A DNA stretch of 64,000 bases from Opitutales bacterium. Its GTDB lineage: Bacteria; Verrucomicrobiota; Verrucomicrobiia; Opitutales; Intestinicryptomonadaceae. Location of the stretch: contig SUVP01000004.1 in assembly GCA_015061945.1 (NCBI GenBank), forward strand, positions 124,001 to 188,000, in the 5' to 3' direction. A model generated the notes under the pieces. The model had not been told where the DNA came from and searched no databases. It saw only the letters and a program-made list of their open reading frames with translations. The position numbers and the translations under genes are program-made. Below, piece after piece: positions 1-64,000 of the stretch; positions within the stretch are counted from its first letter, which is position 1, and each line of letters starts with the position of its first letter.

Positions 1-151
1 ACGGTAGCGTAAGCTCTACTGCAATTTTCACGATTGAAGAATCGGCTTCGGGTTTAATCCACGAAAGCTTGCGAGCAAACCAGCCCATTGCAATCAATCC
101 ATAGATTGGAAAGATTGCTCCGAACATTCCTAATGTAGATACATCGTTCAT
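1..151 (-). CDS. AEC-family permease, N-terminal part (truncated by window edge)
   Basis: About 50 codons are visible, read leftwards off the window. The translation starts MNDVSTLGMFGAIFPIYGLI and continues through a hydrophobic segment and a short basic stretch. This resembles the first transmembrane helix of the auxin efflux carrier (AEC) family, which exports or takes up organic acids and similar small molecules. The ATG lies two bases beyond the T-tract of a perfect hairpin (153-187), so this start leaves almost no room for a ribosome binding site. An internal ATG seven codons further in is a possible alternative. The family call rests only on the N-terminal pattern and is tentative. Confidence 0.5.
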   Translation of the reverse strand, partial: MNDVSTLGMFGAIFPIYGLIAMGWFARKLSWIKPEADSSIVKIAVELTLP

Positions 152-152
152 T

Positions 153-187
153 AAAAAAATAACGTCCGTTGAATTTCGGACGTTATT
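153..187 (-). terminator. Rho-independent terminator of the esterase pair
   Basis: Perfect 11-bp inverted repeat (158-168 with 177-187) and an 8-nt loop. On the minus strand it is followed by a run of six T. It lies about 20 bases after the stop of the first esterase and directly before the permease start codon, so it could also act as an attenuator for that permease. Confidence 0.8.
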
Positions 188-209
188 GAAAATTATTCAA
201 GTTTTTTTA

Positions 210-1580
210 TCAATATGGTCGATTAAAATCGGTACGCTTTTTTACGTTTGCACCACCTTCATTGATGAAGTCGACCATTATATTTTGCATTTCTGCATAC
301 GTTCCGATTGCGGGCGGATGGCGAGATTCCTCATTGATGATGATATTTTTTTGCGTCTTGATATTGTTGTACGCCGCATAACACGATGTCGGCTCGCAAA
401 CAGGGTCGGCATAATTTATCATAAGAACAACCTTACCTTTAATTCTCGATGCAAAGTTCACTGCGTCGATATAGCGAGCCGCTTCAACTGCTTTTTTATC
501 GTAATTGCCATTTGCGTTGAGACGTGTGAAGTGTGGCCAACCAGTAGTTCTGCCGATTACGGCACCGCTATGGTCGCAAATTGCGGGGAAACCAGATGCG
601 ACAGCTGTAACCTTAGGATTGAGTCCACCAGCAGCGAGAGCTTGTCCCCCACCTTGACTACCTCCACACACTGCGAGATTTTTTCCGTCCCATTGAGGTT
701 GAGCACAAATTACATCCATTGCACGCATCAAACGCATATAGAGTGTGCGGAAAAAGATTGTGTCGCGGTCGTGGCAATTTTTTGTTGGATAACCCGCAAG
801 CTTACCTTCTTTAAGTTCATTATACCATTTTGTTGGCATACCATTTGCAATTCCGTGTGCATTAAAGTCGAGAGCAATAGCCCCACGTTCTGCCCAAGCT
901 ATAACTGATCTACTCGAACTGCGAACCCCTGCTCCTTGTGCAAAAACAATAGCTGGTAAGCTCTTGTCTTTTGCTCCTTTTGGCAATGCCATATATGCCG
1001 AAAGTTTGCCATTAAAAGAATCAGCTTGCACATCGTAAAATTCAACATTTGGTTTCCCACTTTCGAGTTTCGTGAGCTTGATATTCATCGGAATCGACGC
1101 AAGGATTTTCTTCTGTTTATCCCAGTATGCGTCAAAATCGTCAGGTGCTGGCAAGCTTGGCTTAATTTGCAAAACGTCAAAACCTGCACCTGCGAGAAGG
1201 TCGAGCTGTCTATCCTTATCGCCTTTTTTCAAAGGTGGAAAAGACACATAAACCCTGCACTTTAAAAATCCTGCTTCGTTAAGCGTAGTACCTTTGATGA
1301 TAAATTTTCCACCATTGAGAACTCCACTGAATTTTTTGTTCATCGGCACAGAATCTTTTGTAATTTCACCGACAAACTTTATACCGTCAAGTGCCTTGCC
1401 GTCTTTTTTTGCAGTAAGGATGAAATCGGCAACTTCGCCCTGTTTATATTCGGAGCCGTTGCGAGTTGCTTTCAGATAGAACTCGTAGCCGTCCTTTGTT
1501 TTCTTTGTTTCCGCAATGCCCGCCGACAAAAATGCGAACACCGACAAGAATGCGATAGTAATCTTTATAATCTTTTTCAT
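210..1580 (-). CDS. Secreted acetyl xylan esterase, CE7 family (copy 1)
   Basis: 456-residue secreted esterase. Residues 1-22 form a signal peptide ending near AGIAE. Residues 25-135 are a beta-rich N-terminal domain of unclear role. From about 140 on it matches the CE7 family (acetyl xylan esterase / cephalosporin C deacetylase), alpha/beta hydrolases that remove acetyl groups from xylo-oligosaccharides and other glycans. The nucleophile motif GGSQGGG puts the serine at residue 308; the likely triad partners are D392 (in INYADPVCEP) and H421 (ESRHPP). The gene is the second of two tandem copies on the minus strand, 7 bases after its paralogue, and ends in a strong terminator. CE7 membership is clear; the natural substrate is not. 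Confidence 0.85.
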   Translation of the reverse strand: MKKIIKITIAFLSVFAFLSAGIAETKKTKDGYEFYLKATRNGSEYKQGEVADFILTAKKDGKALDGIKFVGEITKDSVPMNKKFSGVLNGGKFIIKGTTLNEAGFLKCRVYVSFPPLKKGDKDRQLDLLAGAGFDVLQIKPSLPAPDDFDAYWDKQKKILASIPMNIKLTKLESGKPNVEFYDVQADSFNGKLSAYMALPKGAKDKSLPAIVFAQGAGVRSSSRSVIAWAERGAIALDFNAHGIANGMPTKWYNELKEGKLAGYPTKNCHDRDTIFFRTLYMRLMRAMDVICAQPQWDGKNLAVCGGSQGGGQALAAGGLNPKVTAVASGFPAICDHSGAVIGRTTGWPHFTRLNANGNYDKKAVEAARYIDAVNFASRIKGKVVLMINYADPVCEPTSCYAAYNNIKTQKNIIINEESRHPPAIGTYAEMQNIMVDFINEGGANVKKRTDFNRPY

Positions 1581-1587
1581 TTTTTTA

Positions 1588-2937
1588 TTAATAAAATTTA
1601 TCTATATCTGTACGAAGTTTTACGTTTACCCCATTGTCTTGAAGATATTTTAACATCAAATTATGCAAGGCTGGATACGTCCCTTTTGTCGGCTTATGAC
1701 GTGCCTGTTCGTTAATTCTCAAAACTTTTGGAGCTTTGATATTGTTGTATGCCGCATAGCACGAAGTCGGCTCGCAAACATTATCAGCATAATTTATCAG
1801 AACAAAAGTCTTACCCTTGATACGCGATGCAAAATTCACAGCGTCGATATAACGTGCTGCTTCGACAACTTTCTTGTCGTAATTACCATTTGCGTTGGTG
1901 CGAACAAAGTGAGGCCAACCCGTTGTTCTGCCGATGACAACACCGCTATGGTCGCAAATTGCGGGGAAACCAGCTACAACAACATTAACTTTCGGATTGA
2001 GTCCACCGCCCGCAAGAGCCTGTCCCCCACCTTGACTACCTCCACACACTGCGAGATTTTTTCCGTCCCATTGAGGTTGAGCACAAATTACATCCATTGC
2101 ACGCATCAAACGCATATAGAGCGTGCGGAAAAAGATTGTATCACGGTCATTGCAATTTTTCAGATAGTATTGTTTGAGTTCGCCTTGTGCGAGGTCATTA
2201 TAAAATTTTGCAGGCTTGCGATTAGGCAATCCATTTGCGTTGAAATTGATAGCAAGAAAGCCGAGCTTTGCCCAATTTGTAGGGATAGATGAGCCATACA
2301 CACCAGCACCATGAGCTTGCACAATCGCTGGCAGACTCTTTGCTTTTGCGTTTTTGGGATACGCAATAAACGCCGATAATTTTCCGTTGAAAGAATCGGC
2401 TTGGACATCAAACGCTTCTATTTCTGCATCGCCACTATTGACTTTTTTCAACTGAATATTCATCGGGATTGACGCAAGAATTTTCTTCTGTTTATCCCAA
2501 TATGCGTCGAAATCGTCAGGAGCTGGCAAGCTTGGCTTAATTTGCAAAACGTCAAAACCTGCATTTGCGAGAATATACACTGTCTTAATTTTTCCGTCTT
2601 TGTTTGGAACTTTTAAGAACACATCGCAACGCAGAAATCCGGCTTCATTCAAAGTACCTTTGATTGAAAACTTGCCATTTTTTGTAGTACCAGAAAAATT
2701 TTTGCCGATACCAACAGAATCTTTCGTAATTTGTCCAGTGAATTCAATCTCTACTGGCTGACCATTTTTAGTCGCAGTAAGACAGAATTCTGCCTGCTCG
2801 CCTTGTTTATATTCAGAGCCGTCGCGAGTTGCCTTCAAATAAAAAGTGTATTCGCCACTCTTGATTGTTTCCGCTTGAATCGACGGAAAAATAGATGCCA
2901 ACATCCCCACCAAAAATATTTTCACTATCTTTTTCAT
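1588..2937 (-). CDS. Secreted acetyl xylan esterase, CE7 family (copy 2)
   Basis: 449-residue paralogue of the esterase just downstream, with the same plan: signal peptide (about residues 1-22, cut near IQAE), a beta-rich N-terminal domain, and a CE7 alpha/beta-hydrolase domain. The GGSQGGG nucleophile elbow, the INYADNVCEP acidic region and the ARHKP histidine region are all kept, so both copies should be active. Identity between the copies is patchy. The block encoding the central catalytic part is almost base-for-base identical (about 2024-2126 here with 639-741 in the other), while flanking parts differ at many positions. No clear Shine-Dalgarno sequence precedes the start. It is probably transcribed first in a two-gene unit. 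Confidence 0.85.
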   Translation of the reverse strand: MKKIVKIFLVGMLASIFPSIQAETIKSGEYTFYLKATRDGSEYKQGEQAEFCLTATKNGQPVEIEFTGQITKDSVGIGKNFSGTTKNGKFSIKGTLNEAGFLRCDVFLKVPNKDGKIKTVYILANAGFDVLQIKPSLPAPDDFDAYWDKQKKILASIPMNIQLKKVNSGDAEIEAFDVQADSFNGKLSAFIAYPKNAKAKSLPAIVQAHGAGVYGSSIPTNWAKLGFLAINFNANGLPNRKPAKFYNDLAQGELKQYYLKNCNDRDTIFFRTLYMRLMRAMDVICAQPQWDGKNLAVCGGSQGGGQALAGGGLNPKVNVVVAGFPAICDHSGVVIGRTTGWPHFVRTNANGNYDKKVVEAARYIDAVNFASRIKGKTFVLINYADNVCEPTSCYAAYNNIKAPKVLRINEQARHKPTKGTYPALHNLMLKYLQDNGVNVKLRTDIDKFY

Positions 2938-3017
2938 ATCGCAAAATCGTATTGAACTTATGGGAACATTTTTGTGGGTTTACATAATTAGGTCAAGTTT
3001 TTTACTCGATAGTTGCC

Positions 3018-3047
3018 TTGACAGAATCGCAAATTGAAAAATATAAT
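3018..3047 (+). promoter_or_regulatory. Sigma-70-type promoter of nadA
   Basis: TTGACA at 3018-3023 and TATAAT at 3042-3047, both perfect consensus, separated by 18 bases. Transcription would start near 3054, giving a leader of about 17 bases before the nadA ATG at 3071. Confidence 0.85.
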
Positions 3048-3070
3048 TGGCACTTTAACAAAAAATAAAA

Positions 3071-4039
3071 ATGCAAGCGACAATCTATCCGCCATATCAA
3101 GATTCTCCGAAGCCCGAGCTTTCGGATATTCAGAAAAAAATTCTCGAGCTAAAAGAAAAACGCAACGCTGTGATTTTAGCACACAACTACGTCTGCGACG
3201 AAATACAACAAATTGCAGATTATGTCGGCGACTCGCTCGGGCTCTCCCGTGAAGCAAAAAAAACAAATGCCGATGTTATCGCCTTTGCTGGTGTCGACTT
3301 CATGGCTGAAACAGCAAAGATTCTTAACCCCGAAAAAACAGTTGTTCTGCCCGACCACTCTGCCGGTTGTTCGCTCGAAGAATTGTGCGACCCTGTCGAA
3401 CTCGCAGAACTCAAGAAACAACATCCCGACGCAATCGTTATTTCTTACATCAACTGCAGTGCAAAAGTAAAAGAACTCAGCGATATCATATGCACGAGCG
3501 GAAATGCTCTCGACTTGGTTAAACAAATTCCAGCAGAACAAAAAATAATTTTCTGCCCCGACCAACATTTAGGCTCGTGGATTATCGAACAAACAGGACG
3601 CGATATGATTCTTTGGAATGGCTATTGCGAAGCTCATATTAAATACGACGCCAACGAACTTCTCGAGCTAAAAAAAGCATTCCCAGATGCTCCATTGCTC
3701 TGCCACCCAGAATGTCCAAAGAGTATTCGTGATATCGCAGATTGCGTTTGCAGTACCGAAAAAATGATTTCGTTCTGTCGAGAAAATCCAAGCGACAAAT
3801 TCATCGTTGCTACAATTATGGAAATGATACATCGCTTGCGAAAAGACGTACCAAACAAAAGCTTTATCTCGGCGACAGTATCAGGGCAAGCAGGCTTGCA
3901 TTGCAAAAATATGCAACTCAATACGCCCGAAAAATTGCTCGCATGCTTGGAAAATCTCGAACCGAAAATCGAGCTTTCGGCTGAAACAATAGAAAAGGCA
4001 AAAAAGCCAATCGAAAAAATGCTCGCAATGTCGCTATAA
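3071..4039 (+). CDS. nadA: Quinolinate synthase
   Basis: 322-residue NadA. It condenses iminoaspartate with dihydroxyacetone phosphate to quinolinate, the precursor ring of NAD, using an oxygen-sensitive [4Fe-4S] cluster. Visible family features are AVILAHNYV near residue 33, the GDSLGLSREA segment, HPECP (C215) and the late cysteine in GLHCKNM (C278). A further cysteine near residue 129 (INCSAKVK) is the likely third cluster ligand. The length fits the usual form. It stands alone behind a consensus promoter and ends at a bidirectional terminator; nadB and nadC are not in this window, so the rest of de novo NAD synthesis must be encoded elsewhere. Confidence 0.96.
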   Translation: MQATIYPPYQDSPKPELSDIQKKILELKEKRNAVILAHNYVCDEIQQIADYVGDSLGLSREAKKTNADVIAFAGVDFMAETAKILNPEKTVVLPDHSAGCSLEELCDPVELAELKKQHPDAIVISYINCSAKVKELSDIICTSGNALDLVKQIPAEQKIIFCPDQHLGSWIIEQTGRDMILWNGYCEAHIKYDANELLELKKAFPDAPLLCHPECPKSIRDIADCVCSTEKMISFCRENPSDKFIVATIMEMIHRLRKDVPNKSFISATVSGQAGLHCKNMQLNTPEKLLACLENLEPKIELSAETIEKAKKPIEKMLAMSL

Positions 4040-4071
4040 TCCGACAAACGATTCGCAAATTTAAACACAAA

Positions 4072-4099
4072 AAAACCACAAGCGTAAACTTGTGGTTTT
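4072..4099. terminator. Bidirectional terminator between nadA and tRNA-Lys
   Basis: Perfect 11-bp inverted repeat (4072-4082 with 4089-4099), 6-base loop, with an A-tract on the left and T-rich sequence on the right. It can serve nadA on the plus strand and tRNA-Lys on the minus strand. Confidence 0.85.
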
Positions 4100-4109
4100 C
4101 TTATTATCA

Positions 4110-4181
4110 TAGGTCGTCCGAGATTCGAACTCGGAACCAATTGCTTAAAAGGCAACTGCTCTACCATTGAGCTAACGACCC
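4110..4181 (-). tRNA. tRNA-Lys (TTT)
   Basis: Full cloverleaf on the minus strand. The acceptor arm GGGTCGT pairs with ACGACCT (one G-T pair), followed by discriminator A. The D-arm AGCTCAATGGTAGAGC and T-arm with loop TTCGAAT are canonical. The anticodon loop CTTTTAA gives anticodon TTT. The 3' CCA is not encoded, unlike the two other tRNAs in the window. Confidence 0.95.
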
Positions 4182-4281
4182 ATAAATAATAAAGCAATCA
4201 ATGTATGTATCTGACCCACTTTGGCAAGCTTTTTTTTAAAAAATTTTTAACTTTTTTTAACAACCAACCTTTATACCTTGA

Positions 4282-4806
4282 TTACAAATATATTGCGGGG
4301 ATAAAAATTCCTATAACATTTAAACATGCACACGTTGCCAATGCCGCAGCAATATCGTCGGCAACGCAACCTACCCCGCCTTCCAACACTTGCAATCCGC
4401 TTATACCAAGTGGCTTTTTGATGTCGAAAAATCTAAATAATCCAAAGCCGACAAGCAATCCCCAAAGACTGTATCCTTCGGCACAAATCGGGATAAAGCA
4501 AAACATTATTGCGACAAATTCATCGAGAACAATCTTACCAGGATCACGCATACCAAGTGCTCGTTCTGCTGAATCGCACACGCCAATGGCTATGTACGAC
4601 AAGAACGATGCAAACAAAACATATTGCACAATACCCCACAATGAGTTCGAGCCAATCCCTGAAAAAATCAACGCATAGAAAATCACGCCGACTGCCGAAC
4701 CCCATGTGCCAGGGGCTTTCATATTGCCGACACAAAACAATGTCGCCAAATCTATCGACAATTTTTTCGGCAATGCAATCGCCCAAGGATAAAATCTTTT
4801 TCTCAT
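4282..4806 (-). CDS. pgpA: Phosphatidylglycerophosphatase A
   Basis: 174-residue inner membrane protein of the PgpA family, which removes the phosphate from phosphatidylglycerol phosphate to give phosphatidylglycerol. The signature motifs are present: KAPGTWGSAVG near residue 31, and RDPGKIVLDEFVA near residue 90, where the acidic residues bind the catalytic metal. Several hydrophobic helices follow. The gene starts one base after the stop of pgsA, which makes its substrate, so the two form a functional operon. Beyond the stop (4182-4281) there is only AT-rich sequence up to tRNA-Lys, and no GC-rich terminator is visible. Confidence 0.93.
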   Translation of the reverse strand: MRKRFYPWAIALPKKLSIDLATLFCVGNMKAPGTWGSAVGVIFYALIFSGIGSNSLWGIVQYVLFASFLSYIAIGVCDSAERALGMRDPGKIVLDEFVAIMFCFIPICAEGYSLWGLLVGFGLFRFFDIKKPLGISGLQVLEGGVGCVADDIAAALATCACLNVIGIFIPAIYL

Positions 4807-4807
4807 A

Positions 4808-5392
4808 CTATGCCTTCAATAAATACGCATATCTTTTAATATAACCAACACCTGACCATATCGAAAGAATCGTCGAAATATAAAGCGTTGCGATACCCGA
4901 ATAGAACGACAAATAGTAAAGAATTGTGTCCGACGCATTGAAATCTATCTTGAGCGAAAACGCACAAATTGTCGCACCAATCGAGTACATCTGAAAACCA
5001 GCCTTATATTTGCCGATTGTCTCCGCAGCTATAACAACTCCTGCTTTTGATGCTATCATTCTGATTCCGCTTACGGCAAACTCTCGTGTCATCGAAATTA
5101 TCGCACAAACTAATGCCGATATAACAAAGTTATGGTACATATCAAAAGCAAACAATGTCATAAACATTGTAGCCACCATTATTTTATCGGACAACGCGTC
5201 CATAAATTTTCCAAACACCGTAACGACGTTGTATTTTCGTGCAAGATAGCCATCGAACCAATCTGTCGACCCCGCAATGATATAAATTATCAATGCCGAA
5301 AATGCAGTATATTTTGCGTCAATACACAACAATGCGACGCACACAAACGTCAACAATGTTCTCAATATCGTAAGTATATTTGGTAAATTCAT
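4808..5392 (-). CDS. pgsA: CDP-diacylglycerol-glycerol-3-phosphate 3-phosphatidyltransferase
   Basis: 194-residue membrane enzyme that transfers a phosphatidyl group from CDP-diacylglycerol to glycerol 3-phosphate, the committed step to phosphatidylglycerol. The CDP-alcohol phosphatidyltransferase motif DG(X)2AR(X)8G(X)3D(X)3D is complete at residues 47-69 (DGYLAR ... GKFMDALSD). About five transmembrane helices are visible. The open frame extends seven codons upstream to 5413, but MNLPNILTI at 5392 matches the usual PgsA start, so I chose it. The gene is divergent from coaD with a 62-base spacer and overlaps nothing. Confidence 0.93.
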   Translation of the reverse strand: MNLPNILTILRTLLTFVCVALLCIDAKYTAFSALIIYIIAGSTDWFDGYLARKYNVVTVFGKFMDALSDKIMVATMFMTLFAFDMYHNFVISALVCAIISMTREFAVSGIRMIASKAGVVIAAETIGKYKAGFQMYSIGATICAFSLKIDFNASDTILYYLSFYSGIATLYISTILSIWSGVGYIKRYAYLLKA

Positions 5393-5454
5393 CACAAAAT
5401 AGTGTTGCCACATTTTACAATTTTACAAGAATAATAAGTAATTCTTTATTCGAT

Positions 5455-5931
5455 ATGCAAAAAAAAATCGGAATATACCCTGGAACTTTTGATCCCGTAA
5501 CAAACGGACATCTCGATGTATTGCACCGTGCAATGCGTATGTTCGACGAAATAGTTGTCGCTGTCGCCCCAAATGCTGGCAAAGGCCCTATGTTCGACGC
5601 TGAAACTCGTGTACGCCTCTTTAAAGAAAATCTTGAGGGTGTAGACAATGTTCGCGTTATGCTTTTCGATGAGCTTACTGTCGACTTCGCACGTTCACTT
5701 GGTGCTGTTGCAATTATTCGTGGGCTTCGGGCTGTGTCTGACTTCGAGTTTGAATTTCAGCTCGCACAAATGAATCGCCATTTAGCTGGCGATGTTGAAA
5801 CAATCTTTTTGATGCCTTCGCACAAATATTTTTACACGAGTTCGACTATCATAAAACAAGTTGCAAATTATGCACCTGAACGCATTAAAGATTTTGTTCC
5901 GCCAAATGTCTTACGAGAACTTATAAAGTAA
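5455..5931 (+). CDS. coaD: Phosphopantetheine adenylyltransferase
   Basis: 158-residue CoaD. It joins ATP and 4'-phosphopantetheine to dephospho-CoA, the penultimate step of coenzyme A synthesis. The nucleotidyltransferase motif GTFDPVTNGH (T11, H19) is intact, as is the C-terminal YTSSTIIKQVA segment that corresponds to the ISSTxxR-type motif of the family. The frame is open from 5380, but the extra 25 residues do not resemble CoaD and MQKKIGIYPG is the conventional start. A hairpin terminator follows 30 bases after the stop. Confidence 0.96.
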   Translation: MQKKIGIYPGTFDPVTNGHLDVLHRAMRMFDEIVVAVAPNAGKGPMFDAETRVRLFKENLEGVDNVRVMLFDELTVDFARSLGAVAIIRGLRAVSDFEFEFQLAQMNRHLAGDVETIFLMPSHKYFYTSSTIIKQVANYAPERIKDFVPPNVLRELIK

Positions 5932-5960
5932 GAACCAATTATTCTCTCAAAAAAAATCTA

Positions 5961-5991
5961 AAAAAAGATGCACAAATCGTGCATCTTTTTT
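5961..5991 (+). terminator. coaD terminator
   Basis: A6-GATGCAC / GTGCATC-T6 hairpin with a 5-base loop (stem 5967-5973 with 5979-5985, extended by A-T pairs). The flanking A and T tracts would also let it work on the minus strand. Confidence 0.85.
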
Positions 5992-6064
5992 CTGTAATTA
6001 AAAACAAATAAGAACTCGCAATCCCCAACCTTCCACACTCACAAGCTCTACTAAATAAAAACAA

Positions 6065-6092
6065 AAAAGCTCTCGATAAATCGAGAGCTTTT
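6065..6092 (-). terminator. Secretin operon terminator
   Basis: Perfect 12-bp inverted repeat (6065-6076 with 6081-6092) with a 4-base loop, and A/T tracts on both sides. It lies 24 bases after the secretin stop codon. Confidence 0.85.
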
Positions 6093-6115
6093 GTTCCTTA
6101 CAAATTCAGCTATTA

Positions 6116-8983
6116 TTAGTTTTGTTGTTCCGAACCAGTCGAGAGTACACGTTGTACTGCACCACCAGGCGATACGATTGTTGGGTTCTGGAATACGCTT
6201 CCAGCACGCATACCTGGGAATTGTTCACGAGCAACACTACCTCCTGGAGAGATTCTGTTAACTGTTACGAAAATCAACAAGTTCTTCTTTTGGCGTGATT
6301 CGCCCTTTGATTGGAAGAGTCTGCCAACCCATGGAATATCGCCGAGAACTGGGATTTGGTCGTTAACTGAGATAACTTCTTCACGTGTCAAACCACCCAT
6401 AACGAGTGTTGCACCGTCGAATACTGTTACATTTGTGTGGATTTCACGAACAGAGAATACTGGCATAATGAAGCCTGATGGAACTGTTACTGTTACGCCA
6501 CCCGAGAGAGCAACACCTGTACCACCGTATTCGAGGAAGCCTTCAAACTCTGTTACCTTTGGATTGAGTGTCAAGCTAATTGAGCCGTCTTCTTCAACAT
6601 TTGGTGTAACTTCCATTACAACACCGACGTCAGCTGTTGTGAAGTCTGATGGTGTACCTGGAGTAATTGTTACAGAACCATTATTACCACTTGAATCACC
6701 TGATGATGTACCAACGTTTGATTGCATATCACCCCATGATTCTGGGAAACGCATTTGTTGTGAAACTGTAATCGATGCTGTTTGACCAGAAATTACTGTT
6801 ACCTTTGGTGCACAGAGGAGGTCAGAACCTTGTTTTTGTTCAAGAGCTCTTACTTTCAATTGGAACAAGTAGTTGCCCATTGTACCAAGTTGGAAGTCTG
6901 TTGTTAAGTATTCTTCGTCTGCACCCAAGTTGATTGTCGATGGTAAGTATGGAACATTCATTCTTACAGCTTGGGTTGCTTGACCAGTTTGGATGAATGC
7001 ATTGTTCAAGTTTGGATCAACGTGACCAATTGGAGTTGTGATTGTAATTGGAGTATCGCCAGCATTTGTCTTCTTTGAAGATGCACCTCTGATTGAGCGA
7101 TTGAGCGATGACATCACCTTGTTGTGATCCAACATATTTGAGTGGAGAACATCCCAGTTGAAGCCGAGTTCTTTCAAGTCGCCTTGTGTAACTTCCAAGA
7201 ACTTTGTTTCAATTTCAACTTGCTTGATTTCTGAGTAACGCAAGAGAATGTTGCGTACTTTTTCAAGGTTACGACGTGAGTTTGTTACCAAAACTTTTGT
7301 TCCGTCGAATGCGAGGTTTGCACCATTAGAGAAGTCAACACCAGCTTTCATAAAGAATTGCTTGATTGCTTCGCCTTGGTTTTGGTCGCCACCAGCTGCT
7401 GCACCGCCGCCGCCAAATGGGTCGCTACTTTCGCCACCACCAGCTGCTTTGATACCGAGAATGCGTGTGAGTGCTGCTTGTGTGATTGGGAATTCAAGTG
7501 TATCCATCGATGCAACTGCTTCTGCTGCCTTACGAACTACGATTGTTTCGTTTTCAATGTCGTATTGGTAGCCAGCTTGTTGTGTTACCCAGTTGAGGAT
7601 TTGTCCGAGTGGGAGATCACGCAATGTGAGTGTTACGTTCTTTGCTTCACCACCTGCGTCCATGAGAACGATGTTTACGCCCTTTTTGCCTTCTGTCGAC
7701 TTATCGAAGTCTTGCGACAATACTGACAATGTGCTGATTGCTTGTGCGAGCGGTACACCTGGGTCTGGGAAGCTTACGTTTGGAATTACGATATTACGCA
7801 ACTTCATATCTACTACAGAATCACGACGTTGGTCTGTTGCACCTACGCTATCATCTGTGTATTGAGTTGGACGTTGCCATGCTTTGCTTACTTCATCAAG
7901 CATTTCATCGCGAGTTGCCTTATATGTAAGGTTTCCTGCGTTTTGGAGCTTTTCTGCTATCAAGCGTTGATATGCTTTTGCGACTACATTGTTTGCATCA
8001 AGAGTTTCTACTTGACGGAATGTCGCACGAGCTCCCATATAGTCGCCATACAAGTATTGTTTGCGACCTTTGTCGATAAGAGCGTTTGCCTTTTCAACAC
8101 GGATTGCGTATTCTGGGCTTACGTCTGAGAGTCTATTCTTATATGGGTTTGCTTCGAATTCTTTAACTTCTTCTGCGAAATCGTTAGCTTTTTCTATATC
8201 TTCTTCAACAGTTGCGTATTCTGCCGCAAACTTCTTTGCATTTGGTACGTCGCGATCTGCCATTGCGAGTTTTGCACGTTCTTTTGCCATTACAGCTTTT
8301 GCGTGCTTTACTTTTGCACGTGCCTTATCGCTTATTGGCGAGTATTCGTACGATGCCAACTTTTGATCTGCAGTTGAAAGTTTTTCTACTGCACCAGCCC
8401 AATCGCCTTCGTCCATTGCGTCGTAAGCTTCGTCGACGAGAACGTCTACTGCGTCTAATGTGAGCTGTTGTTTGCGATTTGCTTCTGCTACTGCAGCGTC
8501 AACTGGGCTAACTTCTTTAGCTTTTTCTTCTGCTGCCTTTTCAGCTTCTTCCTTTGCGAGCTTTTCAGCTTCTGCCTTTGCTTCAGCTTCTTTTTCTGCT
8601 GCTTCCTTTGCAGCTTCTTCCTTTGCAATTCTTTCTTCTTCAGCCTTTGCTTTTGCAGCTTCTTGTTCTGCTACAATCTTTTCTACGGCTTCTTTGCTTG
8701 CCAAGACTGGTGCTTCGCCCTTTGTTTGACGTTCGATGTCTGCGTTGACATCTGCAAGCATTCTTTGAACACTTTCGTCTTTAGGAGCTATCTTTACAAG
8801 TTCTTCGAGAGCTTGTTTTGATGCCTTAAAGTCGCCACTGTCTCTTGCTTGGACTGCTGCAACCATCAAGCGGATTTTCTCTTGCGTCTTATCTGCAGAG
8901 TCTGCCGACGCAACGCCCGCGAATGCTGAGCAAGCTATTATAGCTGCTACCGCTACTCGTTTTTGGATTTTATCTATTTTCAT
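6116..8983 (-). CDS. Secretin, outer membrane pore (PilQ/GspD type; Amuc_1098-like)
   Basis: 955-residue secretin, the ring-forming outer membrane channel of type IV pilus and type II secretion systems. A signal peptide ends near VASADS (about residue 28). Residues 30-85 look like a helical repeat, 97-157 are an Ala/Glu/Lys-rich coiled coil, and 180-345 contain more helical repeats of TPR character. Residues about 430-485 form a small periplasmic STN-like ring domain (VTLTLRDLPLGQ). Residues 555-600 are an N-domain. The C-terminal secretin domain carries the signature PVLGDIPWVGRLF near residue 905. It is the last gene of the unit, after PilM-, PilO- and PilP-like genes, the order expected for pilMNOPQ. 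The long N-terminal extension matches Akkermansia-type secretins. Confidence 0.9.
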   Translation of the reverse strand: MKIDKIQKRVAVAAIIACSAFAGVASADSADKTQEKIRLMVAAVQARDSGDFKASKQALEELVKIAPKDESVQRMLADVNADIERQTKGEAPVLASKEAVEKIVAEQEAAKAKAEEERIAKEEAAKEAAEKEAEAKAEAEKLAKEEAEKAAEEKAKEVSPVDAAVAEANRKQQLTLDAVDVLVDEAYDAMDEGDWAGAVEKLSTADQKLASYEYSPISDKARAKVKHAKAVMAKERAKLAMADRDVPNAKKFAAEYATVEEDIEKANDFAEEVKEFEANPYKNRLSDVSPEYAIRVEKANALIDKGRKQYLYGDYMGARATFRQVETLDANNVVAKAYQRLIAEKLQNAGNLTYKATRDEMLDEVSKAWQRPTQYTDDSVGATDQRRDSVVDMKLRNIVIPNVSFPDPGVPLAQAISTLSVLSQDFDKSTEGKKGVNIVLMDAGGEAKNVTLTLRDLPLGQILNWVTQQAGYQYDIENETIVVRKAAEAVASMDTLEFPITQAALTRILGIKAAGGGESSDPFGGGGAAAGGDQNQGEAIKQFFMKAGVDFSNGANLAFDGTKVLVTNSRRNLEKVRNILLRYSEIKQVEIETKFLEVTQGDLKELGFNWDVLHSNMLDHNKVMSSLNRSIRGASSKKTNAGDTPITITTPIGHVDPNLNNAFIQTGQATQAVRMNVPYLPSTINLGADEEYLTTDFQLGTMGNYLFQLKVRALEQKQGSDLLCAPKVTVISGQTASITVSQQMRFPESWGDMQSNVGTSSGDSSGNNGSVTITPGTPSDFTTADVGVVMEVTPNVEEDGSISLTLNPKVTEFEGFLEYGGTGVALSGGVTVTVPSGFIMPVFSVREIHTNVTVFDGATLVMGGLTREEVISVNDQIPVLGDIPWVGRLFQSKGESRQKKNLLIFVTVNRISPGGSVAREQFPGMRAGSVFQNPTIVSPGGAVQRVLSTGSEQQN

Positions 8984-9053
8984 ATATTAGCTGTATTTGT
9001 AATTTGTTGGAGAATTAATGTAGATACTTTTAAAAAAGTTTAAAGCTTTTTTT

Positions 9054-9938
9054 TTATTTTTTTGGCGTTTTATAAGGTTCGACACCTTTTTCCGACAATT
9101 TCATAGTTTGTGGAGATATTTCTTTGTTCGAGGGTACCATCTCTACAACTACGTTGCCGTCGTCAAAATTGAGTGATTTTACAGTGTATGTAGCATCTGC
9201 AACTGTTTGGCTTTCGCCAACTTCACGCACAAACCATTTCTTGCCGTCTGGCAATACAAGTTCGATTCTACGACTGTCTTCTATCACAGTTGGCTTATCT
9301 GAATAGATGCTAATTTCTTTGCCATATTTCTTATCAAAAACCACCACTGTTACAGATTCGCCGATTGTGTTGTCTGCTTTCTTGACACGTTTTCTGTCGA
9401 ACTTCTTAATCGTCAAACCGACTTCGACTTCTTTTGCAAGACCACGTTCATCTTTGACCGACACTTTAATTGGCTCGTTAATTTTGCCCATCATAAATGT
9501 GTTGTCTGCTTCGTTACGCAACTGAATTCTGGGGCTTTCTGGCGAACCCATAAAACCTAAATATTTTACTGGATATGGTTCGTTTGATACACCTGCATAG
9601 CGAAGGGCAAATGATTGGCGAGCCTTTTCCTTTATGTATGGAGACTCTGTTATAAATTTACCATCACTATCAACCCAGATTTGTGGAGCTGTGAACACTT
9701 GGAAAAACCATCTGCCTTCTGCATCTTGAGCTTTCACTTCTGGCCATTCGATTGGCTTGATTTCCATCTTTGGAACACTCACTTCTTTCCACTGCACACC
9801 TTCGGCTTCTTGAGAAAGCAACGATGCCACTTTGTTTGCAGTCTTTTGAAGTTCTGGTTCGTTCATGAAATAGTATGCACTTGATACACCTAATCCCAAT
9901 AACGAAACTAAAAAGAAAATTTTATCGTAGAATTTCAT
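9054..9938 (-). CDS. PilP/Amuc_1099-like inner membrane protein of the pilus locus
   Basis: 294-residue protein with a single N-terminal membrane segment (about residues 6-24, FFLVSLLGLGVSSAYYF) and a beta-rich periplasmic part. Sequence alone does not give a firm family. Its position between the Amuc_1100-like gene and the secretin, its size and its topology match Amuc_1099 of Akkermansia, and the slot usually filled by PilP or GspC, which link the inner membrane platform to the secretin ring. A strong Shine-Dalgarno stretch (AAGGAGTAAGGAAG) lies within the end of the preceding gene, suggesting coupled translation. The function is inferred from context. Confidence 0.65.
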   Translation of the reverse strand: MKFYDKIFFLVSLLGLGVSSAYYFMNEPELQKTANKVASLLSQEAEGVQWKEVSVPKMEIKPIEWPEVKAQDAEGRWFFQVFTAPQIWVDSDGKFITESPYIKEKARQSFALRYAGVSNEPYPVKYLGFMGSPESPRIQLRNEADNTFMMGKINEPIKVSVKDERGLAKEVEVGLTIKKFDRKRVKKADNTIGESVTVVVFDKKYGKEISIYSDKPTVIEDSRRIELVLPDGKKWFVREVGESQTVADATYTVKSLNFDDGNVVVEMVPSNKEISPQTMKLSEKGVEPYKTPKK

Positions 9939-9947
9939 ATTTCTTCC

Positions 9948-11030
9948 TTACTCCTTGTCGCCTTCTTTTTTTACGTCAGGCTTTTTTACAACCTCAACGT
10001 ATTCTATGACCACCGTGAATTCGGAAATATTATCTGTTACAACAGGGGTCTTTGTTTCTTGCTGTGCAGATGAATCTGCTTCAGCCGATTGTTCTGATTG
10101 CTGTTGTGTATTTCCACTATTATCGTTGAAGAGCGATGACAAACTATCCGATTGTGCCGATGTTGTGCCAGTTTGCTCTGCTACAAATTCTGCCGATGCT
10201 GGTGCGATTGATTCCCACTTTGTCATATCAGCTGGTTTTACATCAATACTGCGAACTACAAGCATTGCGTCGAAATCTTTGAGCTGATTGAGGAAACGGC
10301 GGAGTACGTCGGTATGCCCTGCAAACACAAACCTATATGCGAGTGTATCTAAGCTACCTTTCTTGCGTGCTGTGATTGCTTCGTCGATTTTAAAGTTGTC
10401 GCCCGAATTGCTTTCTGCAACTCTGCGAGCACGGGCACCACGTTTATTCTTTTGTACTTTTACGCCTTCAGATTCGAGAATTTCACGTTGTACTGCAAAG
10501 ATTCCCATTGGCGATTTTTCTGTCTTACATGCGAACAATTTTTTGTTGATGTAATTGAGTACGCAAGCTTGCTTCCACAAATCTGCGATTGCTGAATCCT
10601 TTGGAGGTTCTGCGTTTGGTGCTACATATTTTTTGAAACCAAAGTCCATATCGCTACCGATACGGATGTCCAATTTTTGTGCTTCCTTACGCCAGCTGTT
10701 TACAAAGCCACGCAACTGTTCAACTAATTGATAACCCTCTTTTGCTGTCAATGGCTTGAAGATATCTGTTGATGCACGAGTCAAATCTTTTTCCAAAAAC
10801 TCTAAATGACCTTCGAGTCTTGCGATATTTGAATTTGATGCGTCGATTGCTTTTTGAGTAGGATCATCTGCTAATGCCGATCTATATTTACGCATTGCAT
10901 TATCCAAAGATTTTGCAGATTGTCCCTTTTGAGAAATCAATACTACATCAAACGCTGCGAGTGCGGCAAACGCTACGAGCAATGCCGATACTACAACGAA
11001 AAATATGGGATATTTTTTAAAGTATTTCAT
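9948..11030 (-). CDS. Amuc_1100-like / PilO-like pilus protein
   Basis: 360-residue protein: short cytoplasmic tail, one membrane segment (about 9-31), a coiled-coil region (40-85), a globular part, and a Ser/Gln-rich low-complexity linker (about 288-335) before a final beta segment (SEFTVVIEYVEVV). Architecture and position, directly after PilM and before the PilP-like gene, match Amuc_1100 of Akkermansia muciniphila, the pilus-locus outer-surface protein known for host effects. In pilMNOPQ terms this is the PilO slot. A good Shine-Dalgarno (AGGAGA) precedes the start. Pairwise identity to Amuc_1100 seems low by eye, so the match rests mainly on synteny and architecture. Confidence 0.68.
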   Translation of the reverse strand: MKYFKKYPIFFVVVSALLVAFAALAAFDVVLISQKGQSAKSLDNAMRKYRSALADDPTQKAIDASNSNIARLEGHLEFLEKDLTRASTDIFKPLTAKEGYQLVEQLRGFVNSWRKEAQKLDIRIGSDMDFGFKKYVAPNAEPPKDSAIADLWKQACVLNYINKKLFACKTEKSPMGIFAVQREILESEGVKVQKNKRGARARRVAESNSGDNFKIDEAITARKKGSLDTLAYRFVFAGHTDVLRRFLNQLKDFDAMLVVRSIDVKPADMTKWESIAPASAEFVAEQTGTTSAQSDSLSSLFNDNSGNTQQQSEQSAEADSSAQQETKTPVVTDNISEFTVVIEYVEVVKKPDVKKEGDKE

Positions 11031-11048
11031 CTTAAAAATCTCCTAACT

Positions 11049-12698
11049 TTAGATAGGCTTGTCTGGGTTGACAACAAGCGTGAAGTCGAACTTAAGAATT
11101 CTTGGGTTTGATGGGTCCGTTCTTACGTTCGAATAATCTTTAATAAATGTTGATGTCTTGAATGAATCGAGCAATTTGTTGATTCTTTCAATCGCTTTAT
11201 TTGTGTCGTACGCTGTTGGATCATCTGGGTTGACTTCGCGTAAGAGCAAGCGACCTGTAAGCTCAAGATTATATGTTTGTTTCTTGCCGTCGCTCGAACG
11301 TACAACACGAAGGTTATCAAGCCATACGTCTTTTTGTTCCATCAAGCGTTGTTCAAGATCTATAAACAGATTTATCCAGTTAGACTTCGATTTTGCCAAA
11401 CCTTCTAAACCTGCAATCTTTGCTGAAATTGCTTTTGCCTTTTCTTCGTTCTCTTGGAGCTTTTCAATTCTTTCCTGCAACGCTGGAGTCTTTTCAGCAA
11501 ACTCTCTTATATAATTATTATCTGCAGAAATCGTCTTATTTACCAAGAGGAATGGTGGCACTGCCGACAACGCCAAAAGCACTGCACTCAAAATCATAAG
11601 TGGACGTTTTGATGCAAAGGCAGATTCTTCAATGATATGTTTTGGGATGAGATTTACACCCATTGCATCTGCCATTACCATTGTCGATGCTTCACCGATT
11701 ACTTCGCCCATCAATGGCGTGCAAGCCGAAAGCAAAGCTTGATTTACTGAACCCGACACTGCTACGTTCGCAAGCGGATTAAAGAATTCTACATTCATCT
11801 TTTGGTCTTCAGCCAAATATTCTGCGAAACCTGGCAAAGATGAACCTCTACCTGTCAAATAAATTTTTGTAGGTGTTGCGACCTTCCCTGTGCGACGATA
11901 ATTGAGAATTGAACGTTTCAATTCCAATCCGATTCTTTGCATCACACTCTTTGCACTTGCATTGAAATGTTCTGCCGCACTTGCCGCTGTTGACGACATC
12001 TCGACATCTTCGTGATCACGGAAGAATTTGCGTTTAAGATCTTCTGCTACGTCGAAACTTTGACCCATTGAATCGCCAATGGCTTGTGTGAGTGCATTAC
12101 CGCCAACTGGGATGCTTCTTGCAAACAAGCCGTCATCACGAACAACAAGCATATTCGAGAAGCGAGCACCAACGTTAAGAATTACTGAATTTGGCTCAAG
12201 CCCGCAATATTTCCATGCGTTGTAATCGAGAATTGACGATGCTTGGATTTTTTCTGGAATTACACCTACACTTCTGAGTACGTCGCAGAACTCGTCTGCC
12301 AACGATGCTTTCATCGATGTAAGGAAGATTTCGCTTTCTACACCGTCGTCTGAAATAATCTGATAATCCCAAACCACTTCACTGATTGGATAAGGGATAT
12401 TCTTTTCAGCTTCAAATGCTATAACCTCGTTGCGACGTGATGCGTCAACGTGTGGTATTTTGATTGTCTTTGTGAGCAAGAACATTGTAGGTGCAACTAC
12501 TGTTGCTTTGCCCGATACATTCATTACTCGCAATGTAGAACGCAATGCCTCAAGCCAATCTTCCTGTATGGAATAATCGTATGAGAGCTCCTGCATCTTA
12601 AAGTCTTCAAGCACCAAGCTCCCGCCTTGCACGCCAAATTTGGCAGCGGTAACGTGGGTCGCCTGACAGTTTATTATAAGCTTGTTTTTAGCAGTCAT
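11049..12698 (-). CDS. pilM: PilM-PilN fusion, pilus/secretion inner membrane platform (Amuc_1101-like)
   Basis: 549 residues in two parts. Residues 5-345 are an actin-like PilM ATPase domain, with glycine-rich segments at VILNVGARFSN (about 172) and YLTGRGSSLPG (about 280). Residues 348-352 read VNLIP, the N-terminal signature of PilN; one transmembrane helix (366-387) follows, then a coiled coil (395-435) and a periplasmic PilN-like domain (440-549). In standard type IV pili PilM is a cytosolic protein that binds the NLLP peptide of a separate PilN; here both are one polypeptide. No separate pilN exists in the locus. A terminator upstream (12810-12844) suggests that this gene has its own promoter. 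Confidence 0.85.
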   Translation of the reverse strand: MTAKNKLIINCQATHVTAAKFGVQGGSLVLEDFKMQELSYDYSIQEDWLEALRSTLRVMNVSGKATVVAPTMFLLTKTIKIPHVDASRRNEVIAFEAEKNIPYPISEVVWDYQIISDDGVESEIFLTSMKASLADEFCDVLRSVGVIPEKIQASSILDYNAWKYCGLEPNSVILNVGARFSNMLVVRDDGLFARSIPVGGNALTQAIGDSMGQSFDVAEDLKRKFFRDHEDVEMSSTAASAAEHFNASAKSVMQRIGLELKRSILNYRRTGKVATPTKIYLTGRGSSLPGFAEYLAEDQKMNVEFFNPLANVAVSGSVNQALLSACTPLMGEVIGEASTMVMADAMGVNLIPKHIIEESAFASKRPLMILSAVLLALSAVPPFLLVNKTISADNNYIREFAEKTPALQERIEKLQENEEKAKAISAKIAGLEGLAKSKSNWINLFIDLEQRLMEQKDVWLDNLRVVRSSDGKKQTYNLELTGRLLLREVNPDDPTAYDTNKAIERINKLLDSFKTSTFIKDYSNVRTDPSNPRILKFDFTLVVNPDKPI

Positions 12699-12809
12699 CG
12701 TTTAAATAAAAGTGAAAAACAGTCGTAAAATAATATAGGGGTATTTGTAGAATCTAACAGAATACTCCGTCATTAGTAAAGCTATTTTTTCGTATTATAG
12801 AAAAAAATA

Positions 12810-12844
12810 TTCGCTGAAAATCATTTTTCACGATTTTCAGCGAA
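12810..12844 (-). terminator. Terminator after the Amuc_1102-like gene
   Basis: Perfect 13-bp inverted repeat (12810-12822 with 12832-12844), 9-base loop, followed on the minus strand by a T-rich run. The left side of the gap (12699-12809) is AT-rich and probably holds the pilM promoter; TATAAT-like boxes are visible, but no convincing -35. Confidence 0.75.
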
Positions 12845-12854
12845 CAAATTTATA

Positions 12855-13541
12855 CTACTTTGCGTTGATATATGTAGGAATATATCTGCACTGCGACGGA
12901 TTTACTCTGTACTCGTATTCTTGTACATTAAATGGTGCTTGCGAAAGGTTCATCAAAACATTTTCGTTTGCCGATGCACCGCTTTGTACAAATTTCTGAT
13001 AGTTGTCGTAAATCTTTTTAATGTCGCTTCCCCTGCAGAGTACTTTTGAAAGCAATGTCTTATAATTCTGCTTTGAAAGTTCGATTGGTGTTCCACCGAC
13101 AGACAAGTCAATACTCCAAGCAAATGGTTCTTTTTTGAGACGATAAATTTCTTTTGCTTCAAATGGAATATAGAATACTGCAACTGTCTTTTCCTTCACT
13201 TTAATCGCAAAGAGACGTGCCTTATTTTTAAATACCAAAAGGCTATCTGCCGACTTCTTATTTTTTGCCTTTTCGTCGCGATATACCAATGTAAGTGTTA
13301 CATCGACATCACGGATGAACTTGTCGTTATTTGCTTTTTTATCTGGGTTTTCATTCCCCATCAATTCGATAGCAACACGAGTCCATTCTCCAGCAGACAA
13401 CATAATTTGACCTTGTTGTACTTGCTTAAATTCAACTTTTGTTACTGAAACTGCGTCTTGTTGTTGAGCAAATGCTGTTGCACAAAACGCAAACACTGAC
13501 AATACGTAAAATAACTTTTTCATAACTTTCATAAAATTCAT
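12855..13541 (-). CDS. Secreted Amuc_1102-like protein of the pilus locus
   Basis: 228-residue exported protein. A signal peptide ends at ATAFAQ, and the rest is beta-rich with no recognised catalytic motif. It sits immediately upstream of pilM, as Amuc_1102 does in Akkermansia; family membership is inferred from place, size and secretion. Three in-frame ATGs (13541, 13532, 13523) precede the signal sequence. MKKLFYVLSV at 13523 is the most typical signal-peptide start, so the mature protein is the same whichever is used. It is separated from pilM by a strong terminator, so its expression may be uncoupled from the membrane components. Confidence 0.65.
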   Translation of the reverse strand: MNFMKVMKKLFYVLSVFAFCATAFAQQQDAVSVTKVEFKQVQQGQIMLSAGEWTRVAIELMGNENPDKKANNDKFIRDVDVTLTLVYRDEKAKNKKSADSLLVFKNKARLFAIKVKEKTVAVFYIPFEAKEIYRLKKEPFAWSIDLSVGGTPIELSKQNYKTLLSKVLCRGSDIKKIYDNYQKFVQSGASANENVLMNLSQAPFNVQEYEYRVNPSQCRYIPTYINAK

Positions 13542-13593
13542 TAAACTATTTTCTCTTAAAAGGTCAAACCAAAAAAATCGTCCTCAAAAAACA

Positions 13594-14433
13594 TTACTTG
13601 CAACCTGATGCCAACTCGTCAATCAGTTGCATCGGGTTATCGCCCAATACCACTTTTTGATACCCTGTGTTTTCGTGATAAAAACGGAACAACTCGCCGT
13701 CGTAATTTGCACCGTATGCAACTTGACAACCTCCACCGAGTGCGACAAGAAAATTGCGTTCGTACATCAAAGTTTTATTTGCCAACTCGTCTGTCAATGG
13801 TGCGTAAAAATCGATTTCATCTCTGCGACATTCGAGTGCTATAATCCCTTGCCCAACTGCTGGCACACATACATCGAGCGGAACTGGGGTAAATTTTATT
13901 CCGTCGAAAGAATCGTATCCCAAGCGTTTCAAACCTGCTTCTGAAAGTATTGTCGCATCGGCTTCGCCCGCTACGATTTTTTTCAATCGTGTTTCGACAT
14001 TCCCACGAAATTCTGTCCACACTGCTTGTGGAAATATTTTTTTTAATTGCGAACGGCGTCGTGGACTCCCCGATGCAATCAGCGTCGGCACATTCACGCC
14101 TTCTCGCATTGCGATAACATCTCTCGAAGCATCACGTGGCAAACAACCAGCGAGCGCCAATTCAGGTGGAAGTTCAGACGGTAAATCTTTTGCACTATGA
14201 ACTGCTACATCGGCATCGCCATTCAAAAGTGCTTCTTCGATTTCTTTTGTAAACAATCCTTTTCCGCCATATTTCTCCAAAGACCAATCTTGTCGCTTAT
14301 CACCTGTTGTTTTTATTACGACCGTCTCAAATTCGACTTCTTCTCTTATTTTTGAACGCAAAAAATCGGCAGTCATTTTCGCTTGAATCAATGCGAGTGG
14401 ACTCCCTCTTGTTGCAAGTCTGATTTTTTTCAT
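13594..14433 (-). CDS. hemC: Hydroxymethylbilane synthase (porphobilinogen deaminase)
   Basis: 279-residue HemC. It polymerises four porphobilinogen units into hydroxymethylbilane in haem and tetrapyrrole synthesis. The start RLATRGSPLALIQA, HSAKDLP near residue 79, ASGSPRRRSQL near 120 and the cofactor loop LGGGCQ with C236, which carries the dipyrromethane cofactor, are all present. The protein is shorter than the roughly 310 residues of E. coli, lacking part of the C-terminal domain, as seen in several phyla. hemB, the preceding enzyme, is 7 kb away. The spacer to ilvC (14434-14520) holds a terminator. Confidence 0.95.
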   Translation of the reverse strand: MKKIRLATRGSPLALIQAKMTADFLRSKIREEVEFETVVIKTTGDKRQDWSLEKYGGKGLFTKEIEEALLNGDADVAVHSAKDLPSELPPELALAGCLPRDASRDVIAMREGVNVPTLIASGSPRRRSQLKKIFPQAVWTEFRGNVETRLKKIVAGEADATILSEAGLKRLGYDSFDGIKFTPVPLDVCVPAVGQGIIALECRRDEIDFYAPLTDELANKTLMYERNFLVALGGGCQVAYGANYDGELFRFYHENTGYQKVVLGDNPMQLIDELASGCK

Positions 14434-14466
14434 ATGCGGAATTATTATAATACTATTATAAAAACA

Positions 14467-14503
14467 AGAGTCGGCTTCAGGGTAAAACCATAAAGCCGAC
14501 TCT
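14467..14503 (-). terminator. ilvC terminator
   Basis: Perfect 11-bp inverted repeat (14467-14477 with 14493-14503); the loop contains a small GGT/ACC inner stem. A short T run follows on the minus strand. It begins 18 bases after the ilvC stop. Confidence 0.8.
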
Positions 14504-14520
14504 CTAAAGCAATCTACAAA

Positions 14521-15579
14521 TTACTTGTTAACGATTGCAGAATATGATGCTTGTGCACCCTTGATATTCTGCTTCGCTGCCCATGGCATCAACGAACGAA
14601 GACGTTGACCAACCTTTTCGATTTGGTGTTTTTCGCCGTCTGCGAGAAGTTTGTTGTAGTTCTTTAAGCCATCCTTGTATTCCTTGACCCATTCCTTTGT
14701 GAATTTGCCTGTTTGGATTTCCTTGAGAATCTTCTTCATTTCCTTCTTAGCTTTAGCGTCAACAACACGTGGACCGCGTGTTACGTCGCCATACTTTGCA
14801 GTTTCAGAAATTGAGAATCTCATACCCGAAATACCGCTTTGGATAATGAGGTCAACAATAAGCTTGAGTTCGTGACAGCATTCAAAGTATGCCATTTCTG
14901 GCTTATAACCTGCTTCTACGAGTGTTTCAAAACCAGCCTTGATGAGTGCACTTACGCCACCGCAAAGTACTGCTTGTTCGCCGAAGAGGTCTGTTTCCAT
15001 TTCTTCTTTGAATGTTGTTTCGATAACTCCTGCACGTGTTGCACCGATACCATCTGCCCATGCCAAAGCGATTGCTTTTGCAAGACCTTTCTTGATACCT
15101 TTACCTTCTTGTGCGATTGCGATGAGTGCTGGTACACCTTTGTTTTCGCAGTATTGCGAACGAACTGTGTGACCTGGACCCTTTGGAGCAACCATAATAA
15201 CGTTGATGTCTGCACGTGGCTTGATAAGACCACCATGGATTGCCAAACCGTGCAAGAATACGAGTGTCTTGCCTGCTTCGAGGTTTGGTTCAATATCCTT
15301 AGTGTAGATGTCTGCTTGCTTCATATCCGGAACAGACAACATAATGACGTCAGCTGCTTTTACAGCTTCTGCTGTCGACATTACCTTGAAGCCTTGTTTC
15401 TTTGCAACTTCAACAGACTTGCTCTTTGGATAGAGACCGATAATGACTTTGTAGCCACTGTCCTTGAGGTTAAGCGCGTGAGCATGGCCTTGTGAGCCAT
15501 AGCCGATTACCGCGAGCGTTTTTCCTTTGAGGATGCTCTTGTTTGCATCTTTTTCTTTATATATTCTTGCAGGTGCCAT
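14521..15579 (-). CDS. ilvC: Ketol-acid reductoisomerase (NADP+)
   Basis: 352-residue class I IlvC. It isomerises and reduces acetolactate or acetohydroxybutyrate in valine, leucine and isoleucine synthesis, using NADPH and magnesium. The dinucleotide motif VIGYGSQGHAHALNL lies near residue 25, PKGPGHTVR near 132, and the metal-binding DLFGEQAVLCGG near 196. A clear Shine-Dalgarno (CAGGAG) precedes the ATG. It is downstream of ilvN on the same strand with a 127-base AT-rich gap, so the two may form one unit. Confidence 0.96.
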   Translation of the reverse strand: MAPARIYKEKDANKSILKGKTLAVIGYGSQGHAHALNLKDSGYKVIIGLYPKSKSVEVAKKQGFKVMSTAEAVKAADVIMLSVPDMKQADIYTKDIEPNLEAGKTLVFLHGLAIHGGLIKPRADINVIMVAPKGPGHTVRSQYCENKGVPALIAIAQEGKGIKKGLAKAIALAWADGIGATRAGVIETTFKEEMETDLFGEQAVLCGGVSALIKAGFETLVEAGYKPEMAYFECCHELKLIVDLIIQSGISGMRFSISETAKYGDVTRGPRVVDAKAKKEMKKILKEIQTGKFTKEWVKEYKDGLKNYNKLLADGEKHQIEKVGQRLRSLMPWAAKQNIKGAQASYSAIVNK

Positions 15580-15706
15580 TTGTTTTCTCCTGTTTAAAAA
15601 AATATTAAAATATTAAAATTCAAATATGAAGCACTTTGAAAATTTTGCAACCTCTTTTTTCCCAAAAGAGACAAAAAATTCAACTATACCACATTTTATA
15701 ATAGAA

Positions 15707-16201
15707 TTATTCTTCTTCAGAAAGCGACCCTCTTTCGAGTGCGACACTACCTGTGCGTGCCATATCGATAATACCAAAAGGTTCGATCATCGCCATAAAT
15801 CCCTTAATTTTATTGGCATTGCCGGTGCATTCGATAATCAATGAGGTTGGGTCGACATCGATAACTTTTGCTCTGAACAAATCGGCAACTTGTACGATTT
15901 CTGGGCGTGTCTTTGATGTCGCCTTTACTTTTACCATTACCAATTCGCGTGCGACAAATGCGTCTACTTTTGAAAAATCGCTAACTTCGATTACATTGAT
16001 AAGCTTGTTGAGTTGCTTCACACACTGCTCTACGCTATTGCGCCCTTCTTTAACCGTAACAGTAATGCGAGAATATTTTCCACCAACAACTGGACCAACA
16101 TTCAATGTTTCGATATTGAAACCACGTCCGCTAAACATTCCAGCTACACGAGCTAAAACGCCAAACTTATTTTCAACTAAAGCTGATATTGTATGATTCA
16201 T
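15707..16201 (-). CDS. ilvN: Acetolactate synthase small (regulatory) subunit
   Basis: 164 residues, the normal length for IlvN/IlvH. The N-terminal ACT domain (SALVENKFGVLARVAGMFSG) binds valine and mediates feedback inhibition of acetolactate synthase; a second ferredoxin-like domain follows. The large catalytic subunit (ilvB/ilvI), usually directly upstream, is not in the window. Instead an AT-rich region and tRNA-Val on the opposite strand lie there, so the small subunit has been separated from its partner. Confidence 0.93.
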   Translation of the reverse strand: MNHTISALVENKFGVLARVAGMFSGRGFNIETLNVGPVVGGKYSRITVTVKEGRNSVEQCVKQLNKLINVIEVSDFSKVDAFVARELVMVKVKATSKTRPEIVQVADLFRAKVIDVDPTSLIIECTGNANKIKGFMAMIEPFGIIDMARTGSVALERGSLSEEE

Positions 16202-16347
16202 AAACTCCCATTCAATCTACTTTAAATACTATTGCAACAAAAAAGAAAACATAGCGCATTTTGCTTAAAAAAATAAAAAATAAAAAAATTTAAAAAAAAG
16301 ACTTGATTTATAAAATTAAATAGGCACTATGTTGAGAATTGAATTTA

Positions 16348-16424
16348 GGGCGATTAGCTCAGTTGGTTAGAGCGTCTGTCTTACACACAGGATGTCGCAG
16401 GTTCGAGTCCTGCATCGCCCACCA
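16348..16424 (+). tRNA. tRNA-Val (TAC)
   Basis: 77-base cloverleaf. The acceptor GGGCGAT pairs with ATCGCCC, followed by A and an encoded CCA. The D-loop with GGTT, anticodon loop CTTACAC (anticodon TAC) and T-loop TTCGAGT are canonical. The AT-rich region before it (16202-16347) has a weak -35-like TTGATT at 16303 and no clear -10. Confidence 0.96.
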
Positions 16425-16430
16425 TTTTTT

Positions 16431-16456
16431 AGCGAACTTTAAGTTCGCTTTTTTTG
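16431..16456 (+). terminator. tRNA-Val terminator
   Basis: 8-bp perfect stem (16431-16438 with 16442-16449), 3-base loop, then T7. Confidence 0.85.
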
Positions 16457-16515
16457 TAATTATTTTTCACGATTACTAAACAACTTTTCCACCACACCTT
16501 TTCCTATAATTAAAT

Positions 16516-17343
16516 ATGCACTCATTCGATAGAGACTTAATGAATACTTCGCTCAATATCTTGATATCGGGCACAGAACAAAACTACGCAAAAAGTGCGG
16601 CTTTCGATTGTTTCGCTGAAATCGAAGCACTCGAACAAATATTGAGTCTTTACAGATATGGTAGCGATGTTTCATGTGTGAATGCATCAGAAGTTGGCAC
16701 TATCACTCCACTAACCGATATCGGTACAGAGTGCATCAACCTCGCATTCGTCGCATCGGCTATGAGCAAAGGTGCTATCGACATTTGTATGGGCGAGTAT
16801 TTTCTCAAGGCAAAAGGCGACACAACTTACATCATCCCAGAAACGCCACGCAAAGGAAAATTTGAATTCGACCCTCAACATTTTCTCATCAAAAAAATCG
16901 AAGAAGGTAAAATCGATTTAGGCTCAATCGGCAAAGGTTATGCTGTCGATTGTGCAGTAAAAAAATTAAAAGAAGTTTGGGAAATCGAAAACGCTTTCAT
17001 CTCTTTCGGCGGAAGTAGTATTTACGCTTTCGGAAAAAATGACGACGGCAAACCTTGGCAAATCAATCTGTCCGACAAAATGCAAATCGATGTCAAAGAT
17101 TTTGCAGTCGGTGCATCGGGAACTTCTGTTTTAGGCAATCATATTATCGACGCTCGCACTGGAAAAATCCCAGAATCGCAACCTTTCCGCACTTGGTGCT
17201 TTTGCGGAAATACCGCAATCGCCGACGCTATGGCAACTGCATTTATGCTCCTAACCGAAGACGAAATTCGAGAAATCTGCCAAGCCGAAAACCTCAACGC
17301 CGCAATCCAAAATACCCCCGACTCCGACATTCTTTTTATATAA
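16516..17343 (+). CDS. apbE: FAD:protein FMN transferase (ApbE family)
   Basis: 275-residue ApbE-like protein. The family attaches FMN covalently to a Thr/Ser of partner proteins such as NqrB/NqrC and RnfD/RnfG. Key segments are the N-terminal region with RDLMNTSLNILISG, the FAD-binding DLGSIGKGYAVD near residue 136 and HIIDARTGK near residue 212. Unlike many family members it has no signal peptide or lipobox at the predicted start, so it may act in the cytosol or the start may be wrong. A TATAAT lies only six bases before this ATG (16505-16510). If that is the true -10, the ATG at 16540 (MNTSLN) is the likelier start. No substrate flavoprotein gene is adjacent. Confidence 0.9.
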   Translation: MHSFDRDLMNTSLNILISGTEQNYAKSAAFDCFAEIEALEQILSLYRYGSDVSCVNASEVGTITPLTDIGTECINLAFVASAMSKGAIDICMGEYFLKAKGDTTYIIPETPRKGKFEFDPQHFLIKKIEEGKIDLGSIGKGYAVDCAVKKLKEVWEIENAFISFGGSSIYAFGKNDDGKPWQINLSDKMQIDVKDFAVGASGTSVLGNHIIDARTGKIPESQPFRTWCFCGNTAIADAMATAFMLLTEDEIREICQAENLNAAIQNTPDSDILFI

Positions 17344-17413
17344 TTTTTAAACGGATACCGACGGACATTGGCTAAAGCAAATATGTCCTTTGAAACGGAT
17401 TGTTGTATTTACA

Positions 17414-17758
17414 CTAAATTTTATCTTCTGTTGAAGTGATATTTTCGGCGAAGAAAGTTAGCCATACGCATTTGGGACTTTCCGATGTTTTAACAACTCG
17501 ATGTCGCAAATGTTTTTCTATTTTTATAAAATCGCCTTTTTGCAATTCTACTATTTTGCCACTCGCAAATTCGATAGACGCATTGCCGTCGAGCAAAAAA
17601 ACTAATTCGTCTTCGGATTGGTCGTACCATTCGCCGTTAGAATATGAATTGGAAACAATTTTTTCTATTTTAAAATTTCCATTACCCTCTGCCAAAACTT
17701 CAAAAATTTCGGGCTTAAAATTAAAGTCTGAATAATTATAAATATTTTCTTTTTTCAT
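17414..17758 (-). CDS. Small cupin-domain protein
   Basis: 114-residue single-domain cupin. A core around residues 45-100 (DELVFLLDGNASIEFA ... LQKGDFIKIEKHLRHRV) shows the two cupin motifs, including acidic residues and histidines that could bind a metal. The frame runs upstream to 17947 but would cross a terminator (17791-17818) and overlap hupB, so MKKENIYNYS at 17758 is the sensible start. Its substrate and role cannot be inferred. It converges with apbE; the gap between them (17344-17413) holds only a weak hairpin. Confidence 0.75.
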   Translation of the reverse strand: MKKENIYNYSDFNFKPEIFEVLAEGNGNFKIEKIVSNSYSNGEWYDQSEDELVFLLDGNASIEFASGKIVELQKGDFIKIEKHLRHRVVKTSESPKCVWLTFFAENITSTEDKI

Positions 17759-17790
17759 AACCGAAAACAAACTGACTATGACTGCACAAA

Positions 17791-17818
17791 AAAAGCCCCG
17801 TAAAAACGGAGCTTTTTT
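17791..17818 (-). terminator. hupB terminator
   Basis: 7-bp stem with one mismatch and flanking A/T tracts, starting 17 bases after the HU stop codon. Confidence 0.75.
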
Positions 17819-17834
17819 CTTTAAGATAAAAATC

Positions 17835-18107
17835 TTACTTTGCCTTCCAAGATGGGCTAACTTTGCAACGAACAACTTTGCAAGCCTTAACCTTGATCTT
17901 TTCGCGTGTGCGTGGGTTGAAGCATGTACGTGCTTTGCGGTCTGCAACTGAGAATGTACCGAAGCCGATGAGAACTACCTTCTTCTGCTTCTTAACGCCA
18001 AGCTTGATAGCTTCGATTGTAGCGTTGAGTGCTCTTTCTGCACATGCTTTTGTTGCGTCTTTACCGAGGATTTTTTGGATTTCTTCGATGAGTTGTTGTT
18101 TGTTCAT
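17835..18107 (-). CDS. hup: DNA-binding protein HU
   Basis: 90-residue histone-like protein that bends and compacts DNA as a dimer. The core GFGTFSVADRKAR near residue 49 and the DNA-contacting arm with NPRTREKIKV near residue 64 are intact. The length is standard. The leader is long if the promoter at 18243-18271 is used. The region 18108-18385 has no gene; it holds this promoter and, near 18325-18370, two small GC-rich hairpins that may end the terminase transcript. Confidence 0.96.
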   Translation of the reverse strand: MNKQQLIEEIQKILGKDATKACAERALNATIEAIKLGVKKQKKVVLIGFGTFSVADRKARTCFNPRTREKIKVKACKVVRCKVSPSWKAK

Positions 18108-18242
18108 ATTTTTTTATTTTTTTTTGATTGTTCGAGATAAAAATCTACCAATAAATATTCGTAGAAAATTTTGAAGTTCGCCAACAACACACCAACTCAA
18201 AGCTGAATTGATTAGCAGTCAACGGGCTTCTAAACGATAGAC

Positions 18243-18271
18243 AATGTAGAATTTTTGAATTTGTAAGTCAA
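18243..18271 (-). promoter_or_regulatory. Probable sigma-70 promoter of the HU gene
   Basis: On the minus strand, TTGACT (18266-18271) and TACATT (18243-18248) are separated by 17 bases. This would give a leader of about 130 bases before the HU start, which is long enough for regulation. Confidence 0.55.
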
Positions 18272-18385
18272 CATATTTTTCAAAAAAAATTCATATTTTT
18301 TTAACAATACCCCCATTTTATCGCCTAATTGCGAGACCCGACGCCCGCAATCCCCTATTTTTACAGGGTTTTCGAGGATTAGTGT

Positions 18386-19735
18386 TTACCAAATAAAATC
18401 GCGTTTTTTTGCCTGAATTTGCTCAAAAACGAACTGAAAATGGCTTTCCCTACCCGCATAAAGTGCCAAAGCGAGTGCCCAAAACCTATCTGAATGCCCA
18501 TCGGTAGTGCGTTCGGCTTTAAACCTGATTGTACCATTATTTGTAGTTTCACGTTTTACTGCGTGCAAATCAGCAATAACATCAACATCGTTTGGAATGC
18601 GAATTGACGTGTTTTCAAAAGCCGTACGAAGTGGATATGCCAACATTTCTTTTGATGCTTGCGTGAACGACACTCCTTCGACACGAGTTGTCCCATAACG
18701 TTCTATTGCACGTTCTGCAAACTGGCGACCTAATCCACTTTGGTCGATTGCTACTCTACACAAACGTGGATTACGCAAATAGGAATGCAAATGAATTTCT
18801 TGTTCAGAAAAAGATGTATCTTTAAAAACTTTTATATCGCGAGTATAGAAAACATCTGCACATTTTTCGAGAAGCCAAAACACAGACAAATCGTGCGTAC
18901 GCCCAACATCTACGCCCAAATACAATTTAGAATTTTCGTCAGAAAAATTTTGCCATTGTTCACTTTCTTTATACACGCAACGTTTGATATCGTCATACGC
19001 AATGAATGCCGATTTTTCGTCGGCTGGCTGGCACATATATTCTTGCAAAAAGCTTTCCTCGTCGGCACAAGAATTTTTTATAAAATCGAAATATTGCGAT
19101 TCATCCATTTCTGCGACTGGACTATCTGGTGGAAGAATTTTTTTCAACTTACGCAACAAACCTTGTTCGAGTGCATCTTGCAATGTTATCCTATGCAAAG
19201 AAATATTTTTTGGATTCCCACCAAAGCGAGCTTCTTCGACAAGTTTGTAGAAGAAATTATCACTGCCTCTATGCGTTGAAATAATCTCTAAATTACCGCC
19301 CCAAGTAATCCCAGGGTAAGCGATAGCATAAAGTTTTTCAGGATCAGGATGCAGTGCGAACTCGTCGAGAACTCGTGTGCCACGCTTCCCCGCTTGTGCG
19401 TCTGGATTCGACGACAACGACCATATTCGTGTACCATTTGCAAACTCGAGTGAATGAGAATCGTTTGCCCCCAACGTTGAAGTTCCAGAAATATCAATGA
19501 CTGCCGTATTCAAAATTGACGCAAATTTTTTGCAATCGTCGATAAATAATTTTGCCTGTAATTCATCTCGTGAACTCACCCAAGAATCGTACTTTTGAGC
19601 CGACTGACAATGTCGGCGTACAAGCTCGTACGCACAAGTCCAACTCATCCCAATCTGCCGTGATTTCTCCATCAATTTGATTCTCGAGTTATCGAGAATC
19701 CATGCCTTTTGATAAGGCAAAAAGAACTCCTCCAT
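18386..19735 (-). CDS. Phage terminase large subunit, Mu gp28-like
   Basis: 449-residue DNA-packaging motor with both enzyme parts intact. The ATPase has an adenine/Walker A-like EKSRQIGMSW (residues 23-32), Walker B RVLDEF (D124, E125) and the STH coupling motif near residue 153. The RNase H-like nuclease has GVDVG (D276), AIDQSG (D331) and GHSDRF (D416). The frame is open 63 codons further upstream, but that part overlaps the previous gene and is phage-unlike; the ATG at 19735, three bases after the upstream stop, fits the tight packing. It follows three small genes in Mu order. No portal, capsid or tail genes follow. Confidence 0.85.
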   Translation of the reverse strand: MEEFFLPYQKAWILDNSRIKLMEKSRQIGMSWTCAYELVRRHCQSAQKYDSWVSSRDELQAKLFIDDCKKFASILNTAVIDISGTSTLGANDSHSLEFANGTRIWSLSSNPDAQAGKRGTRVLDEFALHPDPEKLYAIAYPGITWGGNLEIISTHRGSDNFFYKLVEEARFGGNPKNISLHRITLQDALEQGLLRKLKKILPPDSPVAEMDESQYFDFIKNSCADEESFLQEYMCQPADEKSAFIAYDDIKRCVYKESEQWQNFSDENSKLYLGVDVGRTHDLSVFWLLEKCADVFYTRDIKVFKDTSFSEQEIHLHSYLRNPRLCRVAIDQSGLGRQFAERAIERYGTTRVEGVSFTQASKEMLAYPLRTAFENTSIRIPNDVDVIADLHAVKRETTNNGTIRFKAERTTDGHSDRFWALALALYAGRESHFQFVFEQIQAKKRDFIW

Positions 19736-19737
19736 AA

Positions 19738-20109
19738 CTACAATAGTTTTAATTGTTGCTCGATTTTTGCGAGAATTTCTGGAGAGATTGCGACATCGGA
19801 ATTTGCATCTTTCGATTGCTCGCAATGAGATGTCGGAATATCTTGAACTCGTGAAGACGCCAACTTTTGAATTATCCCAGCGATTGTATTGAAGTCGGAA
19901 ATATCGAGCTCTGCACGGTTGCACAACGTATCAAAAACAATTTCCCAAAGGAGTGCAACACTCGCACTGCGGACATCGAGCGGAGTATTCAATGCAATTT
20001 CATCACACTGTTGCTTTGCTAATTTTATCCGTTCGAGATGTTCATCAAAAGTTGTTTTTGATTTTTTGCGAGCACTCTTTTTTGTCGCTGAAGTTTTAGC
20101 TGTCGCCAT
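19738..20109 (-). CDS. Small phage protein, terminase-associated (Mu gp27-like position)
   Basis: 123 residues from MATAKTSATKK; the longer frame to 20163 overlaps its neighbour. A Lys/Ala-rich basic N-terminus (1-20) is followed by a helical region with HLERIKLAKQQCDEIAL. Its place directly before the large terminase gene, its size and its helical character fit the DUF3486/gp27 type thought to be the small terminase subunit of Mu-like phages. The family assignment is by position and not from a clear motif. It starts one base after the previous stop codon. Confidence 0.55.
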   Translation of the reverse strand: MATAKTSATKKSARKKSKTTFDEHLERIKLAKQQCDEIALNTPLDVRSASVALLWEIVFDTLCNRAELDISDFNTIAGIIQKLASSRVQDIPTSHCEQSKDANSDVAISPEILAKIEQQLKLL

Positions 20110-20110
20110 T

Positions 20111-20371
20111 TTAAAAATCTCCCGACTCAATATATTCTTTGCCTTTTGCCGTAAGCTTTGCACGCTTGTGTTCAGCCGAAATTTGCGAGCATTGCAAGTC
20201 TAACAAACCTTTTTCGGAAAGATAATATAGCGACGACAAAAAATCTTTTTCTTCAAAATTAAATCCGCTAATTTTTAAGCCCATCGAGATTGTCTCAAGC
20301 GAGAGCGAAACTGGATACGCCACATCGAGCTGAAGTAAAATTGCACGTCGAAACAAAAGAATATTATTCAT
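20111..20371 (-). CDS. Small winged-helix-like phage protein (Mu gp26-like position)
   Basis: 86 residues that look like a compact winged-helix fold (LETISMGLKISGFNFEEKDF ... LSEKGLLDL ... LTAKGKEYI). Such proteins lie between the DUF2730-like and terminase genes of Mu-like phages. A DNA-binding role is plausible but not shown. The start codon overlaps the stop of the upstream gene in a TAATG arrangement, so the two are translationally coupled. Confidence 0.5.
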   Translation of the reverse strand: MNNILLFRRAILLQLDVAYPVSLSLETISMGLKISGFNFEEKDFLSSLYYLSEKGLLDLQCSQISAEHKRAKLTAKGKEYIESGDF

Positions 20372-20778
20372 TACATATCCTCCTTTAATCTCATAACTAT
20401 TCTATCGGTTTTGAGCGATAACTCGGAAATGCGTTGCGACGCCGTTTGCGACTGTGCAATCAAAGCACTAATATTTTGAGCGTTCTTGGCGATTAAATCT
20501 CGATTATCCGACAATGCATGCGAGTATTGCTTTTGCAATGCACGAGTGTCTTCACGTATTTCTGCACGCAAAGCACGCAAATCTTGCACTGCTTCAGATA
20601 TTGCACGCATCATTTCTGAACGCACTTTTTCCATTTGTGCGTGAGTTGCATAAGTCAACTTTGGGTCGGGCTTTTCTCTGTGAAATTCGCGTATACGCAA
20701 AATCAGATAGTACGCACCCAAAAGCGATGTAAATGTTATCATTGCTGTTCCTAATATTGTTGAATTTTCTATTTCCAT
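20371..20778 (-). CDS. Membrane-anchored coiled-coil phage protein (DUF2730/Mu gp25-like)
   Basis: 135 residues: one N-terminal membrane helix (about 9-27) followed by a long coiled coil (about 45-130) rich in Arg, Ala, Gln and Leu. This plan is that of DUF2730 proteins, found just upstream of the terminase genes in Mu-like prophages. It is the first gene of the four-gene module. The upstream gap (20779-20929) contains an AT-rich inverted repeat and separates it from the divergent lipoprotein gene. Confidence 0.5.
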   Translation of the reverse strand: MEIENSTILGTAMITFTSLLGAYYLILRIREFHREKPDPKLTYATHAQMEKVRSEMMRAISEAVQDLRALRAEIREDTRALQKQYSHALSDNRDLIAKNAQNISALIAQSQTASQRISELSLKTDRIVMRLKEDM

Positions 20779-20807
20779 ACAGCGATGATTTTATACGTTA
20801 AAAAATC

Positions 20808-20840
20808 TTTATCAAAAAAACTTTTGAAGTTTTTGATAAA
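20808..20840. repeat. AT-rich inverted repeat between divergent genes
   Basis: 11-bp perfect arms (20808-20818 with 20830-20840) with an 11-base centre that itself has partial symmetry. It sits between the start of the terminase module and the DUF1080 lipoprotein gene, about 30 bases before the former. It could be an operator or a terminator remnant. Confidence 0.45.
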
Positions 20841-20929
20841 ATAGATTCTCACAACGTGTCTTTTTTTTAAGATGCGTGCTTTTATTTTTAATTGCTAAAA
20901 AATTGATTTTATCGTAAGATTACCCCACT

Positions 20930-21595
20930 ATGAAAAAAATATCTGTTATGTTAATTGGGTTGTCATCGCTCATTTGTGGTTGCACAAATTGCGATACAAA
21001 ATGTGAAAATCCATGGCAATCGCTCTTGGGAGAAAATCTTTCTCAAGCCGATTTTGATCCACAAGTATGGTCTATCGACAAAGACGGCGTTATAAGTGCC
21101 ACAAAAGACCAGCTTATTTGCACAAAGAAAGATTGGCAGAACTTTGAACTCGAACTTGAATTCAAACTTTTTAAAGGTTCAAACAGCGGTGTTGTTATTT
21201 ATATGTCGGATAAGAATTGGATTCCAAATTCACTCGAAGTACAAATTGCCGACAACAAAAAATTCGCAGAACCTCGCACAACTTGTGGTTCGATTTATGG
21301 CACAACAGATTCAAAAATCAAAGAACCACTCGCTATTGGCGTATGGCACAAAATGAAGATTCGTGCAAACGGACAAATGGTCGATGTTTGGATAAATGGT
21401 CAACACGCAACACAAATGGATATGTCGAAATGGACAGATGCAAAGTTTAATCCAGACGGCTCAAAGATGCCACCGTGGATTGCAAAACGCAAGAAGTGCG
21501 AAATGCCAACAATTGGTAAAATCGGGCTTCAAGGTAAGCATGGTAAAGCACTCATCAATTATAGAAACGTAAAAATCAGAAATATTTGCAAGTAG
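20930..21595 (+). CDS. DUF1080 (3-keto-disaccharide hydrolase family) lipoprotein
   Basis: 221 residues. The signal sequence ends at a lipobox-like ICGC (C18 lipidated), so the protein should be membrane-anchored outside the cytosol; Lgt is encoded in this window. The rest is a concanavalin-like beta sandwich of the DUF1080 family (WSIDKDGVISA, FELELEFKLFKGSNSGV, GVWHKMKIRANGQ, GKIGLQGKHG). Members include 3-keto-disaccharide hydrolases and many glycan-related proteins common in Verrucomicrobia and Planctomycetes. The gene is a single unit ending in a bidirectional terminator. Family assignment is firm; the substrate is unknown. Confidence 0.85.
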   Translation: MKKISVMLIGLSSLICGCTNCDTKCENPWQSLLGENLSQADFDPQVWSIDKDGVISATKDQLICTKKDWQNFELELEFKLFKGSNSGVVIYMSDKNWIPNSLEVQIADNKKFAEPRTTCGSIYGTTDSKIKEPLAIGVWHKMKIRANGQMVDVWINGQHATQMDMSKWTDAKFNPDGSKMPPWIAKRKKCEMPTIGKIGLQGKHGKALINYRNVKIRNICK

Positions 21596-21614
21596 GATTT
21601 CACCTAATAAAAAC

Positions 21615-21648
21615 AAAAAACGCTTACGAGATTTCGTAAGCGTTTTTT
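21615..21648. terminator. Bidirectional terminator between the DUF1080 gene and hemB
   Basis: Perfect 15-bp inverted repeat including A6/T6 ends (21615-21629 with 21634-21648), 4-base loop. It serves two convergent genes. Confidence 0.9.
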
Positions 21649-21662
21649 CGGTGATGCAAAGA

Positions 21663-22661
21663 TTAAACTTCCATTGCAAAGTATGTGAGAATCATATCGG
21701 CACCTGCACGCTTAATTGATGTCAACGATTCTTTGACAACTCTTTCGTGATCGAGCCATCCGTTTTTCGATGCCGCATAAATCATAGAATACTCGCCCGA
21801 CACTTGATATGCCGCAATTGGCAAAGTCGTGCGTTCTTTAATTTTTGCGATAATGTCCAAATAATGTCCAGCAGGTTTAACCATTAAAATATCTGCACCT
21901 TCTTCTTCGTCGAGTTGAGCTTCTCGCAAAGCCTCACGTGCATTAGCTGGGTTTAATTGATACCCTTTTTTATCGAGATATTTTTTTGTTTTGCCTTTGG
22001 GAGCCGAACCGATTGCATCACGGAAAGGTCCGTAAAAAGCCGATGCATATTTTGCACTATACGCCATAATTGCAGTATCGGATAAATCGCACTCATCGAG
22101 GATATTTCTGATTGCACCAACACGACCATCCATCATATCGCTCGGAGCGATAAAGTCTGCACCAGCCTGTGCAGCCAAAACAGACATACCAGCGAGAATC
22201 TCGACAGTTTCGTCGTTAAGAATCCATTCGCCCGACGCATCTAAAATGCCGTCATGCCCGTGCGATGTGTATGGGTCGAGTGCGATATCTGCAACGATTG
22301 CCATTTCTGGAAAACGTTTTTTTACCGCTCTAATTGCACGATTCGCAAGCGACTTTGGATTGAGTGCTTCGTCAGCACGAAGTGATTTTTTAGATTGTTC
22401 AACTTGCGGAAAAGGTGCAATAGCCATAATCCCTTTTTTAGACGCTTTTTCACAAAGACGCAAAAGAGAATCAATCGTATGCCGATATACATTAGGCATA
22501 GACGGAATTTTATCAGCACCGCTTTTCCCCTCTTTTATAAAGACGGGAAGAATTAAATCTGAAGGCGACACATGTGTTTCTTCACACAAAGCCAAACGTG
22601 TTTGTGTTTTACGAAGTCGACGTGGACGCTTTTTTATATCAAGCTTGAAATTTTCATTCAT
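21663..22661 (-). CDS. hemB: Delta-aminolevulinic acid dehydratase (porphobilinogen synthase)
   Basis: 332-residue HemB, which joins two aminolevulinate molecules into porphobilinogen. The Schiff-base lysines lie in YSAKYASAFYGPFR (K204) and ILMVKPAGHYLD (K262). The metal-site region reads DIALDPYTSHGHDG (about 125-138) and lacks the cysteine triad of zinc enzymes, so this is the Asp-type, magnesium- or potassium-dependent form. It is divergent from cysS with a 42-base gap. hemC, the next enzyme, lies 7 kb upstream. Confidence 0.96.
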   Translation of the reverse strand: MNENFKLDIKKRPRRLRKTQTRLALCEETHVSPSDLILPVFIKEGKSGADKIPSMPNVYRHTIDSLLRLCEKASKKGIMAIAPFPQVEQSKKSLRADEALNPKSLANRAIRAVKKRFPEMAIVADIALDPYTSHGHDGILDASGEWILNDETVEILAGMSVLAAQAGADFIAPSDMMDGRVGAIRNILDECDLSDTAIMAYSAKYASAFYGPFRDAIGSAPKGKTKKYLDKKGYQLNPANAREALREAQLDEEEGADILMVKPAGHYLDIIAKIKERTTLPIAAYQVSGEYSMIYAASKNGWLDHERVVKESLTSIKRAGADMILTYFAMEV

Positions 22662-22703
22662 TATGCTTTTATATGAACTGGTTGAAAAAAAATCGCAACA
22701 AAA

Positions 22704-24122
22704 ATGAACGTATCAATACATAACACACTCTCAAGACAAAAAGACGCACTCGTGCCCGAAACCGATACATTTAGAATGTATTGTTGCGGACCGACCGTCT
22801 ATGGACCAGCACACATCGGCAACTTCAGAACGTTTGTCGTGCAAGACGCACTGCGACGCACTCTTGAATGTTCGGGCTTAAAAGTTAAACACGTTCGCAA
22901 TATTACCGATGTCGACGATAAAACAATTCGCGAAAGTCGCAAACTGTCTATGTCGTTGAAAGACTTTACAAAAAAGTGGGAAGATAAATTCCACGCCGAC
23001 TGCGAAAAACTAAATATGCTTCGCCCAACAATCGAGCCTCGTGCGACAGAACATATCGCTGAACAACTCGATATGGTTTCTAAACTTGTCGATAACGGAC
23101 ACGCATATCCAGCAAGAGACGGCAGTGTATATTTTAAGATTAGCACTTTTGACGAGTACGGAAAACTCGCTGGCCTCGACCGTGAAAATATGGCGACACA
23201 AGCTACAAATTCTGCTGGCGAAGCAAATATCGCCGACGAGTACGAACGCGAAAGCGTTTCCGACTTTGCTTTGTGGAAAGGTCGCAAAGAAGAAGATGGC
23301 GAAAACTTCTGGAAATCTCCATGGGGTGAAGGTCGCCCCGGCTGGCATATCGAATGTTCGGCGATGTCGAAAAAATATCTCGGCGATACTTTTGATTTGC
23401 ACGGCGGTGGAATTGATTTGTGTTTTCCTCACCACGAAAATGAAATCGCACAAAGTGAATGTTCAACTGGGAAATCGCCATACGTTCGCTACTGGTTCCA
23501 CAGCGCACACTTAATGGTCGAAGGTCAAAAGATGTCAAAGAGCCTTGGCAACCTCTATACACTCGACGATCTCACAGCAAAAGGCTACTCGCCTATGCAA
23601 ATTAGATACGCACTTTTGTCGGGACATTATCGCCAACAACTCAACTTCACATTCAAAGGTCTCGACGACGCAAAGAGTGCGTTGGCTAAATTGGTAAAAT
23701 CAATTAAGTCGGCACTTGAACGTGCAGGAATGTCGATGAACGATTTTAAGAAATTGACAACCTCAAAAAATAAAATCGAAGGTACAATTTTTGAATCTGC
23801 ATGGAAGGCACTTTGCGACGACCTCAATATCCCACGTGCCTTGGGCGAAATATTTGGTGCAATCGGGAAGCTCGACGGAAATAAAGCCGATATTTCAGCA
23901 CTCGCATCGCTTATGTATGCACTCGGTATAGATGTTTCCCAAGAAGCAATCGAAGAACCAAAAGAAGAAGCTCCAGCAGAAATTATCGCATTTGCACAAC
24001 AACGTTGGGAAGCAAAACAAGCAAAAGATTGGGCAAAAGCCGACGAGCTACGCAAGAAAGTTGCTGAACTCGGCTGGAATATCCTCGACAAAAAAGACGG
24101 TTTCGACCTCAAAAAAATTTAA
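22704..24122 (+). CDS. cysS: Cysteinyl-tRNA synthetase
   Basis: 472-residue class I synthetase that charges tRNA-Cys. The HIGH motif appears as HIGN at residues 37-40 and KMSKSLGN near residue 275. Zinc ligands are the cysteine in MYCCGPT (about residue 28), IECSAMS and the GGGIDLCFPHHENE segment. The length is normal. ispH starts four bases after its stop, so the two share a transcript. Confidence 0.97.
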   Translation: MNVSIHNTLSRQKDALVPETDTFRMYCCGPTVYGPAHIGNFRTFVVQDALRRTLECSGLKVKHVRNITDVDDKTIRESRKLSMSLKDFTKKWEDKFHADCEKLNMLRPTIEPRATEHIAEQLDMVSKLVDNGHAYPARDGSVYFKISTFDEYGKLAGLDRENMATQATNSAGEANIADEYERESVSDFALWKGRKEEDGENFWKSPWGEGRPGWHIECSAMSKKYLGDTFDLHGGGIDLCFPHHENEIAQSECSTGKSPYVRYWFHSAHLMVEGQKMSKSLGNLYTLDDLTAKGYSPMQIRYALLSGHYRQQLNFTFKGLDDAKSALAKLVKSIKSALERAGMSMNDFKKLTTSKNKIEGTIFESAWKALCDDLNIPRALGEIFGAIGKLDGNKADISALASLMYALGIDVSQEAIEEPKEEAPAEIIAFAQQRWEAKQAKDWAKADELRKKVAELGWNILDKKDGFDLKKI

Positions 24123-24125
24123 GTT

Positions 24126-25001
24126 ATGAAAGTAATTAGAGCAGAAAGTGCTGGCTTTTGTTTCGGTGTAGAACGTGCAATTAACATTGCGACAACTTGC
24201 ACCGAAAACGGCAAATGCAAAGTGTATACCGACGGTCCGCTTATCCATAATCGTCAGATGATGGAACGCCTCACAAATTGTGGAATCCACGAAATTGGCG
24301 ATTACAAAAGCGAGTCGGAAATTGATTCGCAAATAAGCGACACATCACAAGATGACAAAGTGTTGGTGATTAGAGCCCACGGAGTATCGCCCGAACGCCG
24401 AAAATATCTAATGAATTTGGGTATGCGTTGCAAAGACGCAACTTGCCCTGACGTAGGGAAAATCGCTGGTACAATCAAAATGCACGCCAACAAAAATTAC
24501 ACAACAATTATAGTTGGCGACCCTAACCACCCCGAAGTTATCGGACTCTTGGGCTATGCCGGTGGGAAAGGCTTTGTCGTAAAAAGCAATAAAGATATCG
24601 ACGCCTTACCAAATATCGAAGGCGATATTTGTATGGTCTCACAATCGACAATGTTCACTGACGATTATAACGATATCGCTGAATATCTGAAAAAGCGTTT
24701 CCCACAAACTAAAGTTATAGATACAATTTGTGGAGCAACAAAAACACGCCAAAAAGATGTTGTTGCACTCGCTGAAAAAGGAGCTCAAGCGATAGTTGTC
24801 ATTGGTGGCAAACACTCGGCAAACACTGTGAAACTCGCAATTATGGCACAACGCACAGGGCTTCCTTGTTTCCATATCGAAACCGTAAAAGAACTCGATA
24901 TTGAAGCACTCAAGAAGTTTGATGTTGTCGGTGTAACGGCTGGAGCGTCGACGCCTGACTTTCTCATCAACGAAGTTTGTAATACGCTTGAAAAATTATA
25001 A
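24126..25001 (+). CDS. ispH: 4-Hydroxy-3-methylbut-2-enyl diphosphate reductase
   Basis: 291-residue IspH/LytB, the last enzyme of the MEP pathway, producing IPP and DMAPP with a [4Fe-4S] cluster. Cluster cysteines lie in ESAGFCFGV (C12), DATCPDVGK (about C99) and DTICGATKTRQ (about C201). RAHGVSPE and VTAGASTPDFLI are also typical. It supplies isoprenoid units that could feed the squalene genes 11 kb downstream. It is followed by the pseudopilin operon after 72 bases. Confidence 0.97.
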   Translation: MKVIRAESAGFCFGVERAINIATTCTENGKCKVYTDGPLIHNRQMMERLTNCGIHEIGDYKSESEIDSQISDTSQDDKVLVIRAHGVSPERRKYLMNLGMRCKDATCPDVGKIAGTIKMHANKNYTTIIVGDPNHPEVIGLLGYAGGKGFVVKSNKDIDALPNIEGDICMVSQSTMFTDDYNDIAEYLKKRFPQTKVIDTICGATKTRQKDVVALAEKGAQAIVVIGGKHSANTVKLAIMAQRTGLPCFHIETVKELDIEALKKFDVVGVTAGASTPDFLINEVCNTLEKL

Positions 25002-25041
25002 TATTTCTGAAACAATATTTTCTCAACAGCGTTGAACATTA

Positions 25042-25066
25042 TATAATTTAACAAATAATCGGGAGG
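25042..25066 (+). promoter_or_regulatory. -10 box and strong Shine-Dalgarno before gspG
   Basis: A consensus TATAAT at 25042-25047 and a GGGAGG ribosome binding site at 25061-25066, eight bases before the gspG ATG. No good -35 is visible at the expected distance, so the promoter is tentative; the ribosome binding site is clear. Confidence 0.5.
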
Positions 25067-25073
25067 CATAAAT

Positions 25074-25496
25074 ATGCAAAGAAACAAGAAACAACAACGT
25101 AAAGCGTTTACTCTGATGGAAGTGTTGCTCGCAATAGCAATGATTTCTATGTTGGCATTCCTCGTTGTTAGCAATGTCGATAATGTAATGACAGGTGGAC
25201 AAACAAAAATCGCACAATCAATGGTGAAAGATTCTTTGGCAACTCCGATTATGTCGTACAAACTTTCAATAGGTAGATACCCTACAACAGAAGAAGGTCT
25301 TAACGCACTCGTTACTGCACCTGATTCAGTCGAAAGCCGTTGGAAAGGTCCATACGCAAGAAATATTCCGCTCGATCCATGGGGAAATCCATATCAATAC
25401 AAATGCCCTGCCGTAAAAAGTAAAGAAGGCTACGACATTTGGTCGAATGGTCCTGACGGACAACCTGACACAGAAGACGACATCGGCAACTGGTAG
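25074..25496 (+). CDS. gspG: Type II secretion major pseudopilin GspG
   Basis: 140-residue major pseudopilin. A basic leader ends in RKA and is followed by FTLMEVLLA, with the invariant Glu at position +5 of the mature protein (E16) and a long hydrophobic helix. The C-terminal part has the GspG signature: GRYPTTEEGLNALV, GPYARNIPLDPWGNPYQY and a final GxPDTEDDIGNW calcium-site region. Position -1 is Ala instead of the usual Gly. First gene of a five-gene pseudopilin operon with a strong ribosome binding site. Confidence 0.95.
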   Translation: MQRNKKQQRKAFTLMEVLLAIAMISMLAFLVVSNVDNVMTGGQTKIAQSMVKDSLATPIMSYKLSIGRYPTTEEGLNALVTAPDSVESRWKGPYARNIPLDPWGNPYQYKCPAVKSKEGYDIWSNGPDGQPDTEDDIGNW

Positions 25497-25504
25497 TATT
25501 ATCG

Positions 25505-26044
25505 ATGTACGCATCAGTGCGAAAAGCGTTTACCTTAATGGAAATTTTGCTGGCAATCGCACTGATTGCCTTTATGGGCGGATTTGTCGCAATGGGAATA
25601 AGTATGTTCTCTGAAGACACATTGAAATCTCGCCCAATCGACAGAATATTTATCACAACTTTAAAGACAGCACAATCTGAAGCCATTTTAAAAGGCAAAC
25701 GGATTGTGCTTTCTTATTCTAAAGAAGGATTCTTTCTTTTGAAAGATTATCAAACTGGCGAAGAATGCATACGCGTTTGGCTAAATCCGGAACTCGAGAA
25801 AGATTCAAAAAAAGAAAAAGCCGATAGAACAATTCTTCCACCAAATGTAAAAATATTGTTCACTGCCGACGTTCCTGAATCGGTCGGAACAGAGAATGTG
25901 GATTTTAAGCTTGAACCATTAAAAGAAATCCACATTGCCCCCGATGGCACTTGCACACCATCAACTGCTCAATTTATATATGGCGACGAACCACCAATTA
26001 CCATAAAAATAGATCCTTTCTCGGCGTCGCCAAAAGACTTCTGA
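25505..26044 (+). CDS. gspH: Type II secretion minor pseudopilin, GspH-like
   Basis: 179 residues: leader MYASVRKA, cleavage before FTLMEILLAIAL (Glu+5 present), hydrophobic helix, then a beta-rich domain with a GspH-like pattern (RIFITTLKTAQSEAILKGKR, LSYSKEGFFLL). Identity as GspH rests on its order between gspG and gspI and on its length. It starts eight bases after gspG. In known systems GspH sits at or near the tip of the pseudopilus. Confidence 0.8.
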   Translation: MYASVRKAFTLMEILLAIALIAFMGGFVAMGISMFSEDTLKSRPIDRIFITTLKTAQSEAILKGKRIVLSYSKEGFFLLKDYQTGEECIRVWLNPELEKDSKKEKADRTILPPNVKILFTADVPESVGTENVDFKLEPLKEIHIAPDGTCTPSTAQFIYGDEPPITIKIDPFSASPKDF

Positions 26045-26045
26045 A

Positions 26046-26519
26046 ATGCAACTGCAACGCAACAAAAATATCAATCGAAAAGCATTCACTCTCTTGGAGG
26101 GAATTCTTGCGTTGGCTCTTTTTGCATCGGCAGCATTTGTGATATCGCAAGTGTGCTATAACTGCATATACTCGCTGGACATCGCCGATAAATCGGCAAT
26201 GGACGACGCAATTAAAGATCAATTTGTATCGGCAATTCTCACCGTGTCAGACTACGATTCTCTCGACGACGGCGTAGAAATTGAAGCTCTCGACGGCGAA
26301 ACTTACACTGTTTATGGCGAAGCAGAACCGACACAAATTCTCAATCTTTTTAAGCTGACTGTCTCTGCTCGAAAAGGTATGGGTGAAATTAAAACAACTT
26401 TGTTTGTAGTTCGCCCAAACTCGTGGTACGAACAACCAAATGAACGTTCTGATTTACTCGAGGACAGAACAGATTTTCTCGAAGATAAACGTCGAGAATG
26501 GGAGGCAGAAAACCGATGA
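26046..26519 (+). CDS. gspI: Type II secretion minor pseudopilin, GspI-like
   Basis: 157 residues with a prepilin leader ending NRKA, then FTLLEGILALALFASAAF. The C-terminal domain has no strong motif, but order and size fit GspI, part of the GspI-J-K tip complex. It begins one base after gspH and overlaps the next gene by ATGA. Confidence 0.78.
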   Translation: MQLQRNKNINRKAFTLLEGILALALFASAAFVISQVCYNCIYSLDIADKSAMDDAIKDQFVSAILTVSDYDSLDDGVEIEALDGETYTVYGEAEPTQILNLFKLTVSARKGMGEIKTTLFVVRPNSWYEQPNERSDLLEDRTDFLEDKRREWEAENR

Positions 26520-27172
26520 AAACTCGCAAGGCATTCACGCTACTCGAAGCGATTTTAGCAATGTCGATATCGGCAATTGTTATGTTCGGCTGTGCATCTA
26601 TGCTCTATGATATGATTGCCGTTGGCGAACGTTTGGAACGTTCGTGGTCGCTGAAATCGCACGCTGACGGTGTCGAAAGATTTTTACAAAGTGCAGTGTC
26701 GTCGTCGCTAATAATGCACCCAACACGTATTCAAGAAGTGCTTGCGACATTCCCCTCAAAAACGATGTGCTTATCGCAACCACCAGAAATGAATTCTGCA
26801 AGCGACTACTATCTGACTTTTGGCGTAAATGGCTCGCACCCGCTATTTGTGTCGCCTACGGGATTTTCTCCCGCTAAAATTTGCTGGCTATTCCACAACG
26901 AAGACGAAGGGCTTTCAATCATTTGGCGACACGCAAACGCTGAATACGAAAATTCCGACGCTGGTATTTACAAAACAAAAATCTCACCATTCGTAAAAGA
27001 AATAATTTATATTTACGACGACGAAAATGGCTGGGAAGAAGAAACTGAAATAGATTCAACCGACAGCACAAAACTGCCATACTATATAAAATTAGTTTTT
27101 GTTTATGGCGACGAAAAAGCTGAACGTGTGATATCATTATCGGGGCTGGTAGACTCGCAATTCGCAAGATGA
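26516..27172 (+). CDS. gspJ: Type II secretion minor pseudopilin, GspJ-like
   Basis: 218 residues from MKTRKAFTLLEAIL. The frame is open six codons earlier, but this ATG overlaps the gspI stop (ATGA) and follows a GGGAGG ribosome binding site, so it is preferred. After the hydrophobic helix a beta-rich domain follows, with length and order fitting GspJ. It also ends in an ATGA overlap with gspK, implying coupled translation. Confidence 0.82.
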   Translation: MKTRKAFTLLEAILAMSISAIVMFGCASMLYDMIAVGERLERSWSLKSHADGVERFLQSAVSSSLIMHPTRIQEVLATFPSKTMCLSQPPEMNSASDYYLTFGVNGSHPLFVSPTGFSPAKICWLFHNEDEGLSIIWRHANAEYENSDAGIYKTKISPFVKEIIYIYDDENGWEEETEIDSTDSTKLPYYIKLVFVYGDEKAERVISLSGLVDSQFAR

Positions 27173-28320
27173 AATCTCGAAAAGCAAATGCGTTGATATT
27201 TGTACTGGGGCTGATTTTTGCGTCGTCGATTATCGCCGTGAGCATTGTCGAACACGCATCGCGAACACTAAAGACACGTGCGAGTTCCGTCTGCCAACAA
27301 GAATTGCGTACGCAAGCGTATTCGGCACTCTATGCGTCATTAGCAGTGTTGTCGGAGTATTATGAGATAGACAAAAATCTTTACTCGGCAAAACAAGGTT
27401 GGGAAAAACCGCTCGAAGATAAACGCATTGAATTTGACGACGGTACAATTGCCGAAGTCGTAATTTCCGACGAAAGCGGAAAACTGCCACTCTCGGATTT
27501 AAATGCGACAGAATTAACTGCCATTTTTGAAGAAATGGAAATATCCACAAACGACGCACAAGAAATGGCATCGTGCATAATTGATTGGAGCGATAACAAC
27601 ACTGCCGCACTCGTCGACGGAGCCGAACAAGATGATTATGAGGACGACCGTCCCAAACCACCAAACCGACCTATCCAATCTTTTGATGAATTCAGATATA
27701 TCGAAAAAGTACGCGACGTTTTCTTTGACGAAAATGGCGAACCAACCGAAGCTTTCAAAACTTTCCGAAAAGGAATTTCGCTTGAACATTTTGATAGAGT
27801 CAACTTGAACTCTGCATCGCCAGAGACACTAAAAATGATGCTCGATATTGAAGATAAAGATTACGAAGACGATCTTTACGATGCATTGCAAGGCAAGACT
27901 GGTATGGTCTCCGACGGAATTGTTTGGGTGAAAAATCTTGCAGAGTTGCAAGAGAGAACATCGGCTGAAGTGCCGTCTAAACGCAGTGTTTACACTGTAC
28001 AACTTTTGAAAATCGAGATTACAATCAAACGTGGAATCGGCGAGTATTACCTTTGTGCATACTATGCAAACAAACGCACGGTATCGGCTTACGACAAAAA
28101 AATTAAAGCCGTTTACACTCAACAAGAAGACAGACAAGACACTTCAACTGGTGGAAAAATGTCGTCATCGGTTTCAACATCGGCACTCTCTGTGAAATCG
28201 GCGTATGTAAAAACGTCGGACTCTATAATGGGCGGTAGCACAAAAAAAACAAGCACATCAAAAGTTGTAAAAGGCGACTTCCAAATAATAAAAATCCAAG
28301 AAAGAGGGAACTCGCAATAG
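27169..28320 (+). CDS. gspK: Type II secretion minor pseudopilin, GspK-like
   Basis: 383 residues, the largest pseudopilin, as expected for GspK. The leader MKSRKA is followed by NALIFVLGLIFASSI. The conserved Glu+5 is absent, as is typical for GspK, the tip protein. The globular domain contains DESGKLPLSDLNA, ASCIIDWSDNN and LNSASPETLKMML, a helix-hairpin-helix-like region found in GspK. The C-terminal 60 residues are Ser/Thr/Lys-rich. The gene ends one base from the convergent hrpB with no terminator between them. Confidence 0.88.
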   Translation: MKSRKANALIFVLGLIFASSIIAVSIVEHASRTLKTRASSVCQQELRTQAYSALYASLAVLSEYYEIDKNLYSAKQGWEKPLEDKRIEFDDGTIAEVVISDESGKLPLSDLNATELTAIFEEMEISTNDAQEMASCIIDWSDNNTAALVDGAEQDDYEDDRPKPPNRPIQSFDEFRYIEKVRDVFFDENGEPTEAFKTFRKGISLEHFDRVNLNSASPETLKMMLDIEDKDYEDDLYDALQGKTGMVSDGIVWVKNLAELQERTSAEVPSKRSVYTVQLLKIEITIKRGIGEYYLCAYYANKRTVSAYDKKIKAVYTQQEDRQDTSTGGKMSSSVSTSALSVKSAYVKTSDSIMGGSTKKTSTSKVVKGDFQIIKIQERGNSQ

Positions 28321-28321
28321 C

Positions 28322-30850
28322 TCACCTGATGTCATCGGGCTTGAAATGTTTTGGGTAGCGTGCTTTCAATTCTTTTTTCACAGCTTGCCAAGACGTATTC
28401 CAAAACTCGTCGAGATTTTGCGTAGTTTGCACTGGTCTGCCACTGGGTGCGAGCAACTCGTAAGTGGGCTTTATTTTGCCGTCGCAAATTTTTATTTTCT
28501 TTGTATCGAACGCAAAAAAATCTCTGAAGAAAGATGATATAATTGCACGCGAAGTCGACGCTTCATAACGTATCACACAAGGACGTTTTCTGTTTGGGAA
28601 CTCAACAGTTTTAGGTGCGAGATATTTTAACAATCCGAGTTGTTCGCTCGAAAGCCAATCGTGTAAAGCACTGTTGACATCGGCATTTTTCACTTCAGAA
28701 AACGAAGTCATACCAAAACACATTTGCATAAAAATTTCAGACTTTGCGTCATCATCAATCGGGGCAATTCCAGTCTCTGGACAAACCGATGCAACAAAGT
28801 TTACACGTTCGATAAACGCCTGTGCCGACTCATCAAAATTTTTCAAAACAAGTCTGCCTGACATAATTTCTGCATGCAGAATTCGAGCCGATTCATCTGG
28901 GTCGGGCGTGCCTTTCTGCGATTCCTCGATAACCAAATCTCTAAATTTTGTAAGGCTACTTGCAACAACGCGTTTCTGCGATATATCCAAACGTGTTTCC
29001 GACGTTTCCGAAAAATCATCTGGGAATAATTCGGCGAGCAAATCCCTTGAAATAGGGACAATCATCGACGCTAAAATCGACACTCCACCTGCAACATTCT
29101 GCTCTTTCATTTCCAACGAACAGAAAATATCCGACGCATATCCACGCGACTCCTTGCGTATATCGCCACGCCTATTTCCCGTAAAGCGACATGCCAAAGT
29201 CCCTTTATTTAGGCGAACTCCGACCATATCCGAAAACGCACCTAATATACATCTCGAAATATCCAAGTTGTCAGAAGGCTTGTAAGAATCGCAAACATAT
29301 CTGCGTGCGAGACGTGATAAATCGCTTGCAACAGAAAATGCTTTTCGGATATTTTGAAGATGCAAACCAAGCCTACGACAAAAATTTTGGTCAAAAGAAT
29401 TATTGCGAACAGCAATGCAAAGATTCGCAATTTCTTCAGGTTCGCTCGGTGCGTCGCCCGCAATGGCATCTCGCTCTGCTTCAGCAAAAGCGTCATCGAG
29501 TGGGAGTTTTATTCTGCCGACATCAGTTAGTGCGACAATCAATGCGACTTCCGAAAGACAATTTCTGCGACCTGCTTCGATGAGAAGTTTTGCATATCGT
29601 GGTTCAGTTGGGAACATCGCCATATCACGACCCAATTGTGTGATTTCTCCATGCGTATTTATCGCCCCTAAATTTCGCAAAGTTTGAGTCGCCCTAATTA
29701 GTGATGCAGTCGGCGGAATTTCAAACAATTTTAAATCGTCAAAAGACAAGCCCGACGCTGAAAGCCACAATAAAATTTGGCTTAAATCGAGTCTGGAAAT
29801 TTCAGAAGCGGTGTATTTATCGAAATACGTTTCGTCATTTTTTCGCCAAAGTCTAACAACTCTGCCCGATGCCGTTCTACCTGCTCTTCCCGCACGTTGC
29901 GTGGCACTTGCAAGACTAATTCTTTCGCACAAAAGCGTATTGACTCCACGAGCAGAATCGAAACGTGCAACCCTCGCCTGCCCTGAATCTATAACAAATC
30001 TCACACCTTCGATTGTCAACGAAGTCTCGGCGACATTTGTAGAAACAATAACTTTGCGTCGCCCTGTATTTGACAAAATTTTATCTTGTCGCTCTGGCGG
30101 TAAATCGCCATGGAGTGCAAAAACATCAAATGAATTTGAACGTGGATTTTCCAAAATTCGAGAAACCGTTTTGCCGATTTCATACGCACCAGCCATAAAA
30201 ATCAAAAAGCTTCCGTCAGATTCTTCTCGTGCGAGTCTATCAAATTGACGACTTGCAATATCCCAAATTTTCTCGTCTTGCGACTTGGGCGGAGCATACT
30301 CAATTTCGATAGGGTGCAAACGGGTCCCGCACGAAAATATTTTTGAATCTTCCCCTAAATACTCGGCTATCGCATCTGAATCCATTGATGCCGAACACAC
30401 TGCGATTGCAATATCCGAACGAAGTGTTTGTTGCGTACGCAATGCTAACGCAAGGGAAATATCAGCATAAATATTGCGTTCGTGGAACTCGTCAAAAATA
30501 ATTGCCGACACCCCGTCGAGCGACGGATTCGCAAGAATCATTCTCGCAAGGATACCTTCGGTAAGAAAAATAATCTTTGTGTTTTCGCAATAATGTTTAT
30601 CGAATCTAACGTGCCAACCAACCTTATCGCCAAGCCCAAAAATAGACGATACCGACTTTGCGAGCATTCGTGCGGCAACTCTGCGTGGTTGCAAAACCAA
30701 AATTTTACCGTCGAGATTTTCAGAAAACATCACAGGCAATCTCGTCGATTTACCCGAGCCAGTTGGTGCACTTACGACGAAGCGTCGCAACCCATTTTTC
30801 AAAGAAGACGATATATCTTCGCGTAAAGAATCAACAGGCAATTCTTTCAT
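28322..30850 (-). CDS. hrpB: ATP-dependent helicase HrpB
   Basis: 842-residue DEAH-type superfamily 2 helicase. Walker A is APTGSGKS (residues 28-35) and motif II is DEFH near residue 120, with LTEGILARM between them. SASMD is motif III and GRAGRTASGRV motif VI. The HrpB-specific C-terminal domain follows (from about 420 on). Length matches HrpB (about 820). Its cellular role is poorly known even in E. coli. Last gene of the rarA-holin-secreted protein-hrpB unit, 15 bases after its neighbour. Confidence 0.93.
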   Translation of the reverse strand: MKELPVDSLREDISSSLKNGLRRFVVSAPTGSGKSTRLPVMFSENLDGKILVLQPRRVAARMLAKSVSSIFGLGDKVGWHVRFDKHYCENTKIIFLTEGILARMILANPSLDGVSAIIFDEFHERNIYADISLALALRTQQTLRSDIAIAVCSASMDSDAIAEYLGEDSKIFSCGTRLHPIEIEYAPPKSQDEKIWDIASRQFDRLAREESDGSFLIFMAGAYEIGKTVSRILENPRSNSFDVFALHGDLPPERQDKILSNTGRRKVIVSTNVAETSLTIEGVRFVIDSGQARVARFDSARGVNTLLCERISLASATQRAGRAGRTASGRVVRLWRKNDETYFDKYTASEISRLDLSQILLWLSASGLSFDDLKLFEIPPTASLIRATQTLRNLGAINTHGEITQLGRDMAMFPTEPRYAKLLIEAGRRNCLSEVALIVALTDVGRIKLPLDDAFAEAERDAIAGDAPSEPEEIANLCIAVRNNSFDQNFCRRLGLHLQNIRKAFSVASDLSRLARRYVCDSYKPSDNLDISRCILGAFSDMVGVRLNKGTLACRFTGNRRGDIRKESRGYASDIFCSLEMKEQNVAGGVSILASMIVPISRDLLAELFPDDFSETSETRLDISQKRVVASSLTKFRDLVIEESQKGTPDPDESARILHAEIMSGRLVLKNFDESAQAFIERVNFVASVCPETGIAPIDDDAKSEIFMQMCFGMTSFSEVKNADVNSALHDWLSSEQLGLLKYLAPKTVEFPNRKRPCVIRYEASTSRAIISSFFRDFFAFDTKKIKICDGKIKPTYELLAPSGRPVQTTQNLDEFWNTSWQAVKKELKARYPKHFKPDDIR

Positions 30851-30865
30851 AAATCTGACTACAAA

Positions 30866-31522
30866 CTATTCGCCCATTTTTGCGTTTGGGAAAACAAACT
30901 TTGCGTTTTTTGAAGTATTAACTTTTTCTTTTTTGTACACAACTTCACTCTTTCGGAACGTGCAATCAATTTGAATATATCCTTCAAAACCGCTCTTTTT
31001 TATTTCGACATATTTCATCGCCTTTGACGAAATTTTCATACCTTCGATTGTATTAAAAAAAGCGTCAGTTTGAATGTCGTATGTCATAAAGAAATGGCGT
31101 GGTACCCAATCAATTTTGTTATCCGAAAAAATCCCAATGTATGGAACATTTATACCGTCTTGCGTGCGAATATCCAAACATAGAATATCGTTTTCGATAT
31201 ACATAAAACTGCGAGTTGGGATAGATGTTCCCATACCAGTTATCTTGCCACTGCCGACAAGACGTGTACCATTGCTACTGCTTGAAATGTAATTTTGGTC
31301 GACAAGTGCTGTCGCAATTTCGCGACCTTGTACAGTCATAACCTGCGTTCCGCTCCATGCTCCACTATAAGCTTGGATTACATCTTTCGGGCTAAAGAAA
31401 GTGCATCCATAAAAAATGTTAGAAAATGTAGAATGTTTTTTTTCTTCTACTTCCTGTGCGAAGGTCGATTGCAAAGCGAGCAATGCAACCACAACAACGA
31501 AAAACTTTTTAAAAATATTCAT
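30866..31522 (-). CDS. Secreted protein of unknown function
   Basis: 218 residues with a signal peptide (cut near STFAQ). The mature part has segments YSGAWSGTQVMTVQG, GSGKITGMGTS, DNKIDWVPRHFF and YIQIDCTFRKS that suggest a beta barrel or lipocalin-like fold, but I recognise no family. Its start overlaps the stop of the upstream membrane protein gene (TAATG), so the two are probably made together. The link to the helicase downstream is unexplained. Confidence 0.7.
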   Translation of the reverse strand: MNIFKKFFVVVVALLALQSTFAQEVEEKKHSTFSNIFYGCTFFSPKDVIQAYSGAWSGTQVMTVQGREIATALVDQNYISSSSNGTRLVGSGKITGMGTSIPTRSFMYIENDILCLDIRTQDGINVPYIGIFSDNKIDWVPRHFFMTYDIQTDAFFNTIEGMKISSKAMKYVEIKKSGFEGYIQIDCTFRKSEVVYKKEKVNTSKNAKFVFPNAKMGE

Positions 31523-31998
31523 TAGACATCAATGACATCGTCATCTTTTTTTTGTTTCGTTTTTGGTGCTAAATTTTTTGAATTCAGTTTTTCACTTTTA
31601 GCAAGAGCAAGCCCCCACGACAAAACCGAAACCCAAAACGACGCCCACAATGCCGACCAATACGAGCCGACAACTATCCCATCGCCAGGAATTAGTCGAG
31701 ACGCAAAATAGATAATCAGAGCATTTATAAAAAGCATCCCAATTCCGACAGTAAATATGATAAACGGCAAAGCGAAAACCACCAATATCGGTTTCAAAAT
31801 CCAATTCAAAAACCAAATCATAACAACGAGTGCGGTGAAAGATAACACGTTGTTAAATTCTATTTCAGATGTTGTCGCCCACGCAAGTGCCAGACCTGCC
31901 GCATTCAGCAAGCATGTTCGCCAAAAATTCAATTCAACTCTCTGCGTAATTCTCACAGCCGAGCGACGTGAGGCATTATCATTATTATTTTCCTGCAT
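31522..31998 (-). CDS. Four-helix membrane protein, phage holin family 4 (PF04020-like)
   Basis: 158 residues with four hydrophobic helices (about 33-50, 53-72, 78-100, 112-132) between a basic N-terminus and a Lys/Asp-rich tail. The pattern FLNWILKPILVVFALPFIIFTVG, with an internal proline, is typical of the small widespread membrane family PF04020, named as holin-like but mostly chromosomal and of unknown function. The start overlaps the 3' end of rarA by 14 bases. Confidence 0.8.
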   Translation of the reverse strand: MQENNNDNASRRSAVRITQRVELNFWRTCLLNAAGLALAWATTSEIEFNNVLSFTALVVMIWFLNWILKPILVVFALPFIIFTVGIGMLFINALIIYFASRLIPGDGIVVGSYWSALWASFWVSVLSWGLALAKSEKLNSKNLAPKTKQKKDDDVIDV

Positions 31999-33331
31999 TT
32001 TTTATCTTTCGTTTTATTTCCCGAAATTGATGTAGGCGTTCGGCAATTTGTTTTTCCGAACCATAATTTGTAGGATTGTATAATTTTACATCTTTTTCAA
32101 GATAATCTTGTCCGCTAATAAAGTCGGGACAATCGTGATTATAAATGTAATCTGCACCATTGCCGAATTTACGATTATGTGCCGTATGGGCGTCACGTAA
32201 ATGCAATGGCACCGACTGCACAGGCTTATTTTGAACTTCTGCCTTTGCCGAAAAAAGTGCATTTGTTGCTGAATTACTTTTTGGAGCTGTCGCCAAAAAG
32301 AGTGTCGCATGTGCTAAATTTAATTCGCACTCGGGCAGACCTACTCTTTCGACAGCATCAAAAGCTGCGTTTGCAATCAATATTCCACGTGAGTCTGCAA
32401 GCCCGACATCTTCGCTTGCTAAAATCAACAATCTGCGTGCGATAAAACGTGGGTCTTCTCCCCCGACAAGCATTTTTGCCAACCAATACATAGCTGCATC
32501 TGGATCGCAACCACGCACCGATTTTATGAAAGCAGAAATTGTATCGTAATGCTCATCTTCGTCAGAATCGTATCTAACTCGGCGTTCTTTCGCAAACACT
32601 TCGACATCTTTTTCGGTAAGCACGCCATTCCCCCCAACTGCCAACGACATCGTTTCGAGTGCGTTAAGGGCACGTCGCATATCGCCATCGCATATCGACG
32701 CAATCGCCGACAAAATATCGTCCGACGCTGTTATATTCATCTCGCCAAGCCCACGTTGACAATCTTCTAACGCCCGACGCAACACTTTCACAACATCATC
32801 TATTGTAAGAGGCTCAAGCTTGAACAAGTGGCTTCTCGAAAGCAATGGAGCATTGATATAAAAACCTGGGTTTTGTGTTGTAGCACCGATTAAACGGACA
32901 TTGCCGTCTTCAACATCGGGCAGAAGTAAATCTTGTTGAGCTTTGTTAAAGCGATGTATTTCGTCGATAAACAAAATCGTCCGTGCTTCTTTGCGATAGC
33001 GAGCGTCCGTCAAGGCATCTCGAACTTGTGCGACATTTGAAAGCACTGCATTCAACTTCACAAAACGTGCTTTTGTTTCGCGTGCTATAACATCAGCAAG
33101 AGTCGTTTTACCGCATCCTGGTGGACCATAGAATATCAGCGAGCCAAAATTATTTGTCGAAATAAGGCGAGGTAAAAGACATCCTTCGCCCAAAATATGA
33201 GTATGCCCGACAACATCAGATAGAGCACGCGGACGCATACGCACAGCCAACGGAGCTGTCATTGGCGGGGGAGTATCACGCACAACAGTCTCTTGCGTTT
33301 CAAATGGTAAATCTATGGAATTGTCCGACAT
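31985..33331 (-). CDS. rarA: Replication-associated recombination protein A (AAA ATPase)
   Basis: 448-residue RarA/MgsA, a clamp-loader-like ATPase acting at stalled replication forks. Walker A is GPPGCGKTT near residue 68, Walker B FIDEIHRFNKAQQD near 121, and sensor 1 is GATTQNPGFYINAPLLSR near 150. The C-terminal tetramerisation part follows (DPDAAMYWLAKMLVGGEDPRFIARRL). Length and motifs are standard. It heads a four-gene minus-strand unit and is divergent from thiD with an 80-base spacer. Confidence 0.95.
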   Translation of the reverse strand: MSDNSIDLPFETQETVVRDTPPPMTAPLAVRMRPRALSDVVGHTHILGEGCLLPRLISTNNFGSLIFYGPPGCGKTTLADVIARETKARFVKLNAVLSNVAQVRDALTDARYRKEARTILFIDEIHRFNKAQQDLLLPDVEDGNVRLIGATTQNPGFYINAPLLSRSHLFKLEPLTIDDVVKVLRRALEDCQRGLGEMNITASDDILSAIASICDGDMRRALNALETMSLAVGGNGVLTEKDVEVFAKERRVRYDSDEDEHYDTISAFIKSVRGCDPDAAMYWLAKMLVGGEDPRFIARRLLILASEDVGLADSRGILIANAAFDAVERVGLPECELNLAHATLFLATAPKSNSATNALFSAKAEVQNKPVQSVPLHLRDAHTAHNRKFGNGADYIYNHDCPDFISGQDYLEKDVKLYNPTNYGSEKQIAERLHQFREIKRKIKNAGK

Positions 33332-33411
33332 TTTATTTTTCTGTTTTAATTAAAGCATTCTTGCAACTTTTGTCAAACAATGCAATATACTACTTAAAAA
33401 TCTTTGATAAT

Positions 33412-34215
33412 ATGAATAAGACAGAAATCCCTTGCTCGATGACAATCGCTGGTAGCGATTCAGGTGCAGGTGCCGGCATACAAGCCGACCTGCTCACATT
33501 TGCTTCGCACGGAGTTTACGGCACAACAGCGATATCGGCAATAACGGCACAGAATCCAAATATGGTCTCGGCAGTTAGTGCTCCCGATTCTGAAATACTC
33601 GCAAAGCAAATGAACGCCATTGCAGATTTCTACAATATAAAATCAGCAAAGACGGGAATGCTTTTCGACGCAAAAATTATCAAAGTTGTCGCCGATTTTT
33701 TCAAGTCGCACAAAGAAATTAAACTTGTTCTCGACCCCGTTATGATTTCCACAAGCGGAGCAAAACTCCTCAAAGATGATGCTATCGAAATGCTCGAGAC
33801 TGCCCTTATTCCGCTTGCAGAAGTCATCACACCTAATCTCGACGAAGGTGCCGTTTTACTGAAAGTTGACAAGATTTTAGATATCGAAGAATCTGCAAAA
33901 GCTCTCGCAAAAAAGTACGCAGTGAATGTATTGCTCAAAGGTGGACACCTCGAAAGCGACGATATTTTCGACGTTTTAGCGACTCCACAAGGTGATGTCA
34001 ACATTTTGAAATCAAAGAGAATCCCAAACATCAACACGCATGGAAGTGGTTGCACACTCAGTGCATCTATCGCATCAAATTTAGCAAAAGGCTTTTCTCT
34101 TTTGCAGTCTTGCAAATACGCACAGGAATATATTGTTGCGACAATGAAAAATCCGCTTGAAACCGCAGGCGAAAAGTTTATAAATCATTTTCCTAACAAA
34201 TGGGTAAAACATTAA
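33412..34215 (+). CDS. thiD: Hydroxymethylpyrimidine / phosphomethylpyrimidine kinase
   Basis: 267-residue ribokinase-fold enzyme that phosphorylates HMP and HMP-P for thiamine synthesis. Characteristic segments are [49 protein letters not shown] and [12 protein letters not shown] with the anion hole and catalytic region. The frame extends to 33262 but would overlap rar[11 protein letters not shown] at 33412 is the typical start. A TATACT lies 20 bases before the start. No TPP riboswitch fits in the short upstream spacer. Confidence 0.95.
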
Positions 34216-34991
34216 AACAAGTTGATTATTCCGCACACGACGGACATCGCTCAAGACTCCGCTCTCGATACGCCAAAGGCGGAGTCTCGGCATTGGCTGA
34301 TTATGAGTTTGTCGAACTTGTTTTGACTTTCGCAATTCCGAGAATAGATGTAAAACCAATCGCAAAAGCGTTGCTGGCAAAATTCAAAAATCTTCGTGGA
34401 ATAATCGACGCTCCACAAGAAGAACTCGTCAAGATAAAAGGCGTTGGCGAAACTTCGGCACTGGCGATAAAAATGTTTGCCGATATAATCACAACTTATC
34501 ATCTCAATGAGCTTGAAGAACCCGACACGCAACTTGGGACAATCGCAAAACTCATAAAATATTTTAAATCTAAAATTGCTTCGGAGACAAAAGAAGTTCT
34601 CGAGCTTGTGTGCTTCGATTCTCAACTGAAAATTATCCCCGACGGCAACGTCCGACTTTTTGAAGGCAGTGTAAATTCGGCTACTGTCGACATCAGAAAA
34701 ATCATCGAGATTGCCATAAAAAAAGGTGCATCAAGTATCGCAATAGCACATAACCATCCAAGTGGCAATCCGACGCCATCGTTGCAAGACATCGGGTTCA
34801 CTCGCAAACTTGCAGAATCGTGCAAACCTATTTCATTAAATTTTATCGAACATATTATTGTCGGCAAAAATGCGTGCTTTTCATTCAGACGAGACGGACG
34901 TTTTGACGATTTGTACGATGAATCACTTATGGAAAGCCGATTGCGTGGAGCTTGCAAAGTAGCAGAACAACAGGAGAAAATTGCAAAATGA
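34200..34991 (+). CDS. radC: RadC / JAB-domain DNA repair-like protein
   Basis: 263 residues. An N-terminal helix-hairpin-helix (KIKGVGETSAL, 78-88) is followed by a JAB metalloprotease-like domain with HNHPSGNPTPSLQD, in which H184, H186 and D197 are the metal ligands. Despite its name the role of RadC is not settled. It overlaps thiD by 16 bases and its stop overlaps the tsaD start (ATGA). Confidence 0.93.
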   Translation: MGKTLKQVDYSAHDGHRSRLRSRYAKGGVSALADYEFVELVLTFAIPRIDVKPIAKALLAKFKNLRGIIDAPQEELVKIKGVGETSALAIKMFADIITTYHLNELEEPDTQLGTIAKLIKYFKSKIASETKEVLELVCFDSQLKIIPDGNVRLFEGSVNSATVDIRKIIEIAIKKGASSIAIAHNHPSGNPTPSLQDIGFTRKLAESCKPISLNFIEHIIVGKNACFSFRRDGRFDDLYDESLMESRLRGACKVAEQQEKIAK

Positions 34992-36028
34992 AAATCCTCG
35001 CAATAGAAAGTTCATGCGACGAGTCGGCTGTGGCAATCTTCGATTCTGAAATTGGAATTGTAGAAAATTTGGTACACTCGCAAATAGATCTTCACGCTCT
35101 TTATGGTGGAGTAGTTCCCGACTTGGCAAGTTCTGAACATCTCAAAAAATTGCCTGCACTCATCGGTGAAATTTCAAAATCAGAACATTTCAAAAATATA
35201 GATTTGATTGTTGCAACGTCAGGTCCGGGGCTTCCGAACTGTCTTGCAATGGGCGTTGCGTCGGCTTCGGCATTGTCGGCAACACTCGGCGTTCAACTAA
35301 AGGGTGCAAACCATTTGCGTGGGCACGCATATTCGCCATTCATACAAATTCACGCTCAAGACCCAAATAATTTTGAAGAAAATTTAAGACCTCTTTTACC
35401 TCATTTGGGACTTACCGTATCAGGTGGAAATACGATTCTTTTCGAGATTGACGAAAACAAAAATCTTAAAGTTATCGCCGAAACAATCGACGACGCCGCA
35501 GGTGAAGCACTCGATAAAGGAGCTAAACTTTTGGATATGCAATACCCCGGAGCTCCACTGCTCGAGAAGATTGCAAAGAACGGCAATATCGACAAAACAC
35601 TTTTCCCATACGGACAAAATCGAAAAATCGAAGACGACCCCGACTTCAGTTTTTCAGGATTAAAAACAAGTTTGCGTTATCATCTGCAAAAACTTTCTCC
35701 CGAAGAAATCGAGAAAGAAAAAGCAAACATTTGTGCGAGTTATCAATTTGCTGTTATAGAACAGTTGCGTCGCAGAGCCGATTATTTCGCAAAACAAAAA
35801 CAATACGCAAGTATTGGTATTTCGGGCGGAGTCTCAAATAACGCAACATTTGTTTCGGTATTTGAAAAACTCGCAGAAACTCGCAAAGCAAAATTTCTCG
35901 TTGCAGAACGTGAACATCGTGGAGACAACGCCGCAATGATTGCATTCTCCGCATTCTTTGCTCCTGAAGCATTGGCAGAATCGCAAAACAAAACACTCAA
36001 AATAGAATCGTCGCGACCTATCGCATAA
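34988..36028 (+). CDS. tsaD: tRNA N6-adenosine threonylcarbamoyltransferase
   Basis: 346-residue TsaD, which transfers threonylcarbamoyl to A37 of ANN-decoding tRNAs. The start MKILAIESSCDES and metal-binding NHLRGHAYS (H109, H113) are canonical, as are GDAA-type and SGGVSNN segments (GISGGVSNNATF near residue 279). An upstream in-frame ATG at 34952 lies inside radC; the ATGA overlap at 34988 marks the real start. Confidence 0.95.
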   Translation: MKILAIESSCDESAVAIFDSEIGIVENLVHSQIDLHALYGGVVPDLASSEHLKKLPALIGEISKSEHFKNIDLIVATSGPGLPNCLAMGVASASALSATLGVQLKGANHLRGHAYSPFIQIHAQDPNNFEENLRPLLPHLGLTVSGGNTILFEIDENKNLKVIAETIDDAAGEALDKGAKLLDMQYPGAPLLEKIAKNGNIDKTLFPYGQNRKIEDDPDFSFSGLKTSLRYHLQKLSPEEIEKEKANICASYQFAVIEQLRRRADYFAKQKQYASIGISGGVSNNATFVSVFEKLAETRKAKFLVAEREHRGDNAAMIAFSAFFAPEALAESQNKTLKIESSRPIA

Positions 36029-36048
36029 AAATTTATCCCAACATCACT

Positions 36049-36909
36049 ATGCAAAATATCATCGACCTAAACACAGCATACGAAAAGTGCCAAAAACTTG
36101 CGAACGAACATTACGAAAATTTTCCTGTCGCAAAAATGGTACCAAAGGCAATTCGCAAACACGTTGCGGCAGTTTACGCATTCGCACGCACAGCCGATGA
36201 TATCGCTGATGAAGAACATGAATCTATACCAGCCGATTCACCACTTCGCGTTGAAAATTTACGCAAATTTGAATCGCAATTAGACCTACCTCAAGAAGAA
36301 CTCGACCCCAAATGGGCGTGGATTTTTGTCGCCGTTGCCGATACAATCGAAAAATTCTCAATCCCTAAACAACTCTTTAAAGACCTCATTAGTGCGTTTG
36401 CACAAGATGTCGTGAAGAAGAGATACACAGACTTCCCCGATTTGCTCGACTATTGCCGACGCAGTGCAAACCCTGTCGGACGCCTCGTGCTTTTGCTACA
36501 TCGTATAAATGACGAAACTTTGTTTAAATATTCCGACGACATTTGTTCTGCTCTTCAACTTGCAAACTTTTGGCAAGATATGAGTGTCGACCGCTTCAAG
36601 AACAGAATCTACATTCCACAATCAGATTGGGACGGTGCTACCGAAGAAGAACTTTTTGCACTTCACGCATCAGACAGAGTTAAGAAAATCTTGCAGTTTG
36701 AATGCGAACGTACCGAAGATATGTTTAAATCGGGCGAACGATTGGTAAAACATCTGCCATTCTTGCTCCGGCTTGAAATTAAATTGACGCTCGCTGGCGG
36801 ACGTACTATTCTCAAAAAAATAAAATCGCAAGATTACGATACCCTCACGAAACGTCCAGCATTGGACACTTTCGACAAAATCAAACTTTTACTATCCGCA
36901 ATATTTTAA
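36049..36909 (+). CDS. hpnC: Hydroxysqualene synthase HpnC-like
   Basis: 286-residue squalene/phytoene synthase-family enzyme. The first Asp-rich motif DDIADEE is near residue 49 and the second, NFWQDMSVDRFKNR, near 183. This matches HpnC, which converts presqualene diphosphate to hydroxysqualene, rather than the two-step eukaryotic squalene synthase. It is followed after one base by the fused hpnD-hpnE gene, completing the three-step bacterial route from farnesyl diphosphate to squalene. Confidence 0.88.
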   Translation: MQNIIDLNTAYEKCQKLANEHYENFPVAKMVPKAIRKHVAAVYAFARTADDIADEEHESIPADSPLRVENLRKFESQLDLPQEELDPKWAWIFVAVADTIEKFSIPKQLFKDLISAFAQDVVKKRYTDFPDLLDYCRRSANPVGRLVLLLHRINDETLFKYSDDICSALQLANFWQDMSVDRFKNRIYIPQSDWDGATEEELFALHASDRVKKILQFECERTEDMFKSGERLVKHLPFLLRLEIKLTLAGGRTILKKIKSQDYDTLTKRPALDTFDKIKLLLSAIF

Positions 36910-36910
36910 G

Positions 36911-39055
36911 ATGAAAGCCGAAAGTTCTGAAAGCGAACACAACGCAATTGAACGCAAGAAATCAAACCTTGCATTCGCATTCTTTTGCATGGAAAAAGAT
37001 CGTGCAAAAGATATGGAAATCTTCTACGCATTTTGTCGCCTTATGGACGACATCGCAGATGAAGAAGGTGTAGATTTTCAGACAAAAAAAGTAGCTCTCG
37101 AAAAGTGGAAAGATGAAATAAACCTCGCATACGATTCTAATGAAAAACTATCGCCACTGGGCGAAGAAATGCGAGACCTTGTGAAACGTCGCAATATTCC
37201 ACGTCAATACGTCCTCGATATTATCGACGGCGTTATGCGTGATACAATCGACAAGCCCTTTGAAACTTTTGAAGATATAAAACGCTATTGCTATGGCGTG
37301 GCATCGGCAGTTGGTTTGGTCTCGATTTATATCTTTGGATGCAAAAGTCCACTCGCAAAGGAGTTTGCAGAATCGCTCGGCTACGCATTGCAATTCACAA
37401 ATATTTTGCGAGATGTTGTAGATGATATTAAATCGCACGGACGTGTGTATATCCCAACAAAAGAACTCGACGCTTTCGGCGTTTCGAGAGATGATTTGCT
37501 AAACAATCCACACTCGCCAAAGTGCAAAAAACTTTTTGCTTTCTTGTATTTCCGTGCAAAACATTTCTTCAATAAATCGCGTCGACTTCTTCCTCCTGAA
37601 GACAAACGTGCTTTTGCACCTGCCCTTATTATGTGGGCAATTTACGAAGAAATTTTGGAATCGCTGAAAAAGCTTGATTTCGCAATCCCCGAGAAACCTT
37701 TGAAGATTTCAAAACCACGCAAAATTTATCTCGCATTAAAAGCGATAAGAGAATCGAAAAAGCCGGAACGCATGGATAAGCAATACGGCAATGTCGCAGT
37801 TCTCGGTGCGGGTGTTGCAGGAATCGGCACAGCATTGAACCTCGCACTCGATGGCTTTGATATCTCGCTATACGAAGCAAAATCGCATATCGGTGGACGT
37901 TGTGCATCACTTGAATGGAACGGTGTTAAGCTCGATAACGCAAGCCATGCGACAATGGGTTGCTACAAATATTTCCATTCAATTCTCGATTTGCTCGGCA
38001 CAAATACAGAAGAATTTTTTAAACCGACTTCGGCAATGCAATTTCTTTTTGCCGACGGAAAATCGCAAACAATAACGTTCCCGAAAAAAACCGATAATTT
38101 TATAAAAAAGATTTTCTCATGCCTTAAATACACAAAACTCGAAGGTATGAAAACATCGCTCCCACTTTTGCTTAAGCTAAAATTTGGGTTTGCAAACGCC
38201 GTAAAAAATGAAAGTGCCTCGACATATCTGAATAGAATGAGCGTCGCAAAAAAAGCTATCGAAAATTTCTGGGAGCCATTTTGCGTTTCAGCACTCAACA
38301 CTTCGCTCGATAAAACTGATGCAAAATTGATGATTGATACTGCACGAAAATCAATTCTTAAAGGCGGAAATAGTGCAATACTTAACCTTCCTCAACGCCC
38401 AATAGCCGATTCGCTCGCACCAGCACTCGTTTATCTCGAAGGTGTAGGAGCAAGAATTTACTTGGGCGAAACGGTCAAGAGCTTGAATTTTATCGACAAA
38501 AAAATCGCATCAATCACAACAAATAAATGCGATATAGCTGGATGCAAAAATGTCGTTTCGGCATTAAATTTAGCGAGCCTAAAAAAGCTTCTACCCGATG
38601 AATCGAATCTAAAAAAGTGTCTCGAAAAAATCGAAGAAACAGATATCACAAACATTTATTTCAAAACTTCGCAACAACTCATCAGTGGCGATTATGCGTG
38701 CCTAATCGGATCTCCTCTCCATTGGATTTTTGCAAAACATACATCGCCGACCGCCTATATTTACGGCATCACAATCAGTGCAAGTTCGATAAAATCAAAT
38801 AAGGCAGATGCAGAATCGTTATTGAAAACTGAATTGAAAAAGTTTTTTGGAGATGTAGAAATAATAGATATATTGCCGTCGACATTTATCGCTTCGACAA
38901 TCTCGGCAGATTCGCAAAGCGAACACGCTCGCCCGACTGACGCAGATTGCACAAGCGAATTTGAAAACTTACATATCGTCGGCGACTGGGTGCAAACCGA
39001 TTTACCTTGCACGATTGAATCGGCATCAAAAAGCACTTTCGACCTTTCTATCTAA
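36911..39055 (+). CDS. hpnDE: Fusion of presqualene diphosphate synthase (HpnD) and hydroxysqualene dehydroxylase (HpnE)
   Basis: 714 residues in one frame. Residues 1-275 are HpnD-like: FYAFCRLMDDIADE (D46-D50) and FTNILRDVVDDIKSHGRVYIP (D168, D172) are the two magnesium-binding motifs for joining two farnesyl diphosphates to presqualene diphosphate. After a short basic linker (about 275-292), residues 293-714 are HpnE-like: the FAD-binding VAVLGAGVAGIGTALNLAL (about 295-313), GGRCASLEW and the C-terminal IVGDWVQTDLPCTIESA, typical of amine oxidase-type flavoproteins that reduce hydroxysqualene to squalene. These are normally two genes. No stop or frameshift interrupts the join. Confidence 0.88.
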   Translation: MKAESSESEHNAIERKKSNLAFAFFCMEKDRAKDMEIFYAFCRLMDDIADEEGVDFQTKKVALEKWKDEINLAYDSNEKLSPLGEEMRDLVKRRNIPRQYVLDIIDGVMRDTIDKPFETFEDIKRYCYGVASAVGLVSIYIFGCKSPLAKEFAESLGYALQFTNILRDVVDDIKSHGRVYIPTKELDAFGVSRDDLLNNPHSPKCKKLFAFLYFRAKHFFNKSRRLLPPEDKRAFAPALIMWAIYEEILESLKKLDFAIPEKPLKISKPRKIYLALKAIRESKKPERMDKQYGNVAVLGAGVAGIGTALNLALDGFDISLYEAKSHIGGRCASLEWNGVKLDNASHATMGCYKYFHSILDLLGTNTEEFFKPTSAMQFLFADGKSQTITFPKKTDNFIKKIFSCLKYTKLEGMKTSLPLLLKLKFGFANAVKNESASTYLNRMSVAKKAIENFWEPFCVSALNTSLDKTDAKLMIDTARKSILKGGNSAILNLPQRPIADSLAPALVYLEGVGARIYLGETVKSLNFIDKKIASITTNKCDIAGCKNVVSALNLASLKKLLPDESNLKKCLEKIEETDITNIYFKTSQQLISGDYACLIGSPLHWIFAKHTSPTAYIYGITISASSIKSNKADAESLLKTELKKFFGDVEIIDILPSTFIASTISADSQSEHARPTDADCTSEFENLHIVGDWVQTDLPCTIESASKSTFDLSI

Positions 39056-39792
39056 TGAAAAAAATCCTTATCATTACGCCGACAATTTTTGAAGCCGAAC
39101 CGATTTTTTCAGAACTCGGATCGAAAGAAAAATTAAAGGTTGGCGACACTATCGAATGCGACTCGATTGTCGGCATAGTATCTGGAATTGGATGCAACGC
39201 CTCTGCTGAAAGAATCAAAAACGCTATCGAAAAACACTCACCGGATATTATTATTTTGGCTGGCTTTTGTGGTGCATGCGATAAGCATCTTAAAAACGGA
39301 GACCTTGTTTATGAAACATCATCGCCCGCACTTAATGAGCTCGCAAAAAAGTTGTGTGGTGCTTCTGGAAAAATTGCATGTGTTGAAAAAATTGCCGACA
39401 CCACAAAAAAAATGGAACTGGGAGAATCGGGATTTGTGGGCGTTGAAATGGAGTTAGATTTTTTCAAAAACTCAATAAATTCTTCAAATGCCGATTTTAT
39501 ACACCTGCGTTGGATTAGCGATTCTCTCGATTCAGACATCCCACCCGACTTTTTTGAATCGACAATGAATAAGCAAACAGGCGAATTAAATTTATCGGTT
39601 TTGCGATTGATAAAAAGTTTGATAACATCGCCATCATTAGTGATTAAGCTCGCAAGATTTGGAAGTGAGATTGCACCAGCAAAGAAGAAATATGCACAAT
39701 CTACAAAAGATTTAATTAAAATCCTAAAAGAAACTTTTAAAAAAAATACAAAAAAAATAAAAAAAGATATTGACATTATCGCAGAAAAGTAG
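39055..39792 (+). CDS. hpnG: Nucleosidase/phosphorylase-family protein, HpnG-like
   Basis: 245 residues of the purine-nucleoside phosphorylase superfamily. ILAGFCGACDKHLKNGDLV matches the GxaGal...GDlv phosphate/ribose segment and FVGVEMELDFF the active-site VEME segment. Position right after hpnC-hpnDE and length fit HpnG, which cleaves adenine from adenosylhopane in extended hopanoid synthesis. The C-terminal 40 residues are very Lys-rich. The start overlaps the hpnDE stop (TAATG). A general nucleosidase such as MTA/SAH nucleosidase is less likely given the context. Confidence 0.72.
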   Translation: MKKILIITPTIFEAEPIFSELGSKEKLKVGDTIECDSIVGIVSGIGCNASAERIKNAIEKHSPDIIILAGFCGACDKHLKNGDLVYETSSPALNELAKKLCGASGKIACVEKIADTTKKMELGESGFVGVEMELDFFKNSINSSNADFIHLRWISDSLDSDIPPDFFESTMNKQTGELNLSVLRLIKSLITSPSLVIKLARFGSEIAPAKKKYAQSTKDLIKILKETFKKNTKKIKKDIDIIAEK

Positions 39793-39817
39793 AGACTTTA
39801 GGCTTTAAATTCAGTGA

Positions 39818-39892
<75 letters not shown>

Positions 39893-39895
39893 CTG

Positions 39896-39928
39896 AAAAA
39901 AAACGCAACCTCGGGTTGCGTTTTTTTT
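39896..39928 (+). terminator. Terminator of tRNA-Asn / hpn operon
   Basis: Perfect 15-bp inverted repeat (39896-39910 with 39914-39928) including A8/T8 ends and a 3-base loop. Its 3' half is the start of the tandem repeat array that follows. It could also stop minus-strand transcription from the phosphatase gene. Confidence 0.9.
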
Positions 39929-40141
39929 GTATTTATGCCTTATCATTGCACTACATTTTCTGGTGTGATGAGAACCTACGGGTTGCGTTTTTTTGTACCT
40001 ATGTCTTATCCTAATCCGATGTTGTACAGGTTGCGTTTTTTTGTATTTATTGCCTTATCCTAATCCGATGTTGTACGGGTTGCGTTTTTCTTGTATGCCG
40101 ATGTTTTATTCTAATCTAATGTCGAACAAGATTGCGTTTTA
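39914..40141. repeat. Degenerate tandem repeats of 48-52 bp derived from a terminator arm
   Basis: Units begin with GGTTGCG and a T-tract at 39914, 39981, 40029 and 40078, with a last partial unit (GATTGCG) at 40130. Units at 39981 and 40029 are nearly identical over about 48 bases (a shared core reads CTTATCCTAATCCGATGTTG). The 40078 copy is more diverged. The first copy shares only its first 31 bases, then has 36 bases of unrelated sequence. The last partial unit overlaps the stop codon of the minus-strand gene. No coding function is apparent in this 245-base gap. Confidence 0.8.
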
Positions 40142-41326
40142 TTCTCGTGCTTTAATTTCGGTTTTCAAAAGCGATTCGTTTTTTTCGGTTGAACGCAAGT
40201 CGAACATTGGTGTTTTGTTTTTATTAAAGGTCGCCAAGACGTATCCAGATATTTGTTTTGAATAAATCGAGTTATATTTATCGAACAATGGACCTCCCTC
40301 TGAAAGCGATGTGTTCAAATATGTAAATCCATTATCCCTCATTTTCGCACATTCCATAAAATAGCCAAATCCACAAATGCACGCACTGCCCTTTTCTAAA
40401 TTAGGTCGCCAAATTCCAGAAAAAATCTTCCGTGTATTGCGATTGCCTGAATTGTACAGTGTCAGCAAATATTTTGATTTTGAATTCGCCATTATTTTTT
40501 CGTACCACCTGAATTGTTCAGAACCCAAGTGGAACATATGGCAAGCCTGATGCCCTGTGCCGACATCTGAAAGATGGCACAAGTCAAGTGCGACAAGCTG
40601 TAAATCAAATTGTGGAATATTCAATGTCCAGCACCATTCCTTTTCGGGCAATACAAAAAATTTGCAGTATGCAGTTGAATCGATGTCGTACACGCAGGTT
40701 GGCAAATTGGGTCGCTTTTTAAATCTACCACGAAATTCCTTATCGTGATTTCCCAAGATTGGCATAAAGATTGTCGAACGGAAAACTGCTGGAGCTTTTT
40801 CTATCAACTGCAAAAATGCGGTGATATCGTCGAGCGGAACAGGGGCAGAATTATTCCTTGTCAAATGCAAGCTTGGGATGTTATCGCCACACGATACAAT
40901 CAAATGTGGGTCGGAAAACTTTTTCAAATTTTCGAGCGGATTAAATTTATCAAACCGCGTGTAGCCGATATTCCCAACAAACGCAACGCACAACTCGCCC
41001 GCTGAACTCGGATAACTTTTGAAAGAATACACAGGTGTTTGTTGCGTACCTGTTTTCACATAATAGTAATAAGTACAGTCTTTTTTGTCCAAAGGAATTT
41101 CTACATGATGCAAATTCTTTGGCTCGGAATTTTTGTCCGATTTCTCTGTAAGATTATTTTTATCGGTGCCATAAAAAACCGTAGAATCGCCTTTTTCTCG
41201 GCTATACCAGCTTATTGCAACACTGTCCGATTTATTCTTTGGATGCGTTATCCAGATATGATTTATTTGTGCGTGCGACAAAGTTGACGTTAACACGCAC
41301 AAAAAACTCAATATACATTTTCTCAT
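40139..41326 (-). CDS. Secreted purple-acid-phosphatase-like protein with degenerate metal site
   Basis: 395 residues: signal peptide (cut near LSHAQ), an Ig/FN3-like domain (about 21-105) as in purple acid phosphatases, and a metallophosphoesterase-like domain (110-370). GDN (D148) and GNHD (193-195) survive. The first motif, usually GDxG, reads VGNIGY (N119); the HH(P) motif reads LTLYNSGN; and the final GHxH motif reads CGFGYF. Most metal ligands are thus missing, so the protein is probably not a phosphatase and may bind ligand only. The ATG overlaps the stop of the large glycosidase gene upstream (ATGA). Confidence 0.75.
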   Translation of the reverse strand: MRKCILSFLCVLTSTLSHAQINHIWITHPKNKSDSVAISWYSREKGDSTVFYGTDKNNLTEKSDKNSEPKNLHHVEIPLDKKDCTYYYYVKTGTQQTPVYSFKSYPSSAGELCVAFVGNIGYTRFDKFNPLENLKKFSDPHLIVSCGDNIPSLHLTRNNSAPVPLDDITAFLQLIEKAPAVFRSTIFMPILGNHDKEFRGRFKKRPNLPTCVYDIDSTAYCKFFVLPEKEWCWTLNIPQFDLQLVALDLCHLSDVGTGHQACHMFHLGSEQFRWYEKIMANSKSKYLLTLYNSGNRNTRKIFSGIWRPNLEKGSACICGFGYFMECAKMRDNGFTYLNTSLSEGGPLFDKYNSIYSKQISGYVLATFNKNKTPMFDLRSTEKNESLLKTEIKARE

Positions 41327-44300
41327 TTTACTTTTGCGATTTCAAAGAATGGTGTTGCTCCATTTGGAAGTTTTGAATTGTCGATTTCAATCTTCATCAC
41401 ACCATCTTCGAACACAAATGGAATCTTTGCACGACGTTCTCCGTTGAGTGCGAGTGGATAAACTTCGTACTTGGCGTTTGGATCAAGACGCAACTCTGCT
41501 CTCATCTTTGATTTCAACAAGAGAATTGGAGCTTTACCAGCACCCTTTGAAATTACTCCGTCTTCAGTAAGCTTCATATCGCTGTTGCTTTCACGAGTTA
41601 CAAACAAGAGCATAAGCCTGTCGCTACTTGAGATAGGTTTTCCGTCGAGCGACACTGCACCGATTGTCGAAGGCGTATCACACGACACAACCTTGAGTGA
41701 TTTGAGTCGCATTATCTGCGGAGTTTTCATCGCAACAATTTCGGTGCAATCTGTTATCACCTTCATAATAATTTTTTTGATATCCATATAGATTTCTTCA
41801 GTATCTGTATGGAAAATTCCTTTGCTTAAATCCGTTTTATTGTCAGGGGAAAGCACACCTTTTTTACGCATATTTTCGACAAACGTTTCGAGATCAAACT
41901 TTGAATCTTTGCTATCGATAACGCTGTGGAACCACGCTTCAGAAAGTACTTCCGAACTACCGACTGGCGATATTGTGAAGTCGGCAGGTTTCACTTTTAC
42001 GTTTTGGACCGCCTTTGGTTGACGTCCGTCAAAAGCAGTTGCATAACCTGTCATCAACATAATTCTCGACTGGAAAGAGCTAACTGCTTTTGTTGCGTTG
42101 TCGTTATTTTTCAAGAAGTCATCAGTGAATTTTATATCGACACGATGTTTTGCTGGCTTTACGTCTCCACGGATGAATGTCGCCGACGAAACTAACTCGC
42201 TCGCCTTTGCAACTGGCGAGTATGCGACCGAGAAAGCACCCAAGCTAGGAAGACCTCCCAACTTTCTGGCTGGCACTGCATCGGAGTGAATTGTTAGCCC
42301 CGAGAAATTTTGATACGCCGAAAGCGGAGCAAAAATTGTTGGGAACTGATAGCGAGACATATTCCAGAAACAGTGGTTATATTCTGTTACAAAGAATGGT
42401 CTATTGTTAATTTTCATCGACGCAATACCACGCCAATAACTTGCCATTCCCGAGATACAATCGCCTTGTCCGCACATTGCATCGCTGTAATTAAAGCTTG
42501 TTGGGTGCGAGTAGTATGCATTTGCAATAACATAATCTGTTGTGCGAGAACGTACACCTATACCATACGAAATAGGACCTAAATTATTTTGAACTTTCAA
42601 ACCTTTGTAACCTGCCTCATCAACGACTTTTTCAGCGAAGTAGACAAAATCTTCAAGATGATCCCAACAGCAACGAGTCCAATCGTCATTGCCTTTTACG
42701 ATACACGGTACTTCATTAAATCTTTTAAAATTGAACTTCTTTTTGAGGTTCTTTTCCCATGCTGAATTCAACTTTGAGATACTTCCACCATAGCGATTTT
42801 TTAACCACTTATGCCACTTGCTCATCACAAGTTTTTTTGTTTCTGGCAAGATTGTATCTTTGGGATGGAACTTTGATGATTCGTCCATACGGCTGAAACA
42901 AATTGCCAACTCGTTGTAATATTCGGCACAGATAAAGACAGGGTCGTCTTTCCATTTCATACCAGTGTATGGATTGTAGTGGTTGAGAACAAACTCTGCA
43001 GTTTTTTTCCAAAGCGAACGGACATGTGGGTCGCCAAATACAGCACGGAGTTTCACGTCGTCTCTGATATAGAACTGATAATCTTTCAGCCCGAGTCTAT
43101 ACCAAACGAGAGTCAAATGAACATACACGCCATTTTTCTTGAGTTCTGCAATCAATCTATCAGCAGTATCGTAGAGAACTTCTCTATCGTAATCCGACAT
43201 ATCGTCTTTTAGAGCCTCAAAAGATATACGAGCCGAATTATAGCCTGTTGCTCTGAAAGATTGTGCGTATCGCTTAATTGCCTCGATACGTTCCGCCATA
43301 GGCATCTTTGCGAAATAAGAAACTGTGTACTCCGAGAATCCCTTAAAGCGTGCGTCTTTATGTGGAGTCTTTTCAAATGCGAGTGTGCCACGTTCCGAGA
43401 GAATTACTCTGCCGTATGAACCAGCTGGCTTGTCGTCAAAGAAAACGGATTGGTCGAGTGCTGAACCTTTCTTGACTTCCATATTGATTGGAATATCGGC
43501 TTTCACCCATTTGCTGTAATCAAATGGTACAATTTCTACGGTTGGCACGCCTTTGGGTGAAGTTGTTGCACCAAGCAAAATAAAGGCGTCGCCAAAGCAA
43601 GATTCTATCTCGATTTTAGCAAGAGAACCGTCGGGAATATCAAAACGCGACAAATACAATTTACCTGTTTTTTTTGCAGGGTCGACATAATAGACAGGCA
43701 AAATATTTGCGTTATAATTGCGTTCATCAGTAAAAAGCCAAGAATCGCGACGGCGTTTGATTGTATATTCTTTTGTTATACCATCAGCCGAAGTCAATTT
43801 CAACTTTGCCACATCCGAGTCTTGCGAATAGCAGTAAAATGAAGTGTGAAGGAGATAAATGTATCTACCTACGATAACTTCTTTCGGCGATATTTCCATT
43901 TTCTTAACGACACTGCGTCGACCTTTTGACGCAAAGACAACCCCGCCCTTGCCGTTATTTTCAGATGGTTGAATCAAATTAAAATTCACCCCACCAAAAT
44001 TTTTTCTCGAATAGTCGAGTTTAGAAAGATTCAAGTTGCTCTTAAAAATTCCAAAATTCGACAAGTTTATATTTGCATATTTTGAGATGTCGAGAGGCGT
44101 TTCGCCTGTCTTGATATTCATTTTTCCGATTGGGCGAATCTTGAAAGTAAACTCGTAAGTTTGCCCTGCTTCAAAATAAAATTTTTGCGTTGCGTATGTC
44201 AAAGACCACGCACGAAGATAATTGTTAGTTTTGCCATTTGGCAAAGTTTCGGTCATAACTTTTGTTGGATAATTTGCCGATGCTGTCCACTTTTTTAAGC

Positions 44301-44688
44301 CGTCGTCAAAGCTTCCATTTTCCAATGGTTTGCCATTCAACTTGAAGTCGTCGTACGCAATAGCATAACACTGGCGAACACCTTTATTAAATTTATGTGC
44401 ACCTGACAAAGTAAACGAAACTTCTCCTGAATCGAGTGCCTTTACTTTGAAACTGACATCTTCCCATGCGTCTGTTTTATTGCGATGTTTAAACCGCACA
44501 ATATCGACAACCGAACCATCGCCGTGCTTTAATTTTCCGACTTGTGCCGACGATGTCTTGTCGACATCTACCACTTCAAAACGCATTTTGGGATTCACAA
44601 TAACCACATACGCTTCTGCATCAAATTTTGATTTTGAATGCACTACAAATGGTAGTACAAAAAGTGCAAGTAATAGTAATTTTTTCAT
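41323..44688 (-). CDS. Large secreted clan GH-A-like glycoside hydrolase
   Basis: 1121 residues. A signal peptide (1-18) is followed by a carbohydrate-binding-like beta sandwich (about 35-190) and further beta domains (200-400). A TIM barrel spans about 440-830: VFICAEYYNEL gives the Asn-Glu pair of clan GH-A (N592, acid/base E593) and FFVTEYNHCF the strand-7 nucleophile (E769). C-terminal beta domains complete it. It shares the sequence around GSALD ... DKPAGSYGRV ... FEK with the next gene upstream, so the two are paralogues. I cannot name the GH family or substrate. It is co-translated with the degenerate phosphatase downstream. Confidence 0.75.
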   Translation of the reverse strand: MKKLLLLALFVLPFVVHSKSKFDAEAYVVIVNPKMRFEVVDVDKTSSAQVGKLKHGDGSVVDIVRFKHRNKTDAWEDVSFKVKALDSGEVSFTLSGAHKFNKGVRQCYAIAYDDFKLNGKPLENGSFDDGLKKWTASANYPTKVMTETLPNGKTNNYLRAWSLTYATQKFYFEAGQTYEFTFKIRPIGKMNIKTGETPLDISKYANINLSNFGIFKSNLNLSKLDYSRKNFGGVNFNLIQPSENNGKGGVVFASKGRRSVVKKMEISPKEVIVGRYIYLLHTSFYCYSQDSDVAKLKLTSADGITKEYTIKRRRDSWLFTDERNYNANILPVYYVDPAKKTGKLYLSRFDIPDGSLAKIEIESCFGDAFILLGATTSPKGVPTVEIVPFDYSKWVKADIPINMEVKKGSALDQSVFFDDKPAGSYGRVILSERGTLAFEKTPHKDARFKGFSEYTVSYFAKMPMAERIEAIKRYAQSFRATGYNSARISFEALKDDMSDYDREVLYDTADRLIAELKKNGVYVHLTLVWYRLGLKDYQFYIRDDVKLRAVFGDPHVRSLWKKTAEFVLNHYNPYTGMKWKDDPVFICAEYYNELAICFSRMDESSKFHPKDTILPETKKLVMSKWHKWLKNRYGGSISKLNSAWEKNLKKKFNFKRFNEVPCIVKGNDDWTRCCWDHLEDFVYFAEKVVDEAGYKGLKVQNNLGPISYGIGVRSRTTDYVIANAYYSHPTSFNYSDAMCGQGDCISGMASYWRGIASMKINNRPFFVTEYNHCFWNMSRYQFPTIFAPLSAYQNFSGLTIHSDAVPARKLGGLPSLGAFSVAYSPVAKASELVSSATFIRGDVKPAKHRVDIKFTDDFLKNNDNATKAVSSFQSRIMLMTGYATAFDGRQPKAVQNVKVKPADFTISPVGSSEVLSEAWFHSVIDSKDSKFDLETFVENMRKKGVLSPDNKTDLSKGIFHTDTEEIYMDIKKIIMKVITDCTEIVAMKTPQIMRLKSLKVVSCDTPSTIGAVSLDGKPISSSDRLMLLFVTRESNSDMKLTEDGVISKGAGKAPILLLKSKMRAELRLDPNAKYEVYPLALNGERRAKIPFVFEDGVMKIEIDNSKLPNGATPFFEIAKVK

Positions 44689-44733
44689 CTGATTTAAGGT
44701 TTAATTGTTAAATGTTCGCCTTGTTAATAAAAG

Positions 44734-44761
44734 AATATAAGTGAATTCTAATTGCAGTCAA
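44734..44761 (-). promoter_or_regulatory. Probable promoter of the 1121-residue glycoside hydrolase gene
   Basis: On the minus strand, TTGACT (44756-44761) and TATATT (44734-44739) are 16 bases apart, about 45 bases before the start codon. It lies in the 107-base gap between the two glycoside hydrolase genes, so the second may be expressed separately. Confidence 0.55.
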
Positions 44762-44795
44762 ACCTGCAAACGCAAAATTTTATTAAACTGTTTAC

Positions 44796-47507
44796 CTATT
44801 TTTGTTCGACAAGTTCAAAAGCAATCGTCTGTCCATATTTGCTGTGTGTAGAAAGCGACAATTTTGCAGTTTCACTATTGCGTACAATCTCGATTTCTCC
44901 AAGTCGTTTGCCAGTTGTATCAAGTGCATAACATTTGAAGTTTTGCAATGGCGATGTTATCTCGATATCGACATCAGCACGCAAGAGAAGATATGGCAAC
45001 GTTCCCGTATTTAAAAATACCGAGAAATCTTTTTTACCCAAAACTTGATTTGTATTCATTTGGTTTGTGATTAACGCAATCACAATTCTTTTGCTCGACG
45101 CCAATGGATTGCCATCAATCGCCGACAAGACAGTTGCCGACCAACCACGAACATTTTTTATTTTTGCAAAATCGCCCGATAGCGACTTACCCTCGTATTG
45201 TGCAAACGCTTCTGTTCTTTTTGATACGGCTTTCCAAGATCCATTTTTTGCGTCGAGGAAAATTTCGCCAGTAGAACTCAAAAAAGTATCGGCTTCTAAA
45301 TCGACTTTGCCTTTACCCAAATTTTCATCTTTTACGATTGTAGCAAACGCAGAATCGTCAAACGCATCGTACGCATTTTTCTTACAATTTGCTGGAACAG
45401 ATTTTTTGTTGTCATACAAAATTGCCGACGCATTCTTCGGGAGCCTACACTTACCCGATTCATTTATAACACCGCCAACTTTGCCGACTAACGCAAGCTT
45501 CGACGCATATGTTGCAACCTTGTACGCTGTTTCAGTCGATCCATAAGAAAGCATATCGGCATTCACAATAATCGGAAAACTGATTTTACTTTCGGCGATG
45601 TCTCGACGCAAATGAATGAGGGAACCCATTTTCATCGATAGCGTGCGAACTGCATCGCCAGCCGATTCAAATGTCGAAAGTGGCACATTTGTTTGTATAT
45701 GTTTTGAGTGATGAGTATAGCAGAAATGCCAAAGCCCATCGATTCCATTCAACGACGCATAAGAGCTAACAAGCAATCCGCCAAGAGCCGATGTCTTGTT
45801 CGGGCGAACATAATCCCACTCTGTAATACAGGACGGCTTGTAATAAAGCGACTTTTGCGGAACGCCCATAATCCTTCCACCATAATCCTTTATAGCATCA
45901 ACTGGTCTTACATAATATGGCTTTGCAAATCTGCCCGTATAGAAAATCGGGTGTCCAGTGTACGAGTGAGAATCGACAATATCGTACATATTTGCCATAG
46001 AATTTTTCAACATATTGTGTCCGTTAGTTTGGTCTGTCAGCAGTAAATTTGGTGCAATATTTTTTATGTATGCTTTCATTTCTGCATAGAACTCGTTGTA
46101 TTTTTCTACGAGGAATAACTGCCAAACAAAACCTTTATCTCTGCCGTTGATTTTTTCAGCGTTTTGGATTTTCCAGTTTTCAAAAATAGGCATAACGATG
46201 TCGCGGTCGAGATGACTACGCACAACAAAATTGTGGGCAGTTGCAATGCTGTCTTCGTTTACGACAGATGCAAACACAAGTGCGGGTTCATCTTTGTATG
46301 CAATACCTGTGAATTGATTTTTATGATTGAGAAAGTTTGAAATAAAACGCTTAAAAGTAGCACGAGCTTTCGGCGAAAAGAAAATCAATGTTTTCATATT
46401 TTCGCCACGATATTTCACGTCGTCGTAATCCGATTTATAGAATTTGCCAGAACCATAGAAGTCCATTGTCATATAGATTCCACGTTTTTTCAGCTCTGCA
46501 AAAAGCAAGTCGAACTGTCTCATATTTTTTGAATTGAGTGTTGCAGAATCGTCTTTTGCTCCACGAAGAATAAACGATGTTTGGTGCAAACGTGCAGTGT
46601 TAAAACCACTTGTTGCGAACTGCTCAACCATCGACATTATCTCGCTATCACTGGCTTTTGTAGCCGTTTGGCAGATGTTAGAGCCATAGAAGCGAACCTT
46701 TTTCTCCGGAGCTTTTTCAAAAACAAAATTTCCTCCTTTAGCTTTTACAAAGCCGTATTTACCTGCTGGTGCGTCCAATAAAAACGAGAAATCTAACGCA
46801 CTTCCTTTTTCGATTGTTCGATACACTTGAATCGGTTTGTAATCGTCGCTTTCTTTTATCACAACTTCATCTCGAAGCGGTGATGGCTTCTTGTTTTTAT
46901 CATAAGAAAAGTCGAGATTGAGCGAGTATTTTTTTTCGCAAAGATTTTTTGCATACATTTTTACAGTCGCATATTTAATCACCTTTTGGCGTATACTTTC
47001 TTCTATTGAAATATTGAGTTCGCCGACTACTTTCAGCTCGCCGAGTTCGGTTTGCACAACAAATTCTTTTGCTCGAAAAGATGAAGATATAAGCTCAATC
47101 ATTTTGCCGTCGGCAAAAACTCTGCCGTCAAACGCATCAATTGCCAAGTGCATTTCAAAAGATGGTTCGGGTCGGCACCAATCTGTAATATCAACTTCGT
47201 CGAACTCTGCTTCTATTCTTGTGGAAGTTGGCGATTTCTTAATCACCTTTATCGACGCATTCATCTTCCCGCCCTTTTGACTATTCATCAAACCTGATAT
47301 GCTATATGAATTTGCTTCGGAATGTTCTTTCGCATTTTTGACAAGTTCAAAAAGTGCCGAATAACGCCATCTAATCAGCATTTCTTGTCCATTAAAAGAC
47401 AATGTACCTTTTGGCTTTACATCAAATACTCCGTAATTTTTTCCGAATGAAGAAAAGGCAAAACTCAAAAATAGGACTAAAAGAGGAAGTGTTTTTAATA
47501 ATCTCAT
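44796..47507 (-). CDS. Secreted clan GH-A-like glycoside hydrolase, paralogue
   Basis: 903 residues: signal peptide (1-22), a beta-rich N-terminal domain to about 230, a linking segment GSALDFSFLLDAPAGKYGFV shared with the 1121-residue neighbour, then a TIM barrel (about 270-620). ALVFASVVNED gives the N417-E418 acid/base pair and SCITEWDYV the nucleophile E563. A C-terminal beta domain follows. Residue patterns fit clan GH-A, similar to proteins annotated only as hypothetical or as GH-like in Verrucomicrobia and Lentisphaerae. Substrate unknown; a complex polysaccharide is likely given the export and gene pairing. Confidence 0.75.
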   Translation of the reverse strand: MRLLKTLPLLVLFLSFAFSSFGKNYGVFDVKPKGTLSFNGQEMLIRWRYSALFELVKNAKEHSEANSYSISGLMNSQKGGKMNASIKVIKKSPTSTRIEAEFDEVDITDWCRPEPSFEMHLAIDAFDGRVFADGKMIELISSSFRAKEFVVQTELGELKVVGELNISIEESIRQKVIKYATVKMYAKNLCEKKYSLNLDFSYDKNKKPSPLRDEVVIKESDDYKPIQVYRTIEKGSALDFSFLLDAPAGKYGFVKAKGGNFVFEKAPEKKVRFYGSNICQTATKASDSEIMSMVEQFATSGFNTARLHQTSFILRGAKDDSATLNSKNMRQFDLLFAELKKRGIYMTMDFYGSGKFYKSDYDDVKYRGENMKTLIFFSPKARATFKRFISNFLNHKNQFTGIAYKDEPALVFASVVNEDSIATAHNFVVRSHLDRDIVMPIFENWKIQNAEKINGRDKGFVWQLFLVEKYNEFYAEMKAYIKNIAPNLLLTDQTNGHNMLKNSMANMYDIVDSHSYTGHPIFYTGRFAKPYYVRPVDAIKDYGGRIMGVPQKSLYYKPSCITEWDYVRPNKTSALGGLLVSSYASLNGIDGLWHFCYTHHSKHIQTNVPLSTFESAGDAVRTLSMKMGSLIHLRRDIAESKISFPIIVNADMLSYGSTETAYKVATYASKLALVGKVGGVINESGKCRLPKNASAILYDNKKSVPANCKKNAYDAFDDSAFATIVKDENLGKGKVDLEADTFLSSTGEIFLDAKNGSWKAVSKRTEAFAQYEGKSLSGDFAKIKNVRGWSATVLSAIDGNPLASSKRIVIALITNQMNTNQVLGKKDFSVFLNTGTLPYLLLRADVDIEITSPLQNFKCYALDTTGKRLGEIEIVRNSETAKLSLSTHSKYGQTIAFELVEQK

Positions 47508-47561
47508 ACGAAAAAAATCGTATACACTTACGCTGATTATACAAACAAAAACAGAAAGATT

Positions 47562-48722
47562 TTAGTCGTTCAAAAGCCAATCGGCAACGCCTTGTTCGGC
47601 TGGAGCTCGCAAAATATTTTTAAGTGTATCGGCATATTCACAGAATGTTTTTCGTGCATCGGCTGTGAGACATTCTTGCATATATTTTGCGATTTTCTCG
47701 GGCGAAGCGTCGAATTGTATAAACTCACGCCACGCTGGCTTATCGAGAATAATATTCGCAATACTCAAGTACTGAATATTTACAAGAGCACGCCCCAAGA
47801 AATATGTAAATGGATTTGCCTTGTAAACGATTGCCCCTGGTATTCCCTCAAGGGAGCAAGATAGCGACATCGTTCCAGAACTCATCATTGCACCCTTCAC
47901 AGAGATTTTTTCTGATCCATTTAGCATCACACGTATACGTTTTGCGACATCTTGATTTTTCGCAAGCACAGCGTCGATTTCATTTTTTATAGCTTGCGTT
48001 GGATATATCACAACACCTCGTTCGTTTGGCAGATAACGCAACGCATTTACCATTATCGGAAATATCCTCGATACTGCGATTGTCCGACTTCCAGAAAGCA
48101 ACAATATTTCGCCATCTTTGTTATACTCGACAGGTGGATTATACGTTTCTTCCAAGAATGGATGTCCGACAAATTTCACAGGCAAAGAAGTGTCGGCATA
48201 GCAATTTGGCTCGAATGGGAAAATCGTCGCAAGCGAGTCAAGTACTTCAGCCATTTTGAATCGGCGACCAGCTTTCCACGCCCAAATTTGCGGACTGATA
48301 TAATAAAAAAGTTTTATATCGCCACCGCCCTTTACACTGACACCTCGTTCTTTCAGCATTTTTGCGAGGTGTAGATTGAAACCTGGGTAATCGACAAAAC
48401 AAACTTTTTTCGGCTTATATTGACATATCCAATCGGCGACAGCTTCAGATAATTTTTTAAAAAATCCGTAATTTTTTATAACTTCAAAAATCCCGACGAC
48501 CGAAAAGCTCGTCATATCGAACAGCAACTGTGCCCCTGCCTTTGCGAGATTTTCTCCGCCAAAAGCACACACACGTAAATCTGGATTTTTTTTCAACGCC
48601 GATGCAATCATACGCGATGCCTGTTCATCGCCCGAATGTTCGCCAGCAATCACAAGGATATCGCATTCTTCACGTTGCGGTGCAGAGAATTTGAACGTAC
48701 GCGTTGAAAGAATATCCGACAT
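47562..48722 (-). CDS. lpxB: Lipid-A-disaccharide synthase
   Basis: 386-residue GT19 glycosyltransferase that joins UDP-diacylglucosamine and lipid X into the lipid A disaccharide. The start ILVIAGEHSGDEQASR, CFVDYPGFNLHLA, YYISPQIWAWK and the C-terminal VYKANPFTYFLGRALVNIQYLSIANIIL are all typical. It shows that the organism makes lipopolysaccharide. Its ATG overlaps the stop of the upstream Gfo/Idh gene (TAATG), so the two are coupled. Confidence 0.95.
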   Translation of the reverse strand: MSDILSTRTFKFSAPQREECDILVIAGEHSGDEQASRMIASALKKNPDLRVCAFGGENLAKAGAQLLFDMTSFSVVGIFEVIKNYGFFKKLSEAVADWICQYKPKKVCFVDYPGFNLHLAKMLKERGVSVKGGGDIKLFYYISPQIWAWKAGRRFKMAEVLDSLATIFPFEPNCYADTSLPVKFVGHPFLEETYNPPVEYNKDGEILLLSGSRTIAVSRIFPIMVNALRYLPNERGVVIYPTQAIKNEIDAVLAKNQDVAKRIRVMLNGSEKISVKGAMMSSGTMSLSCSLEGIPGAIVYKANPFTYFLGRALVNIQYLSIANIILDKPAWREFIQFDASPEKIAKYMQECLTADARKTFCEYADTLKNILRAPAEQGVADWLLND

Positions 48723-49675
48723 TATTTTATCGAACCTTCGGCAATCATTTGCTCACGGATTTGGCGAGTAATTTCAAGTGCCACTTCAAGTGCGGTCTGA
48801 CCAAGCTTTGCGTCGACCTTAGGATTTTTCTTGTTCACAACACAATCTGCAAAACTTGCCAATTCCGATTTCAATGGCTCGTGCTTTTCAATCGGCACTT
48901 CTTCTGGGATAATTTCTGTCATACCCTTGATACGAATGACGTGTCCCTTTTGATTCATATAGTCGAGCGACATATATGTGCCTTGTTGGAAAATTCTAAT
49001 CTCACGAAGTTTTTTCAAGCTAACTCGGCTGACATTGAGATTTGCTACGCATTTATTTTCAAATTGAATTCTCGCATTAGCGATGTCTTCGCTCTTACTC
49101 AAAACGTTCACACCGACTGCTTCGATTTTCTCAACTGGCGAATTTGCCAACTTCAAAATCACACCGATATCGTGAATCATCAAGTCGAGCACAACGCCAA
49201 CTTCTGTTCCACGAGGGTTGAATGGAGCAAGTCTATCGGCTGTTATAAAACGTGGATTATTTACACGTTCTTCCATAAACTCCATAACAGGATTAAAGTG
49301 TTCGATATGCCCAACCTGCACGATAAGATTTTTTTCGCGGGCTTTTTTTACGATACGCTCTGCGTCTTCAACCGATGTGCAAATAGGCTTTTCTATGAGC
49401 AAGTCGCAACCTTGTTCGAGAAGTGGCATTGCAACTTCAGTGTGTCTATCTGTCGGCACGACGACACTAACTGCGTCGCACTCTGCACCGAGTTCCTCGA
49501 TTGAATTGAAAACTTTACAACCGTGTCTTTCTGCGATTTCCTTTGCACGTTCAGGAACACTATCAAAAACACCGACAAGTTCGGTTGAATCAAGTTCTGC
49601 ATAAATTCTGGCGTGGTGTTGACCTAAATACCCGACACCAGCTACACCACAACGAAGTTTTCCATCTTTACTCAT
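48722..49675 (-). CDS. Gfo/Idh/MocA-family oxidoreductase linked to lpxB
   Basis: 317 residues. An N-terminal Rossmann domain (CGVAGVGYLGQHHARIY) with the family EKP motif (LLIEKPICTS, about 93-102) is followed by a C-terminal alpha/beta domain with the conserved DLMIHDIGVI helix. Such genes often sit with lpx genes. One possible role is GnnA-like oxidation of UDP-GlcNAc at C3, which with an aminotransferase gives the 3-amino sugar of amide-linked lipid A. The motif set alone does not prove this. It is translationally coupled to lpxB. Confidence 0.82.
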   Translation of the reverse strand: MSKDGKLRCGVAGVGYLGQHHARIYAELDSTELVGVFDSVPERAKEIAERHGCKVFNSIEELGAECDAVSVVVPTDRHTEVAMPLLEQGCDLLIEKPICTSVEDAERIVKKAREKNLIVQVGHIEHFNPVMEFMEERVNNPRFITADRLAPFNPRGTEVGVVLDLMIHDIGVILKLANSPVEKIEAVGVNVLSKSEDIANARIQFENKCVANLNVSRVSLKKLREIRIFQQGTYMSLDYMNQKGHVIRIKGMTEIIPEEVPIEKHEPLKSELASFADCVVNKKNPKVDAKLGQTALEVALEITRQIREQMIAEGSIK

Positions 49676-49717
49676 ATTTCTTAACCTACTCTAAACATTA
49701 TATATTTCAAGAAAATA

Positions 49718-52537
49718 TCAAAGTTCATCTCTAATCTTCTCGACGATTTTCTCCTCGCTACGAATAGCGTTTACTGGATTTACCTTCACACTAATTTCAG
49801 GATCTTCCAACTTGCCATCTAAATGCACTTGCACCGTACTCGTTAACGGATTTATAAGCGACATCACATTTGAGACAATCGGCATCGAGAGAGATCCAAA
49901 TGGGCTTACAGCAAGCGTTGAGTCGAGCTTATCGTTTACAAAATCATAATTCGCACCGCCCTTAATTTGCATAACGGGTCCGCCCATATCGAGCTTTGTG
50001 AACTTTACCACGCCATTTGCAATTTCAAACGGACTCTGTGCATACGTCAGATTAAACGAACCGAATGGTAAACTCATTGCCGACAATGCACGTGAAAGCA
50101 TCCCAAAGAGATGCAATTTCATTAGGTCGTTATTTTCCAAAATAGCATAACCTGCACCTTGTGAATTTTCAAAATTTGCGGTACTACCTTTCAACGAAAT
50201 AGACATCGATACAACGCCATTTTCGCCTCCGTCAATGAGAGATTTTTCGTCAGATTTTTTCTTGTCATTAACTTTTTTTTCTTTGTTCTCTGGCGACCCT
50301 AACGACATCAAAAATTGAGTAAATTTTAATTGATTCATTTTGTCGGCACGAAGATTTGCGTCGAAGAGCATTGCCTTTTCAATCTTCTTTAAATCGACAA
50401 CGCCATCGGCAGTGCCACCACAAAAATCAAATTTCAGATTTTCTAATTCTGTATTTATTTTGTTGCTTCGTGCCTTAAACGATATGTTTTCAACTCGCAC
50501 CATTTCTATGCTGACACCACCGTCCGACTCAACATCGGCATTAAATATATCAGACAATTTTTTAGGGTTATTTGCGGGATTACGCAACACTGCGTTAAAT
50601 TTTAACTTCGGTGCTTTTTCAAATTTTACAACATCTAAAACTTCACGTGCATCATCGCCACCAAGAGCGATAAGTTCGAGTGGCGAAAGCGTCGAATCCA
50701 TAAAAATATTTTGTGCATAAAACGATGTTATACCATTTTTATAAAGCCAATCGAGCGACGCAGTTGCCGTACCTCCAGCCGATGATTCTATCGAAATATC
50801 ATACAAAGATATTCTGTTGGGATTGACCAACACATTCAGCCCGAACTTCGCAAAGCTTGCACCATTATACTCAGCGTTTCCGCCCGAAGCTCGTGCAAAA
50901 CACCAAATATATTCAGGAGCTCCCCAAGTCCCTTCGACATATACATCAGCGTGCGGAAAATTTTTCTCTCCATTAAACTTAAAATCTTTCATTATGCGAG
51001 TCCACCAAGGCTCCATAAAATGTGCAATCGCCATTGGTCTGACATCGCCTAACACTCGAACAATATATTGGTTGTTTGAAAAATTTTGGATAAACTCGCC
51101 GTCAATATCCCAACCTTCTGTCGTTTCAACGTGCAACTCGGTAGCACTCATCACGTTTGTATCAGATGTGTAATCAACCTTTCCACGAACAGAATCGACA
51201 GGAATATTCATAATTGTGCAGTTGCTCGTTTGAATAGTTGCATTTGCTATCGTGCGAGATGTCTTTGCGAAAAACTCTCCCTCCACATTTACGCATATAC
51301 CTGTTGGAAAATTCAACTGCTTTAATTCTGGAATATCGGCGAGTTCTTTTCGGCTCAAAATCAAGTTCGCATCGAGCAGTCCGTCGAGCGAAAACTTCAC
51401 ATCGTAATCTTTTGAAAGCCACAAGTTGCCTGCAATTTTGTATGGCAGAGAACCTACACTAACATTCCAGTCGCCATACAAATTTTCTTTGTTAAGCACA
51501 TCTTTATTTATATGTAAGCCCTCAAACTCTGTACCATCGTATGCGATTTTATTTACAGACACATCCAAATTTTCAAGAGCATAATAATCTTCTTCTATTG
51601 CGATGTCTGAATGAATCGCGATTCCGTTTAAGCTCGGGTAGCCTTCAAAAGAAAACGTATCTGCGGAAAGCTCAATATTTGAATTATTCACGCCTCCATA
51701 ATTTTTATGAGACGCCCGAAACCTTAATTTTTCGATATTCGCAAGCTTTTCATCTACTTTAATCGACGCTCCGTTTGATTCAAAAGTTAACACAATATTG
51801 TCTTCGCCATTGCCACACAATGAGAACGACAAGTTCAACATTGGCTCTGAAAATTTTGAAATATACTCTTCAATTTTCGGATATTCTACAAACAAACTAT
51901 CCCATGTTTTAGATATATCTATTTTCTCTTTTGTTTTTGATGTCGTTTTTTCTTTTGAATTAAAAGCCCCATTAAAAAGCAAATTAACATCAAAATTTTC
52001 GTTAATATATCCCGACGCTGTTATGTGCATATCGCCAAGCGATAATATCAAAGAATCGACATTCAACCACTGCCCTTCAAAATGGATATCAGTAGAAAAA
52101 TTTTTTATTATCGGCGATTCTTCCGCACCATTTAAGGTTGAACCAAGTTGTGCATCTATTATGCGAAGCGTTTTTATCGGATTACTCCCGCTCAATAGTT
52201 TCGAGAACCAAACTGACGCATAAATTTTTTTTGCTATCAGAAAATCTTTTGGAGTTCCACTAAACCGAGCTCGTACAGATTCTGCACTAATCTCGCCATA
52301 CATATTTACATAAATATGCGAGATTTTTGTTTCTACACCAAGCCTTGATATTTCCTTACATAGAGCCGTTTCAGCCCAACTGGGCAATGCAAACTTGAAA
52401 TCGCACAAAGACAAACCCCAGATTGCAAACTGCAAAAATAATGCGACAAAAAGAAAAACGTTCACCGCATACAGAGACCGCCAAAATGCGTTGATTATAA
52501 ATGTAGATACACGAAGGTCTGTACTTTTTCCGTCCAC
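49718..52537 (-). CDS. AsmA/TamB-like envelope protein
   Basis: 939 residues. One N-terminal membrane helix (about 24-46) anchors a very long, mostly beta-strand periplasmic body. The C-terminal part (MQIKGGANYDFVNDKLD, AVSPFGSLSMPIV, VHLDGKLEDPEISVKV) matches the AsmA-like C-terminal region found in bridge-like proteins thought to carry phospholipids to the outer membrane. The start codon is GTG, two bases after the DUF4340 gene's stop. It sits between the Gld-type ABC genes and lpxB, an envelope-biogenesis context. Confidence 0.8.
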   Translation of the reverse strand: MDGKSTDLRVSTFIINAFWRSLYAVNVFLFVALFLQFAIWGLSLCDFKFALPSWAETALCKEISRLGVETKISHIYVNMYGEISAESVRARFSGTPKDFLIAKKIYASVWFSKLLSGSNPIKTLRIIDAQLGSTLNGAEESPIIKNFSTDIHFEGQWLNVDSLILSLGDMHITASGYINENFDVNLLFNGAFNSKEKTTSKTKEKIDISKTWDSLFVEYPKIEEYISKFSEPMLNLSFSLCGNGEDNIVLTFESNGASIKVDEKLANIEKLRFRASHKNYGGVNNSNIELSADTFSFEGYPSLNGIAIHSDIAIEEDYYALENLDVSVNKIAYDGTEFEGLHINKDVLNKENLYGDWNVSVGSLPYKIAGNLWLSKDYDVKFSLDGLLDANLILSRKELADIPELKQLNFPTGICVNVEGEFFAKTSRTIANATIQTSNCTIMNIPVDSVRGKVDYTSDTNVMSATELHVETTEGWDIDGEFIQNFSNNQYIVRVLGDVRPMAIAHFMEPWWTRIMKDFKFNGEKNFPHADVYVEGTWGAPEYIWCFARASGGNAEYNGASFAKFGLNVLVNPNRISLYDISIESSAGGTATASLDWLYKNGITSFYAQNIFMDSTLSPLELIALGGDDAREVLDVVKFEKAPKLKFNAVLRNPANNPKKLSDIFNADVESDGGVSIEMVRVENISFKARSNKINTELENLKFDFCGGTADGVVDLKKIEKAMLFDANLRADKMNQLKFTQFLMSLGSPENKEKKVNDKKKSDEKSLIDGGENGVVSMSISLKGSTANFENSQGAGYAILENNDLMKLHLFGMLSRALSAMSLPFGSFNLTYAQSPFEIANGVVKFTKLDMGGPVMQIKGGANYDFVNDKLDSTLAVSPFGSLSMPIVSNVMSLINPLTSTVQVHLDGKLEDPEISVKVNPVNAIRSEEKIVEKIRDEL

Positions 52538-52539
52538 CT

Positions 52540-54438
52540 TTATTTCTTTTTAGGTGCAACTGCTTCAGGTTTTTTCAATTCAGAATCTTCAATAGATTTT
52601 TGCGTAAATTCAAAAATCGAATCAATCATTTCGTATTCCAAGAAAAATGTTGATGCCTTTTTTCTACTTCCGCCGTATTGAGTTAATCCGCCAACTCGTT
52701 TTGTCAAAAGCCACGATGTGCTTTCGTTTACAAGAGATTTTTCTCCACTTGGTTGACCTGCATCCACTGGTTTTTCATAATTGGCTTTTAGCTCATATAC
52801 CCAAGGATTTACCTTACCTACCGCAAGTGCCCCCTCTTCATTAAATCCACCCGAAAGATATTTACGCACTACAAATTGTTTTGCATAATCTATCATTTTT
52901 TTAGCAGCACTGCGTGTGCGAACACTCAACTTTGACAAGTCAAGCTCGCCATTTCTCATTTCCAAATTCATCAAGACTTTTCCAGTTTTCAATTCTGTCA
53001 AGACGAGAGATTTTAACTTTGCATCATTTGGCAAAGTTTCCAAAACACGCAAACGATAATCGGTTACATTTGTTTTTGCGAGTGAAACCATATTATCTGA
53101 AATACCGACGATTGCGTTAGAATCTTTTGTCTTTGCATAGACTAAATTCTTACCCCTTGAAGTATATTTCTTGCCGACAACCAAAGACAAAACGGCGTCG
53201 TCGGCATTATAAAGTGTGTAGCACAATGAGTTTGGTGTGATACCATATTTTTCGACATCTTCGCCCGGTGCATCGCTGACAAATTCTTCTACTCGTGCAG
53301 TCGACAATTTCATAAGAATTTTATTTATCTTTGTAGGATCGGCATCATATAGTACGCCCGACTCTTTACTATTTTCGTCGATAACTCCCCAAGAGCCGTC
53401 TTTACCTTTTTCAAATTTCAAAATTTTCCCAGCGTTGAAAATTGTCATATTAGAAACTTTATTCATATCAAATCTGGCGACCATTTTGTCTCGCAAGGTT
53501 GTTTGCATATTTGATAATCTATCGAGAATAGATGCGTTGAGCGTAAACACAGTCGGATTACCCTCGAGCTTTGCATACACTTGCGTTCCATTTTCAGTCT
53601 TTTTTCCCAAGAGCAAAACTTGGCGACGGTTTATACCTTCCAACGTCAAGGTTATTGGCAATGCTGAAACGTCGAAGCCTGTATTTATAGAAGTAGAATC
53701 TTTTGAAAAGCCACTTGCTGGGAGAGACAAAATATATGCGAGAAATTCTCTTACCACATTAGAATCGGCTAAAGCTACGATTGGCGTTTCAAGCTTCCAC
53801 TGCGTTCCATCACGAACAAGACCGATACGACGGAAATTTCCATTTATCAAATTACTCGATTCTTTTGATGGCAAACGAACGGAAAATCCCATTACTTCGT
53901 ATTGCGAAATATCGAAAATATTTTGGTTACGCAAACGTTCTACATCAACGACAAGCCCGTCCACAAATTCTTTATCAACTACGACAATTTTTTCGTTGTC
54001 TTCATCAAGCAGATAGATTCTTCCGCCGACAGATGTAGGCTTGCCGATTTTGAGCGTATACATCTTTTTGTCGTTCCCATATTTTATTGTATACATCGGA
54101 ACATCGAGCCCATAATCAGAAAGTTTATAATTGCGTGTCTTCAATTCAGACAATGGGAAACTTGCTCCTCTTTCCAAGAATTCAATTTGATTGCGAATTC
54201 TATTTACGGCAAAATTATTTGCACGCCAACTTATCGGCGATGTTATGTGCCAACCATTGTTTTCTAATTTTAGAATGCGAGGTTCGTTTATCCCTTTTCC
54301 AGATATTTCAATAGTTGTGAATGTAATTGTATTTGCTACACGTTGTTGCGTTGTTGCTGGTTCACGTTCGAGTAGCCACATTGATGTGAACAATGCTATG
54401 TTTGCAAAAATCAAAATTAGTGTGAGTCTGAGTCTCAT
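52540..54438 (-). CDS. DUF4340-domain membrane-anchored protein
   Basis: 632 residues: N-terminal membrane helix (about 4-23), then repeated beta-rich units of the DUF4340 type (LKLENNGWHITSPI, YTLKIGKPTSVGGRIYL, YAKLEGNPTVFTLN, LVVGKKYTSRGKNLVYAKT). Such proteins commonly follow GldF/GldG-like ABC genes in many phyla; their function is unknown. It follows the GldG-like gene by 18 bases and precedes the AsmA-like gene. Confidence 0.85.
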   Translation of the reverse strand: MRLRLTLILIFANIALFTSMWLLEREPATTQQRVANTITFTTIEISGKGINEPRILKLENNGWHITSPISWRANNFAVNRIRNQIEFLERGASFPLSELKTRNYKLSDYGLDVPMYTIKYGNDKKMYTLKIGKPTSVGGRIYLLDEDNEKIVVVDKEFVDGLVVDVERLRNQNIFDISQYEVMGFSVRLPSKESSNLINGNFRRIGLVRDGTQWKLETPIVALADSNVVREFLAYILSLPASGFSKDSTSINTGFDVSALPITLTLEGINRRQVLLLGKKTENGTQVYAKLEGNPTVFTLNASILDRLSNMQTTLRDKMVARFDMNKVSNMTIFNAGKILKFEKGKDGSWGVIDENSKESGVLYDADPTKINKILMKLSTARVEEFVSDAPGEDVEKYGITPNSLCYTLYNADDAVLSLVVGKKYTSRGKNLVYAKTKDSNAIVGISDNMVSLAKTNVTDYRLRVLETLPNDAKLKSLVLTELKTGKVLMNLEMRNGELDLSKLSVRTRSAAKKMIDYAKQFVVRKYLSGGFNEEGALAVGKVNPWVYELKANYEKPVDAGQPSGEKSLVNESTSWLLTKRVGGLTQYGGSRKKASTFFLEYEMIDSIFEFTQKSIEDSELKKPEAVAPKKK

Positions 54439-54456
54439 ATCAAAAAAGCTACATTG

Positions 54457-55935
54457 TTATCTACGTCGTGCTATGAATATTGAAATACACAATATAAGCA
54501 CACCAAATGGGATTAGTGCAAAACGCCATGCGAGTGCGATTGCATCGGCTTGCGATAGCGTCAAGGAAAAGTTCTTCAATGGTCGTGGTGGTATGTTGAG
54601 CATATTATTTTCTTCAAGCATCCAATCAACTGCATTCATTGCGAGTTTTGAATTGCCGAGTCGATTAAACCATTTATTTGCTATAAAATTTTCGTCTCCA
54701 AAAACGATAAGTTTGCCTCCAGGAATTTTCACTCCCAAGTTATCGCCACTCGAGCGAGAAGCAACCATACCAAGTGGAAGTGGACCTCTTAAATCAGATA
54801 TTCCATCAAATTGTTGAGCCCCATTGTGCATATAAGACTTCTCTGCCCAACTCATAGAGCCACTTAAAATTATTGGTGCAATTTTCAAAGTATCGTCAAT
54901 CGGCGAGCCGTCATCTTGGCGGACTGGGCGAGTTGAACCGAATTGAACAGGAGTCCCTGCGTTAGTCAAATAGCTCACAATCGGATGTGGTTCTTGAGGG
55001 AACACACGTGCGATAAGGTCGCCTGTCGAACTTTCGTAATCGCCACCGGCGTCGAGAACAAGCATATCGTCGCTCATAATTCCCCATTCATAGAAAATTT
55101 CTTCCATACCGAGCGTCGACCCCATTTCAAGAAATACGATACATTTGCCGTTTGATTTCAGCAAATATCTTCTGATTGTATCGAGTTCTTTTAGTAGGAA
55201 TGGAGACCTTGCACCAGCAATTACAATTAAATCAGCATCTGACGGAATCTCTTTTACTCCGCTTAAATCGAGCTCTTCGATTTTGTAATTACGCGAGGTC
55301 AACTGCGATGCAAATTCAGAAAGTCCACGAATATTATTTGCACTTTTTATGCTCATTTCGCCATGACCTTTTAGAAAATAAATTTTTGTCTCTTTTGTAG
55401 ACGATACATTCAAAATTGCCGAGCTAATCAAACTTTCGCCCTTAAAATCCTTCTTCATTCCGTCTTCCATTGTATAGAAATCGCGGAGTGGAATTTTTTT
55501 GTGCTTATTAGCCGATGCCACAATCACACATTCTTCTAAATCTTTACCGAAGCGTGCAACTAATTCTTCGGCACGTTTATTTTCTATAAAAGAGTTTACA
55601 AATTTTGCTCTTATCGGGGCTTTTTTTGTCGAGACATACTCGTATTGTGCGAATAATGTGTTGAAGTCTCGAATAGCTGAAGCACTTTCGCTATTTTGGC
55701 GGTTCAACGATACAACCGCATAAATTTCGATTGGTTCGTTCAGATTCTTTACATACGCCACGCTTTCTGGAGATAGAGAATTGCGTGCGTTTTCAGAAAT
55801 ATCGAAACGTACATAATGTTTCAGAGCAAGGTAATTGAGCCCGCAATAAAGTGTAATGCCCAAGACAATCTGAATCCACAGATTGATTTTGCTGATAAAT
55901 GTAGTCGTCTTAAAATCTTCAAAACGCGAGCTCAT
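54457..55935 (-). CDS. GldG-like ABC transporter auxiliary protein
   Basis: 492 residues with a membrane helix at about 20-40, a large extracytoplasmic domain (IEIYAVVSLNR, YFLKGHGEMSIKSANNIRGLSEFASQL, ADLIVIAGARSPFLLKELDTIRRYL) typical of the ABC-type auxiliary (GldG/DUF4350-like) family, and a second helix at about 470-490. It overlaps the permease stop by ATGA. In Bacteroidetes GldG works with GldA and GldF in gliding; in non-gliders the cargo is unknown. Confidence 0.85.
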   Translation of the reverse strand: MSSRFEDFKTTTFISKINLWIQIVLGITLYCGLNYLALKHYVRFDISENARNSLSPESVAYVKNLNEPIEIYAVVSLNRQNSESASAIRDFNTLFAQYEYVSTKKAPIRAKFVNSFIENKRAEELVARFGKDLEECVIVASANKHKKIPLRDFYTMEDGMKKDFKGESLISSAILNVSSTKETKIYFLKGHGEMSIKSANNIRGLSEFASQLTSRNYKIEELDLSGVKEIPSDADLIVIAGARSPFLLKELDTIRRYLLKSNGKCIVFLEMGSTLGMEEIFYEWGIMSDDMLVLDAGGDYESSTGDLIARVFPQEPHPIVSYLTNAGTPVQFGSTRPVRQDDGSPIDDTLKIAPIILSGSMSWAEKSYMHNGAQQFDGISDLRGPLPLGMVASRSSGDNLGVKIPGGKLIVFGDENFIANKWFNRLGNSKLAMNAVDWMLEENNMLNIPPRPLKNFSLTLSQADAIALAWRFALIPFGVLILCISIFIARRR

Positions 55936-56693
55936 TTGTTTCTGCTTTCTGTTACCAATGATGTTATAGCAAGCAAAACTATCGCCGTACTAAAATAGAA
56001 AAAGAATGGACGTGTATCCCACAACAATGAAATAAAATCATCAAACTGCTTGAACGACTGCACATATTCGTGCAATGCCGATATCCACGCCATTGATTCT
56101 GGCAAGGGGAATTTAGAGAGCAACCCCACCCCGATAATAATCAAAAAAAGTATGCAAAACGACAACATCCCTGCAACGAGTGTCGTACGCGTCATTGCAC
56201 TTGCAAATATACCTACTGCGATATACATCGCCCCACTTGCAAAGATAAATACATAGCCCGATACTATCTGCCCAACATCAAAAAAACGTGAATCTGACGC
56301 AAGTTGTGGCAGGTAAAACAGTGAAACAATGGGGTAGATAATTGTCATCACCCACAACAAAATGTAAAAGAAGTAGCATGCCAAAAATTTTGCAAATACT
56401 ATTTGCCATGTGCTAACTGGAGTAGTCATCATCGCTTCGAGTGTTCCAGACCGACGTTCGTCCGCCAACGTACGCATTGTAAGAAGTGGAACCATAAACA
56501 ATACTGGAACCCAAAATATCGAGAGAAAGTCGGCAATAGGTGCTTTTGCTGATGCCATACGCGATATATCAATCAGCGAAAACAAATAAACCACACCCAT
56601 AAACCCGAGAAAGAGAATACCCGCAATATACGTCGACGGCGATATTACCATCTGCCAAATTTGGTATTTCAAAAGTATCAAAAATTTCTTCAT
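55932..56693 (-). CDS. ABC-2 type permease (GldF-like)
   Basis: 253 residues, six hydrophobic segments. RTLADERRSGTLEAMMTTPVSTWQIVFAKFLACYFF is the conserved cytosolic coupling region of ABC-2 permeases. Gene order (ATPase, permease, GldG-like) and ATGA overlaps on both sides show a co-translated transporter. Substrate unknown. Confidence 0.88.
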   Translation of the reverse strand: MKKFLILLKYQIWQMVISPSTYIAGILFLGFMGVVYLFSLIDISRMASAKAPIADFLSIFWVPVLFMVPLLTMRTLADERRSGTLEAMMTTPVSTWQIVFAKFLACYFFYILLWVMTIIYPIVSLFYLPQLASDSRFFDVGQIVSGYVFIFASGAMYIAVGIFASAMTRTTLVAGMLSFCILFLIIIGVGLLSKFPLPESMAWISALHEYVQSFKQFDDFISLLWDTRPFFFYFSTAIVLLAITSLVTESRNK

Positions 56694-57733
56694 TTTTCGA
56701 CCGACTCCTTGTCGATTTCTTCTACCATTTTAGATGATTCATTTAATCCCCGAAGTTGCTCCCAACTGCGACGTGTTGCCGACATAAAGATTTCTTCAAG
56801 TGTCGGTGCCTTATATGCTACTTGACGTGGTGTTAACATTGCATCTTTTGAAAGTTCAGAAATTATCTTCGCCCCAAGGTTTGAATTTTGCGGTGCTTTC
56901 AAAACATAATCGACATATCCGTCAGCAGATTGTTCCGACGCCGACTCAATCTCAAGTTCTAATTCAGCTCGCTTAAGGACATCTTCCAAAACTTCTCTCG
57001 ACGCTTTCAAACTAACCTCGTACCTATCGTACGGGATGAAATCTTTACGCAAAGATTGCGGTGAGCCACTTGCGACAACTGTCCCTTGATTGATAATAAT
57101 CACACGATCGCAAACAAGCTCAATTTCTGGAAGAATGTGGCTACTAATAATAACACTCATCTTTCCACGAAGCGAACATATCAACTCTCGAATTGCGAGA
57201 ATTTGGTGAGGATCAAGCCCAATAGTCGGTTCGTCCAAAATAATTACGTCTGGACGTGAAAGAATTGCGTCGGCAATACCTACTCTTTGGCGGAAACCTT
57301 TTGAAAGATTGCCGATTATCTTTTTCGATGCTGTCCGTTTAAGTTGGCAAATATCCATCACTTCATCGACACGTGAACGGATTTCCGATTTTGGCACGCC
57401 CTTAATTTCTGCACGGAACTTCAGATATTCTCCAACACGTAATTCTTCGGGCAACGGATTATTTTCGGGCATAAATGCGATGTGCTTGCGTGTCATATCG
57501 GCATTATTTGCAACACTGATTCCGCAAATATGTACACTGCCAGATGTTGCAGGCATTAAGCCTGCAATGATTCGCATTGTCGTACTTTTTCCTGCACCAT
57601 TCGGACCAAGAAAACCGACAACTTCGCCACGACCAATTCTAAACGATACATTTTCAATCGCCTTCACAGAACCATAAGATTTTGTGAGGCGTCTTACTAT
57701 CACCGAATTTGGATTTTCGGAAAGCTCTTCCAT
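56690..57733 (-). CDS. ABC transporter ATP-binding protein (GldA-like)
   Basis: 347 residues from the ATG at 57733; a GTG three codons earlier is the alternative. Walker A GPNGAGKST is near residue 42, the signature is LSKGFRQRVGIADA near 135, and Walker B is VIILDEPTIGLD near 158 with SSHILPEIE after it. A C-terminal extension of about 110 residues is common in this subfamily (CcmA/GldA type). It heads a five-gene unit: ATPase, permease, GldG-like, DUF4340, AsmA-like. Confidence 0.92.
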   Translation of the reverse strand: MEELSENPNSVIVRRLTKSYGSVKAIENVSFRIGRGEVVGFLGPNGAGKSTTMRIIAGLMPATSGSVHICGISVANNADMTRKHIAFMPENNPLPEELRVGEYLKFRAEIKGVPKSEIRSRVDEVMDICQLKRTASKKIIGNLSKGFRQRVGIADAILSRPDVIILDEPTIGLDPHQILAIRELICSLRGKMSVIISSHILPEIELVCDRVIIINQGTVVASGSPQSLRKDFIPYDRYEVSLKASREVLEDVLKRAELELEIESASEQSADGYVDYVLKAPQNSNLGAKIISELSKDAMLTPRQVAYKAPTLEEIFMSATRRSWEQLRGLNESSKMVEEIDKESVEK

Positions 57734-57799
57734 TTGAAACACACCAACGACTTTCGGCGAACCAAAAGTCTATATGGATTTAAATTAAATTGCTAAATG

Positions 57800-57821
57800 G
57801 CGGATAGGTTTGTCTATCTGC
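57800..57821 (-). terminator. Possible terminator after the acyl carrier protein gene
   Basis: 8-bp stem (one G-T pair) with a 6-base loop, 15 bases after the stop codon. It is followed on the minus strand by AT-rich sequence but no clean T run. Confidence 0.4.
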
Positions 57822-57835
57822 CCACCAATTTGTTA

Positions 57836-58198
57836 TTATGCAGAAACTTTTTCTTTGATAAATTTCTTCAAATCGCCCAAAGTACGAATTTGTTGAACTT
57901 CGTCTTCGCCGATTGTTGTGTCGATTGTTTCTTCAACAGCGAGAACAATTTCCACCATTGTCAAAGAGTCGAGCTCAAGGTCATCGAGGATAATCAAAGA
58001 ATCTGGTGGGTTCACCAAAAGTTCACGTTTATCAGGTTCTACAAAGCGTGCAATAATACCAATAACAATATCGCCAACGAGGTCAATATTGCCTGTTTTA
58101 CGGAACTCTACTGCTTTTTCGATAGTTTCTGCCGAACAGCGTTTGAGTGAATCACGCAACGCCATTTCATCTTCTTGAGTAAAATTTTCAGGATTCAT
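57836..58198 (-). CDS. Acyl carrier protein with long N-terminal extension
   Basis: 120 residues. Residues about 45-120 are a standard acyl carrier fold: LDDLELDSLTMVEIVLAVEE places the 4'-phosphopantetheine serine at residue 78. Residues 1-44 are an extra helical segment (EDEMALRDSLKRCSAETIEKAVEFR) not found in the usual 78-residue AcpP. No fatty acid or polyketide genes flank it, so its partner enzymes are unknown. Confidence 0.85.
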   Translation of the reverse strand: MNPENFTQEDEMALRDSLKRCSAETIEKAVEFRKTGNIDLVGDIVIGIIARFVEPDKRELLVNPPDSLIILDDLELDSLTMVEIVLAVEETIDTTIGEDEVQQIRTLGDLKKFIKEKVSA

Positions 58199-58304
58199 AC
58201 CTTATATATGAGCACATCTGTTCAACAATTTCAACACTATATTTATAAAGAAAAATTCTTTTGATTGTTGATTTTTTTATAATTTCAAATAATGTGCGTT
58301 TTTT

Positions 58305-59024
58305 ATGAATTGTTTGCTCTTCGATACATCAGCACCTTTTTCTTTGTCGCCCGACAATCCCAAGCTTGAACACATCAAGAATGTTTTGAAGTTTGTCGGC
58401 AATGAAGAAATTTTTGCAGGTCAAAAAAACGGCAAGCTTTTCATTTGCTCGTATAATCCCTCGCCCGACGGAAGTGCTGAACTTGTGCCGATTCGAGAAA
58501 TAAACAATCCGCCCTCGATTAACGCAAGTATTGCCGTATCGTTTGCCCGACCTCAAATTGCACAACGCCTACTTTTTGAATCAGCGTGTTTTGGCGTGGA
58601 TAATCTCATCTTTTATCCCGCAACAAAGGGCGAAAAAGACTACATAAAAAGCAGTCTTTACGCAAAGGGAGAATATCAAAAATGGCTCGAAAAAGGTGCA
58701 GAACAAGCTTGTGCAACCGCAATTCCACACTTTGAATGTGCCGAAAGTATAGCCGATGCCGTCGAAAAAATAGCGAGCCTTACTCCGCCCGACACGCTGA
58801 AAATAGCACCCGATGTTTACGAAGCGACATCGTCAATTTCCTCTGCCTTATTTAATTCAAAAGACAAACACATTGCGACAATTCTCGGTAGCGAGCGTGG
58901 TTTTGACAATGCCGACAGACAACTACTACGCGACAAAAATTTCACACTTGTTTCACTCGGCAACCGCGTTCTGCGAACAGACACCGCAATTATTGCGACA
59001 CTCTCGCATATCGCTATGAGATAA
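58305..59024 (+). CDS. rsmE: 16S rRNA (uracil-1498-N3)-methyltransferase
   Basis: 239-residue SPOUT-family methyltransferase. The C-terminal knot is recognised by ATILGSERGFDNADRQLL and SLGNRVLRTDTAIIATL, which bind S-adenosylmethionine; the N-terminal part is a PUA-like RNA-binding domain. Divergent from the acyl carrier gene; a TATAAT at 58278-58283 lies at a plausible distance for its promoter but lacks a good -35. Confidence 0.92.
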   Translation: MNCLLFDTSAPFSLSPDNPKLEHIKNVLKFVGNEEIFAGQKNGKLFICSYNPSPDGSAELVPIREINNPPSINASIAVSFARPQIAQRLLFESACFGVDNLIFYPATKGEKDYIKSSLYAKGEYQKWLEKGAEQACATAIPHFECAESIADAVEKIASLTPPDTLKIAPDVYEATSSISSALFNSKDKHIATILGSERGFDNADRQLLRDKNFTLVSLGNRVLRTDTAIIATLSHIAMR

Positions 59025-59043
59025 ATTTCAACAAATAAAAAAT

Positions 59044-60165
59044 ATGAAAAAAACTATATTATCCACACTACTTACAAGTTTCTTGACGTTCTCGGCATTC
59101 GCCCAAACGCAAGAAGAAATGGCTACTCTCAAAGATTTGGGCGAAGCAAAACTGTCCGACCCAAACTCGACATCGCTCATCATTTTTGGCGATCCACAAA
59201 CCTACACGCAGTTTGCAATCAATCATCCGATTTTAGATATGATGGCAGAATGGATCGTCAGCAAGAGAAAGAAATTGAATATCAAAGGTATTCTCTGCAC
59301 TGGAGACCTCGTGCAATACAATGGTATTCTCACAGAAAAACCTCATATTTGCGACCAAACTAATGTTCAAATGTGGGAAGCTGTAAAGCGTGCTTTCGAC
59401 AAATTCAACAATCTCATTCCATATATCGTTACAACAGGCAATCACGATTACGGCTATAAATGGGCAGAAACCGAACAAACTTTCTTCCCAAAATATTTCA
59501 ATGCGTCAAATAGCAGAGTGAATCGAGAAATGCTTATCGCAACTGCTCCAAACAGAGCAGGTTTACATACGCTTGAGAACTCGGCACACTTGCTTGAAAT
59601 TGGGGGCAAGTGGGACAAACTTCTTGTTATAACTTTGGAATTTAAACCTCGCCAAGAAGTGCTTGTATGGGCAAAAAGCATTCTCGATAAGAAAGAATAC
59701 GCCAACACAAGAGCTATCATTTTGACTCACCATTTCCTCAATACCAACGCCACAATATCAAAGAAAAAAGGTTATAAAATGGCTGGCGTTTCTGCTCAAG
59801 AAATTTGGGATGAACTTATTTCAAAATGTCCAAACGTTGTTATGACTGTAAGTGGACACGTTACAAGCACGACTTTTAAAGGAAGTTCAGTTTGTGCAAC
59901 CTTTACAAACGACGCTGGTGGAAAAGTTTTTTCTATGATGTTTAACCCGCAAAAACTCGGTGGTGGATACACTGGCAATGGTGGCGATGGCTGGATTCGC
60001 ATTCTTGAATTGCTCCCAGACGGCGAAACAATCAAGGCTTCAACCTACTCACCACTATTTGGCATCTCTCCATTGACAAGAAATATATCTTGGCGAACAG
60101 CTCCGTCGGATATGTTTGAATTTAAGTTGGCAAGACCGATAGAAAAAGCAAATTCGGCACAATAA
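59044..60165 (+). CDS. Secreted metallophosphoesterase
   Basis: 373 residues with a signal peptide (cut near AFAQT). Metal-binding motifs of the calcineurin-like family are mostly present: GDPQ near residue 49, GDLVQYN near 88, GNHDYG near 137, LTHH near 234 and SGHVTS near 269, so unlike the protein at 40139 it should be active. Substrate unknown. It follows rsmE by 19 bases and ends in a bidirectional terminator. Confidence 0.85.
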   Translation: MKKTILSTLLTSFLTFSAFAQTQEEMATLKDLGEAKLSDPNSTSLIIFGDPQTYTQFAINHPILDMMAEWIVSKRKKLNIKGILCTGDLVQYNGILTEKPHICDQTNVQMWEAVKRAFDKFNNLIPYIVTTGNHDYGYKWAETEQTFFPKYFNASNSRVNREMLIATAPNRAGLHTLENSAHLLEIGGKWDKLLVITLEFKPRQEVLVWAKSILDKKEYANTRAIILTHHFLNTNATISKKKGYKMAGVSAQEIWDELISKCPNVVMTVSGHVTSTTFKGSSVCATFTNDAGGKVFSMMFNPQKLGGGYTGNGGDGWIRILELLPDGETIKASTYSPLFGISPLTRNISWRTAPSDMFEFKLARPIEKANSAQ

Positions 60166-60172
60166 CAACCAC

Positions 60173-60207
60173 AAAAAAATCCTCCAAAATTCTTGGAGGA
60201 TTTTTTT
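60173..60207. terminator. Bidirectional terminator between the phosphoesterase and LptF/G genes
   Basis: Perfect 15-bp inverted repeat (60173-60187 with 60193-60207), 5-base loop, A7/T7 ends, between convergent genes. Confidence 0.9.
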
Positions 60208-60214
60208 GTATGAA

Positions 60215-61360
60215 CTAATTTTTTGATGCTCGCCAAATGAGTATTGCACCTGTTGCTTGGAATATCAAGTTGGGCAACCATATCAAAATATCTGGACGCA
60301 ACGTTGGATATTTTTCAAGCCACGATATTACAACTGTCATTATGTAATATGTCATTGCAAGTGCCAATGCTATTGCCAAGTTCGCAAATGTTTCTGTACG
60401 GCTTGCTTTAATTCCAAGCGGAACTGCAAGCACCACCATCGAGAAAATCGAGAACGCCATTGCGATATTTTTTTGAATTTGCAACTGCACTTCTATCTTA
60501 TCGCGATAAGCAAGCTCTGGTGTAGTCTGTTCGATTGGGCGTGGATGCCAAGTTTTGCGAGCTTGCATAAGCTCGCCAAAGGTCATTCTCTTTAAGCGTT
60601 TACTGCCTTTATCCATCGAACCGATAATATCGTTTAACGGAAGTTTTATCAAAAGTTCGTCGAAACGTGCCGACGGCAATGGCTTGCGTAGATTTTCAGG
60701 GTCATCACCTCGAGAACGTTCTGCACTTCCATTTTTTAAAGTAAGTACAATTTCGTCATTTTTGTCGTCATAAGAAAGAACACCACGTTCCGACTGAATT
60801 GAAATCTTTGCACGGCCCTGCTTATCGAGTTCCCAAATTCTGAAACTTACAAGCTCTTTCCCTTCTGCAGAATTTGCATAAATCACATACCCTGGGAAAT
60901 CTCTAATAAACGAACCAGGTTGGATAAATTGAAGTGGATTCGCTCTAATTACATTTTTTAATGCGGTTTTATAAGCGTGGTTAGCTGCCGGTGCATAATA
61001 AAAATTTATTGCTACCGAAAATATCGACGCACAAATTGCGATAAAAAACACGGGAGCAGCCATTGCAAAAATCGAACGTCCACAAGCTTTCATTGCAACA
61101 ATTTCGCTTTGAGCCGACATTCTGCCGAACACCAAAAGAATGCCTGTCAGCATCCCCATTGGCAATGCGTACGGAATCACTCCAGGGATGATAAGTGCGA
61201 CAATATACAAGAAGAAAGAAATAGAAAGTCTACCTGCAGTCAAATCGCCCATAACTTCTTTCAGGATATTGCCAAGCACGAGCACAAACACAAACAGTGC
61301 GACCGTCATAAGTGCCGCCACTAATACTTGATTAAATATATATTTATTTAGAGTGCCCAT
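60215..61360 (-). CDS. LptF/LptG family lipopolysaccharide export permease
   Basis: 381-residue YjgP/YjgQ-type permease of the LPS transport complex. Six membrane helices (three at each end, about 12-115 and 300-375) flank a periplasmic jellyroll-like domain (about 130-290). The start GTLNKYIFNQVLVAALMTVALF and GMLTGILLVFGRMSAQSEIVAMKACG are typical. Only one of the pair is present here; the other (LptF or LptG) and the ATPase LptB must be elsewhere. Confidence 0.88.
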   Translation of the reverse strand: MGTLNKYIFNQVLVAALMTVALFVFVLVLGNILKEVMGDLTAGRLSISFFLYIVALIIPGVIPYALPMGMLTGILLVFGRMSAQSEIVAMKACGRSIFAMAAPVFFIAICASIFSVAINFYYAPAANHAYKTALKNVIRANPLQFIQPGSFIRDFPGYVIYANSAEGKELVSFRIWELDKQGRAKISIQSERGVLSYDDKNDEIVLTLKNGSAERSRGDDPENLRKPLPSARFDELLIKLPLNDIIGSMDKGSKRLKRMTFGELMQARKTWHPRPIEQTTPELAYRDKIEVQLQIQKNIAMAFSIFSMVVLAVPLGIKASRTETFANLAIALALAMTYYIMTVVISWLEKYPTLRPDILIWLPNLIFQATGAILIWRASKN

Positions 61361-61437
61361 TTAGAAAAAAGTTATTTAAGATATTTTCATCATACAAACA
61401 AAACGCAATCATAAAAAAATATAGCGTCTTGCATAGC

Positions 61438-62292
61438 TTATTTTTTCGACGATTTATTTTCTATTTGCGATGGATTCTTTTTGCTATATATTATTATTAC
61501 AACGCCAATGACAAATGTCAGCAAAGAGTAAAATGTGCCTCGGCTCAAACCAAATAGTAGCGATACCCCAACATCTGGCTCACGGAAAATCTCGCAAACT
61601 ACACGCATAACCGCATAAATAACAAGGAATTCGCCCGATAATCTGCCTGCTGGAAGTTTACCTTTCCAAAATCTCCACTGTAAAATTACAAATATCAAAA
61701 GACCTTCTGCAAATGCCTCGTACAACTGCGAGGGATGTCTTGCTGAAATATTTTCGAGTGCTACTCCCTGTGCTGAATTCGGAAAAATCATCGCCCACGA
61801 TACGTCTGACACTTTGCCCCACAATTCACCGTTTATAAAATTCGCCAATCGACCAAAGAAAATCCCTGGGGTTGCCGATATAACCACGATGTCGGCGACT
61901 GTCCAAAACGACACTTTTCTACTTTTTGCAAATAAAATCATTGCAATCACGCAACCGATAAATCCACCATGGCTCGCCATTCCGCCTTTCCAAATTTGAA
62001 AAAGAACAAGTGGGTTTTCCATAAAATTTGCAAAATCGTAAAACAACATATAACCGAGTCGTCCACCGACAATAACGCCAAAGAGCAAATATGTTATAAG
62101 CGACGAGTTGTCGTCGGGAGTGAGCGGACTTTTGCCTTTTTTGTAGTAATAATTAAACAAAAGTAATGCGACTACAAAACCAGCCAGATACGATAACCCA
62201 TACCACCTCACACCTTCCAAAAACCAACCTTCAGGAAAGCGAAATGCAAATGGGTCAAAATTTACAACGTAATGAGCAAATATATTTTCCAT
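61438..62292 (-). CDS. lgt: Prolipoprotein diacylglyceryl transferase
   Basis: 284-residue inner membrane enzyme that transfers diacylglycerol from phosphatidylglycerol (made via pgsA/pgpA in this window) to the lipobox cysteine of lipoproteins. VGGRLGYMLFYD, GGMASHGGFIG and the signature FGRLANFINGELWG are complete. The open frame runs to 62445 and would overlap the divergent aminotransferase gene; MENIFAHYVVNFDP at 62292 is the conventional start. Confidence 0.94.
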   Translation of the reverse strand: MENIFAHYVVNFDPFAFRFPEGWFLEGVRWYGLSYLAGFVVALLLFNYYYKKGKSPLTPDDNSSLITYLLFGVIVGGRLGYMLFYDFANFMENPLVLFQIWKGGMASHGGFIGCVIAMILFAKSRKVSFWTVADIVVISATPGIFFGRLANFINGELWGKVSDVSWAMIFPNSAQGVALENISARHPSQLYEAFAEGLLIFVILQWRFWKGKLPAGRLSGEFLVIYAVMRVVCEIFREPDVGVSLLFGLSRGTFYSLLTFVIGVVIIIYSKKNPSQIENKSSKK

Positions 62293-62354
62293 TGAAATAA
62301 TGTTTGAAGTATTTTCTTTATTCCCTAAATTAGACGAAGAAAAATTTTTTATCA

Positions 62355-63749
62355 ATGAAAGAATTCGACATAAAAGAACTAATTGAATCGCGTTCACGCG
62401 AAAATTACCAACTTCACGACAAGTATATGAACCGTACACTCGCAACGGTTCTGCAAACTATCGGTTTTGATAAATGTTATAAAAGTGCAAAGGGTGCATA
62501 TCTTTACGATTTCGACGGAAATGAATATCTCGATTTCCTCACAGGCTACGGCGTATTCGGTATGGGACGCAATCATCCGACAATCGCAAAAGCTGTCAAA
62601 GATGCTATCGATATGGATCTCTCAAATATGGTTCAGCTCGATTGTGCGTTGCTCAGCGGATTGCTCGCCGAAAGACTTGTAAAACTTTTGAATAACCGTT
62701 GCAATGCCGTATTCTTCTGCAACTCGGGGACAGAAGCAAACGAAGGTGCAATTAAATTTGCAAGAGCTCACACAAAACGTGAAAGAATTTTGTCGATGTC
62801 GAGCGGATACCACGGCTTGACCTATGGCTCACTTTCGTTGACAAAATCGCCTCACTTTCAAGACGGCTACGGCTCAATGCTCCCAGGGGTTGGCAATGTT
62901 CCACACTACGACATCGAAGCCCTCGAAGCCGAACTTAAAAAAGGCGATGTTGCCGGTTTTATTTTTGAACCAGTACAAGGTAAAGGTGTAAACTATCCGT
63001 CAGACGATTATTTCCCAAAAGCACAAGAACTCTGCCGTAAATACGGTACTTTGTTTATCGCTGACGAAGTTCAAACTGGACTTGGTCGCACAGGCAAGTG
63101 GTTCGGTTTTCAGCATTGGAATCTCGACCCCGACATTGTAACAGTCGCAAAAGCACTCAGTGGCGGATACGTTCCAACAGCGGCATTTATCACAACAAGA
63201 GAAATTCACCAAAGCTCGTTCTCAACGCTCGACAGATGCGTCGTACACTCGACAACATTCGGACGCAACAATCTCGCAATGGTTTGTGGGCTTGCGACAA
63301 TTTCTGTCCTCGAGAACGAAAATATGGTTGAAAATTGTGCGAAGATGGGTGCGTTGATGCTCGAAAAACTCAACGCTCTTAAAGAAAAACATTCGTACAT
63401 CAAAGAAGTTCGTGGGAAAGGTTTGATGATTGCTATCGAGTTCCAAGAACCGAAAGGACTCGGACAAAAGCTTGCGTGGAAATCACTAAAACTCGCAAAC
63501 GACGCACTCTTTACGCAAATGGTCGTAACATCTATGCTCGATAATCACAGAATCCTCACACAAGTTGCAAGCCACGGGCTCGACGCTATGAAGATTCTGC
63601 CAGCATTTGTTATCACAGAAAAAGATGTCGATAAATTTGTAAACGCTCTCGACGATGTTTTGTCGAACGCATCAAATCCAACTGGTCCGTTGTGGAAGTT
63701 TGGCACACGCCTTTTGAAAGCGTCGATGAATAATAAAAAAGGTCAATGA
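62355..63749 (+). CDS. Class III PLP-dependent aminotransferase, HpnO-like
   Basis: 464 residues of the ornithine/acetylornithine aminotransferase fold. CNSGTEANEGAIKFARAHT near residue 120, IADEVQTGLGRTGKWF near 236 and VAKALSGGYVPTA with the PLP lysine near 265 are clear. The pattern of the C-terminal half (DDxxPxA, STTFGRNNLAMVCGLA, ILTQVASH) resembles HpnO, which makes aminobacteriohopanetriol, more than acetylornithine aminotransferase. That sub-assignment is by recall of patterns and is uncertain. Its stop overlaps the next start (ATGA). Confidence 0.75.
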   Translation: MKEFDIKELIESRSRENYQLHDKYMNRTLATVLQTIGFDKCYKSAKGAYLYDFDGNEYLDFLTGYGVFGMGRNHPTIAKAVKDAIDMDLSNMVQLDCALLSGLLAERLVKLLNNRCNAVFFCNSGTEANEGAIKFARAHTKRERILSMSSGYHGLTYGSLSLTKSPHFQDGYGSMLPGVGNVPHYDIEALEAELKKGDVAGFIFEPVQGKGVNYPSDDYFPKAQELCRKYGTLFIADEVQTGLGRTGKWFGFQHWNLDPDIVTVAKALSGGYVPTAAFITTREIHQSSFSTLDRCVVHSTTFGRNNLAMVCGLATISVLENENMVENCAKMGALMLEKLNALKEKHSYIKEVRGKGLMIAIEFQEPKGLGQKLAWKSLKLANDALFTQMVVTSMLDNHRILTQVASHGLDAMKILPAFVITEKDVDKFVNALDDVLSNASNPTGPLWKFGTRLLKASMNNKKGQ

Positions 63750-64000
63750 TTACCTACGAACAATTCTGCGAGAATTGCAAACAACTTGAAGAACGTGTCG
63801 CAAATGCGTGCGAAAAATGCGGACGTGCGTGCGATAGTGTCCGTATTTTGCCCGTTACAAAAACTCACCCTGTCGATGCAGTTGAATATGCAAGCAGATA
63901 TGGATTTGCGTCGGTCGGAGAAAATCGGGTTCAAGAAATCGTCGAAAAATTCGACTCTGAACGTGGATGTAATTTGAAAATCGATTGGGAGTTAATCGGA
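63746..64000 (+). CDS. YggS-family PLP-binding protein (start only, truncated by window edge)
   Basis: 85 codons visible. The translation carries LPVTKTHPVDAVEYA, with the PLP lysine near residue 39, and GENRVQEIVEKF, the standard start of the YggS/PROSC family that maintains PLP homeostasis. It overlaps the aminotransferase gene by four bases (ATGA). Confidence 0.88.
   Translation, partial: MITYEQFCENCKQLEERVANACEKCGRACDSVRILPVTKTHPVDAVEYASRYGFASVGENRVQEIVEKFDSERGCNLKIDWELIG

What the first reader, a model, noticed from the sequence alone, without database searches (positions are those of the whole stretch)
6116..13541. Akkermansia-type pilus locus (Amuc_1098-1102-like) outside Akkermansia
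Five consecutive minus-strand genes reproduce the order secreted protein, PilM, Amuc_1100-like, Amuc_1099-like, secretin. Amuc_1100 is known for effects on host metabolism and immunity, yet sequence similarity here appears low, so a diverged family member with the same architecture could be informative. Read as pilMNOPQ, the Amuc_1100-like protein falls in the PilO slot and the 294-residue protein in the PilP slot, which suggests a structural role for Amuc_1100.
Basis: partly seen in the sequence, partly recalled or inferred. Interest (0 to 1): 0.75.

Follow-up and report, generated by a model that had tools for sequence, protein, structure and literature searches.

The report
Verrucomicrobial type IV pilus alignment module
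This is the envelope-spanning part of a type IV pilus machine, shared by most of the phylum Verrucomicrobiota, and it indicates that Amuc_1100, the Akkermansia protein tested as a probiotic ingredient, belongs to a family of inner-membrane pilus-machine parts (PilO) rather than being a special surface protein.

Summary
The five minus-strand genes exist as described and are not a chance resemblance. In a gut Opitutales genome they encode diverged homologues of Amuc_1102, 1101, 1100, 1099 and 1098; the 1099 and 1102 links rest on their families, not on the window proteins alone, and 1102 is the weaker. The same order occurs in 63 of 80 named relatives, in an Akkermansia-type locus and across the phylum; Amuc_1100 profiles match 218-254 of 289 Verrucomicrobiota genomes. 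So "outside Akkermansia" is the rule.

The PilO reading holds: Foldseek gives ten Amuc_1100 crystal chains first, then PilO of Myxococcus and Pseudomonas, and the Pfam PilO model hits one Amuc_1100-family member above cut-off. The Amuc_1101-like protein is a PilM-PilN fusion. The PilP slot is supported by gene order, topology and a natural Amuc_1100::Amuc_1099 fusion in two genomes, but by no sequence or fold match. PilT, two PilB, PilC and a separate type II secretion system lie elsewhere in the genome.

Verdict: an ordinary, conserved type IV pilus alignment module. Its value is that it questions the picture of Amuc_1100 as a surface-displayed host effector. A lineage-specific terminator-like hairpin follows the Amuc_1102-like gene.

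The parts
12855..13541 (-). Amuc_1102-like protein, 228 aa; Sec-type signal peptide by eye (AFA/Q), no class III prepilin motif
   Evidence: profile A3 vs 7DSZ (Amuc_1102) E 0.13, top hit; 5/33 family members hit Amuc_1102_rel, best 5.8e-5; not among N_methyl hits of the genome
12808..12846 (-). intrinsic-terminator-like hairpin (17-pair stem, 5-nt loop, T-run) just after the Amuc_1102-like gene; putative attenuator of the downstream genes
   Evidence: similar hairpins of different sequence in 10 of 13 loci of this gut Opitutales group (window included) against 1 of 43 elsewhere and 27/1120 shuffles
11049..12698 (-). Amuc_1101-like PilM-PilN fusion, 549 aa: cytoplasmic actin-like PilM domain (about residues 1-345), transmembrane segment (about 365-390), periplasmic PilN-like part
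   Evidence: PilM_2 Pfam E 4e-17; Amuc_1101_fam E 8e-78; PDB PilM E 1e-43 and PilN 3jc8_Na E 2e-4 for profile positions 349-469; hydrophobicity scan
9948..11030 (-). Amuc_1100-like / PilO-like protein, 360 aa: N-terminal hydrophobic helix running into a coiled coil, periplasmic PilO-type core
   Evidence: Amuc_1100_fam E 5e-16; profile vs 6LAD E 7.6e-12; AlphaFold pLDDT 85; Foldseek: ten Amuc_1100 chains E 2e-8 to 3e-7, then PilO 3jc8_Oa, 2rjz, 5uvr
9054..9938 (-). Amuc_1099-like protein in the PilP position, 294 aa: N-terminal hydrophobic helix, extended linker with conserved W and FTxPxI motif, beta-rich periplasmic domain
   Evidence: 22/52 family members hit Amuc_1099_fam, best 7.7e-9; AlphaFold pLDDT 90; no significant PDB fold match
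6116..8983 (-). Amuc_1098-like secretin (PilQ position), 955 aa: signal peptide, Ala/Glu/Lys-rich and TPR-like N-terminal region, C-terminal secretin domain (residues 713-908)
   Evidence: Secretin Pfam E 8.5e-35; Amuc_1098_fam E 3.2e-122; one of two secretins in the genome
6065..6092 (-). intrinsic-terminator-like hairpin directly after the secretin gene

Best explanation
The locus encodes the alignment subcomplex and outer-membrane secretin of a type IV pilus machine. The PilM half of the 549-aa protein sits in the cytoplasm next to the motors. Its PilN half and the Amuc_1100-like PilO protein are anchored in the inner membrane and pair in the periplasm. The Amuc_1099-like protein, also inner-membrane anchored, binds them and reaches towards the secretin, taking the role that PilP or GspC plays elsewhere. 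The Amuc_1098-like secretin forms the outer-membrane gate. The Amuc_1102-like protein is a soluble periplasmic or secreted accessory, not a pilin. The motors (PilB, PilT), PilC and prepilins are encoded elsewhere in the genome. Shown here: gene identities, order, PilM-PilN fusion, Amuc_1100/PilO fold, Amuc_1100::Amuc_1099 fusion in relatives, motors in the genome. Inferred: membrane topology, the PilP-like bridging role, assembly with these motors, the role of the Amuc_1102-like protein.
For: PilO fold: Foldseek hits Amuc_1100 chains (prob 1.00) then PilO 3jc8_Oa (0.99), 2rjz (0.98, 0.96), 5uvr (1.00, TM 0.59 by target, 2.7 A). GspM-family HMMs match 9/56 homologues, best 1.9e-6; Pfam PilO exceeds its cut-off on G095:C1:1130428-1130649, the same gene that matches Amuc_1100_fam at 7.4e-13. 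PilN fused to PilM. Conserved order within the order and across the phylum. Natural Amuc_1100::Amuc_1099 fusions in G164 and G253 in which the Amuc_1099 part has lost its own N-terminal hydrophobic segment. Own genome: PilT above cut-off, two PilB-type ATPases, PilC, prepilins; the other secretin scores best with the T2SS secretin model and sits with GspE and GspF, so this one is the only candidate T4P secretin. PilT in 276/289 Verrucomicrobiota.
Against: No sequence or fold match links the Amuc_1099-like protein to PilP/GspC. Four genomes without detectable PilT keep the Amuc_1100-like gene, so it is not tied strictly to retraction. In A. muciniphila, Amuc_1100 was found in a membrane and cell-envelope enriched fraction and by immunofluorescence on cells (PMC5332112), and a pilus location is cited as a personal communication (PMC10688800); both conflict with a purely periplasmic, inner-membrane-anchored protein. 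The PilO match is at fold level only, at 5-9% identity. Whether the N-terminal segment is an uncleaved anchor was not decided by an AxA-motif count.
Confidence: 0.82

Rival explanations
1. Amuc_1100 and its relatives are outer-membrane or pilus-surface proteins that face the environment, and their PilO-like fold is repurposed.
For: Literature on A. muciniphila: envelope-fraction enrichment, immunofluorescence on cells (PMC5332112), pilus location by personal communication (PMC10688800).
Against: PilO fold and gene position conserved across the phylum, including marine and freshwater lineages; fusion to the Amuc_1099 domain between the PilM-PilN gene and the secretin gene; the AlphaFold model is not a beta barrel and the gene is not among the prepilin hits.
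Confidence: 0.15
2. The locus is a type II secretion system or a mucin-uptake locus (MUL2) rather than part of a type IV pilus machine.
For: PilM-PilN fusion resembles GspL in layout; GspM HMM matches; locus named mucin utilisation locus 2 in Akkermansia (PMC13174399).
Against: The genome has a separate T2SS-type secretin with GspE and GspF and GspGHIJK-like pseudopilins (GspG confirmed); PilT present; the module occurs in marine and freshwater lineages, so mucin is unlikely to be its ancestral substrate.
Confidence: 0.08
3. The Amuc_1099-like protein is not a PilP/GspC counterpart but a lineage-specific part with another role, such as a peptidoglycan or lipoprotein contact.
For: No PilP/GspC similarity by Pfam, PDB profile, hhalign or Foldseek; PF04351 passes its cut-off in 0 of 289 Verrucomicrobiota genomes (the model also matched none of the 14 control genomes).
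Against: Position between PilO and secretin genes, hydrophobic helix plus linker plus beta domain, and fusion to the PilO-like protein in relatives.
Confidence: 0.35

Closest known systems
Akkermansia muciniphila Amuc_1098-1102 cluster (MUL2 locus plus secretin)
   Same: Gene order and strand; homologous 1098, 1100, 1101 proteins; 1099 and 1102 homologous through their families; Amuc_1100 crystal fold.
   Different: 21-32% global identity; scores below NCBIfam equivalog cut-offs; terminator-like hairpin after the 1102-like gene; other flanking genes (coaD-, hemC- and ilvC-like ORFs, named by eye).
Type IVa pilus alignment subcomplex pilMNOPQ (Pseudomonas, Myxococcus)
   Same: PilM, PilN, PilO, secretin in the same order; PilO fold; PilT/PilB/PilC in the genome.
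   Different: PilM and PilN fused; PilP counterpart not recognisable; no AMIN hit in the secretin, which has a TPR/coiled-coil N-terminal region instead; motors not adjacent; extra Amuc_1102-like gene.
Type II secretion GspL-GspM-GspC-GspD
   Same: PilM-PilN fusion has the layout of GspL; GspM HMM hits the PilO-like family; third protein has an N-terminal hydrophobic helix as in GspC.
   Different: The genome has a separate T2SS-type GspD/E/F set and pseudopilins; this locus lacks motors and pseudopilins.

Membership tests
Amuc_1098-1102-type module (phylum-wide homologous locus) | five genes in the order 1102-1101-1100-1099-1098 on one strand | tested here: met
Amuc_1098-1102-type module (phylum-wide homologous locus) | homology of 1098, 1100, 1101 proteins to the Akkermansia families | tested here: met
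Amuc_1098-1102-type module (phylum-wide homologous locus) | homology of the 294-aa protein to Amuc_1099 | tested here: met
   through family members only: 22/52, best 7.7e-9; the window protein alone gives no hit
Amuc_1098-1102-type module (phylum-wide homologous locus) | homology of the 228-aa protein to Amuc_1102 | tested here: inconclusive
   5/33 family members, best 5.8e-5; 7DSZ top PDB hit but E 0.13; same gene position
NCBIfam equivalogs Amuc_1098_fam, Amuc_1100_fam, Amuc_1101_fam (narrow, curated) | score above the curated cut-off | tested here: not met
   409/750, 59/180, 263/650 bits: homologues, not equivalogs by NCBI's rule
Type IVa pilus machine | PilM actin-like protein | tested here: met
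Type IVa pilus machine | PilN | tested here: met
   C-terminal part of the PilM protein family matches PilN 3jc8_Na, E 2e-4
Type IVa pilus machine | PilO | tested here: met
   Foldseek prob 0.96-1.00 to four PilO chains; Pfam PilO over cut-off in a family member
Type IVa pilus machine | PilP | tested here: inconclusive
   position, topology and fusion but no sequence or fold match
Type IVa pilus machine | secretin PilQ | tested here: met
   secretin domain; the second secretin of the genome scores best as GspD
Type IVa pilus machine | extension and retraction motors, PilC, prepilins in the genome | tested here: met
   PilT over cut-off; two PilB-type ATPases and PilC strong but below their curated cut-offs; N_methyl proteins
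Type IVa pilus machine | pili assembled through these proteins | not testable with these tools
   needs genetics and microscopy
Type II secretion system | this secretin is the one served by GspE/F and GspGHIJK | tested here: not met
   a separate GspD-type secretin sits with GspE/F at G000:C14:493-501 kb

The most novel reading that the evidence does not exclude
Amuc_1100 and its relatives across the Verrucomicrobiota are inner-membrane-anchored PilO proteins facing the periplasm and physically coupled to Amuc_1099, not outer-membrane or pilus-surface proteins; the N-terminal 'signal sequence' removed in the recombinant product is the membrane anchor, and host effects of the recombinant protein are those of a pilus-machine part normally hidden in intact cells.
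Probability: 0.65. Interest if true: 0.7.

Novelty: new member of a known kind. Interest (0 to 1): 0.45.

Why it matters
Amuc_1100 is developed as a host-active protein and described as outer-membrane or pilus-associated (PMC10688800, PMC13119276). The 2026 comparative paper calls amuc_1099 and amuc_1100 uncharacterized and reports the locus as conserved in Verrucomicrobiales families (PMC13174399). Placing Amuc_1100 in the PilO slot of a phylum-wide pilus machine gives it a concrete structural job, predicts its membrane topology, names its likely partners (the PilN half of Amuc_1101, and Amuc_1099), and explains why the locus occurs in marine and freshwater relatives that do not live on mucin. 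It also makes the location dispute directly testable. The similarity of the Amuc_1100 crystal structure to type IV pilus and T2SS proteins is already in the literature (cited in PMC13119276), so the PilO link itself is not fully new.

Tried and rejected
phmmer of the single 360-aa protein against the PDB found nothing; a profile was needed. The first related-loci scan failed because the alignment was too diverse. Whole-chain Foldseek of the 294-aa model gave no match at E<=0.001; the listed hits have TM-scores of about 0.1 and are not interpreted. hhalign of the Amuc_1099-like family against E. coli HofP and against one PilP-like protein of a relative gave probabilities below 1%, and pairs expected to be positive (with single E. 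coli HofO/HofN sequences) also failed, so that test lacks power. The Pfam PilP scan of 289 genomes gave none above cut-off, but the model also rang in none of the 14 control genomes, so absence is weak. An AxA cleavage-motif count did not separate anchors from signal peptides (21/56, 17/52, 11/33). Co-occurrence of Amuc_1100 with PilT is nominally significant (Fisher p 6e-4), but most genomes lacking both belong to two families, so it is not independent evidence. Sigma-70 scan: fewer sites than in shuffles, not used. The crystal-structure papers on Amuc_1100 are not held in the library, so their exact statements on PilN/PilO could not be read.
Full report
OBSERVATION. The five ORFs lie on the minus strand exactly as reported. 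In transcription order they are a 228-aa exported protein (12855-13541), a 549-aa PilM-like protein (11049-12698), a 360-aa protein (9948-11030), a 294-aa protein (9054-9938) and a 955-aa secretin (6116-8983). Gaps are 156, 17, 9 and 70 bases, and a strong terminator-like hairpin follows the secretin (6065-6092). NCBIfam identifies three of the five directly: Amuc_1098_fam E 3.2e-122, Amuc_1100_fam E 5.1e-16 over residues 1-325, Amuc_1101_fam E 7.8e-78, all below the curated cut-offs. For the other two the link runs through their families: 22 of 52 alignment members of the 294-aa family hit Amuc_1099_fam and 5 of 33 of the 228-aa family hit Amuc_1102_rel. For the latter, the family profile has the Amuc_1102 crystal structure 7DSZ as top PDB hit, though only at E 0.13, so it is the weakest assignment.

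DISTRIBUTION. The window lies in a 2.5-Mb, 97%-complete genome; its closest named relatives are Opitutales MAGs and Puniceicoccaceae bacterium Marseille-Q1082. That the host is a gut bacterium is inferred from these relatives. An Amuc_1101 search matched 48 of 54 relatives at E<=0.001, but only about three quarters of those with a locus-type score (E<=1e-61 for 36 genomes); most of the weaker matches look like FtsA-type regions. In 63 of 80 named loci from the genome-contig scan (titles naming Opitutia, Puniceicoccaceae and other Verrucomicrobiota, many from marine or freshwater surveys) all five genes occur in the same order on one strand, and no locus shows another order; in most of the rest a gene is missing at the end of a short contig or was not detected. 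In 20 further loci from across the phylum the block is again largely conserved, with the Amuc_1099 or Amuc_1102 relative undetected in some. Locus L208 is an Akkermansia-type locus: all five of its proteins exceed the curated cut-offs. An Amuc_1100 profile from the order matches 218 of 289 Verrucomicrobiota genomes; a phylum-wide profile matches 254 of 289, of which a minority are weak (1e-3 to about 1e-13) and may include other PilO/GspM-like proteins. Genomes of one family (f30) and two 0.9-Mb genomes (f32) lack it. Conservation in Akkermansiaceae and other Verrucomicrobiales families, with low identity, is published (PMC13174399), so the wide distribution extends known work.

THE AMUC_1100-LIKE PROTEIN IS A PilO PROTEIN. 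Four lines agree. (1) A profile of the order's sequences, built without Akkermansia, finds the Amuc_1100 crystal structures 6LAD and 6KNY at about 1e-11 and nothing else convincing. (2) The AlphaFold model (pLDDT 85) has a hydrophobic N-terminal helix continuing into a coiled coil and an alpha/beta core. Foldseek against the PDB lists ten Amuc_1100 chains first (E 2e-8 to 3e-7, probability 1.00) and then PilO: 3JC8 chain Oa (0.99), 2RJZ (0.98 and 0.96), 5UVR (1.00; TM 0.59 by target, 2.7 A). (3) GspM-family models match 9 of 56 homologues (best 1.9e-6) and Pfam T2SSM_b matches 5 weakly (best 0.011). (4) The Pfam PilO model exceeds its cut-off at G095:C1:1130428-1130649, inside the gene that also matches Amuc_1100_fam at 7.4e-13. 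Similarity of Amuc_1100 to type IV pilus and T2SS proteins has been reported from its crystal structure (cited in PMC13119276), so the present work confirms and generalises it.

PilN IS FUSED TO PilM. The profile of the 549-aa family matches PilM structures over positions 51-343 (E 1e-43) and, separately, PilN of Myxococcus over 349-469 (E 2e-4), with one transmembrane-like segment between. This is the layout of GspL (established knowledge of T2SS).

THE PilP SLOT. The 294-aa protein has an N-terminal hydrophobic helix, an extended linker with a conserved W and FTxPxI motif, and a confident beta-rich domain (pLDDT 90). No Pfam, PDB-profile, hhalign or Foldseek match to PilP or GspC was found; the hhalign test had no power, because pairs expected to be positive failed too. 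In two genomes of one genus of the same order (G164, G253) a single protein carries the Amuc_1100 domain followed by the Amuc_1099 domain, the latter without its own hydrophobic N-terminus (587 aa, E 3.8e-61 and 1.4e-36; second case 552 aa, E 1.4e-47 and 2.9e-28). In G253 the fusion lies between the PilM-PilN gene and the secretin gene. Such a fusion argues that the two proteins work as one unit on the same side of the inner membrane, as PilO and PilP do. The role is therefore inferred from position, topology and fusion.

REST OF THE MACHINE. The genome has a PilT above cut-off, and two PilB-type ATPases and a PilC that score strongly but below their curated cut-offs, all on contig C14, and several prepilins. 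It also has a second secretin with GspE and GspF at C14:493-501 kb: that secretin scores best with the T2SS GspD model (E 1.1e-94). A GspGHIJK-like pseudopilin operon lies inside the window at 25074-28320 (GspG E 3.1e-32). The Amuc_1098-like secretin is thus the only candidate T4P secretin. PilT occurs in 276 of 289 Verrucomicrobiota.

THE AMUC_1102-LIKE PROTEIN. It has a Sec-type signal by eye and no prepilin motif, and is not among the genome's prepilin hits, so it is unlikely to be a pilin in the bacterial sense; Amuc_1102 itself was described from structure as similar to an archaeal type IV pilin (PMC13174399). A 17-pair terminator-like hairpin with a T-run lies between it and the PilM gene (12808-12846). 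The count of terminator-like sites in the region is not above shuffled expectation (8 against 8.3), but this site's stem is the longest found. In the gut Opitutales group 10 of 13 loci have such a hairpin there, with different sequences, against 1 of 43 loci elsewhere and 27 of 1120 shuffles. The set was scanned after the window's own hairpin had been seen, the window itself is counted in the 10, and the gaps outside the group are shorter, so this is a supported lead rather than a blind test. The likely meaning is that the Amuc_1102-like protein is made in excess of the platform proteins (inference).

CONFLICT WITH THE LITERATURE. Amuc_1100 is described as an outer-membrane, pilus-associated signalling protein: enriched in a membrane and cell-envelope fraction and seen by immunofluorescence on cells (PMC5332112), with a pilus location cited as a personal communication (PMC10688800). 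A PilO protein is normally anchored in the inner membrane and faces the periplasm (established knowledge of PilO). Both can be reconciled if the protein is released or exposed by fixation, lysis or pasteurisation. The computation here cannot decide this: the AxA test was uninformative, so the retained-anchor reading rests on the fold, the continuous model helix and the fusion.

VERDICT. Observation confirmed. Interpretation largely right for PilO, incomplete for PilN, and only positional for PilP. A diverged but ordinary member of a phylum-wide type IV pilus alignment module. Interest 0.45, mainly because it makes the topology and job of Amuc_1100 testable.

Noticed in passing
window 25074-28320 (+): Five-gene operon of prepilin-like proteins that looks like T2SS GspG-H-I-J-K; GspG confirmed (TIGR01710 E 3e-32), the others by N-terminal motif, size and order only.
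   Followed up: partly
L226:6722-8485 (G164) and L233:6897-8555 (G253): Natural fusion of the Amuc_1100 and Amuc_1099 domains in one protein, with loss of the Amuc_1099 hydrophobic N-terminus; in both genomes PilT was not detected.
   Followed up: yes
L220:1-6672 (G240) and L210:10210-16068 (G127): Two or three tandem Amuc_1098-type secretin genes after the Amuc_1100 gene, and no Amuc_1099-like gene detected.
   Followed up: no
L207:1342-1836 (G174): A 164-aa protein with a PilP/GspC-like C-terminal domain (PF04351 E 7.5e-5, below cut-off) next to a PilC/GspF-like gene, in a Verrucomicrobiota genome that also has an Amuc_1100-type match.
   Followed up: partly
G000:C14:253679-256533: Two adjacent PilB-type ATPase paralogues next to PilC; the second also scores with the MshE-type c-di-GMP-binding domain, below its cut-off.
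   Followed up: no
window 6116-8983: No AMIN domain was found in the secretin by Pfam; instead a long Ala/Glu/Lys-rich stretch (about residues 108-160) and TPR-like region precede the secretin domain.
   Followed up: no
L234 (G164:C59:1-8000): In G164 no secretin gene follows the fused gene in the stretch fetched; the genome's only secretin match is on another contig, C46.
   Followed up: partly
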